Positions 1 through 40,755 of a stretch of DNA of 40,755 nt are shown here, piece by piece. Position 1 is the first letter of the stretch, and every line of letters begins with the position of its first letter. The stretch spans positions 1 to 40,755 of the forward strand of contig JABFSP010000224.1 in assembly GCA_013140565.1 (NCBI GenBank), read 5' to 3'. Both the position numbers and the translations under genes were made by a program. Under the pieces are notes generated by a model that made no database searches, was not told the origin of the DNA, and was given only the letters and a program-made list of their open reading frames with translations. This stretch comes from Ignavibacteria bacterium. Its GTDB lineage: Bacteria > Bacteroidota > Ignavibacteria > Tepidaquicellales > OLB5.

Positions 1-141
1 ATGTGAATTTTGAATCAAAGAAAAATGCTGTTAATCACTTAAATTATAGCCAGTATTTATGAAAAAAGTATCATGGAATGATACTCTTACACAAAATAGA
101 ATTATTATATTTACATCAGTTAATAAGCAAAAATAAAAATT

Positions 142-414
142 ATGACATTTTATAAAGGTTTTACAATTGAGGGTATGAATCATATTTTATGCGGATTTGA
201 TTTCGAGGCAAGGAAATCATACAGGGATTCAAACAGAAGTATTACAATTAGAGCAGGCTTCAAAAACATTGAAAATGTTAATGATACCTTCAAAGAAATG
301 CTTAAAATAGTTGACACAATAGAACCTAAGCTTCCAAAAGAGATTAATGTTACAAAATTGCTGAAAAATGAATCAATAGCCAAATTTAGGATCGAAACTG
401 ATATACTGGATTAA
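142..414 (+). CDS. hypothetical protein (90 aa)
   Basis: ORF with ATG, followed immediately by an intrinsic terminator. Confidence 0.55.
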   Translation: MTFYKGFTIEGMNHILCGFDFEARKSYRDSNRSITIRAGFKNIENVNDTFKEMLKIVDTIEPKLPKEINVTKLLKNESIAKFRIETDILD

Positions 415-438
415 AAAAGCCGGGTTTAACCGGCTTTT
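415..438. terminator. bidirectional intrinsic terminator
   Basis: AAAAGCCGG-GTTTAA-CCGGCTTTT perfect 9-bp stem with A/T flanks, between convergent ORFs. Confidence 0.85.
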
Positions 439-440
439 AT

Positions 441-800
441 TTAATACTTTTTCTTAGATTTCCGCAAGTAGTAACCGGCTTCACGCAGATCAGCTGTTGC
501 TGAAAAGTAATTCCAAACACTACCAATAAATCCAATTATTCCAGGGATGAACACCACAGGATTTATGTTTCCATCTTCTGTCTTGTCTACTGTCGCAATT
601 AATACACCAGTTGTAAGTGAGCCAACAAAACCAAAGAACCAGGCTTGACTAAAACCACCTGCAGCATCTTGCATTAATCTGCCAGCCATATCAATATTGT
701 ATTCCGCATCATTAAATCGTTTTTCAATCTTGGATGTATCCGTCTGAGCTATTGTGTTTGTTGTAAGAGTTAATGCTAAAACTAATAATAAAGTTTTCAT
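441..800 (-). CDS. exported/membrane hypothetical protein
   Basis: Internal start MKTLLLVLALTLTTNTIAQ gives a clear signal peptide; the longer ORF start at 917 is less likely. Confidence 0.6.
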   Translation of the reverse strand: MKTLLLVLALTLTTNTIAQTDTSKIEKRFNDAEYNIDMAGRLMQDAAGGFSQAWFFGFVGSLTTGVLIATVDKTEDGNINPVVFIPGIIGFIGSVWNYFSATADLREAGYYLRKSKKKY

Positions 801-1035
801 TTTGCCTCCATTTAAGTTATTGGGATATACAAATATAAGCATCTGAATGTATATTAAACACGGTATATAACCCTTGAGAGGCTTCAGGCAAATCAAGTAG
901 GATTTTATCACGGACAATAATTCAAAAACCGATGGTAAACAAGTTAGCTGAAATTGTGATTTTTTCTCGGAAAAATGCTTAAAACAGTTCGGAATAAACG
1001 TGTTTAATTAAAATTAAACAAAATTCGCTAAAAAC

Positions 1036-1175
1036 GGGTATTGTGGATACGGGATCCTATAGCGTATCTTTGTGCTCTACCAAACTCGCATACCATCCTC
1101 AAAAGTGGTATGAGCATGCTCAGGGTTTCGAAATTATCAAAAAAAGGGGAAAGGGTGAAGAAATTCACCCTTTTT
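1036..1175 (+). ncRNA. candidate terminator-ended small RNA
   Basis: Successive hairpins GATACG/CGTATC (1046-1068) and CATACCA/TGGTATG (1089-1112), then a strong terminator at 1150-1173; no convincing CDS. Confidence 0.4.
1150..1175 (+). terminator. intrinsic terminator
   Basis: AAAGGGTGAA-GAAA-TTCACCCTTT followed by TT; GNRA loop. Confidence 0.8.
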
Positions 1176-1189
1176 CTGTTAAAAGAAGT

Positions 1190-1264
1190 GCCCTCGTAGG
1201 AAAACAGGATCAAACCGCGAGTTTGGTAGACTTGAGCATGTGGGTTCGAATCCCACCGAGGGTA
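1190..1264 (+). tRNA. tRNA-Thr(GGT)-like, atypical D-arm
   Basis: Acceptor GCCCTCG/CGAGGGT (one G-U), anticodon arm CGAGT-TTGGTAG-ACTTG, T-arm GTGGG-TTCGAAT-CCCAC, discriminator A; D-stem pairs only about 2 bp; CCA not encoded. Confidence 0.6.
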
Positions 1265-1382
1265 CTACTTATATATTAAAAACAACATATCCTATTTGAA
1301 AGTTTTCGTAGAGTTGTTTGCCACGAATTATCCACGGATTTACCACAGACGTTAATACAAGTGTTTTCATAAGATAAATAAT

Positions 1383-1411
1383 AAAATAGCCAGTTGGAAA
1401 CTGGCTATTTT
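1383..1411. terminator. intrinsic terminator
   Basis: AAAATAGCCAGTT-GGA-AACTGGCTATTTT, 13-bp perfect stem, overlapping the end of the HEPN-like ORF. Confidence 0.8.
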
Positions 1412-1896
1412 AAAACATCTATATACTTAATTTCCTTTTGCACTAGCCCCGGACATCTCATTTTTATTCTGCTTTTTATGAGCTTTCCTGGATATTTTTG
1501 ATTCAGAAAATGAATTAGATTATCCAAGTTCTTGATTGCTTTCAGCAAATGTTTATCATAGGTGAAGAATGCTCTTGTTTCGGTTGTTTTAATTTTGTCA
1601 TTACATAGATACCTCGATCTCTTTGATAACATTAAGAGTTTTTTATAAGAAAGATAAACCTCCTCAGATAATTTGCATTTACTGTTACCATTAAAAGGAT
1701 TTAAACAATTATCGACATCAACATGAGACCTGTAGTGGTGATTTATCTGGGAGGCAATGTGCGCGTTGACAAAGTGAACTGCTATATAAAATGCAGTAGT
1801 AACTTGCCAATCATAACAGTTATCGAAACCATTAATTTTTTCTAAAAATAATAAATTATGATTGGATTGATTAACATGTTCGGTAAAGTCTGCCAT
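1405..1896 (-). CDS. HEPN-like domain protein
   Basis: N-terminal DWQVTTAFYIAVHFVNAHI plus Y..L..LS.RSRYL pattern typical of HEPN-like proteins. Confidence 0.5.
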   Translation of the reverse strand: MADFTEHVNQSNHNLLFLEKINGFDNCYDWQVTTAFYIAVHFVNAHIASQINHHYRSHVDVDNCLNPFNGNSKCKLSEEVYLSYKKLLMLSKRSRYLCNDKIKTTETRAFFTYDKHLLKAIKNLDNLIHFLNQKYPGKLIKSRIKMRCPGLVQKEIKYIDVLK

Positions 1897-1913
1897 TTAT
1901 TTGAAAGGGTTAT

Positions 1914-2420
1914 TTAGCTATTAATTACTGGTAAAATATCACTGTAATGTGGTGGCAAACTCAGCTCGTCGCTTTGTTCAACAATAGTAGAAGAGATATG
2001 AAACCCTTTACTGCAAAATTTAGCATTCACTTTTGCTTCTGCTAATAACAATGCATTTTCGCTGATTTCGTCATCATCTTTAATTTCAGCCCAAACTAAT
2101 ATTTTAGAGTTTGACAATCTAAATGCTAGTTTTAAAGCTGAATTAGTCAAAATCAAATTTAATACTTCTACAATATATGCTTTTGTAATTTCAGAAATAT
2201 AATATTTGAAAATAAACTCTCTATTGTAATTAATGAGCTTGGCTGCATCACCGGCCATAAGAGAGTCATAATAACTAATCTTATCTGGATCTGCTGTATT
2301 AGTTTTCAGGGCCAATTCGTCTACACGAATTCCATGAACGGTTTCTGCAATAAAGCTATTGAACCAGGCTTCTTTTGTAGTAAAGGCTGTTTTTGTAGTA
2401 TTTGTTTTTGTTTCGCTCAT
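1914..2420 (-). CDS. hypothetical protein co-directional with HEPN-like gene
   Basis: 168-aa ORF immediately upstream of the HEPN-like ORF; no family recognised. Confidence 0.6.
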   Translation of the reverse strand: MSETKTNTTKTAFTTKEAWFNSFIAETVHGIRVDELALKTNTADPDKISYYDSLMAGDAAKLINYNREFIFKYYISEITKAYIVEVLNLILTNSALKLAFRLSNSKILVWAEIKDDDEISENALLLAEAKVNAKFCSKGFHISSTIVEQSDELSLPPHYSDILPVINS

Positions 2421-2798
2421 TTTTGTAATAAATTATTCATTCCAAAAAAATGAATGTATTACTAAAGTTAATAAACAAATTTAAATCAAAATTTGTTCTT
2501 GTGAAATAACGATTCTATAGTAATTTTTGAGAATTGTATGGAAAAGGTAGATAATAGACATATTATCTTAATGTTTGGTACCCCTCTCCGTGATACAAAT
2601 ATAGGTAATTTTTTAAATATGTCAAATGAAATTACAACTTGTTACACCAAAAAGGCTAAAATTGTAAAATTTAGAGCTTTTTTATATCAATTTTTCAATA
2701 AAAATCCTTACAAAATAAAGTATGAGAAATCAATACCTAACTCTTTGTCTTGATTTCTCATTTATGCACTTCAAATTAAGCAATTTTGGGGCCATAAA

Positions 2799-2827
2799 AA
2801 AAGCCGGTGGTTCTAATTCCGGCTTTT
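2799..2827. terminator. intrinsic terminator downstream of endolysin/late operon
   Basis: AAAAGCCGG...CCGGCTTTT. Confidence 0.8.
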
Positions 2828-2866
2828 CTGTACTACTGGAGGCGATGCGACATGTCAGGAAGGATC

Positions 2867-3748
2867 TTATTTATACAACTGATGCCATTTACCTACAGCC
2901 CAAACCTGTGAAACAGGCCTGATACGTTTGAACACACCAAAACCCTCAGCACTTCCATCATTATTTGTATTACCCTCAATAGTGGTTACTATACCTTTAA
3001 CCAGATCAATACCTATTATAATAAATACATGCCTTGCATTGTTTCGGCTTGGGGAATAAATATATCCGAAATCACCAATTTCAATCTGACCTTTTTTAAC
3101 CGATTTAAACCCTGCATTTTTCTTTACTGCAAAGTTTACATTATCGGGTGTATATCCACTACAGGTCCATTTATAATCATGTTTGAGCTGCTTTAAGAGC
3201 CAATTCATAAAGAACTGGCACCACGGAGCACCTGTAGATATTGCACCGCAACTTCCGATCCTTTGATATTCATTTACTCTTTTACCGCCATTGTTATGTG
3301 GTTTCTCTTCAACAGTACCGATTTCAGCCTTTGCGAACTTAATGACTTGAGTAATGAAATCAACTTCACCTGCAGCAACAGGTTCCGGATCCTGAATAGG
3401 AAATGTATCCGGTTTAATATTTACTTTGTACCATTCAACAAGCTCTTCATAATGATTAAGAACATACCAATCAGAATAATTGAATACGCCATCAATGGCA
3501 AAAGGATAATTGTTTTTGATATCATCCGGTATCGGCAGCTGATACAAAGTTACTGCATCCTGCACTTTGGTTTGAAATGATTCCAAACATTCCTGCGTGA
3601 CTTCACCGAAATAATCTGAATCATCCAATTCACGGACCTTTCCATCTAGGAAACAGGTACCATAACCAAGTTGAATTAACCTGGCTTTCATAGAACCAAC
3701 TTCGGGCATTGTATCACCCAGTTTTAAATCATATTTAAAAGGTAACAT
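2867..3748 (-). CDS. endolysin (peptidoglycan-binding + CHAP-like amidase)
   Basis: MLPFKYDLKLGDTMPEVGSMKARLIQLGYG (PG-binding-like) and GAPWCQFFMNW ... GDFGYIY...HVFIIIGID...IEGNTN (CHAP-like Cys/His layout); ORF caller start at 3811 probably too far upstream. Confidence 0.8.
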   Translation of the reverse strand: MLPFKYDLKLGDTMPEVGSMKARLIQLGYGTCFLDGKVRELDDSDYFGEVTQECLESFQTKVQDAVTLYQLPIPDDIKNNYPFAIDGVFNYSDWYVLNHYEELVEWYKVNIKPDTFPIQDPEPVAAGEVDFITQVIKFAKAEIGTVEEKPHNNGGKRVNEYQRIGSCGAISTGAPWCQFFMNWLLKQLKHDYKWTCSGYTPDNVNFAVKKNAGFKSVKKGQIEIGDFGYIYSPSRNNARHVFIIIGIDLVKGIVTTIEGNTNNDGSAEGFGVFKRIRPVSQVWAVGKWHQLYK

Positions 3749-3752
3749 AGTC

Positions 3753-4160
3753 TTATTTTTTAATGAATAGTTTATAAATGAAGTATGAAATAACTGTAAT
3801 TGCTGAACCACCTGCAGCGAACCAATACCAATCCGGATTAGCTTTAATTATCACCTTTGGCATCGCCTGTTCAAGCTTTAGAGCCTCCTGAATCTCAAGG
3901 ATCGATTTTTCAAGCCGGGTAATTGTGTAATTATAATTTGATTTATCCTGCAGACGTGTTTCTTTTTCCTTGTAATAAGCAGCCTTGAATGCATTTAACT
4001 CCACGCGTGCAATTTCAAAACCCTGAATTTGCTGGTCAGTGATGCAATGACAAGTATCACCAGCCTGTGTTAGGCTGTTTGTTTGCTCCTGCGATTGAAT
4101 CAGCCCAGGAAAGGATAGAAACAATACGCTTATTATCAGGCTTAGTTTTAATGATTTCAT
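3753..4160 (-). CDS. spanin-like protein: signal peptide, coiled-coil region, C-terminal TM
   Basis: MKSLKLSLIISVLFLSFPGLIQSQ; C-terminal WYWFAAGGSAITVISYFIYKLFIKK; overlaps the next ORF out of frame; sits in the lysis cassette. Confidence 0.5.
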   Translation of the reverse strand: MKSLKLSLIISVLFLSFPGLIQSQEQTNSLTQAGDTCHCITDQQIQGFEIARVELNAFKAAYYKEKETRLQDKSNYNYTITRLEKSILEIQEALKLEQAMPKVIIKANPDWYWFAAGGSAITVISYFIYKLFIKK

Positions 4161-4419
4161 TTTTGCTTTTGGTTGAATTGTTAAAAATGTTTTGAATTGT
4201 GACATTATGCACTGAGTCCCGTTGAGAAATTGCCAGCATAGAATCCAATGCGACCTTTTGAAGTGAATCGCTTTTATTCAAATGCTGAATAACAAGTTCC
4301 TTCAGCTTTGATGTTTCCTGTTCCTGCGGATCCTTATTGCAGGAATTTACAGTGAAAGCCGTTGCAATTATGGCAATTACAACGACCCCCAACAAAATAT
4401 AAAATTGAGTGTTATTCAT
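4057..4419 (-). CDS. spanin-like small membrane protein or lipoprotein
   Basis: N-terminal TM MNNTQFYILLGVVVIAIIATAFTVNSCNKD with possible lipobox VNSC; overlaps 3753-4160 by about 104 nt in another frame. Confidence 0.5.
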   Translation of the reverse strand: MNNTQFYILLGVVVIAIIATAFTVNSCNKDPQEQETSKLKELVIQHLNKSDSLQKVALDSMLAISQRDSVHNVTIQNIFNNSTKSKNEIIKTKPDNKRIVSILSWADSIAGANKQPNTGW

Positions 4420-4811
4420 GGTTTTGGCTCCGGCTCTTTTACAGTTGTTGTTTTCGTTACTTCATTGGTAACTTCTACACCATCTTCTTTTTTTGTGGTT
4501 TTGAAGTATGTACCAATCTCACTGATAACTTTTCCGGTACCTGCTGACATCAGTTTTTGGAATATCTTATATGCCCCATAACCCAAAACCATAAATACAA
4601 TGAACTGAATAGAATCACCAACCCATGATTTAGCCGGTTCGATATGGATGAATAATTCAGTAGCAAACCAGAATATCGAAACTAAAATTAGATTAAAAGC
4701 AGCGAATTTCTTATCGATAGCAACTTTTTTAACTAACCAAGCTTCTAGAATTCCCAGTAACCACCCGGCAAAAATGAACTCATTTAAACTCCAAGCCATG
4801 TGTTCAATCAT
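4416..4811 (-). CDS. multi-TM protein, holin-like
   Basis: Several hydrophobic segments, charged C-tail, adjacent to endolysin/spanin-like genes. Confidence 0.5.
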   Translation of the reverse strand: MIEHMAWSLNEFIFAGWLLGILEAWLVKKVAIDKKFAAFNLILVSIFWFATELFIHIEPAKSWVGDSIQFIVFMVLGYGAYKIFQKLMSAGTGKVISEIGTYFKTTKKEDGVEVTNEVTKTTTVKEPEPKP

Positions 4812-4822
4812 TTTAACCCCCT

Positions 4823-5062
4823 TTATTTTTTATGTAAAAACTTATCTTCATTTAAGAGCTCTTTCAATTTAGTATCACGGTACCTTGCATACCCGTTCTG
4901 AAAACTCTTTTCAAGTGCGTAATCTGTAGATTCCCATTTAAATTCAAGCAATTTCAAACGCCTCAAAATTTTATTTATTTGAGCAAGTATCAAAGTTGCT
5001 AAAACAATAAATAACCATTTTGCAATTTCAGTAACAACCGGACTTTTAAAAAATTCTTCCAT
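4823..5062 (-). CDS. small single-TM protein, holin-like
   Basis: 79 aa; EIAKWLFIVLATLILAQI TM. Confidence 0.45.
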   Translation of the reverse strand: MEEFFKSPVVTEIAKWLFIVLATLILAQINKILRRLKLLEFKWESTDYALEKSFQNGYARYRDTKLKELLNEDKFLHKK

Positions 5063-5520
5063 TAAAATATTATCGTTATTATTATTGAAATAAGTATTCC
5101 TAGCAATGCACTTACATTAAACTTAGCAACTGTAAAACCATTTTTAAAAACGAAATGACCACTGAACCAAATAGGGGTTAACCAAAAAGGATCCTCATTG
5201 TTGGTTTCCAGCCGCTTTATGTTTTGCTCCTGACCATTGAATATGTAATACAGCCTATCCAACAGCATGAAGTAATGACAGATCAGGCAAGCTACAACAC
5301 ACCAGAAACCACCGAAAATGAATACTGCCGTTAATCCACCCAGCTCTACAGCTTTCTGAAATATCCTGTAGCGAATTGGAACGTCTCTATCGAACCATTT
5401 ATATGATTTGAACAGCCAATTGAAATATCCCTTTTCACCCCGGCCATAGAAATAGCTGTCAAAGCCTGAAGTAAAAAGCACGTATACTGCGATTGAAATT
5501 ATTTGTTTTAGATTTTCCAT
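5062..5520 (-). CDS. membrane protein
   Basis: Hydrophobic segments; start/stop overlap with previous ORF. Confidence 0.55.
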   Translation of the reverse strand: MENLKQIISIAVYVLFTSGFDSYFYGRGEKGYFNWLFKSYKWFDRDVPIRYRIFQKAVELGGLTAVFIFGGFWCVVACLICHYFMLLDRLYYIFNGQEQNIKRLETNNEDPFWLTPIWFSGHFVFKNGFTVAKFNVSALLGILISIIITIIF

Positions 5521-5540
5521 TTTGGATTCAATAGTTAATT

Positions 5541-6446
5541 TTATGGTGTATATCCCGGAACTAAATATTCAGTACCGTTTTCATCTTTTATTAAGAACCA
5601 TTTATTAGGTATAGAAAGATAAGTGGCTTCTGTTGTACCTATATAGCTTGATACTCCCAAACTTGCAGATGGAGTATTTACATATGAGGCTGAATTAATC
5701 CAAATGTTATCTGTTTTTATACCTCCATCACCACGCAGAGCAGTTAAATAACTTCCTTCTATTAGATTAATTTCTTCGCCTACTACATCACTGTTTATTC
5801 TAAGTCTTTGCGTTCCGTCTGAAGTAAATACAATCTGACCTGAATTGGGAGCGGTTATATGAGTATTTTCATCATCCTGCCAAGAATAACCGTTTCCAAT
5901 TGTACCGTTATTGTTATAGCCCATAACCAGCCCGGTCCCATCCCCAAGATACATTGCAGTTTGCTGAATCTTAATAGCATCTGCACTATCAGCTTGAATT
6001 AATAGAGTACCAGAAATGCTGTTAATTGTATCAACTGCGGCTTGCCTTAAAACTGTTATTCCTGTAAATGTATTTGAACTATCCTTATACGCATAACCAC
6101 TCAGATTTGGAGAGTAATAAACTGTATCAGCTGATACATCGTAGCTTATAAGCAATCTTACGGTGGCTGTATCTTTGCCATAAAATACATTTCTATTTAC
6201 GGCATATGAATAAAAACCATTTTCACCAACAGTGATTTGCCACAAAGATGTATCAATGGATGTGTAGTCGTATGTTAATGGTATCCTTAAGCTTCCTGCA
6301 GCAACACCGTTATACACGGTCCTGTTTACAAGTTCCTCATAAAATCCGCTTTTACTCTTAACAAGAGAAAAATTGACCGTATCAAGTGTTTGCCCAAATG
6401 CTTCTAAGCTAATGATTGAAAGAATTAAAATGATTATTTTTTTCAT
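5541..6446 (-). CDS. tail-fibre-like protein with Sec signal peptide
   Basis: Internal start MKKIIILILSIISLEAFGQ; beta-rich body in tail-fibre position. Confidence 0.55.
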   Translation of the reverse strand: MKKIIILILSIISLEAFGQTLDTVNFSLVKSKSGFYEELVNRTVYNGVAAGSLRIPLTYDYTSIDTSLWQITVGENGFYSYAVNRNVFYGKDTATVRLLISYDVSADTVYYSPNLSGYAYKDSSNTFTGITVLRQAAVDTINSISGTLLIQADSADAIKIQQTAMYLGDGTGLVMGYNNNGTIGNGYSWQDDENTHITAPNSGQIVFTSDGTQRLRINSDVVGEEINLIEGSYLTALRGDGGIKTDNIWINSASYVNTPSASLGVSSYIGTTEATYLSIPNKWFLIKDENGTEYLVPGYTP

Positions 6447-6454
6447 AATGTTAT

Positions 6455-7747
6455 TTAATAAATATTTATAGCGGTGGTTTGGGTTTTCCAAACCTCGTGA
6501 ATTAGTGAACTGCCTGTCTGGTGATTATGTGCCATTAAGTAAACCGGGTTATTAGTTCCTTGCCTGTAGAATAAACAAGTAACCGTGACCGTCATAGCTC
6601 CACCTGAAGTGACCAGTGATTCATAGCGGTGTGTTACGGTTTGAGTTGCTAGTCTTGATGAACCAGGCAAGGATCCATCATCAAGTTCAACTGTTATGCT
6701 ATCTGTAGATGCACCATTGAAGTCAACAAAATTCACAGTGAATACACTTGTAATCATGTACAAGCCCGGCCTTGGAAGTGTTAGAGTATCCATAATTGCA
6801 GGTGAGGTTGTCAAAGCTCTCAGATCTTCAAGCTCTTTGAAATAGCCATTATTCACGTTGTAATATTCCAATTCTGAAACGACCGTTCCATTAGTTATTC
6901 TCTGATATTTCCCCTTTGAACCTAAACTATCCCAAATAGGATTTTTATAATTTGGAATTACGTCAGTAAAAGTCTTTCTGTAATTATTTTCACTTGCATC
7001 TGTGGAATCATAATAAACTGTAACTGCCTCATGAAAAGCGGTACTATCCTGAGTTGAACCAACCCCAAGTCCGATGGTTTCATCGTAAGTAATTTCATTT
7101 ATATTAACAGGAATTGGAGGAGTTGTATTATTATAGCCTACCCACTTATAACCGGGTAATAATCTCATTTTGAATCCGTTAATCCACCATTTTTTTTCAC
7201 CATAAATACTATCTCCAAAAGCGCGGGATATTAAACCATTATTACTCCATGCTGAATAATCCGTAACCCATGGGGAGCCTGAAAATATATATGGTTTATT
7301 CCATGTTTCAGTACCATCAAGTTTCAACCAGTCACCTGATGAAATTGTTTTGTTTCCGCTAATTCCCGTTACTGAACCTACTTTTAAAATATAATTTCCA
7401 AGCTGAGTTGTAAGCAAACTGGTTATCCACGGAACAATATCACCTACATATAAACCGTTTGTTCCACCCCACCATGTCTGTTCAACCCCTGAAAAAAAGA
7501 ACTTTGCTTTTTCAAATGTTGTAAAACCATTTACAATATAATTTCCAGCCGTTCCCGTTTCAGTTACAGTTAATCCACTGATAACATCACCGCCGCCAAA
7601 AGGTGAACGTCTGAATGTTATGTTTGCAGCCTGACCTGTATGTGGCAAACCTTCAGCTGTTACAAGTCTTAAAGGAACACTTTCATACTGCGAATAAGCA
7701 GTTGAACAAAGTAAAAATAAAGCAAATGCAAAAAATAATTTTTTCAT
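6455..7747 (-). CDS. tail-fibre-like protein with Sec signal peptide
   Basis: MKKLFFAFALFLLCSTAYSQ leader; beta-rich, Gly/Thr-rich body; downstream of tail genes. Confidence 0.6.
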   Translation of the reverse strand: MKKLFFAFALFLLCSTAYSQYESVPLRLVTAEGLPHTGQAANITFRRSPFGGGDVISGLTVTETGTAGNYIVNGFTTFEKAKFFFSGVEQTWWGGTNGLYVGDIVPWITSLLTTQLGNYILKVGSVTGISGNKTISSGDWLKLDGTETWNKPYIFSGSPWVTDYSAWSNNGLISRAFGDSIYGEKKWWINGFKMRLLPGYKWVGYNNTTPPIPVNINEITYDETIGLGVGSTQDSTAFHEAVTVYYDSTDASENNYRKTFTDVIPNYKNPIWDSLGSKGKYQRITNGTVVSELEYYNVNNGYFKELEDLRALTTSPAIMDTLTLPRPGLYMITSVFTVNFVDFNGASTDSITVELDDGSLPGSSRLATQTVTHRYESLVTSGGAMTVTVTCLFYRQGTNNPVYLMAHNHQTGSSLIHEVWKTQTTAINIY

Positions 7748-7759
7748 ATTGATTATAAT

Positions 7760-8290
7760 TTAAGTTTGAACTTGACCTTCAAATGGCGTGCCTGTACCAC
7801 CACCCGGCAATGTAACACCGGGTGCAAGTGGCTTAATGAAATTTAAAAGCTTATAGGTTCTATTGGATTTGTAAAATAGCTTAAGCCCCTCATACGCATC
7901 ATCACCAAATAATAATTTCAGAGTTATTTCATCAGTCACTGGCAATACATCAAGTACGAATGAACTATCATCATTCCTTGCCTGCAATCTTAACTTCATA
8001 TCAACATTAGTCATTTTATCTTCTATATCACCGGCATCAAATATCGTATCCACATCCCCGTAAGATGAATAATCCAATGCAAAGAATATTTGCCATCCTA
8101 TATGTTCCCGTTCCCAAAGGATCATCTTATCATCCAGATCATAAGTTTGAAATTGCTGTTCAATAAATGCCCGTTTCCAGGTAATCATAAAGGTATCAGG
8201 AAACTTAGTATAGTCTAGTAATTTGACTTCCTGACCACTCTCATCGCTATACAATGTGAATTTATGCTTACCTTTAGATAGTAAAATCAT
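7760..8290 (-). CDS. tail-associated hypothetical protein
   Basis: 176-aa ORF between distal tail and fibre genes. Confidence 0.6.
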   Translation of the reverse strand: MILLSKGKHKFTLYSDESGQEVKLLDYTKFPDTFMITWKRAFIEQQFQTYDLDDKMILWEREHIGWQIFFALDYSSYGDVDTIFDAGDIEDKMTNVDMKLRLQARNDDSSFVLDVLPVTDEITLKLLFGDDAYEGLKLFYKSNRTYKLLNFIKPLAPGVTLPGGGTGTPFEGQVQT

Positions 8291-8329
8291 TTGATTTTGT
8301 GCGATTTTTGAACATTATTGAAAAATTGT

Positions 8330-8360
8330 TTGACAAACCCAAATAAAACACTTATTTTTG
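8330..8360 (+). promoter_or_regulatory. promoter of plus-strand cassette
   Basis: TTGACA (8330-8335)-N17-TATTTT (8353-8358); also fits the Bacteroidota-type TTTG-N20-TAnnTTTG. Confidence 0.65.
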
Positions 8361-8363
8361 ATA

Positions 8364-8466
8364 TGTATGATACCGAACTTCCAAAGAATATTGAAACTTG
8401 AGCCTCAAAGTTTTTAGCAAGCATACCTAACGGTATCATACAAACTTGCTGCTAATTGCGAGGCTC
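8364..8466 (+). promoter_or_regulatory. structured 5' leader of plus-strand cassette
   Basis: TGTATGATACCG (8364-8375) complementary to CGGTATCATACA (8431-8442); competing stems GAGCCTC/GAGGCTC, AGCAAG/CTTGCT and ATACC/GGTAT. Confidence 0.5.
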
Positions 8467-8483
8467 TGTTTAATTTTATATTT

Positions 8484-8771
8484 ATGTCAAAGAAAAAAGT
8501 AATAACAGAAAATTTAACCCCATTAGACATCCGTGTAACTGAACTGCATAATGAATCAACAAGCTGGTTTAGAAAATACTGGAATGTATTCATTGAATTG
8601 TTTCCTTTAACCCGAAATGATGAAAAAACTCCTTTATCTGTTAAAGAATACAAGCTCTGTGAAAACAAAGTTGATACCTCAAATCCGGCTATTAATCCAT
8701 CCATGAGCCGCGTAATTGTACCCAAAAGCTTAAGGAAAATAACATCCCATTTAAACATTTTATCTTTATAA
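8484..8771 (+). CDS. hypothetical accessory (moron) protein
   Basis: 95-aa ORF downstream of promoter and leader, opposite to the tail operon. Confidence 0.6.
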   Translation: MSKKKVITENLTPLDIRVTELHNESTSWFRKYWNVFIELFPLTRNDEKTPLSVKEYKLCENKVDTSNPAINPSMSRVIVPKSLRKITSHLNILSL

Positions 8772-8774
8772 GTC

Positions 8775-9272
8775 ATGAGAAAACCACTTGGTTTAAATCC
8801 TACAGGGATTAGTAAAAAATTTGTTATATCCGTTTTGATTTTATTCACTATATTTTTTATTATAGGAATAATCGCTGGCTGTGGTGATGATAATATCACA
8901 AACAACAATAACAATAATGGCAATACTGAAAACTTGATATTCAGCAAAGACTCCATAGCTGTTAACGGAAGTGGGCACCAGTTTGTATTGTTTATTGATA
9001 CTCTGGCAATTGATACCGGAATATTAAAAACAACATTTGATGTTGAAACAAACTGTGATAGTTTGTTGGATAATCCATGGATATACGTCACCGCTTTTGT
9101 ACCTAACGATACAATTACATACTTGCAGAAGAGCTTACCTATAAGAAACGGGTCATATACATTCTCATCGAATGTTACGATATCGCAACCTGTTGAGTTT
9201 GATTTCCGTTTGGAATACAATTCTACAACTCCGAAATTTATGAGATTTAAGAACATTAAAATTTATAATTAA
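8775..9272 (+). CDS. predicted lipoprotein (moron)
   Basis: Hydrophobic leader FVISVLILFTIFFIIGIIAGC with lipobox IAGC followed by Asn-rich linker GDDNITNNNNNN. Confidence 0.75.
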   Translation: MRKPLGLNPTGISKKFVISVLILFTIFFIIGIIAGCGDDNITNNNNNNGNTENLIFSKDSIAVNGSGHQFVLFIDTLAIDTGILKTTFDVETNCDSLLDNPWIYVTAFVPNDTITYLQKSLPIRNGSYTFSSNVTISQPVEFDFRLEYNSTTPKFMRFKNIKIYN

Positions 9273-10801
9273 GCTATTCTTACAGTTTGATATTGCGCTT
9301 TCTTACCGTTTGAACTATTACCCGCATCTCCACCACCATCTGCGAAATTATAATCCAGATCAAGTGATATTATGGAATGCACTTCATTTACCCCTTTATA
9401 AGGTACTGTAAAGGTATCAAACAGATCAGGTTCACTATTTAGTATTCCTGTTACACCCTGAACTGAACCTCTGTTTTTTAAAAGCACTTTTAACTCTTTT
9501 GCAGGTAATACAGCATTCACATTAACACAATTATCATATATTCCATAATCATTTGGTTCAGGTATGTACTGGTTACAGAATAATCTATGAGGTGCAATGC
9601 GGCTGTTACTTCTGTTTGTTACACTCCAATCCTTGTAAATCCGGCTATTCATAAACTTCAAAGAATATTCCTGACCTGCTGAATTAGTTAAATTTAGTTT
9701 GAACATATCCTTTTCAACTATCAAAACATCATCAAGCTCAATCTGCCTAACAATTCCACCATCCTGAAAAACTGTTAGTTTCTTCTGATAAGCAGTCTCA
9801 CTTGAATCCAGAATGAAACAAGGATTAGGAGGACCGCCTTGTGCTGGTGGCAAAAAATTATAGTTATCGAAATTATATGTCAGGTTTTCATTAATTAATA
9901 CTCCATGTACAATATCATAGGTCCGTTCATTGGTGAAATATGTATCCGATAAATTATACCTATGATTTACCAGCAGTACCCAGTTCTTATCAATTTTGGG
10001 CAGCTGAGTTCTGTAATAATCCTGCGGTTTCATTACAGCAGCATTGCCATTTAAACGGCGCATTAATCTGAAAGTTAATGGTACCCGATCTCCACCTAAT
10101 GCCAGTCCCTCATAACTTTCAGGAACCTCAAACCTATAAACTAATCCCCAAAAGGCTAAGCCCCGAATAATGTTATATATTGTAAAATTATCATTACCTC
10201 CGGCACGTGACCACACAAGCAAGGACTTATTCAATATTATCGGCTGAACTCCAATATCCGTAGGAATATCATTCTGGAAATACATAAAAAACCTATTCAT
10301 CAATTGATTCTTTAAGTAATCCCAAAATGAAGTGTTATCCTGGAAGTAATAAGCTGGAACAAGTTTTTCTGCATACTTTTTCCATTCTATCATTGCATCA
10401 TATGCGATTACCGTAAGTTTAAAACCATCAGTTTTATTCGCATAACTTAGATCCATATTAATTGGTAGACTCACAAAGCCTGCCCATCTCTTCTTGCCGG
10501 AGTCTACAATGCAAAGCATTTTGATATCAGGAAAACTGGGATTGAAATTCAAAAAATCATCAAAGAAATCTGATATAGATTTGTTATCTGCGCTAACTTC
10601 GCGGCTTAATAATCCTAAAACAATTTCCATATCACCATATTGAATTTGTGAAAAATCTTCAGGTGATGTTAATTGCTTTTTAGCTCTTGGAAAACTGATA
10701 TGTTTAGTTACAACAAGGACATCATCCGGCGTTGGGTCAACAATATCAAAGTAATTTGTATGATTTGGAGCCATCCGAAATTTAGCAAATAGTACTTTCA
10801 T
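9269..10801 (-). CDS. distal tail/baseplate-like protein
   Basis: 510-aa ORF immediately downstream of tape measure gene. Confidence 0.6.
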   Translation of the reverse strand: MKVLFAKFRMAPNHTNYFDIVDPTPDDVLVVTKHISFPRAKKQLTSPEDFSQIQYGDMEIVLGLLSREVSADNKSISDFFDDFLNFNPSFPDIKMLCIVDSGKKRWAGFVSLPINMDLSYANKTDGFKLTVIAYDAMIEWKKYAEKLVPAYYFQDNTSFWDYLKNQLMNRFFMYFQNDIPTDIGVQPIILNKSLLVWSRAGGNDNFTIYNIIRGLAFWGLVYRFEVPESYEGLALGGDRVPLTFRLMRRLNGNAAVMKPQDYYRTQLPKIDKNWVLLVNHRYNLSDTYFTNERTYDIVHGVLINENLTYNFDNYNFLPPAQGGPPNPCFILDSSETAYQKKLTVFQDGGIVRQIELDDVLIVEKDMFKLNLTNSAGQEYSLKFMNSRIYKDWSVTNRSNSRIAPHRLFCNQYIPEPNDYGIYDNCVNVNAVLPAKELKVLLKNRGSVQGVTGILNSEPDLFDTFTVPYKGVNEVHSIISLDLDYNFADGGGDAGNSSNGKKAQYQTVRIA

Positions 10802-13332
10802 CCCATTGTTGCATTATTTCTCAAAGCCGCTTCAATTGCAGATGTTTCAAAAGCTTTTCTAAAGTCTATTGGATTTTTTATCTGGATTTGAACAATAGGT
10901 CTATTGCTTACAGATGCTGCAAAGCCTGAACCAACAGTATCACGATCACGAGCCATAAATGATGACATTTCACTGATAGAAGATGAAAATGCTCCAAACT
11001 TTTTAGCATCAAGAACATAACCGCTGGCAGTTGGAATAAATAGTTCTTTGCCATTTTCATTCCATTCATACATAGCTCCTGCAATTGTTCTGCCACCACC
11101 AGCAAGTCCGGGAATGGCTTTTAAAGCACCTGCGCCCGGAATAAAGTCTAATAATCCTGTTATAGTATCGATGGTGTTTATTAACTCAACAATAGCCTGT
11201 GTGATACTGTAGGCTGTTTGAAATGCCTGTATGACCTCCGCAGCGCCGCCACCCAGCACTTGGTCAATTTGTTGAACCAAGCTTAATGATTGTGTGAAAG
11301 CATTGAGGGACTCTTTTCCGATATTGTCCTGAATCTCCTGAAGTTTCCTGAAATAATTATCTTCAGAACCCTGCTCATTCGCATTGGCAGTTGATTTTCC
11401 CCTTGGGTTTTGCCTTTCTGAACGTGCATCAGGGCTTTCAGCATTTAGACCCTTGGCAATAAAGCTTGATAACTTATCTCTTAATTCAACTTCTTTTTCA
11501 AGTAATCTGACCAGCTGTTCTTGTTTGAGGTTTGTTCTATCAACAGCCTCTAATCTGAGAAGCTCTTTTTTAATTGTATCCGATATAAGACCGGGTTTTT
11601 TGCCCTCAAGCTTAAGTTGTAATTCCTGTTGTTTGATATTCAGATCAATCGATTTTAGTAATTCATCGATTGCATCCTTTTCCTCTTTATGCTGCTTTGA
11701 ACCGGGTGATTTGGTTTTTACTGAAAAATCCTTTGTACCCTGATTTGCAGGGTCATTCATAGGATCCTTTGTATTGATTTTCTTAAAGTCCGGTAATGCT
11801 GTAAAAGCAGTTATCAATCCATATAGACTATTCGTTGAACCGTCTATCTCACCACTCAAACCAGTGAATTCAAGAGCCAGAAATTGCACAGCATGTCCAA
11901 ATACAGGAACTCTATTCTTAAACTCCTCAAGGTTTGCTTTTAGATTTTTGTTTTCATGCCCTGTCTCACGGACCTTATTTATTAACTGGGTTAATCCTGG
12001 CAATACTGAGGTAACACCTGTAAAAACTGACTGACCTATTATCTTACCAGCCTGAGAAGAACTTATTCCTAAAGCATTAAAGGCATCTACACCCGGTATA
12101 ATCGACTGAACAATTGCCTCACCAAGTCCCTCTTTAAACTCACTGACATTGGTTTCAGCTATTTTCATCTTAGTACTTGCTGAATTCTCTACAGCATTAC
12201 CAAGATCCTGATACTTGCTTAAAATCAAATCAACCGCAGCGCCATTTTCAAGCTGTTCTTTTGTTAAATGCTTGAAATCCTGTTCCATCTTGCCATACTG
12301 CTTAACATTCCCCTCAAGTGTTTTATCAACATCTTTGAAAGATTGAGCGAAATCAGTCTTGTTGACAATAGACATAATGCGCGCAGCCTTAATCATCTTT
12401 TGCATCATTTCCTCACCGCGACCCTGAGCAACGGCGTATGCAAGCAGTGATTCTATTTGTTCATCAGGAATACCGAATTTTTTCTGTGATTCTTCACTAA
12501 GTTTTACAAGTCTGTTATACTGTTCAGTGTTACCATGAGTTACAGCCTGAAGCTGCAATAATGCATCTTCCTGTTCACCATATGCGGTCACACTCTGACG
12601 TGCTAATGAAATAGCCTGTGTGATTGCCATTGTCACACCGTAGTAACCTAAAGCCTGTTTGGATAAGCTGCTAATTTGATTTGTAATGGAAGATGAAGAT
12701 GAATCCAGAGCAGTCTTGAATTCACCACCGATTTTTTGAGATAAACTTCTGACATCAACACCTGAGGCTGTTAATTGAGCACGGTATCTATTTAAAAGAG
12801 AACCAGTCTGGATAAACTGTTCTGAACCAGGTAACATCCCAGCCTGTTTATTAGCAACCTGCTTATAATAAGCCTCAGAACCGATATCACCAGCTAATTT
12901 TGTTCGTGGTGCATTCTTAATCTCACGATCATACTGTTTTTGTGCCCGTTCTTTTTCCTTGAGATTTGATTTGAACTCAGCTAAATCTTTACTGCGCAGC
13001 AATCGCATATCAGCTTCCATAACACGAAGCTGTGATTCCATCAGCCTACGGAAAGCAATCATTTCTTTTATTTTTTCACGATTGCCCTGACGTTCAGCCT
13101 CAAGCTCCATCTGCTTAGCATGGTCAAGTAAACTCTGTTGACGTTTGATATCTGAATCAAGTAAGGATTGTTTTTGTTTTAATGATGACTTAAGATTTTC
13201 TAATTTTTCTTTATTAGCCTGTTTTTCCCGTTCAGCTGATACCTTTGGATCATCCTCATCCCTGACCTTACCAGTTGAACCAGTGGTTTTTTTCTTAACC
13301 TCTACATCTATGACTAATTTCTTTTCAGGCAT
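10798..13332 (-). CDS. tail tape measure protein
   Basis: 844 aa, long helical/coiled-coil N-terminus, hydrophobic C-terminal segment, correct position. Confidence 0.85.
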   Translation of the reverse strand: MPEKKLVIDVEVKKKTTGSTGKVRDEDDPKVSAEREKQANKEKLENLKSSLKQKQSLLDSDIKRQQSLLDHAKQMELEAERQGNREKIKEMIAFRRLMESQLRVMEADMRLLRSKDLAEFKSNLKEKERAQKQYDREIKNAPRTKLAGDIGSEAYYKQVANKQAGMLPGSEQFIQTGSLLNRYRAQLTASGVDVRSLSQKIGGEFKTALDSSSSSITNQISSLSKQALGYYGVTMAITQAISLARQSVTAYGEQEDALLQLQAVTHGNTEQYNRLVKLSEESQKKFGIPDEQIESLLAYAVAQGRGEEMMQKMIKAARIMSIVNKTDFAQSFKDVDKTLEGNVKQYGKMEQDFKHLTKEQLENGAAVDLILSKYQDLGNAVENSASTKMKIAETNVSEFKEGLGEAIVQSIIPGVDAFNALGISSSQAGKIIGQSVFTGVTSVLPGLTQLINKVRETGHENKNLKANLEEFKNRVPVFGHAVQFLALEFTGLSGEIDGSTNSLYGLITAFTALPDFKKINTKDPMNDPANQGTKDFSVKTKSPGSKQHKEEKDAIDELLKSIDLNIKQQELQLKLEGKKPGLISDTIKKELLRLEAVDRTNLKQEQLVRLLEKEVELRDKLSSFIAKGLNAESPDARSERQNPRGKSTANANEQGSEDNYFRKLQEIQDNIGKESLNAFTQSLSLVQQIDQVLGGGAAEVIQAFQTAYSITQAIVELINTIDTITGLLDFIPGAGALKAIPGLAGGGRTIAGAMYEWNENGKELFIPTASGYVLDAKKFGAFSSSISEMSSFMARDRDTVGSGFAASVSNRPIVQIQIKNPIDFRKAFETSAIEAALRNNATMG

Positions 13333-13778
13333 TATAAATCTTCAAGCAATATTTTATCAATATCTGATAATACTTTTTCAGAAAAATCAAAAAACGGTCT
13401 AGCAGGCATTTTATGAGTACCCTCTTGTAAATAATAAGCTATCTCATCCCTTTCATTTTCATTACCTATAAATACAATTCCATGTGTTTCTGATAGAATT
13501 TCATCCTTAAACTGGCTTAAAAGTATTCCGGTATCTAAAAAGGGTTTACTATGACCTTTTTTTCTTATTGTTACTGGAGATAATGGCGCTACTGGTGATT
13601 TTAAATAGGTAACTCCGGTTAATACATTTTCAAAAACATCTAAATGGATCGCTTTAAGAATTCTATCAAGTTTGATTTGACTTATACCGGGATTAATCTC
13701 ATTGATGTAATCATTGATTGCATCATCTATGTTTTCATATAATTTACCACGGCATCTGACTTGAAAATCTATATCCAT
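13332..13778 (-). CDS. phage morphogenesis/tail completion-like protein
   Basis: 148 aa; SPVAPLSPVTIRKKGHSKPFLDTGILLSQF and RPFFDFSE pattern as in virion morphogenesis proteins. Confidence 0.6.
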   Translation of the reverse strand: MDIDFQVRCRGKLYENIDDAINDYINEINPGISQIKLDRILKAIHLDVFENVLTGVTYLKSPVAPLSPVTIRKKGHSKPFLDTGILLSQFKDEILSETHGIVFIGNENERDEIAYYLQEGTHKMPARPFFDFSEKVLSDIDKILLEDL

Positions 13779-14044
13779 TATTTAAAGTAAGTTAATTGAA
13801 CGTACATACTTGAAACATATTCCTGAGCATTCCAAATTTTAACCAGGTAATAATCAAATTGTGTTTTTGTATCTGTGATTGTATCAGTATCCTGTGAATA
13901 TCTCTTTGCAATGTCATCTACCATTTTTTCAATGGTTAGGTTTTCGGGAATTCTATACTTGGGAGGCAGTTCTACTTTTATTCTTTTACCTTTGATTATT
14001 ATGTACTGACATTCTTTAAGAAAGTGACCACATTGCTGAAGCAA
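13778..14044 (-). CDS. tail assembly chaperone downstream part (likely expressed by -1 frameshift)
   Basis: No ATG start (TTG called); the frame is open upstream through the T7 run at 14080-14086 inside the preceding ORF. Confidence 0.6.
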   Translation of the reverse strand: MLQQCGHFLKECQYIIIKGKRIKVELPPKYRIPENLTIEKMVDDIAKRYSQDTDTITDTKTQFDYYLVKIWNAQEYVSSMYVQLTYFK

Positions 14045-14049
14045 GAGGT

Positions 14050-14511
14050 CTACATTTTTCTCAATGTCAAAATTTCGGTAAAAAAATCTTTATAAATTGC
14101 CATACCTGCCGTTCTAATTTCATTATAGATTTCAAGCTGTTTATCGGGTGTTTTCCCTTTCAACTTATCTTTAATGAATTTATACCAGTCAATGTCCTCA
14201 CTGGCACATGCAGTTAATATTTCTACAAGATTATCTACACCGCTTGGTTCGTTTTTGGGTTTATGGCTCAGGCTGAAAAACAGATTTTCATACACCTGCA
14301 GCAAACCTGTATAAGCCGTGTCATTTGACTCTTCCTGTGTTAAGCCGGCTTCCTGAATTGTGAACCTGCGAACACGTTCTGTGATATTTGCAGTAAGAAG
14401 TTTCCACCTCAGCTTTAATGGCTTGGGTGTAATTGATAAGCCTAAGACTTTAAATGTCTTAGGCTTATTCAAATACTTTTCAATACCTGAATTATTTCTT
14501 ATCTTTTTCAT
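14050..14511 (-). CDS. tail assembly chaperone upstream part
   Basis: ORF to 14601, more likely start ATG at 14511 (MKKIRNNSGIEKYLNKPKTF); located between tube candidate and tape measure. Confidence 0.55.
   Translation of the reverse strand: MKKIRNNSGIEKYLNKPKTFKVLGLSITPKPLKLRWKLLTANITERVRRFTIQEAGLTQEESNDTAYTGLLQVYENLFFSLSHKPKNEPSGVDNLVEILTACASEDIDWYKFIKDKLKGKTPDKQLEIYNEIRTAGMAIYKDFFTEILTLRKM
14080..14086 (-). other. candidate -1 programmed frameshift slippery site
   Basis: Minus-strand GAT TTT TTT ACC (U UUU UUU) in the ORF 14050-14601 frame; -1 frame has TAA just upstream and is open downstream into 13778. Confidence 0.65.
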
Positions 14512-14743
14512 CGGTACCTGAATTGATTTTATTTTCTGTTTTTTTTGTATCAATTGTAGCTTTGACATCAATCTTATTATCAACAACTTCATAAGCCTCA
14601 TTGAGTTGTTTTAGATTTGCCAAAGTATCTTCAGATACCGTTACCTCATCACCCGGCAAAACCTGTTTGTTAACAGGCTTTCCGTCAGTGATTACATCCA
14701 TGACTATGGATGAAAGAAGTTTTTTTATTTTGATGTTTGCCAT
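14492..14743 (-). CDS. small tail-region protein
   Basis: 83-aa ORF. Confidence 0.6.
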   Translation of the reverse strand: MANIKIKKLLSSIVMDVITDGKPVNKQVLPGDEVTVSEDTLANLKQLNEAYEVVDNKIDVKATIDTKKTENKINSGTDEKDKK

Positions 14744-14765
14744 TTATAATAAAATTTAATTGTTA

Positions 14766-15701
14766 TTAAATGCTTGGAACTACAACTTCCTCATCCTCAG
14801 CATACAGCTCACTTGCAGCTATATTATAATTACCTACAAGATCTGCTACAGGAAGTGTGTTATTTGTTGTGCTAATTGCTGATTTATTTTCAAGTATAGT
14901 ACCTTCAACTGTGATAGTACCACCCTGACGCTTCTCTTCCAGTAAATTAGGAAAGCGCATAACCCCGATTAAACGGTATGCCTGAAATTCAGAACCTCTT
15001 GAGGGACCAACATGCTGGAAACATTCCCAGTCATACAGATGCGCCTCTTTTGCAAAGAAGTTCTTTGTCCAGGTGTCATTCTGGTTTAATTCAGCTTTGA
15101 ACATTCCTTCAGCTGTTTCCTTTTTTGTTGTGAAAATCTTTTTGTTTTCACCGATGACATTAGTCTGTTTTTGACCTGCACTGACATCAACAGATAGCCT
15201 TGCAGGCATTAAATGCCACCCGTCACTGTAGAAAGCTGTAGCTGCAGCGCCAGTACCGGGGTCAAGAGCAGCAGGTGTAATAGTCACGGTTGGTGCACTT
15301 GTATAACCAGTACCGTTATTTGTCATTACTATCTTGACCACTTTACCATTTGATATCAACGCAGTAGCAGCCGCACCTGTGCCACCACCGCCTGTAAAGC
15401 CAATAGTGGGAGCAGCAGCATATCCTGAACCACCGCTGGTAACTTTTACACCGGAAACCTGACCAAAATTGAGATAAGCCTGAGTTGTTTTATCTTTGCG
15501 TTTTAACCACCAGATGTTAGAACCCTCTTCATTGAATGCAGCTGTATCATAGAAGTTGGCTACCGGTGCAAAAGCTAAAGAAAACATTCCTAAACCGATC
15601 CATTCAGGCTCAAACAAAACAGCCAGCGTCAAACAAAACAAGAGAAATCCTACCATGGATAGAATAATTCTCATTGGATTACCGAAAAATTTTCTTAACA
15701 T
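14766..15701 (-). CDS. tail tube candidate with N-terminal hydrophobic segment and Gly-rich repeat insertion
   Basis: Position before chaperone genes; IILSMVGFLLFCLTLAVLF; two GxGYxxAPT...GTGAAATA units. Confidence 0.5.
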   Translation of the reverse strand: MLRKFFGNPMRIILSMVGFLLFCLTLAVLFEPEWIGLGMFSLAFAPVANFYDTAAFNEEGSNIWWLKRKDKTTQAYLNFGQVSGVKVTSGGSGYAAAPTIGFTGGGGTGAAATALISNGKVVKIVMTNNGTGYTSAPTVTITPAALDPGTGAAATAFYSDGWHLMPARLSVDVSAGQKQTNVIGENKKIFTTKKETAEGMFKAELNQNDTWTKNFFAKEAHLYDWECFQHVGPSRGSEFQAYRLIGVMRFPNLLEEKRQGGTITVEGTILENKSAISTTNNTLPVADLVGNYNIAASELYAEDEEVVVPSI

Positions 15702-15711
15702 TTTAAGCTCC

Positions 15712-16158
15712 TTAAATGTTTATAGTTGTTATTAATTCAAATTCTGCATAATGACATAAAACTTTACAAGTCATTACATACCCTTTGTTTATTTGTGCCA
15801 TCGGAAATAATTTTTTTGCTTTGCCGTTCAGTTTACCGCTCTTATCAAAGGCAGCACAAATGCTTTCACATAAATTATCAAATGTTTTATCCGATTCATT
15901 CTCAGCATTTGAGCTGTAAATATATTTACATATCCATTTATGCTCTTTATCCCAGGATTGATAACTTTCAGTGATTGCTTTTGGAGTTCTTGTTAATTTT
16001 GTGAAAAAGAATACTTTTAGAACATTATCTGTTACTAAATTTTGAAATACCTCATCCCACATTTTGACATGTGGCATTTGGTCATACACTTCACCAATGT
16101 TAGGCACTGTTTCAGCAATAGACTTTATTGCGGTTCGTATTTCATCAATTGATGGCAA
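15712..16158 (-). CDS. tail terminator/completion-like protein
   Basis: 148 aa, position between connector and tube genes. Confidence 0.45.
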   Translation of the reverse strand: MPSIDEIRTAIKSIAETVPNIGEVYDQMPHVKMWDEVFQNLVTDNVLKVFFFTKLTRTPKAITESYQSWDKEHKWICKYIYSSNAENESDKTFDNLCESICAAFDKSGKLNGKAKKLFPMAQINKGYVMTCKVLCHYAEFELITTINI

Positions 16159-16686
16159 TTACTGCGGTCTGTAGAATACTTTACCATACAATTTCAACAG
16201 ATTAGGATCGCCAGCATCATTTCCTGATGACGCAGCGTCAACCTGGCAATAGACCGCATTAGCTCCTGTTAGCTTCGAACCTGCCCATGTTACCGCATAA
16301 GTAACCACTGTAACCGCTGAATCCAGATTAGTTGTCAAAGTGGTTGTATCACCTGCAGCTGTCGAATAGTTTTTCTTTAAGTAATTTCCCGGTGTATATT
16401 CAAAAGTGAATGCTTTGGTCAGGATAAGCCTGTCAACATCAAGCTCACCATAACCATAAAGTATGAATTGAACTGAGTCAACAATTTTACCCGGCTCAAA
16501 TATCAAATACCCTGTTTCATTCATGCTGTTGGAAACGGTATCATCGATAATTTCTACAAGATCACCGGATGGATTAACTTCTATTGGCTCAAATCTATAA
16601 TCAGATTTGTCTTCACCATCAAAAGCGAGAAATGCTCCAGATATCAGGAACAGGATTAATACCGTTAAAAGACTTTTAAGTTTCAT
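16159..16686 (-). CDS. secreted protein in structural operon
   Basis: MKLKSLLTVLILFLISGAFLAFDG signal peptide; beta-rich body. Confidence 0.6.
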   Translation of the reverse strand: MKLKSLLTVLILFLISGAFLAFDGEDKSDYRFEPIEVNPSGDLVEIIDDTVSNSMNETGYLIFEPGKIVDSVQFILYGYGELDVDRLILTKAFTFEYTPGNYLKKNYSTAAGDTTTLTTNLDSAVTVVTYAVTWAGSKLTGANAVYCQVDAASSGNDAGDPNLLKLYGKVFYRPQ

Positions 16687-16725
16687 TTTATTTTATCTCC
16701 TTAATTTATGAATTGAATAGATTTT

Positions 16726-17346
16726 TTACCTTATGATACCTTTTGCGCGGTATTCTTTGACAACTTCCGGCCTTAAATCATCGTAATAACTGCATTCAAC
16801 TGTGCCTGCAGCATCTTCACACCACTTGCCGTTAACATAGTAGCTGGGAAGCTCCTCATAGTGCTTGTTTCCATCATGTGTGATTTCATTTACCCTTTTA
16901 GGTATTACGTAATACCTGTTAGGCAAAGCCTGATTTTCCTGTTTCCAAGGCTCCTGAGTGTTTGTTTCAGGTACCAATAACTTGTTTAAGGCTTCAATGA
17001 TAAGTTTGAACTCTTCTTTACTTGAATGTGCCTTAATGAATTTATCAGTATCATGCACAGTGCATTTGAGACCTTCGATTTCCATTCCATCATCTTCATT
17101 GTGCAAAGAATCATCTGTAACCTGACCAATTTCAGTATCTTTATAATGGATCTTGTATACAGGTTTATTATCGCCAGTGCCAGCAACAGGAGTATCCGGT
17201 AATGCCTCAAGCATTGCCTTAGCCTCTTCTCGTGTTGGCTTTACCATTTTGTTGCCATCACGTACGATATCTTCAGGCTTTACAAGATTATTTTTTATTA
17301 ATTCAGCTACCAAAGTTTCATTAGAAATATTTACTGGAAGTTTCAT
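16726..17346 (-). CDS. hypothetical structural-region protein
   Basis: 206-aa ORF in structural operon. Confidence 0.6.
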   Translation of the reverse strand: MKLPVNISNETLVAELIKNNLVKPEDIVRDGNKMVKPTREEAKAMLEALPDTPVAGTGDNKPVYKIHYKDTEIGQVTDDSLHNEDDGMEIEGLKCTVHDTDKFIKAHSSKEEFKLIIEALNKLLVPETNTQEPWKQENQALPNRYYVIPKRVNEITHDGNKHYEELPSYYVNGKWCEDAAGTVECSYYDDLRPEVVKEYRAKGIIR

Positions 17347-17350
17347 TTTA

Positions 17351-18310
17351 TTAATTATTAATTATTGGATTCAAATTACTGTGCAATAGAGTGGGCTTGC
17401 CATCAGAGTTCGAAATATCCAATATCTGTGAACTTGCCACTGATGACTGTTCGAGGTCCGTACCATCGAGGTCACTTACACTTATACCTAACCAATTAGC
17501 AGCCTGCCCGAAATAAACTTTTGCTAATCTGCGGTACTGGTCGGTTTTGTTATCATAGTTCACTGAATCAGCATTTATCAGAGCTGATGAACTCTGACCA
17601 TATCGTGATGCCATTGCAAGCAGATACTTTGCAGATGCTAAATTACATATGCAGTGGAAATCACTATCAGGGGCTGATATTACATTCTGAACATTGAAAC
17701 TGTGCCTTATTGTGTACAGCATCCTGAAAGTTGATGCCAAAGATGACTTAAACCTTAATTTATAAGCATTGGAATCATTCAGATATATTTCGTAATCTCT
17801 TTTATCGATATACACTGCAGGGACACTGTCAATAGGATGTTCAATACTTATTATTCCGCTGAAATCAATCTCCCAGTTCGATGGCAGGTCAAATGAATAA
17901 CCTGCAGCAAATGTTTCCGGCTTAAAGTTACGTTCTAATGGCCTGTACTTGCTGTAAATGTTGATAGCCTCATCAAGATGTTCAATAGCCTCATTCTTCT
18001 TAATCGATGCTCCGGTAAGTATTGCAGAATGGTCACCATTTAACTTTAACTGTTTTGATGGTGTACTTATAACTGCATTCACTGTAGTAAATGCTGAATT
18101 TGAGGTCCCGTCATAAATATATATTTCATCACCTGCGGTAAATCCTTTTATAGAATCAACTGCAAATGTTGTAATACCTGCGGCATGAGTACCTGCACCG
18201 GTTGTCAAAGCTGTTTTAACCAGCTCACCAGCAAGATCCTTGACCTTTAAGTCAATAGCGTTAAGAAATTGTATTTTAGTTTTTGAACCCAAGAGTTTTA
18301 TTAATTCCAA
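17351..18310 (-). CDS. head-tail connector-like protein
   Basis: 319 aa downstream of capsid gene; TTG start next to a hairpin. Confidence 0.5.
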   Translation of the reverse strand: MELIKLLGSKTKIQFLNAIDLKVKDLAGELVKTALTTGAGTHAAGITTFAVDSIKGFTAGDEIYIYDGTSNSAFTTVNAVISTPSKQLKLNGDHSAILTGASIKKNEAIEHLDEAINIYSKYRPLERNFKPETFAAGYSFDLPSNWEIDFSGIISIEHPIDSVPAVYIDKRDYEIYLNDSNAYKLRFKSSLASTFRMLYTIRHSFNVQNVISAPDSDFHCICNLASAKYLLAMASRYGQSSSALINADSVNYDNKTDQYRRLAKVYFGQAANWLGISVSDLDGTDLEQSSVASSQILDISNSDGKPTLLHSNLNPIINN

Positions 18311-18339
18311 AAGCCCCGTTTTGTTTCAAACGGGGCTTT
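18310..18339 (-). terminator. intrinsic terminator/attenuator after capsid gene
   Basis: AAAGCCCCGTTT-GAAACA-AAACGGGGCTTT, 12-bp perfect stem. Confidence 0.75.
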
Positions 18340-18356
18340 GATTAAGTTTTTATATT

Positions 18357-20621
18357 TTATGGATTAGAACCAACAAATCCACGGAAGTCTAAAATATTAC
18401 CGCCATAAATATGTCTTATCTTAAATGTTATCTTGTCATTTGAGAATAATGAACCAACATTAGGCATATCCTGAGTGAATATTTCAGGCTCCTGCTGATT
18501 ATCCAGGAAGCCAATTTCAATTGTTGGAGTATATGATGGATCTGCAACAAGTCTCCAATTGTTAGAATTTGACTGATGAACAACCACAATAGGCTCTACA
18601 CCAAATGTCTGATGGAAATCACTCTTTTCATTTGCTTTATTCCATGCCTGAGTTGTTAATTCATAAGCAGTTTTTTCGTTATCGGATCCATTTGCCACGA
18701 GCAGATATTTAGGAGGAATACCAAGCTTCTTGGCTGAATCCTTTTCAGTCTGATTTTTCATAACATTGCGTGCAGCAAGATATGAAGTTGAGTTCAATGC
18801 AGTGTTTAAAAGATTACCACCATGTGTTGCATGATATAATGCTACAGAATCATATATGGTCGGATTGCCAATGATCATATCCATTACAAATTCATACAGT
18901 GTAATCTTAGCGGCACGACCTAAACGGATTGGAATAGATGCAATTAAACCAACATCATCATTCTTTATAGACTCAAGGGTTACATCTTCTGTACCTCCCT
19001 TTTTGGTTACTGCGAATGTTGCTTTTTCATCGGTTGGTGTGGTGAGCGCTGTATATGAACCTGCCTGATTTACAGTTGGCAAATTACCATAACCGCCCCA
19101 TCTTACTCTCTCGTTATTTCTGAAATCAGTTGTACCTCCGATTGTTGAACACAATTTTTTCCAATCTTCAAATGGAAGCATTTTATACTCAGCAACAGCG
19201 AGTCTGTGTAATGTGCTGGCCAGTGCATTTGTAAAGCCAGTAGTAACTACGCTTTCAGATAAAATACCATTATCGCCGTTTGTCCTTCCGGTTACATAAG
19301 TATCACCTGTAAAAGTCCTGTACCATTCCTTTATGGAAAACATCCTTTTATCAACATCTTTGAATTCCTGCATTTCGGCTTCTGTTAACCTTGCTTTCAT
19401 ATTATGGCTCATAAGCATATAGGTTAACTGTGCAATAGATCTATCCACTGCATCTCTTCCCACTCTCATATCAAGACCCCTGTTGTTAATTGGATTAGGA
19501 TTTATTTCAGCAAGTATTCTCTGCTGCCCTGCAATAGCAGTATCAAGATCGGCTTCGGCAAATTTCTTTTTATCGAATTGAGTCAATAAATAATTTTTTG
19601 CAGGCTGGGGAAGATTGCATTCAGCAAGTTTGTTTCTTAAAATGGTTCCGCATGCTAATATCTCAGCTCTTTCAAGAATAGCATTGGTACCGTTCTGACC
19701 TTCAGTTAATGGTGTTGCCGGTGCAGGTGCCGGAGTTCCTACAGGCTTAACTTCTTTCTTGAGAAGTTCAGCAAGGATAGGATTCTTAGTTGGTTTATCC
19801 TTATCCAGCATTGGCTGTATTTCCGTTAATGATTTCTTTGTGGACTCTGTTAATGTTGGTGAATTCATTAATGTTATTGCATACTCCCAGAAGCTTTGCA
19901 GCAGATCATCATCATTGATTGATTCGGCTGTGGCACCTTCAGAAATAAGCATTGCACTTGATAAAAGTGCAAAGATCTTGAGTTTCAATTCGGGATTCAC
20001 GTTGTTATCTCCGTTTAAGTTTATAGTTAAGTTAGAATTTAAAGACTCTACAAGTTTGATTATTTTACCGCCTGCATTTCCTGCAGCAACAGGATCAACA
20101 CTCTGTGCGCTGGTTATTTTAGTTACAGTAGCCACACACTTATCAGCTATGTTCTCAATTATCCAGTCACCCCATGCAACAATGCTTAAACCTAATTCTT
20201 TGCCTGCGCTGGATATTTCAGCAAGAGATTGTTTGAATGATTCAGCAAGTCCCTCACCATTCTTTACATTAAATATTCCTGTTATACATTTTTTTACACT
20301 ATCCCAGGTTACATTACTGTACCATCCGACCTGTGAATTCACACCTGTATTTTCTGCGGATAAGTGGTCACCCTCTGACCTCAAGAGCGCAGGAACACCC
20401 TCAAATATTTTATTATTCACAGCTTCGATGCATGCTTTTTCAGTGTAGTTTTTAAACACAGGAATCTTAGCGCCATTTACCTCAGCAAATGTATTTGCAG
20501 TAGCTGTAATACCTGCATAAAGGATATCGCATTTGTATTTACTTCCCGGAACTAATGCTTCGGTTAGCTTTACAGATGGGCTGAAGACATCATTAATTTT
20601 TTTGCTTTTTCTGAATTTCAT
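18357..20621 (-). CDS. prohead protease-scaffold-major capsid fusion
   Basis: N-terminus LRSEGDHLSAEN...GLSIVAWGDW...VTKITSAQSVDPVAAGNAGGKIIKLVES (assemblin-like protease pattern), Pro/Ala-rich linker, C-terminal Mu gpT-like capsid region. Confidence 0.7.
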   Translation of the reverse strand: MKFRKSKKINDVFSPSVKLTEALVPGSKYKCDILYAGITATANTFAEVNGAKIPVFKNYTEKACIEAVNNKIFEGVPALLRSEGDHLSAENTGVNSQVGWYSNVTWDSVKKCITGIFNVKNGEGLAESFKQSLAEISSAGKELGLSIVAWGDWIIENIADKCVATVTKITSAQSVDPVAAGNAGGKIIKLVESLNSNLTINLNGDNNVNPELKLKIFALLSSAMLISEGATAESINDDDLLQSFWEYAITLMNSPTLTESTKKSLTEIQPMLDKDKPTKNPILAELLKKEVKPVGTPAPAPATPLTEGQNGTNAILERAEILACGTILRNKLAECNLPQPAKNYLLTQFDKKKFAEADLDTAIAGQQRILAEINPNPINNRGLDMRVGRDAVDRSIAQLTYMLMSHNMKARLTEAEMQEFKDVDKRMFSIKEWYRTFTGDTYVTGRTNGDNGILSESVVTTGFTNALASTLHRLAVAEYKMLPFEDWKKLCSTIGGTTDFRNNERVRWGGYGNLPTVNQAGSYTALTTPTDEKATFAVTKKGGTEDVTLESIKNDDVGLIASIPIRLGRAAKITLYEFVMDMIIGNPTIYDSVALYHATHGGNLLNTALNSTSYLAARNVMKNQTEKDSAKKLGIPPKYLLVANGSDNEKTAYELTTQAWNKANEKSDFHQTFGVEPIVVVHQSNSNNWRLVADPSYTPTIEIGFLDNQQEPEIFTQDMPNVGSLFSNDKITFKIRHIYGGNILDFRGFVGSNP

Positions 20622-20640
20622 GATTTGAGGTAAATAAAAA

Positions 20641-20672
20641 AGGGCTGCAATCCCTATTGGAATTACAGCCCT
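20641..20672 (-). promoter_or_regulatory. terminator-like leader hairpin upstream of capsid gene
   Basis: Minus strand AGGGCTGTAATTCC-AATA-GGGATTGCAGCCCT followed by TTTTT; related copy at 26102-26135. Confidence 0.65.
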
Positions 20673-20764
20673 CAGTACTGTTCCGGCTATACCGGAAGAT
20701 CCTTATCGACGTGTTACATGGCGATTTAATTAGTTAATGTGGAGAACATTGAATCAATGAAACT

Positions 20765-20793
20765 AATTTAAAACCGAATTTTCCAAAAGTCAA
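20765..20793 (-). promoter_or_regulatory. promoter upstream of capsid leader
   Basis: TTGACT (20793-20788)-N17-TAAATT (20770-20765). Confidence 0.5.
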
Positions 20794-20800
20794 GTGTTAA

Positions 20801-20956
20801 TTAACTTTTTTTATTTATTTTTTTCATTTCAGCAAGATGAAAACCAAGCTTATTATTAGCTTTTCTCATTCCATCATTGCCCGCTGCAGGTGGTGTATAA
20901 GTCTTTTTAATCTCATGCAGCTTCTGATTTTGTTGTTTTATCTTCTTTTTTTCCAT
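20801..20956 (-). CDS. small basic protein (51 aa)
   Basis: MEKKKIKQQNQKLHEIKKTYTPPAAGNDGMRKANNKLGFHLAEMKKINKKS, overlaps the portal 3' end. Confidence 0.45.
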   Translation of the reverse strand: MEKKKIKQQNQKLHEIKKTYTPPAAGNDGMRKANNKLGFHLAEMKKINKKS

Positions 20957-22376
20957 TGCCCTCTGGGTTATTGTTATTTGGTTCAGGTGGATTCTCTAGA
21001 ACTTCTTTTTCAATCTGAGATACTTCTGTATCAACATCAATATCATGCCCAAGCATATCACAAATAGAAATAAATATTTTCTGTGCGGTTTGCTGTGATA
21101 ATAACTTAGCTGTTACAGCTTTTGTTAATACTGCCTGAACCTTATCTAATCCCTCACCGATTTTGCTAAAGTCCCTGCGTTCAAGTTCCGGACGTTTTAT
21201 ATCGTAATTGATATGCTCCAACTCTTCAGGCGTTATATTAATACCTGCGCGTTTGTAAATGATGGCCTGATGAACGCAGAACTTAAACATTGTCTCAAGC
21301 ATGAAAACAACCTGCTGTTGTATTTTCCTGAATTTTCGCATTGTGGGTTCATCCTGTTCTTTGGCTGTAGCAAGGTTAGTATTGCCGCCATCACCCATCC
21401 AGTATTCAGGAATCCTTTGTGAACCCAAAGCAAGATTTTTGAGAAGCCTGATAATATCTGTAATATCCAGTGTTTTTAAATCCGGATTGAAAATATCAAC
21501 CTCAGTTTCCTTATCAGTTACCAGTCGTTGAATATCTGTTGTAAATGGATTATTTTTCTTGAAATCTTTAACCGCATTTTCACCACCTTTAACTTTCACA
21601 TGCTGAACATATGACAGGTGAACATCAATAACTTTGATAACTTTAAATAACACTTTTTTCATAACATCGATAGTATCAAGGAGTGCAATAAGGTCCGAAA
21701 CGCCCTCCGGCTGGTTAGATACATTGTTTATAGCAAAATAGAATGTTTCACCTACAAGCATACCATATGTGATATTACCCGGCACATCATCTTCACGGAC
21801 TACATTCAGTATTTTAGGTGAGTTACCATTCAAACCTTTTAACTTCACCTGCTTAATATCTTCAACATTCAGCTCGTTGGTGATTATCTTATCAAGGTTT
21901 TTAGGATCTATAAATCCCATTTTTACGGAGCCGTCTACAGTATTAATGAAAACAGGAAGTATAAGCATTCCGTTAATTCGCTGGTCAAGTACCTTTTTCT
22001 CAAACCGTAAGTTCATATTATTCTTTTTCCAGAAGTCATCGATTATCATTTTCACCTGTTTTGTAATCTCTTCACCACGTACAGCAGTAATCCCGGACTC
22101 CTTATCAACTGAGAATGAATAAGAAAATCCATCACCACAAACATAATCGATTATTACATCGATAATGAACTTTGCAATAGGATCTGTTGTATAAGCTGTG
22201 AAAGCAAGTTCAAGCTGCCTATCCCTGCTGATTGGGTTTAATCCTTTAACATTATTAGCTCCATACTTCCGGTATAACTCCTCATCGTTATCAATAGCAG
22301 CCTCAGTTAATATTTTGAGTTCATCTTCTTTCAAACCCAAAAACACTTTACCTATGAATTTTTGTATTTTGTTCAT
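20913..22376 (-). CDS. portal protein
   Basis: 487 aa between TerL and capsid; DPIAKFIIDVIIDYVCGDGF and PEYWMGDGGNTNLATAKEQDEPTMRKF portal-like motifs. Confidence 0.85.
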   Translation of the reverse strand: MNKIQKFIGKVFLGLKEDELKILTEAAIDNDEELYRKYGANNVKGLNPISRDRQLELAFTAYTTDPIAKFIIDVIIDYVCGDGFSYSFSVDKESGITAVRGEEITKQVKMIIDDFWKKNNMNLRFEKKVLDQRINGMLILPVFINTVDGSVKMGFIDPKNLDKIITNELNVEDIKQVKLKGLNGNSPKILNVVREDDVPGNITYGMLVGETFYFAINNVSNQPEGVSDLIALLDTIDVMKKVLFKVIKVIDVHLSYVQHVKVKGGENAVKDFKKNNPFTTDIQRLVTDKETEVDIFNPDLKTLDITDIIRLLKNLALGSQRIPEYWMGDGGNTNLATAKEQDEPTMRKFRKIQQQVVFMLETMFKFCVHQAIIYKRAGINITPEELEHINYDIKRPELERRDFSKIGEGLDKVQAVLTKAVTAKLLSQQTAQKIFISICDMLGHDIDVDTEVSQIEKEVLENPPEPNNNNPEGNGKKEDKTTKSEAA

Positions 22377-22388
22377 TTTGGTTATTGT

Positions 22389-22607
22389 TTATTTCTTTAA
22401 AAATTCCCTGCGCTGTTTTTCAGTCTTGGGTTTAAATATCTGAAGTACTGCAAGCTTCAATGCTTTTTCAAGTGCCACCCTGTTATGCTGCGGCATGTTC
22501 GACCTGTCAATCCATTTAGGAAGTTTTTCAAGACGGTTAACAAATCTTCTTATACGTAATCTGTTTACGTATGTTTCAAAGAATGAGAATAACGATTCTA
22601 ATTTCAT
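22389..22607 (-). CDS. hypothetical protein
   Basis: 72-aa ORF between TerL and portal. Confidence 0.5.
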   Translation of the reverse strand: MKLESLFSFFETYVNRLRIRRFVNRLEKLPKWIDRSNMPQHNRVALEKALKLAVLQIFKPKTEKQRREFLKK

Positions 22608-24256
22608 TATGTTGTTAGTTTAAATTGATTGGATATTAAATTTTGTTGTATTGTATCTGTTTCAGTTTCACCATAACCAGGTGGTGTACTATGCTTTTTC
22701 CAATTCCACATGACATATGCGTCACCGTGGTTTGTTGACCTGCCTAATGTTTTTTTTATTTCTATTTTTGATTGAACTTTTATTTTCTTGTCAGATTTTA
22801 TTTCATATTTCGGTGCTAATAAATCAGCTTTTAATTCATCGATATCAGGGATAGCAGGTTTACCCAGCCTAAAATCCTCTCTGGCTTTCCACCACATTTG
22901 AGACCTTAGATTCAGATATATTTCCTCATCATTGGGAATAGAGATAGGTGTTGAACCTGCTATAATATTTATTTCACTTTCATTGTGTCCCAGCTTTTTC
23001 ATTTCATTAACAGTACCAGCGCCAACACCAATACCGTCAATACCGATATCATGGTCATTGACATTCTTATCTTTAGCTCTGATATGAACTACATCACCAA
23101 GCTGATTACTATCAGGACATGCAAAGCTTTCAAGGCTCAAGCATACATATCCTTTGCCCTCACAGATTGCCGCTTCATCACCAGCCTCACTATTTGCAAC
23201 ATCCACACCAAGCCCGTTAACATTATCAGCACCCATCAATATGTTGTATGCTGTTACTTTATCTATATCAAGATTGCCGTTTTCATCGCACAATTCATTA
23301 TAACGCTTTATTGCATCATCAACCCATTCAGCCTTAATTAGCGCATCTACTGCACTATCAGGGGTTATACCGCGCGCACGTGATAAGTACATAGGATGAT
23401 TCTCTCCATATTTATCTTTAAGTCTTTGCAAACCCTGCCTTGTCTGAGCACCCGGAATAACTTCTTTATCAAGAACTATGTTCGGATGGTCATAAGATGA
23501 AATTCTTATTTGTTTTAAGTTCTGTATTTTGTTGAACTCCTTAAAATTATCAAGCCTGCTGTTGGGATTACCCAGTGCAAGTATCAGATTATGACCGCCA
23601 GTTGATGTATTAATTAAAGCATTAAGTGTTGGAATAGGTACACCCGGAGTTTCCTCAATGATAATAAGCATATGCTCAGCATGAAAACCCTGTGCCTTTG
23701 TAGTAGAATCCTCGCTAGCCTTGGTACCCGCTACAAACGCCTCAGCTTTCCACTTTGTATCCATTTCAGTACCCATTCTTAACTCACCGGTCAAAAGCTT
23801 ACCTTTACCGAAATTAGAATACAATCTGCTGATTTCTGACCATATCTGTGAATGTAGCTGGTCACGTTTTGGAGCTGTAGTTATTACATATGCACCGGTG
23901 GTTTCGGGATCGGTATTCTTATTTTCCTGCCAGCAATCCAAAAACCACAAAACTACTATTGCCGCAGTAAAAGTCTTTTGAACACCTACAGATGAACGTA
24001 TTACAACCCAGTATCCAGCTGCAAGTGATTCCAATGTTTGCATAACAGGATTAAATGAACCATCCCACTTATGTCCTTTGTATTCAGGAAATAAAGTCCA
24101 ATCAAGTGATTCAGGCCTGACTCCTAATCTTTCAACTGCATATCGATAAGGGTTTTGTTTATAAAATTCCAACTGAGATGCATAATTTTTCATACGCTCA
24201 CTATGCCGTCTGTTTAACTCTAACTGTGCCTCAGCCCTAATTTGTAATGTTGACAT
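22607..24256 (-). CDS. terL: terminase large subunit
   Basis: ATPase motifs SSVGVQKTFTAA and MLIIIEETPGV; nuclease motif GVDVANSEAGDEAA. Confidence 0.85.
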   Translation of the reverse strand: MSTLQIRAEAQLELNRRHSERMKNYASQLEFYKQNPYRYAVERLGVRPESLDWTLFPEYKGHKWDGSFNPVMQTLESLAAGYWVVIRSSVGVQKTFTAAIVVLWFLDCWQENKNTDPETTGAYVITTAPKRDQLHSQIWSEISRLYSNFGKGKLLTGELRMGTEMDTKWKAEAFVAGTKASEDSTTKAQGFHAEHMLIIIEETPGVPIPTLNALINTSTGGHNLILALGNPNSRLDNFKEFNKIQNLKQIRISSYDHPNIVLDKEVIPGAQTRQGLQRLKDKYGENHPMYLSRARGITPDSAVDALIKAEWVDDAIKRYNELCDENGNLDIDKVTAYNILMGADNVNGLGVDVANSEAGDEAAICEGKGYVCLSLESFACPDSNQLGDVVHIRAKDKNVNDHDIGIDGIGVGAGTVNEMKKLGHNESEINIIAGSTPISIPNDEEIYLNLRSQMWWKAREDFRLGKPAIPDIDELKADLLAPKYEIKSDKKIKVQSKIEIKKTLGRSTNHGDAYVMWNWKKHSTPPGYGETETDTIQQNLISNQFKLTT

Positions 24257-24749
24257 TTCTTTCAGCTAATATTTTTTGTGGCTCTTCACCCTGAGCTATC
24301 CTGTGTAATTCTGCATCTGTGAATGATGAAAGATCATAGTTTTGTTTATCTGATTTCTCAATTACAATTTTATCCAAACCAAACAACTTAAATATTAATG
24401 ATGAAATCTTTGTTCTTGCATCAATTTCTTTTAATACCTTTTCCTGTTTTTCAGCATCTGTACCAACTGCATTGAATGCCATTGCAGCTTTATTATCTAA
24501 CCTTTGAAGTTTTAAATATTCCCTGATTTTTATCTTGTTGGCTTCTTTCCTCTGTTCAGCCATCCACTCCTCAAGCTCATCTTCGACATCCCTCTGAACC
24601 TGGCTTTTACTGTAATTCAGTTTTTGAGCTATATCCCTGTATGTAAATCCCTCCTGATATAAAGTCCATGCCTGATGCATTCTTTCAATCTGTTTTACTG
24701 ACCTTTTTTTTGTTCTTGTCTTAACAACTGACTTTTCCTTTTGTCCCAC
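24237..24749 (-). CDS. terS: terminase small subunit
   Basis: HTH YQEGFTYRDIAQKLNYSKSQVQRDV, adjacent to TerL. Confidence 0.75.
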   Translation of the reverse strand: MGQKEKSVVKTRTKKRSVKQIERMHQAWTLYQEGFTYRDIAQKLNYSKSQVQRDVEDELEEWMAEQRKEANKIKIREYLKLQRLDNKAAMAFNAVGTDAEKQEKVLKEIDARTKISSLIFKLFGLDKIVIEKSDKQNYDLSSFTDAELHRIAQGEEPQKILAERNVNITN

Positions 24750-24760
24750 GATGTCCCATG

Positions 24761-26083
24761 TTAAGATTTGAGGAAAGCATTGTTATTTAATAGCTTTCCA
24801 TTTTTGGTAACTTTGCATATTATCTTGTTATCATTACAGAATTTTATATATCTTTTAATAATGACATCTGCATACTTTGGGTCAAGTTCAATCAGGTAAC
24901 AAAACCTTTGCATTTGTTCACACCCGATTAAGGTTGATCCACTCCCACCAAAAGCATCTACCACTATGTCACCACGCTGCGAACTCTTCCTTAAAGCCCT
25001 CTCCGAAAGCCTCACTGGCTTTTGTGTTGGATGAACATAGTCATTCGTGTTATCACGATTAATAAACCATAAGTCCAAAACCTCAATAAAGCTATCGAAA
25101 TCAAGAGAATGTACATCTTTCAGATTTGCAAGTTTCTTATTTGTAAAATGTTTTTTCCCTTGCTTCCATCCAACAATGCACGGTTCAAAGCATCTGTGAT
25201 AATCCTGTCCATAAGAAAATACAAACCTTTCTTTAACCCAAATAACAGTCTGGCTTTTATGCCAAAGAGCAGATTCAAATGCCTGTAGGTTAATAACTAC
25301 ATTTCTATCAGCAAACCACCAATACAGAACACAATCATCAGTTGTGAATTTATAAAGGTTTTCCAGAGTTTTAGTATAAAGTTCTAAAGCCTCTTCCGGT
25401 TTTTTATTATCATTGAATATTTTACCGTCATTTCCATACTTACCTTTTGAATATGAATTACCGGACGGCGATTTATAATCAACGTTATAGGGAGGATCCG
25501 TATGAATTAATCTGGCTTTTTTGTTTTTAAACAATATTTTAAAATATTTCTCATCCTTTGAATCACCGCAAATAAGCCTGTGACCGTTCAGCTGATAAAT
25601 ATCACCAAGTTTGGTTTGAGGCTTTTTGATTTTTGCATATTCAGCCTCAGCATCAAAACCATCTTCCTTAACTGCCTCCGAATCAAAGAAGTGAAGTTCT
25701 TCTTTACCAAATCCCCAGCTTTTCAGGTCACCAAAGGAAAAAGAGGAAGCTAACTTTTCAAAATCCCATTCACCTGTATTCTTATTTGACCGGATGAGAT
25801 ATTCTTCAAATTCCTTTTTATTCAGTTTCCTGTTCGGGACCCGGGCTTCAATCATCTCATCACCACGGCCAAGATCAATTAAAGCCTTAACTCGCATATG
25901 ACCTGCAACAAGAGTATTATCTGTGTTTACTGCAACAATCTCAACATAATTGAATTTAATGATTGATTGTTTTAACTCTTCGAATTGAGACTCTGATATC
26001 TTTCTTGGATTATTTTCATATCCTTTAAGCTCAGATACTTTCCTCTTTTCGGTACTCCAAACTATTTTTTTATCTTTTTTCAT
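24761..26083 (-). CDS. ParB-like/DNA methyltransferase fusion (N4/N6)
   Basis: N-terminal NPRKISESQFEELKQSI..TLVAGHMRVKALIDLG; C-terminal HTDPPYNVDY and DAFGGSGSTLIGCE. Confidence 0.9.
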   Translation of the reverse strand: MKKDKKIVWSTEKRKVSELKGYENNPRKISESQFEELKQSIIKFNYVEIVAVNTDNTLVAGHMRVKALIDLGRGDEMIEARVPNRKLNKKEFEEYLIRSNKNTGEWDFEKLASSFSFGDLKSWGFGKEELHFFDSEAVKEDGFDAEAEYAKIKKPQTKLGDIYQLNGHRLICGDSKDEKYFKILFKNKKARLIHTDPPYNVDYKSPSGNSYSKGKYGNDGKIFNDNKKPEEALELYTKTLENLYKFTTDDCVLYWWFADRNVVINLQAFESALWHKSQTVIWVKERFVFSYGQDYHRCFEPCIVGWKQGKKHFTNKKLANLKDVHSLDFDSFIEVLDLWFINRDNTNDYVHPTQKPVRLSERALRKSSQRGDIVVDAFGGSGSTLIGCEQMQRFCYLIELDPKYADVIIKRYIKFCNDNKIICKVTKNGKLLNNNAFLKS

Positions 26084-26101
26084 ATTCTAATAAATAAAAA
26101 T

Positions 26102-26135
26102 AGGGCTGCAACTCACCAATTTGAGCTACAGCCCT
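26102..26135 (-). promoter_or_regulatory. leader hairpin upstream of ParB-methyltransferase
   Basis: AGGGCTG(T)A...TGCAGCCCT stem, TACTG flank shared with 20641-20672, followed by ATTTTTATTT. Confidence 0.6.
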
Positions 26136-26196
26136 CAGTATTAACAATTTTATGTTTTCCTTACCGGCTTGAAATAATTGTACGGTGAAACACTTT

Positions 26197-26382
26197 TTAA
26201 ACCTGCAGGTGAATTTTATTCTTCTTTGATGCTATGATTTCCTTTGAATCCACCTGTTTACCACCCACCCTAAGCTTTAAGAAAAGCTTATTGGTATATT
26301 CTGAATGAAATATCACCTTGACCTTATCGCCATCAACAACAAACTTTGCGCTTTTTGGTACTTCAATGATAATCTCTTTCAT
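26197..26382 (-). CDS. hypothetical protein
   Basis: 61-aa ORF. Confidence 0.45.
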   Translation of the reverse strand: MKEIIIEVPKSAKFVVDGDKVKVIFHSEYTNKLFLKLRVGGKQVDSKEIIASKKNKIHLQV

Positions 26383-26484
26383 ACAAAAATAACCTTATAA
26401 TTAATTTTTAACAAACTTCAAGGGATTTATATCCCAAAACAGGTGATTTCCTTATAATTTCATTCCAATTAGATTTAATGAAAA

Positions 26485-26904
26485 ATGGGAATTTTAAACA
26501 AGAAGTATTTAGGCTCAGCTTCAATGATGTTGCAAGAACTCTTTGATGGTGTATCATCCGATGAAAAACAACAGATGAAATCAATCTTTGATAATTTAAG
26601 CCAGGAGTTATACCACCAGTACCTGTTGGAAGTTCAACAGGATATATTAACATATATTTCATCAACTCCCGAAGAGCGCAATACAAACTGGATTGATTTA
26701 TCTTACAAATTAAAACTGCATTATTTTTCATTTATTTATCTTCAGCATGGTTATTTACTGATGCGGCGCCTTGCTGCTATGCCTAATAAAAATGGAATCA
26801 GACGTGTACCGGCATTTTTTTCTGTTATGTCTGTTGATATAAAGAACAAAATATTTAAAGATTCCATTTTTAATGATGAGTTAAGTTATGAAGATTTTGC
26901 TTAG
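26485..26904 (+). CDS. hypothetical plus-strand accessory protein
   Basis: 139-aa ORF with balanced composition; the antisense ORF 26408-26731 looks spurious. Confidence 0.55.
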   Translation: MGILNKKYLGSASMMLQELFDGVSSDEKQQMKSIFDNLSQELYHQYLLEVQQDILTYISSTPEERNTNWIDLSYKLKLHYFSFIYLQHGYLLMRRLAAMPNKNGIRRVPAFFSVMSVDIKNKIFKDSIFNDELSYEDFA

Positions 26905-27347
26905 TTCTTTACTTCAACTGGATATTCAATATTGAATTTACCCTCTTTAATCGTGCCAATCTGATAATATATATTATTATCTACATCTCTGTATGATATT
27001 TGAAACTGCACAAAAATATCATTCGGATGACCGGTAGAATTATCACTTTGTAAAAAGAAATGCGTTATAGAGCTTTGTGACTTAACCAAATCCCCACTCT
27101 TAATCCCATGATTTACTACAGGCAAACCTACCGGAGTTAACAGTTCAAAATGCTCAAAGAATAAATCAGAGCCAACATTTAACATATGAAACGATATGCC
27201 ATCATGAGCTCTTTTCCAATTTTGCTGATGTAGTCTGGGAAGTATGTTTTTCTTTCTTAAAGTCAAATCATCGTTCCTGTTTTTTGAGTATTGATATATA
27301 TTAAAAAATAAACTTATTGCAGCTATTATGTATCCGAGATATTCCAT
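26901..27347 (-). CDS. membrane-anchored hypothetical protein
   Basis: MEYLGYIIAAISLFFNIYQY TM anchor then soluble beta-rich domain; start chosen internally. Confidence 0.55.
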   Translation of the reverse strand: MEYLGYIIAAISLFFNIYQYSKNRNDDLTLRKKNILPRLHQQNWKRAHDGISFHMLNVGSDLFFEHFELLTPVGLPVVNHGIKSGDLVKSQSSITHFFLQSDNSTGHPNDIFVQFQISYRDVDNNIYYQIGTIKEGKFNIEYPVEVKN

Positions 27348-27401
27348 TTTGTACATCTCCTTTCTATTACAAATATACCCTGCAAACATTGGTTAATTCA
27401 A

Positions 27402-27890
27402 TTAATTAATATTGCGGGCTCTTGGTGAAAGATAAGGTATACCGATTAAATTAAACAAATCGATTTCCTCTCTTACCGGGATAATTTCACCCTTACGGGT
27501 TAGGAATCCATTAACACCGTTAAATCCCTTTTTTACCCAGCCAGATGCTAAAACATTATGCGAATACTCAACACTGCCAGTTCTGATTGCAAAGATATAT
27601 CCCCAGTTATCGAGATGAGCAACAAACAGATCAACTTTAATACCTTGATAATAAAATTGTTTATATTTTTCGCCATTCTTGATGTACTGAAAATCTCGGT
27701 TTAATTTAAGTAAATGTAAACCCAGTACATTGAACAGCTTATTAGCTTGCTTTGGGATCAGAACTATTTCAATATCTTTTACAATTTCTTTTTCCCTGCG
27801 GATAGAACCTGCTATCTCAATCCGTTCACAGTAAGGCTCAAGGAGTACCTTTAAACTCTCCGCTATTGGTTTGGCTTCTGTTAGTAACAT
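27402..27890 (-). CDS. DNA polymerase beta/PolX-like nucleotidyltransferase
   Basis: EIAGSIRREKEIVKDIEIVLIP and GIKVDLFVA: GS and D-x-D plus third Asp of the Pol-beta fold. Confidence 0.75.
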   Translation of the reverse strand: MLLTEAKPIAESLKVLLEPYCERIEIAGSIRREKEIVKDIEIVLIPKQANKLFNVLGLHLLKLNRDFQYIKNGEKYKQFYYQGIKVDLFVAHLDNWGYIFAIRTGSVEYSHNVLASGWVKKGFNGVNGFLTRKGEIIPVREEIDLFNLIGIPYLSPRARNIN

Positions 27891-27893
27891 TGG

Positions 27894-28328
27894 TTATTTA
27901 GGTACAACAGGAAAATTAATTTTAATATTTTTTATTAATTCAGTGTATTCATAAAAGGATGATTCAAAACATCGTCTCATTAAACCTATATTTTCACCTT
28001 TAGCATGTAATACAAAAATTGGTACTTTTGACGCATATGCAATTCCTATCTCTACACAAGAATCCATGCCTAGGTTACTAATTGCAATTACCAAATCAGA
28101 ATGACCTGCCCAGTAAGAATCGTAATCAAATGATTTTTGCCCTTTTTCACTCCATATCCAAGTTGATAAATCCTCGGGTTTACCATCTCTTAAATTTTCC
28201 TCATTAGCATTCCTTACAAATGATTTTACTTCAACATTTGTAAATCTTGTCTCAAGAAGATCCGTCAATAGTTCAACTGCATGTTGATTTTTCCAGCTTG
28301 TAGCTATGTAAATTTTGAAAACTTCCAT
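27894..28328 (-). CDS. nucleoside 2-deoxyribosyltransferase-like protein
   Basis: KIYIATSWKNQ...FDYDSYWAGHSDLVIAISNLGMDSCVEIGIAYASKVPIFVL. Confidence 0.7.
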   Translation of the reverse strand: MEVFKIYIATSWKNQHAVELLTDLLETRFTNVEVKSFVRNANEENLRDGKPEDLSTWIWSEKGQKSFDYDSYWAGHSDLVIAISNLGMDSCVEIGIAYASKVPIFVLHAKGENIGLMRRCFESSFYEYTELIKNIKINFPVVPK

Positions 28329-28343
28329 GCTTATTCCTTTCTA

Positions 28344-28733
28344 TTATATTATTTTAGTTACTTCAAATCTTACAACCCATGCTGTTTTCCATTTTTCATC
28401 TTTTGTTGTACGCCACCAACGCCAATAAGCTCTATCCGGCAAACAATCTGTTTTACCAACTTTGTATAAAGGAATGTTATTATCACACATATACTGAAAG
28501 CCTTCTTTTTCATAATCACTTTCCGGTGCATCTTTCATATCCTCCTGATACACTGCAAGGATCTTGATTTCAGCTACTTTTTTACCGCCAAACCTGGGTG
28601 ACTTATCCCATGCCTGTACAGTTTCGCCCGGCTTAAAACTTGCAGCATGTCTTGGATTCCAGTACCTGCGGGTTACTGATTTGTGACCTGCAAGAAGTGC
28701 AGCAGTTGTTTTAGCAAATGATATTATTTTCAT
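28344..28733 (-). CDS. ASCH/PUA-like domain protein
   Basis: LLAGHKSVTRRYWNPRHAASFKPGETVQAWDKSPR...KVAEIKIL pattern. Confidence 0.65.
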   Translation of the reverse strand: MKIISFAKTTAALLAGHKSVTRRYWNPRHAASFKPGETVQAWDKSPRFGGKKVAEIKILAVYQEDMKDAPESDYEKEGFQYMCDNNIPLYKVGKTDCLPDRAYWRWWRTTKDEKWKTAWVVRFEVTKII

Positions 28734-29164
28734 GCCGGTAATAACCCTTTATAATTTTTCTCTTTCAATACTTCAAAAAATGTTTGTTTACCGTCAAATG
28801 CATATGGCAAAAAAACCTCCATAAACTCAACCTGATTTAAAAGTATCATTGATACTTGAATCTGAACCCAGTCAAACAATAACTTCCAAGCTGTTCGCTG
28901 TGCCTGTTTTTTGCATGTTTCCTCAGCTGATTCATTCCATCTTTTATAACCCTTTTTAAGTTCCTTGAATACAAGCTCAGATTTTGCAGGAAGCTTAAAG
29001 CTAATGGGTTTTCCGTTAACTTCAACCTGGAATGCCATACCTGATATTTCCCCATCAACATACCATTTACTAATATTCATTGCCCCGGCATCGACAAGTA
29101 GTTTTTCAATGAGCATTATTGATTTTTCAGGTAAAACTGTGGATGTGTAGTTTTTTAAATTCAT
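28730..29164 (-). CDS. conserved phage hypothetical protein
   Basis: Start MNLKNYTSTVLPEKS; KQAQRTAWKLLFDWVQIQVSMILLNQVEFMEVFLPY pattern common in phage early regions. Confidence 0.6.
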   Translation of the reverse strand: MNLKNYTSTVLPEKSIMLIEKLLVDAGAMNISKWYVDGEISGMAFQVEVNGKPISFKLPAKSELVFKELKKGYKRWNESAEETCKKQAQRTAWKLLFDWVQIQVSMILLNQVEFMEVFLPYAFDGKQTFFEVLKEKNYKGLLPA

Positions 29165-29219
29165 TTTTTTATCCTCTAATTTATATATATTTGTATGTTT
29201 AAAACATAAATTAATTGCC

Positions 29220-29426
29220 ATGCTATCCAAAACGTTCGATGTAGAGGGTTATTTCATAGTTGTCGATATTGATGAATCTGGAAAATTCTATCATGCTTAT
29301 TGTCCTGATGAATCCAAATTAGACCCATTCTTAAAAAACCTGTTTGTTATCACCGACCAAGAACATATTGTTCATTATAATTTAAAAGAAGCAGTTATAG
29401 ATTTTAATCACAGACCAGAAAAGTAG
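29220..29426 (+). CDS. small hypothetical protein
   Basis: 68-aa ORF divergent from 28730-29164. Confidence 0.4.
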   Translation: MLSKTFDVEGYFIVVDIDESGKFYHAYCPDESKLDPFLKNLFVITDQEHIVHYNLKEAVIDFNHRPEK

Positions 29427-29430
29427 ATTA

Positions 29431-31953
29431 TCATTTTACTTTAAGCATATCGAATAATGTAATCACATCTTTTTTTTTAGTGGCATCACTGCAGTACTGA
29501 GCGCCATCGGTGTATGATAACTCATTCAGTTCAATTCCTACACCATACCTATCCAGCTTTATACTTCTATACGGGACTGTCATTAATCCACCAAATGGAT
29601 CTAAAACTATCTCACCCTTGGAAGAGTACCTTTCAATGAGCCGGTCAACAATATCAAACTGCAGGGGACATAGATGCTTTTCAAGACCTTTAACAGCTTG
29701 GTTTGTATTGAGTGTGTGCATTCTTGTGACATCATCCCACACAAATGGACTGTTAGACACCACAGGAACCGCCATAAACGTCCGTGGCAGCTTTTTTAAC
29801 GCCTCCAGCGAGTGACAAATCCCTACATGTTCCTCAAAATCATAGATGTTTGATGTGCTGTACTCTTTCCAGCCTTTGCTTATTTGTGAAAGCGTTAACT
29901 TCATTATTTCATCCTGTGATAGCAGCCTGTTACCCCCTGAGCGCCAATACGAATGCGCATCAAGCTGCCATCTTTCCACAGGATAGTCCTCTTTTTTTTT
30001 AGTCACAGGTTCATCTGCATACCCGTTTGTCATATCTGTTGGCGGTTTCCTGAATATCAAAACATACTCCGGTAAACCACACCCCATTTTAGTGCCGTCT
30101 TTACACTGTTCAGTCCATCCAAGCCTGTGGGTTTGATTATTTTCCTGAACCACATCTGTAGTCACCGTGATTTTACCCATCAAGTGAAAACCATGCTTTT
30201 CAAAATGAGCTACCGTTTTACCTGAAAAATCAGATAGGGAAGTGAATCCTACACCGTTCTGATATGAATAACGGATCCTGTCCTTAACATGAACAGCGCA
30301 AATTCTACCCGGCTTTAAAACTCTTAACATCTGTGGTGTAGTAAAATCCATTTGTTTAAAGAATTCAGCATCACCATCATTATGCCCGAAATCGTGATAT
30401 GATTCACAATACTCATACTGGTCACTGAACGGAATCGAAGTGACCTCGAGGTGAACACTATCATCCGGCCATGAGGAAAGCTCTATGACATTATCATTAT
30501 TTATGCAGTGATAATAATCCGTTTTAATTTCTTGCCGCTTTACACCCATGGAGCGTTTTAAATCAGCTTTAATGTTTATAGAACTTAATCCGAACTTTTT
30601 AACAATCGATGTCATTTGCCTTTGCTGTTCTTCATAATCATTCCACTTACGCAGAATAACCCTTTTAATCTGACGTTCAGCATCAGTGTGAATGATATCA
30701 ATCCTGATTTTTTTACTTGCTGAATAAATTCTGACTACACGGTGAATCGCCTGAATAAATTCTTCAAATTTATATGTTATACCTGCAAAGATTTCCCAGT
30801 CACAATGATACTGCCAGTTAGAACCATACCCTGCAATTTCAGGCTTGGTAGATATATACTGATATTTACCTGCCGCAAAATCCATTAAATACTGTTCGCG
30901 CTCTTCCATCTTTTGTGTGCCAAAAACAGATTTAACAGCAGGTATCGCTTTCTGAATGGCTTTGCGTTCCTCTTCTAGGTGATGCCATATAGCGCAATGT
31001 TTATCCGGATGCTGGTTTAATAATTCAAGTACCTTATCAATACGGACCTGAATGCTCTCACGTTTTTCTTTGGCAGCTTCCTGTAGGCTTGATGAACCGT
31101 CTCTTATCAGTTTGGTTTGACCGTCCCTATCAGATAAGATTTCACGTTCTTTTAAAATCACTTCATGCCAGTTTACCTCTAATTCAGGTACTTCATAGCC
31201 TTTATCGGAATAACCCAGATCACTGGGTTTTGTGATGAACACTGCCCAGCTTGAAACCCACAGCCAGAATTCCTGAACCTTATGCGGATACAAAGTGAGG
31301 TCACCAGCCTTTTGTGAATTACGCTGAAAGAAACGGGTTAAAGCCTGACCACGGTCCATGATACCCAGGAAGTGAGCATAATTTAAAAGCTCTGTAAAGT
31401 CATTTGGTGATGGTGTGGCTGTGAATATATGCCTGTAAGGAATTACAGTGAATTCATTCATCATGTAATTTGTTACAACCGTATCAAGATTACGAATGCA
31501 ACTGAACTCATCACCACCGAAATAACCTATTTCCTTTGGATTGAACTTTGAACTTTTGATTTGTTCATAGTTACTGATAAACAGGTTTCTTTTATCCTTG
31601 AGGTAGAGTTTCATCATTTCATCATGACTTTTTACATAATGAACATTTAACCCAAGCATAGCAGCATCCTTAAAAAATTCAAGCCTTGCACCCAAAGGTA
31701 AACCCATCAGCGAGGGCATTTCTGTATGCTTTGCAATTAACCGAGCTATTTCAAGATTAATAACAGTTTTACCCAAAGAGAACTTTAAGAATGCACCCCT
31801 GCGACCACCTGCAATACACCACTGAATAACATCCTTTTGATGTGGTTTGCATATCGGGTTGATATCATCCTGTGATATTTCAAAGCCTGAGCTATCCGCA
31901 ATCTTTATTTTGCTCTCAAGGAAGCTGTAGTATGTGTTTAAATCTAAGTTCAA
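29431..31953 (-). CDS. SNF2-like helicase-DNA methyltransferase fusion
   Basis: FLKFSLGKTVINLE, GGDEFSCIRN, FTATPSPNDFTELLNYAHFLGIM, FIQAIHRVVRI; C-terminal VTSIPFSDQYEY and GEIVLDPFGGLMTVPYRSI...GVGIEL. Confidence 0.85.
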   Translation of the reverse strand: MNLDLNTYYSFLESKIKIADSSGFEISQDDINPICKPHQKDVIQWCIAGGRRGAFLKFSLGKTVINLEIARLIAKHTEMPSLMGLPLGARLEFFKDAAMLGLNVHYVKSHDEMMKLYLKDKRNLFISNYEQIKSSKFNPKEIGYFGGDEFSCIRNLDTVVTNYMMNEFTVIPYRHIFTATPSPNDFTELLNYAHFLGIMDRGQALTRFFQRNSQKAGDLTLYPHKVQEFWLWVSSWAVFITKPSDLGYSDKGYEVPELEVNWHEVILKEREILSDRDGQTKLIRDGSSSLQEAAKEKRESIQVRIDKVLELLNQHPDKHCAIWHHLEEERKAIQKAIPAVKSVFGTQKMEEREQYLMDFAAGKYQYISTKPEIAGYGSNWQYHCDWEIFAGITYKFEEFIQAIHRVVRIYSASKKIRIDIIHTDAERQIKRVILRKWNDYEEQQRQMTSIVKKFGLSSINIKADLKRSMGVKRQEIKTDYYHCINNDNVIELSSWPDDSVHLEVTSIPFSDQYEYCESYHDFGHNDGDAEFFKQMDFTTPQMLRVLKPGRICAVHVKDRIRYSYQNGVGFTSLSDFSGKTVAHFEKHGFHLMGKITVTTDVVQENNQTHRLGWTEQCKDGTKMGCGLPEYVLIFRKPPTDMTNGYADEPVTKKKEDYPVERWQLDAHSYWRSGGNRLLSQDEIMKLTLSQISKGWKEYSTSNIYDFEEHVGICHSLEALKKLPRTFMAVPVVSNSPFVWDDVTRMHTLNTNQAVKGLEKHLCPLQFDIVDRLIERYSSKGEIVLDPFGGLMTVPYRSIKLDRYGVGIELNELSYTDGAQYCSDATKKKDVITLFDMLKVK

Positions 31954-33320
31954 TTAAATGTTTGAATTCCTCTCTCCAAAAGCCAAGTCATAACTTGGGG
32001 ATTCACTGCATTTCCATATTGACGAACCTGTTCTTCGGGTGAACCTAATACGATATAATCATCATCGAAATTCATTCCTTTGTGAATTTCCTTAACCCCA
32101 AGCATCCTGTAATAACACTCTCCAATTTTAGGCTTTTGAAATGTTACAATTCCCGTGCGATCCTTAGTTGTAATAGTTCTGATTGCATCGCTCAAAGAAG
32201 TAAACTGTGGAGTCTTATAATAATAATTCAGGAAGCAATGCCAGGAGTCAGTTGTTACTATTCCGTGATATGGTACAGTCGTAACTGTACTTAATGCTTC
32301 CTGAACATCTCTCACGGTGCTCTTACCTTTATTTTCAACTATAAATGGAGTAACAATACCATGATGCCTGCCACCTGCAGCAATAGTATAAAGTGGTTCA
32401 AATATGCTGTAATCCTTTAAGGATCTATTTACTTTCAGCATAAAAGGCTCATCGTTGTATCTATCAATTCCCATTTGAATCCTGTTTCTTGTAGCAGGTG
32501 CTAACCTATCTCCAATTAATTTACCCGGATTAGTCCAGTCAATTATATTAAAGGCAGCGTACCGATAAGGTTCAACAACAGAATTACAAACAGAACAGTT
32601 ATAAGTATATTGGCGCCTTTGACCGTATGCACCCCAATGAAAATCATCTTTTTTCCAAGTTTGAATCGATTCATTATCATGTTCACATTTATGGCAATAA
32701 GCATTTGGAGTGAATTCAAGGTCAGGGATTCTATTACCTTTTTTCCAGAAAACAATATACATTCTATCCCTGCTTTGAGGTGTTGGATGAAAAAACATGC
32801 TGTTCAGATAATTGATTTTATAATCATATCCCTGCCTTGTCATCGCATTTAACCAATCAGGAAAATTAATCCACTTATAAGCTCCGGGCACATTTTCAAC
32901 TATTATCAATCCATAGTTATGGAATTCAGCAAACCGGGGAACATCCCACATTGTAGCTCTTGACCTTTCCTCAGCATCATCATTAAATAACTCAGACTGC
33001 GCTGCCTTAATTTTATCAAGTGATTTGTTCCGTGCGTAACCCTGCCAGGTACATTCAGGTGAAGTTAATAATATATCTGTTGTAGGGAATCTTTCCGGCT
33101 TTGATGTAGCCATGTTGGTTTGCACATGTAAAGTGTTAGGAAAATTACGTGCATGTGTTTGTAGTGCTATTTTCCAATGATTAACAGCAACCGTAATTTC
33201 AAGTCCACCGCCTAATTTAACGATTAAACGCTTTGCACCCTGTGATGTACCGCCAGCACCGCAGAATTGGTCTTTTATCTTTAATACAGAACCAGTCCTT
33301 TTATATATGAAATTTGCCAA
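31950..33320 (-). CDS. C5 cytosine-specific DNA methyltransferase
   Basis: DQFCGAGGTSQGAKR, LLTSPECTWQG, IIVENVPGAYKW, PQSRDRMYIVF. Confidence 0.85.
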   Translation of the reverse strand: MANFIYKRTGSVLKIKDQFCGAGGTSQGAKRLIVKLGGGLEITVAVNHWKIALQTHARNFPNTLHVQTNMATSKPERFPTTDILLTSPECTWQGYARNKSLDKIKAAQSELFNDDAEERSRATMWDVPRFAEFHNYGLIIVENVPGAYKWINFPDWLNAMTRQGYDYKINYLNSMFFHPTPQSRDRMYIVFWKKGNRIPDLEFTPNAYCHKCEHDNESIQTWKKDDFHWGAYGQRRQYTYNCSVCNSVVEPYRYAAFNIIDWTNPGKLIGDRLAPATRNRIQMGIDRYNDEPFMLKVNRSLKDYSIFEPLYTIAAGGRHHGIVTPFIVENKGKSTVRDVQEALSTVTTVPYHGIVTTDSWHCFLNYYYKTPQFTSLSDAIRTITTKDRTGIVTFQKPKIGECYYRMLGVKEIHKGMNFDDDYIVLGSPEEQVRQYGNAVNPQVMTWLLERGIQTFN

Positions 33321-33947
33321 TTAAGATTTATCTCCAATATCGATTATATTTCCCTGACCATTAACCGCTTTCTTGCTTGATTTATGTTTCTCAAGCTTAT
33401 CAGCCTTATCCTTAATTTCCTGTTCAGCAAAATCTATCTCAATTTTCTCACGCTCACCTTTGATGTATCTTTCCGATTCATGGAAGAGAGTTTCAATTAC
33501 TTCAAAACACTCATCACCCAGTAGCTTGCTTTCATCACCACCGGAATCAGATAGGAATTCTGATTGCTTAAATGGAGTGTTAATCGGTAATACACCATGA
33601 GATTTTTTATACTGCATTACACCTGAGATAATTACACCGGGTATTTTACGGCCATCTTCATGTTCACCATAGGAAACACTGATACCCCTGACTTTTATCT
33701 TGGAAGCATAATCCTTTGGTAGTTCACAGAACCCCGTTAGATACGGACATAGTCCCTGCAGTGCATCTTTGAATGTTTGAACCGGCTCATCATAGGATTT
33801 GAAAGTGAAGCTTTCCTTTATTTCCTGACCGTTTTCATTGTGACCTTTTATCAAATCATATGTGAATTCAAATGAGTTTTTATCATCTTCCTTTTTTGCA
33901 GGTTTGTATTTGATTTTTAAAAATCTATAGATCGGTTTGAATGACAT
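33321..33947 (-). CDS. conserved phage hypothetical protein
   Basis: 208-aa ORF upstream of C5 MTase. Confidence 0.55.
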   Translation of the reverse strand: MSFKPIYRFLKIKYKPAKKEDDKNSFEFTYDLIKGHNENGQEIKESFTFKSYDEPVQTFKDALQGLCPYLTGFCELPKDYASKIKVRGISVSYGEHEDGRKIPGVIISGVMQYKKSHGVLPINTPFKQSEFLSDSGGDESKLLGDECFEVIETLFHESERYIKGEREKIEIDFAEQEIKDKADKLEKHKSSKKAVNGQGNIIDIGDKS

Positions 33948-33990
33948 GACTTTAAATGTTTAAGTTTATTAAATAACCTTTGTTAAACGC

Positions 33991-34578
33991 TTAACCGCAG
34001 TACTTCTCTCTAAATGCCTTTAAATGCTTAATGTTTGTTTGATAGTAGTAAATCTTGGTTCTTTTATCCCTAACTCTCTTAAGCGGCGCATCATCATCAT
34101 CACAGGACATAATGGCTACATATCTTTTAATTGTAGCCTCAGATGCAAAACCTGCTTTCAATGCTCCCACTGTAAACATTCTGGATTCCTTTACCTGACG
34201 TCTGATTGAAAATTCCTCTTCCAGCCAATCAATAAAATCTAACAGGTAACGCTTCTTGAGATATACAGTATCGCTTTTAGGTTCCGGCATAGCATAATCA
34301 CTCACACCCACACTCACATTCAACTTCTTTTTCCAGCCTTTGGGATGTTCATTGCAATTACATTCATGACACCACAATTCAAGGTTTTCGTGAAAAATAT
34401 GGGTTTTATCGCCATCAAGGTGATGTATATCCAGTGAAACTTCAGGTGGTTGTTTACCGCATTTTCTACATCTTTCACCATCTCTTAATACCAGATAATC
34501 GTAAACCTTTGCACGTTCAACACCGCTGAACCTGCTTTTTCTTTTACGGTCAACCGAAATGCAATCAGGGATTCTCAT
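33991..34578 (-). CDS. HNH endonuclease-like protein
   Basis: CRKCGKQPPEVSLDIHHLDGDKTHIFHENLELWCHECN. Confidence 0.8.
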   Translation of the reverse strand: MRIPDCISVDRKRKSRFSGVERAKVYDYLVLRDGERCRKCGKQPPEVSLDIHHLDGDKTHIFHENLELWCHECNCNEHPKGWKKKLNVSVGVSDYAMPEPKSDTVYLKKRYLLDFIDWLEEEFSIRRQVKESRMFTVGALKAGFASEATIKRYVAIMSCDDDDAPLKRVRDKRTKIYYYQTNIKHLKAFREKYCG

Positions 34579-34723
34579 TTTCAGATAATCCCTTTTGATT
34601 TAATATGATATCAGATAAGGTATCATTATTATTTTTTACCAATTTGAATACAAATATTTGTACGATATTTCCCCCTAATGATAAAGCTAATGCAAGAATC
34701 AAAATGTATATAATAGCTTCCAA
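34565..34723 (-). CDS. small single-TM protein (52 aa)
   Basis: TTG start after GGGGGAT; MEAIIYILILALALSLGGNIVQIFVFKLVKNNNDTLSDIILNQKGLSENENP. Confidence 0.4.
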   Translation of the reverse strand: MEAIIYILILALALSLGGNIVQIFVFKLVKNNNDTLSDIILNQKGLSENENP

Positions 34724-34931
34724 ATATTATCCCCCGCAGTATGAACCTTTTTAAATTTGCTATGCCGTTTTCTCTTTTTCACAGTTAGCGAGTGACGGCA
34801 TAGCTGTATTATAAATTTCTGAATTAAATTAGAAAGCTAAACAAACCCCGTAGGGAAATACAGGAGCATATCAAAGCCTTTATGGATGAGTATTATGCAG
34901 GCAATATTTACCTGGCATATTATACCAAGCT

Positions 34932-35051
34932 TTAACCTAATAGAATTGTGATTATTGAAGCAATTAATAATAGTATTAAGCATAATTTTATAAACCTTTT
35001 CTGTGGCTTTTGAAATTGGTTTGAATAATCATTTTCATTAAGCCTTTTCAT
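34932..35051 (-). CDS. small C-tail-anchored protein (39 aa)
   Basis: MKRLNENDYSNQFQKPQKRFIKLCLILLLIASIITILLG. Confidence 0.4.
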   Translation of the reverse strand: MKRLNENDYSNQFQKPQKRFIKLCLILLLIASIITILLG

Positions 35052-35274
35052 TTTCTGTAGTTTTGATTTGATAAGTTCTTGCATGTAAGTCAACAAGTTC
35101 TATCATTCCTGCTTGTTTTAGCTTTGTTATGGATTTATGAAGCTGGTCGTTTGTATATGATGTTGCACTTTCAATAAATGAAAACCTGACCGGGAAAGGG
35201 TACATCTCAATGATACCATAGATATCATTATCCGCATGGGTGAGCTTTACATCATTTTTGTTTTGATTTTTCAT
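35038..35274 (-). CDS. small winged-helix-like hypothetical protein
   Basis: 78-aa ORF; DQLHKSITKLKQAGMIELVDLHARTYQIK. Confidence 0.5.
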   Translation of the reverse strand: MKNQNKNDVKLTHADNDIYGIIEMYPFPVRFSFIESATSYTNDQLHKSITKLKQAGMIELVDLHARTYQIKTTENEKA

Positions 35275-35426
35275 TTCTTGATTCTTGATAGTTTGTAATT
35301 GTAGGACCGTAAACAGGCATTGATTACCTTAACTTCCTTTGAAGTGATATTGTGGTCATTAAGCTTGCTTTCAAGCCGCTCAATTGCCCATTTAATATTC
35401 TGTTTATTTTCTTTGAATTTTTTCAT
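35271..35426 (-). CDS. hypothetical protein (51 aa)
   Basis: MKKFKENKQNIKWAIERLESKLNDHNITSKEVKVINACLRSYNYKLSRIKK; overlaps both neighbours by a few nt. Confidence 0.5.
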   Translation of the reverse strand: MKKFKENKQNIKWAIERLESKLNDHNITSKEVKVINACLRSYNYKLSRIKK

Positions 35427-35959
35427 AATGTTAATTTGTTAATTTCTGACCTGCGCTGTTTAATGGCAGTGACAAGTAAATCTTCAGGATCCTCGACAAC
35501 TGCAAGTGATTTGAAAATATTCCATACATCAACAAGATCGGATTCAGTACCGGAATCCTTTATCACGGTGTTTTTTGCATGAGAAATAACATCTTTTCTG
35601 AAACCCGGATTAAACTGCAGTTCACTGTATTTGTGAAGTAAATGGGTATAATCGGCTGGTATTCTACATTTAGCTATATCAGCCCTGACCTTATCCGCAA
35701 ATTCAGTTTCCTTGCTGATGAGCTCTTCCTGAATAACGGTTTCTTTTTGCTCGTGTTCAGCAATGTATATTTCCAGATCATGGTTTGTGTATTTATCAAG
35801 CTCAGACAAGGGAATAGGTTTATTCATTAGATCTGATTTAGCAATTTTTTCGAGTGATTGACGGTAGACTGTTTTTGTGTTATCGCTGGTTTTACGGCCA
35901 TATTGATTAACAAGCCTGTTGTCACCTGCAGCATTACCCGGTAAATGTGCTGTTCTCAT
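35423..35959 (-). CDS. hypothetical protein
   Basis: Internal ATG gives ATGA overlap with preceding ORF stop. Confidence 0.55.
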   Translation of the reverse strand: MRTAHLPGNAAGDNRLVNQYGRKTSDNTKTVYRQSLEKIAKSDLMNKPIPLSELDKYTNHDLEIYIAEHEQKETVIQEELISKETEFADKVRADIAKCRIPADYTHLLHKYSELQFNPGFRKDVISHAKNTVIKDSGTESDLVDVWNIFKSLAVVEDPEDLLVTAIKQRRSEINKLTL

Positions 35960-36276
35960 TTTGAGTTCAAATGAATTAATTTCTTTTTCCGCGCTGTTAG
36001 ACAATCTAAAAATGGTTTATGTTTCTGAAGCTTTGGATGCTGGTTGTAAATTTTCATCAATTCCGCTGTGGTACCTGAATTCTGTATCTCTTCTTTAATC
36101 TTACGCCACGGCTTGCCATCATTCAAAATGTTATCCTTGTAATAATTTGCGTAACAATCTGTAGTCTTGAATATCATTTGCCATAACTCATCTGTGGATT
36201 TTGCAACTACATCGGTAAAACCAACTTCTATCTCAAGTATACTTATTGCCGCTGAACGTTCAGGGTTTAACATCAT
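35956..36276 (-). CDS. hypothetical protein
   Basis: 106-aa ORF in early operon. Confidence 0.5.
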   Translation of the reverse strand: MMLNPERSAAISILEIEVGFTDVVAKSTDELWQMIFKTTDCYANYYKDNILNDGKPWRKIKEEIQNSGTTAELMKIYNQHPKLQKHKPFLDCLTARKKKLIHLNSK

Positions 36277-36385
36277 TTATTCTTTTGGCAATAATACGCT
36301 CAATTGATTCCTGTTCTTTCCAAGCCATATAAGCGTCTTCGTATGTTGGAAATAAAATTTTACTGTGGAGATATATTGCGTACAT
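36260..36385 (-). CDS. hypothetical small protein (41 aa)
   Basis: MYAIYLHSKILFPTYEDAYMAWKEQESIERIIAKRINDVKP. Confidence 0.4.
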   Translation of the reverse strand: MYAIYLHSKILFPTYEDAYMAWKEQESIERIIAKRINDVKP

Positions 36386-36402
36386 TATGTGTTTTTAATT
36401 AA

Positions 36403-36472
36403 CCCCTGCCTTAGCGTTTCTATTTGCTTCAATTGAATGAAACCCCCCATGTCAACCACGCACCGGCAGGGG
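36403..36472. ncRNA. candidate structured element with CRISPR-repeat-like core
   Basis: CCCCTGCC (36403-36410) / GGCAGGGG (36465-36472) enclosing GTTTCTATTTGCTTCAATTGAATGAAAC (36416-36443). Confidence 0.3.
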
Positions 36473-36482
36473 AAATGATTAA

Positions 36483-36677
36483 TTAGTGGATGTACTCGTG
36501 AACCTGTTCGTGAACAAATTGTGAATCCTGATTTATTTCATCGAGTTCATTGTCTGATAATTCTCTTCCGTTCACATCTGTTGCACTGGCAATAAAAGCA
36601 TTGCAGAAATCAGGGTAATCTTTGTAATCAATATCCTCAATTGAGGTAACTTTTATTTTGTTTTTGTCTACTACCAT
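36483..36677 (-). CDS. hypothetical protein
   Basis: 64-aa ORF. Confidence 0.5.
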   Translation of the reverse strand: MVVDKNKIKVTSIEDIDYKDYPDFCNAFIASATDVNGRELSDNELDEINQDSQFVHEQVHEYIH

Positions 36678-37711
36678 TAAGCAGCCTCAGCTTTCTTTGT
36701 TTCCTTTAACTTCACAAGCATTGTTCTTTTACCTGTTTTATCTTCATTCCATGTTATTTTTCCACCTGCACCGTAATCAATCAGTGATGCATTACCCATG
36801 TGCGCTTTAATGATGTTTGTGAGCCTTGTCTTTTCAGTCTTGATTGCCTTTTCATCTTCATTACATTTGAGATATTCCATTCCGGTAAAGTAAATGTCAT
36901 CTGTAGCCTCAGCTTTTTGTGCTGTTGCTGTAAATTTCTCATTCAGGTAATCTTTGTAAGCCTCGATATTATCGATTTCAGGCTCAAGATGTTCAAAGGG
37001 TAGATCCAGTTTCAACAATTTGCGAGCCTCAAGAACATTATTCCAGAAATGAGTGGATTGTTCAATAATATTTTTTATGATTTCCTCATTACGGCTGAAT
37101 GAATACACTTCCATATACCTGCCATCTTTGAGAATGCAAAGCTCACCCTCTTCAAGACCGGATACAAGCAGCTGCTGCTGAAGCTGAACTATATACTGCG
37201 GTGGAATTCCTGCAATCCACTGGTCAGATGAAAACGCTGATATGGTTTTTAATTCAAGTGCCTGTTCTTTATCAGTACCATTCTTATTTATGACACGGTC
37301 AAGTGATGCAAACAGGTGGGGAAAATCAGGATTGATAAGGTATGCATTTATTTTCCTGCATTTTCTTACAATCCTTTTTTCATTGTAATTTTTTATCATT
37401 GCAAGCTGGTCAGTTTCCCAGTATTGCCATAGATCCGCTATTGATTCCTCGTTGTAACGACCCATGAACATTGGAATTGAATCTTCCTGTTCGGGAGTAC
37501 CTTCAACTTTTTCATAGAATAACTGATGCGCTGATTTGTACTGATTCAAACCCATAACAGTGGCAATTTCAGATGCTCCGATCCCGTTTTCTCTGAACTT
37601 AAGCCATTCAGATTTAGGCATATCAACTGTTGATACTCTTATTAATTTACTATCCACGGTTATACCTGTATGCCTTTCCGGTGGTACCTGAACCGCCATT
37701 TTTAGCTTCAT
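36677..37711 (-). CDS. YqaJ-family viral recombinase/exonuclease
   Basis: GIGASEIATVMGLNQYKSAHQLFYEKVEG...ALELKTISAFSSDQW...GIPPQYIVQLQQQLLVSGLEEGELCIL. Confidence 0.85.
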   Translation of the reverse strand: MKLKMAVQVPPERHTGITVDSKLIRVSTVDMPKSEWLKFRENGIGASEIATVMGLNQYKSAHQLFYEKVEGTPEQEDSIPMFMGRYNEESIADLWQYWETDQLAMIKNYNEKRIVRKCRKINAYLINPDFPHLFASLDRVINKNGTDKEQALELKTISAFSSDQWIAGIPPQYIVQLQQQLLVSGLEEGELCILKDGRYMEVYSFSRNEEIIKNIIEQSTHFWNNVLEARKLLKLDLPFEHLEPEIDNIEAYKDYLNEKFTATAQKAEATDDIYFTGMEYLKCNEDEKAIKTEKTRLTNIIKAHMGNASLIDYGAGGKITWNEDKTGKRTMLVKLKETKKAEAA

Positions 37712-38522
37712 TGATTTTATTCATAGTATCTTTTAATGCTGTTTCACTTTTTGCCTGTGTTTCGGTTTTTTCAACTATCTTTGGAAACGCATCATCAATA
37801 GTTGTATCGCCGTCTTTTATCGCATTGGCAATACCCAAAAGAGTTAAGAATTTTTCCTGGTCTATATCCTCATCAGATTTCACACCAAGAACAGCGTATA
37901 TGCGGTCATAGGTAACACCCATAGATTTGAAATGTTTCAAAGCATCCATCCTGCGCTGACCTAATGTTGCAGCATCACCTGCAGCAACAAGTCTTGTTTT
38001 ATCATATATATCTTTAGAATAAGCCATAGGGATAACCGAAAATACAGCGTTCCTCAATGCAATTTTACATGCTGCGTTGCCAGTGACAACCTGCATATCT
38101 TCGCTGTATGTTTTGCCATTTTTATCAGTGATGCGCCTTTTAACTTCAATTGCAATAGCAGTATTGGATTCGAGATCGTGACATATAGCACGTGCAGTAA
38201 TAGTTTTGCGGTCATTTGCAATCACGTTAGCAGATGCCCTTAAATTACCCCAGGCTGAGATAACTATTTCAGCAAGTCTTATCGAGGGTCCCTCAATGAT
38301 TTTTCCGGCTCTTGAAAGTGCATAGAAACATGAAGCCGCAGTTTCGACATCAAGAGTTGCCATTGATAAAGCTTTCTGTTTGAAGTGTGCTATTGAACGG
38401 GGATATTGCTTGGCTGTTGATATCTGTATATCTATTTCAGCCTTAATAATGTCATTCAGCATATTTGGCGACTGAATGATTTGTGTGTCCTGATCCTGTA
38501 AAACAGGTGTGAATTCTGACAT
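37650..38522 (-). CDS. putative single-strand annealing/recombination protein
   Basis: Adjacent to YqaJ; conserved phage pattern FYALSRAGKIIEGPSIRLAEIVISAWGN...AACKIALRNAVFSVIP. Confidence 0.5.
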   Translation of the reverse strand: MSEFTPVLQDQDTQIIQSPNMLNDIIKAEIDIQISTAKQYPRSIAHFKQKALSMATLDVETAASCFYALSRAGKIIEGPSIRLAEIVISAWGNLRASANVIANDRKTITARAICHDLESNTAIAIEVKRRITDKNGKTYSEDMQVVTGNAACKIALRNAVFSVIPMAYSKDIYDKTRLVAAGDAATLGQRRMDALKHFKSMGVTYDRIYAVLGVKSDEDIDQEKFLTLLGIANAIKDGDTTIDDAFPKIVEKTETQAKSETALKDTMNKINEAKNGGSGTTGKAYRYNRG

Positions 38523-38537
38523 GGGATTTGTCCTTTC

Positions 38538-38660
38538 TTAGTTTATATAAATATGAAACGTGTCTTTATTTCCGAAACGAATTACATAAGAGCTTTTAAC
38601 CTGTCTATATTTTGGACTGAATTTGATTCTGAATGCAGGTGGTATAAATGAAATAATCAT
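38538..38660 (-). CDS. hypothetical small protein (40 aa)
   Basis: MIISFIPPAFRIKFSPKYRQVKSSYVIRFGNKDTFHIYIN; start overlaps upstream stop. Confidence 0.4.
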   Translation of the reverse strand: MIISFIPPAFRIKFSPKYRQVKSSYVIRFGNKDTFHIYIN

Positions 38661-39073
38661 TCTACATCCTCCACCCATTGTTTCTTAATAGAATCGATGT
38701 TCAAATACTTCAAATAATCTTCATTGGTTAAATTATACAGCGTATCATCATCCTGAATACAATCCGGATACAACTCACAGAAAACATTCCATGCTAATGA
38801 ATTATATATACTGCCGTTTGTTTGGTTGTGAGGTTTAACTTCGAAATAATATTCCTTGCCATCATTAGCTTTGAACCTGATATCAGATGATACCAGAGCA
38901 AATTTGTTTGTATGCTCTATTAATTCAGTTGCTGAAAGTATCGGACGTTCTAAGATCTTATCGACTTCACGTCTTAACTCAGCAGTTTTTATTGCGGCAA
39001 TTGCCCTCACCCTTTCAATCTCTATATTACTGAGACCATTTACCCGGACTGATAATGTTGCTGTTCTACCCAT
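38657..39073 (-). CDS. hypothetical protein
   Basis: 138-aa ORF. Confidence 0.5.
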   Translation of the reverse strand: MGRTATLSVRVNGLSNIEIERVRAIAAIKTAELRREVDKILERPILSATELIEHTNKFALVSSDIRFKANDGKEYYFEVKPHNQTNGSIYNSLAWNVFCELYPDCIQDDDTLYNLTNEDYLKYLNIDSIKKQWVEDVE

Positions 39074-39308
39074 TTGTTTTATTTAATAGTTCTCTGATGT
39101 GAGCTACTTTGTTTGTTGTTTCAGGTGAGAAAAATTCATTGATGTTTTTTAATGAATCAGCTACATGAACCAGATCACCGACATGACCATAATGAATTTT
39201 ACCCTTTGATACTTTTTCATGATGTTTCAAAGATTCAGTTAATTGCTTCAACTGTTCTTTAATAAGATTGCTGTAAATTTTGTATTTCTTTTCTGCAACT
39301 ATACTCAT
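39066..39308 (-). CDS. hypothetical protein
   Basis: 80-aa ORF. Confidence 0.5.
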   Translation of the reverse strand: MSIVAEKKYKIYSNLIKEQLKQLTESLKHHEKVSKGKIHYGHVGDLVHVADSLKNINEFFSPETTNKVAHIRELLNKTNG

Positions 39309-39475
39309 GATGTTTTGATAATGATTAATCTTTGATTGGAATTATTTTTTAAGAACCTTTGAACCGAACCTGAACTGTTTAGAACCGTTACTACCCTGCA
39401 AACTTTATAAATATTCTTTACAGGTTTTTTTGAGGGCTTGAGTGATGCTTCCCAGTCTGAAAAAGATTTTTTCAT
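39305..39475 (-). CDS. hypothetical small protein (56 aa)
   Basis: MKKSFSDWEASLKPSKKPVKNIYKVCRVVTVLNSSGSVQRFLKNNSNQRLIIIKTS; overlaps next start. Confidence 0.45.
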   Translation of the reverse strand: MKKSFSDWEASLKPSKKPVKNIYKVCRVVTVLNSSGSVQRFLKNNSNQRLIIIKTS

Positions 39476-39526
39476 TTTTATATCCCTTTATTTTCATCGT
39501 TACCCCCTATGGTTTATGAATTAATG

Positions 39527-39715
39527 TTAATTATTTGCGTATTGATTTAATGCGAACCTGATAACTTCACTCTCATTTTTAAGTCCGCTTTTCTTTTTTG
39601 CAGCATCAAGCATTTTCTCAAATTCATCATCAGTTCTCATCCTGAAAAAATCACGTGTCTTTATCTGCATTGTTTTCTTATCACTTACAGCTTCCGTGTT
39701 CTTGCCTTTTTTCAT
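39527..39715 (-). CDS. ribbon-helix-helix regulator (Cro-analogue candidate)
   Basis: DFFRMRTDDEFEKMLDAAKKKSGLKNESEVIRFALNQYA. Confidence 0.65.
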   Translation of the reverse strand: MKKGKNTEAVSDKKTMQIKTRDFFRMRTDDEFEKMLDAAKKKSGLKNESEVIRFALNQYANN

Positions 39716-39732
39716 ACTTGTTTAATTAATAC

Positions 39733-39815
39733 CTAATTGTTAGTTTGTAGCTCATTTGTTACCACAAATATACTATCTAATAATTAGTATGTCAATAGAA
39801 AGTACTAATAATTGG
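39733..39815. promoter_or_regulatory. phage operator region: three related sites
   Basis: CTAATTGTTAG (39733-39743), CTAATAATTAG (39777-39787), CTAATAATTGG (39805-39815). Confidence 0.65.
39767..39795 (-). promoter_or_regulatory. leftward early promoter
   Basis: TTGACA (39795-39790)-N17-TATATT (39772-39767), extends to TATATTTG; middle operator lies in the spacer. Confidence 0.75.
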
Positions 39816-39857
39816 TAAGTATATTTTCATAAGTATTTGTAATTATATGAGTTAAAT

Positions 39858-40499
39858 TTGAACGAAATATCTAAAAAAATAGGATTAAAAGTCGACCTTT
39901 TGTTACACGAGGGGAGAAATACTAAATATTGGTTAGCAAAAAAGACTGGTATTTCAGAACCAACCCTTGGTAGAAATATCAAAGGCAATGGGAATTGGCT
40001 TCCTGAACAGCTGGAGGCTATAGCAAAAGTTTACAATAAATCATTGGATTGGTTTTTCGATAGGGAACCACTTTCAATAGTTGATGTCAAAAAAAATAAT
40101 GTTGAGGTCCCTATATATGGTATGGCTATATGCGGCATGCCGGTGAGTGATTGGATTGAACCAAAAGATTATATTTCAGTTGGATTTTTAAAAGGACATA
40201 ACCAAGCATTTGCTGTCAAGGCAGCAGGTTTAAGTATGTCTCAAACTATAATACCGGGTGATATTGTTTTTGCTTTTAAAGCTACAGAAAAACCTAAGAA
40301 CGGTTCAATAGTTTTAGTTTCAATGAAAACCGTTCCGGATGCAAAAGAGGGATTGATAAAACGCATTAAATGGCTTCCAAAGAAACAAATCCTTTTATAC
40401 AGTGATAACTCCAGAAATCATGACCCTATGATTGTTGATGAAAATGATGTATATGAAATCTTTACAGTGCATTCACAAATAATAAGGCAGCTTAAGTAA
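39858..40499 (+). CDS. CI/LexA-like repressor (XRE HTH + S24 peptidase)
   Basis: HTH WLAKKTGISEPTLGRNIKG; AICG cleavage-like site; GLSMSQTIIPGDIV (Ser) and EGLIKRI (Lys); TTG start. Confidence 0.85.
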   Translation: MNEISKKIGLKVDLLLHEGRNTKYWLAKKTGISEPTLGRNIKGNGNWLPEQLEAIAKVYNKSLDWFFDREPLSIVDVKKNNVEVPIYGMAICGMPVSDWIEPKDYISVGFLKGHNQAFAVKAAGLSMSQTIIPGDIVFAFKATEKPKNGSIVLVSMKTVPDAKEGLIKRIKWLPKKQILLYSDNSRNHDPMIVDENDVYEIFTVHSQIIRQLK

Positions 40500-40755
40500 T
40501 GGGTGAGATAGTAAAATATAATTCTAATGACCCTTTATTTGATGAAACTCATTTGGAAAATCTTTACAAAGATAATTACAAAGAATTTCATAATTTGTCA
40601 AATTACTTTAAGGACTTAGATATCAATATTTATAATGATAAGTTTTTACCAATTATTGTTAAGAAAAGTGTTTTTATCAAACTATCAGATAGATTTGATA
40701 AGTTTGAAAAATCGTTTACAGCAGAATTAAGAGATAATAAAATTGAATTTTCAAG
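40499..40755 (+). CDS. partial protein co-transcribed with the repressor, truncated by window end
   Basis: ATG overlaps repressor stop (TAATG); frame open to the end: MGEIVKYNSNDPLFDETHLENLYKDNYKEF... Confidence 0.55.
   Translation, partial: MGEIVKYNSNDPLFDETHLENLYKDNYKEFHNLSNYFKDLDINIYNDKFLPIIVKKSVFIKLSDRFDKFEKSFTAELRDNKIEFS

Follow-up and report, generated by a model that had tools for sequence, protein, structure and literature searches.

The tail operon of a prophage carried by an Ignavibacteria-group bacterium very probably produces, as judged from its sequence, two forms of a tail assembly chaperone by means of a programmed -1 ribosomal frameshift at a run of seven T residues. The 40,755 nucleotides analysed here (hereafter the window) constitute a whole contig (G000:C281), and its tail genes belong to a prophage of this bacterium, the genus of which also includes the MAG "Chlorobi bacterium OLB5". 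Frameshifting of the lambda G/GT kind is supported by the agreement of several lines of evidence, namely the phase of the heptamer, the want of a usable ATG in the second frame and a substitution pattern there that is typical of coding sequence, together with conservation in a close relative, recurrence of the arrangement with unrelated chaperones where the tape measures are related, and chaperone-like predicted folds.

The probable slip site and the two reading frames

On the minus strand, a 153-aa ORF runs from 14511 to a stop at 14052-14050 and ends with the codons TAT AAA GAT TTT TTT ACC GAA ATT TTG ACA TTG AGA AAA ATG TAG. The T7 run within it (14086-14080) forms an exact X_XXY_YYZ heptamer, T_TTT_TTT, that stands in the 0 frame as (GA)T TTT TTT, where the last base of GAT is X; this is exactly the phase that tandem -1 slippage requires. 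The heptamer lies within the overlap of the 0 and -1 frames, with 37 nt separating its start from the end of the TAG (14052-14050) that closes the 0-frame product; in a random 42-nt overlap built with the codons of this phage, the chance of an in-phase T7 is approximately 0.003. Every sequence statement that the preliminary description had made about this context matches the minus strand, and the -1 frame TAA that it had placed just before the run was found at 14092-14090, one codon 5' of it. This TAA bars entry into the -1 frame from any point further upstream.

Past the TAA, the -1 frame comprises 102 open codons, beginning as FFYRNFDIEKNVDLLLQQCGHFLKEC..., up to a stop at 13780-13778. The earlier assertion that this frame leads into an ORF devoid of its own ATG (13778-14044, 88 aa) also proved correct, the sole start-like codon at its beginning being a TTG (codon 14 of the -1 frame) and the earliest ATG being codon 54. 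Slippage would thus yield, beside the 153-aa product (14050-14511, minus strand, ending DFFTEILTLRKM*), a 244-aa fusion made up of 144 aa of the 0 frame and a T-like extension of 100 aa of the -1 frame (13778-14080, minus strand, YRNFDIEK...YFK followed by the stop), with KDFFYRNFDIEK as the predicted fusion-specific peptide at the junction.

The tail module, encoded on the minus strand, has the order tube, 83-aa ORF, chaperone, -1 extension, tail-completion-like ORF and tape measure. The tube (major tail protein) candidate, of 311 aa (14766-15701), is assigned mainly by position, with matches to virion structural PHROGs confined to residues 73-172. It is followed by the 83-aa ORF (14492-14743), which overlaps the chaperone start by 20 nt. 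The 148-aa tail completion or neck-like ORF (13332-13778) matches tail completion/Neck1 PHROGs (phrog_222, E 6.8e-8, and phrog_26), and it starts at an ATG that shares bases with the -1 frame stop (TAATG). The 844-aa tape measure protein (10798-13332) is recognized by its size, its position, its relatives and a weak Pfam TMP_2 match (E 0.013). Hence the position that had been likened to that of lambda G/GT holds as far as the pair lies between the tube candidate and the tape measure, but the 148-aa ORF intervenes and the pair, unlike that of lambda, does not adjoin the latter gene.

Conservation and selection in a close relative

The closest locus (L003/L013, LLZO01000024.1) comes from the above-mentioned OLB5 MAG and shares 85% DNA identity with the window over this stretch, with 90 differences in 734 bases. 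It retains the T7 run, the preceding TAA, the following TAG, the end of the -1 frame and both open frames, with amino acid identities of 94% for the first product and 81% for the extension. Substitutions at codon positions 1/2/3 number 8/2/30 in the 0 frame before the T7 run and 14/5/29 in the -1 frame after the TAG. This movement of the third-position bias from the 0 frame to the -1 frame across the site indicates selection at the protein level on both stretches, in the 0 frame for the first and in the -1 frame for the second. A lowered substitution rate around the site (3 in 94 nt) was not significant once the choice of interval was allowed for (permutation P 0.07).

Of the OLB5 contig, 10 kb was compared; DNA-level alignment is limited to the tail module (window 9110-15714), and the head protein of the window has no match in the OLB5 genome; the head genes represent a modular exchange. 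The OLB5 tube and tail-completion genes show frame breaks (at about 5999-6099 and 4231-4276 of L003, minus strand), which are either assembly errors or decay.

Recurrence in distant loci and alternative explanations

Tape measures were used to search 393 genomes of the class, which, together with one viral contig, gave 13 loci including the window; in these, ORF pairs lying upstream of the tape measure with their frames in a 0/-1 relation were scanned for mechanically. An in-phase homopolymer heptamer occurs at the pair junction in 11 of the 13, nine of the T type and two of the A type, as against 2 of 100 other -1 ORF pairs from the DNA of the same loci. T_TTT_TTT is found in phase in the window, L003, L010, L028, L029, L030, L031, L035 and L036, with a run length of 7 except for L030 and L035, where it is 8, whereas A_AAA_AAA is found in phase in L033 (10 A, 5579-5588) and L034 (9 A, 3188-3196). 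The two uninformative loci are L012, which is without a pair, and L032 (G036:C266), where an NN gap just upstream of a T7 in this region makes the frame undecidable. The conservation of the run that the preliminary description had put forward as a check is therefore seen both in the 85%-identical relative and, as an in-phase T or A run, in nine further loci. The chaperones of these 11 loci are mostly unrelated in sequence, and a -1 frame stop directly precedes the run in most of them.

The codon choice at the site also supports frameshifting: given Asp/Asn-Phe-Phe, all three codons end in T in 9 of 9 T-type loci, for which per-locus codon usage gives a chance of 2e-5, the loci not being fully independent (L003 goes with the window, and L010, L028 and L029 with each other). 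The first product bears the motif DFFxL(N/S)P at the site in five loci (L010 and L028-L031), and the window/OLB5 product has DFF alone. In four related loci (L010, L028, L029 and L030) the T run is followed, 9 nt from its first base, by another in-phase heptamer, T_TTA_AAT, whose role may be no more than to encode the conserved Leu-Asn.

The main rival to ribosomal frameshifting is slippage of RNA polymerase on the T7 run, such that some mRNAs with an altered number of U residues encode the fusion. It would have the same protein outcome and is plausible at the longer run lengths given above for L030, L035, L033 and L034; for the two A-run loci, transcriptional slippage is a fair alternative. 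Seven T residues are short for polymerase slippage, which moreover needs no codon phase, yet 11 of 11 runs hold the heptamer in the X_XXY_YYZ phase. This strict phase disfavors the explanation, as does the use of ribosomal slippage by lambda-type chaperone genes (PMC5009743), and we consider it improbable for the window.

A second explanation, to which we assign a still smaller likelihood, takes the 88-aa ORF as a separate gene translated by re-initiation at the TTG at 14044, after the TAG at 14050, with the T7 run being incidental. This TTG lies just past the stop and is kept in L003, and the missing Shine-Dalgarno (SD) sequence is no argument against it since most genes here are without one (it is present at 5 of 27 gene starts). 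But TTG is also an ordinary Leu codon and the run recurs in phase; furthermore, the nine other loci have no ATG, GTG or TTG in the -1 frame from the run to 8 codons past the 0-frame stop, a stop reached as late as 118 nt along the -1 frame. The first ATG of the -1 frame is at codon 21 or later in all 11 loci, with L036 having none at all. Finally, the notion that a homopolymer indel, through sequencing or assembly error or decay, has split one real gene might draw on the frame breaks of the OLB5 contig, but it hardly deserves credence given that unrelated loci from many genomes share the arrangement, and error in particular is very unlikely because the exact 7-T run and both frames are present in two assemblies despite 90 differences between them over 734 bases.

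Relatives of these phages were also sought more widely. Scans of viral contigs with the window chaperone, head protein, portal and tape measure recovered no relatives, a scan with the L010 tape measure recovered one, L028, and tblastn against named phages gave no match.

Identity of the probable chaperone

Searches of Pfam and PHROGs found no match to a known chaperone family above threshold, and sequence and fold searches of the PDB yielded no significant or meaningful match. The AlphaFold model of the window 153-aa protein, which is of low confidence (pLDDT 57), shows a beta hairpin followed by helices, as does the likewise low-confidence model of the L028 family. When the low-confidence window model was compared with a viral fold library, the top match, a weak one (E 0.02), was a tail assembly chaperone and 6 of the top 50 matches were so named, while for the low-confidence model of the L028-family 0-frame product 19 of the top 50 bore this name. 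Predicted fold, position and frameshift taken together make it likely that these proteins are tail assembly chaperones, an assignment that the fold by itself does not prove. The window chaperone represents an undescribed chaperone family.

RNA structures around the site

A possible stimulatory stem-loop (14070-14006, minus strand; MFE -19.5) starts 9 nt 3' of the heptamer. Its z-score against synonymous-codon shuffles is -2.4 in the window and -1.9 in L003, and the outer stem differs between the two; the evidence for a stimulatory role is only suggestive. A search for an SD-like stimulator across the loci found none that was consistent.

A near-perfect inverted repeat (14436-14468, minus strand), spanning codons 15-26 of the chaperone ORF, forms a strong RNA hairpin, with -24 kcal/mol for a 61-nt stretch (z -9). 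The genome contains it only once, and L003 retains it with U-A replaced by U-G. As it has no U tract, it is not a simple terminator, and it is perhaps an element acting on mRNA stability or on an expression step between tube and chaperone. A second strong hairpin (14645-14694, minus strand; -21.9 kcal/mol per 50 nt) lies inside the 83-aa ORF and is also conserved in L003. The chaperone region of most other loci likewise has its strongest hairpin about 260-610 nt before the slip site.

Proposed mechanism and comparison with known systems

Chaperone genes with two products generated by frameshifting occur in many tailed phages. In the window, most ribosomes would read from 14511 to 14050 and produce the 153-aa chaperone, which, by analogy with lambda gpG/gpGT, would coat the tape measure. 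A minority, with tRNA-Phe in the P and A sites on UUU UUU, would slip back one base on U_UUU_UUU (14086-14080) and continue in the -1 frame to give the 244-aa fusion, whose C-terminal part, by the same analogy, would recruit tube subunits.

The lambda heptamer is G_GGA_AAG, and thus differs from the U_UUU_UUU of the window. The two systems also differ in that family models reveal no sequence similarity between them and that the window has a tail-completion-like gene between the pair and the tape measure. They share the location of the pair between the tube and tape measure genes, as well as a long and a short product with a common N-terminus, with the T part being without its own start. Of the lambda products, which are made in a ratio of 30:1, gpG and the G part of gpGT bind the tape measure, whereas the T part recruits tube subunits (PMC5009743).

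Phage P2, the tails of which are contractile, and P2-like phages resemble the window in that a small tail gene, lying between those for the tube and the tape measure, has a T-run slip site close to its end (E/E+E' in P2). They differ in that the A-site codon is UUG in the P2 type and UUU in the window, and there is no family match. The chaperone slip site of P2 is TTTTTTG, with no recognized downstream structure (PMC3091744), and that of the P2-like Smp131 is T7G (PMC3931495). A search of the literature for phage tail genes with a slip site spelled T7 brought up no paper.

Further parallels are the other prophage pairs (L010, L028-L031 and L033-L036), which share with the window the in-phase run at the junction, placed after Asp-Phe-Phe in most T types, and a downstream tape measure related to that of the window or of L010. 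They differ in that the window/OLB5 chaperone shares just the Asp-Phe-Phe of DFFxL(N/S)P and, for L010 and L028, in that the end of the extension adjoins the beginning of the tape measure gene.

Taken across unrelated chaperone families, these junctions raise the rather doubtful possibility that prophages of the class Ignavibacteria prefer an all-U heptamer, in an Asp-Phe-Phe context and with no SD stimulator, a trait that may reflect host ribosomes or a tRNA-Phe with which, in contrast to E. coli, slippage on U_UUU_UUU is efficient. Constructs tested in E. coli slip less on U_UUU_UUU than on A_AAA_AAG (PMC5009743).

Significance

The -1 frameshifting of tail chaperones is of a well-known kind, and it is the present instance that is new. 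It adds an undescribed chaperone family, together with its frameshift site, to the prophages of a bacterial group on whose phages there seems to be little work. Where sequence similarity gives no lead, an in-phase slip site can direct attention to tail assembly chaperones, and the preference for U runs in unrelated chaperones offers a testable hint at host-specific slip sites.
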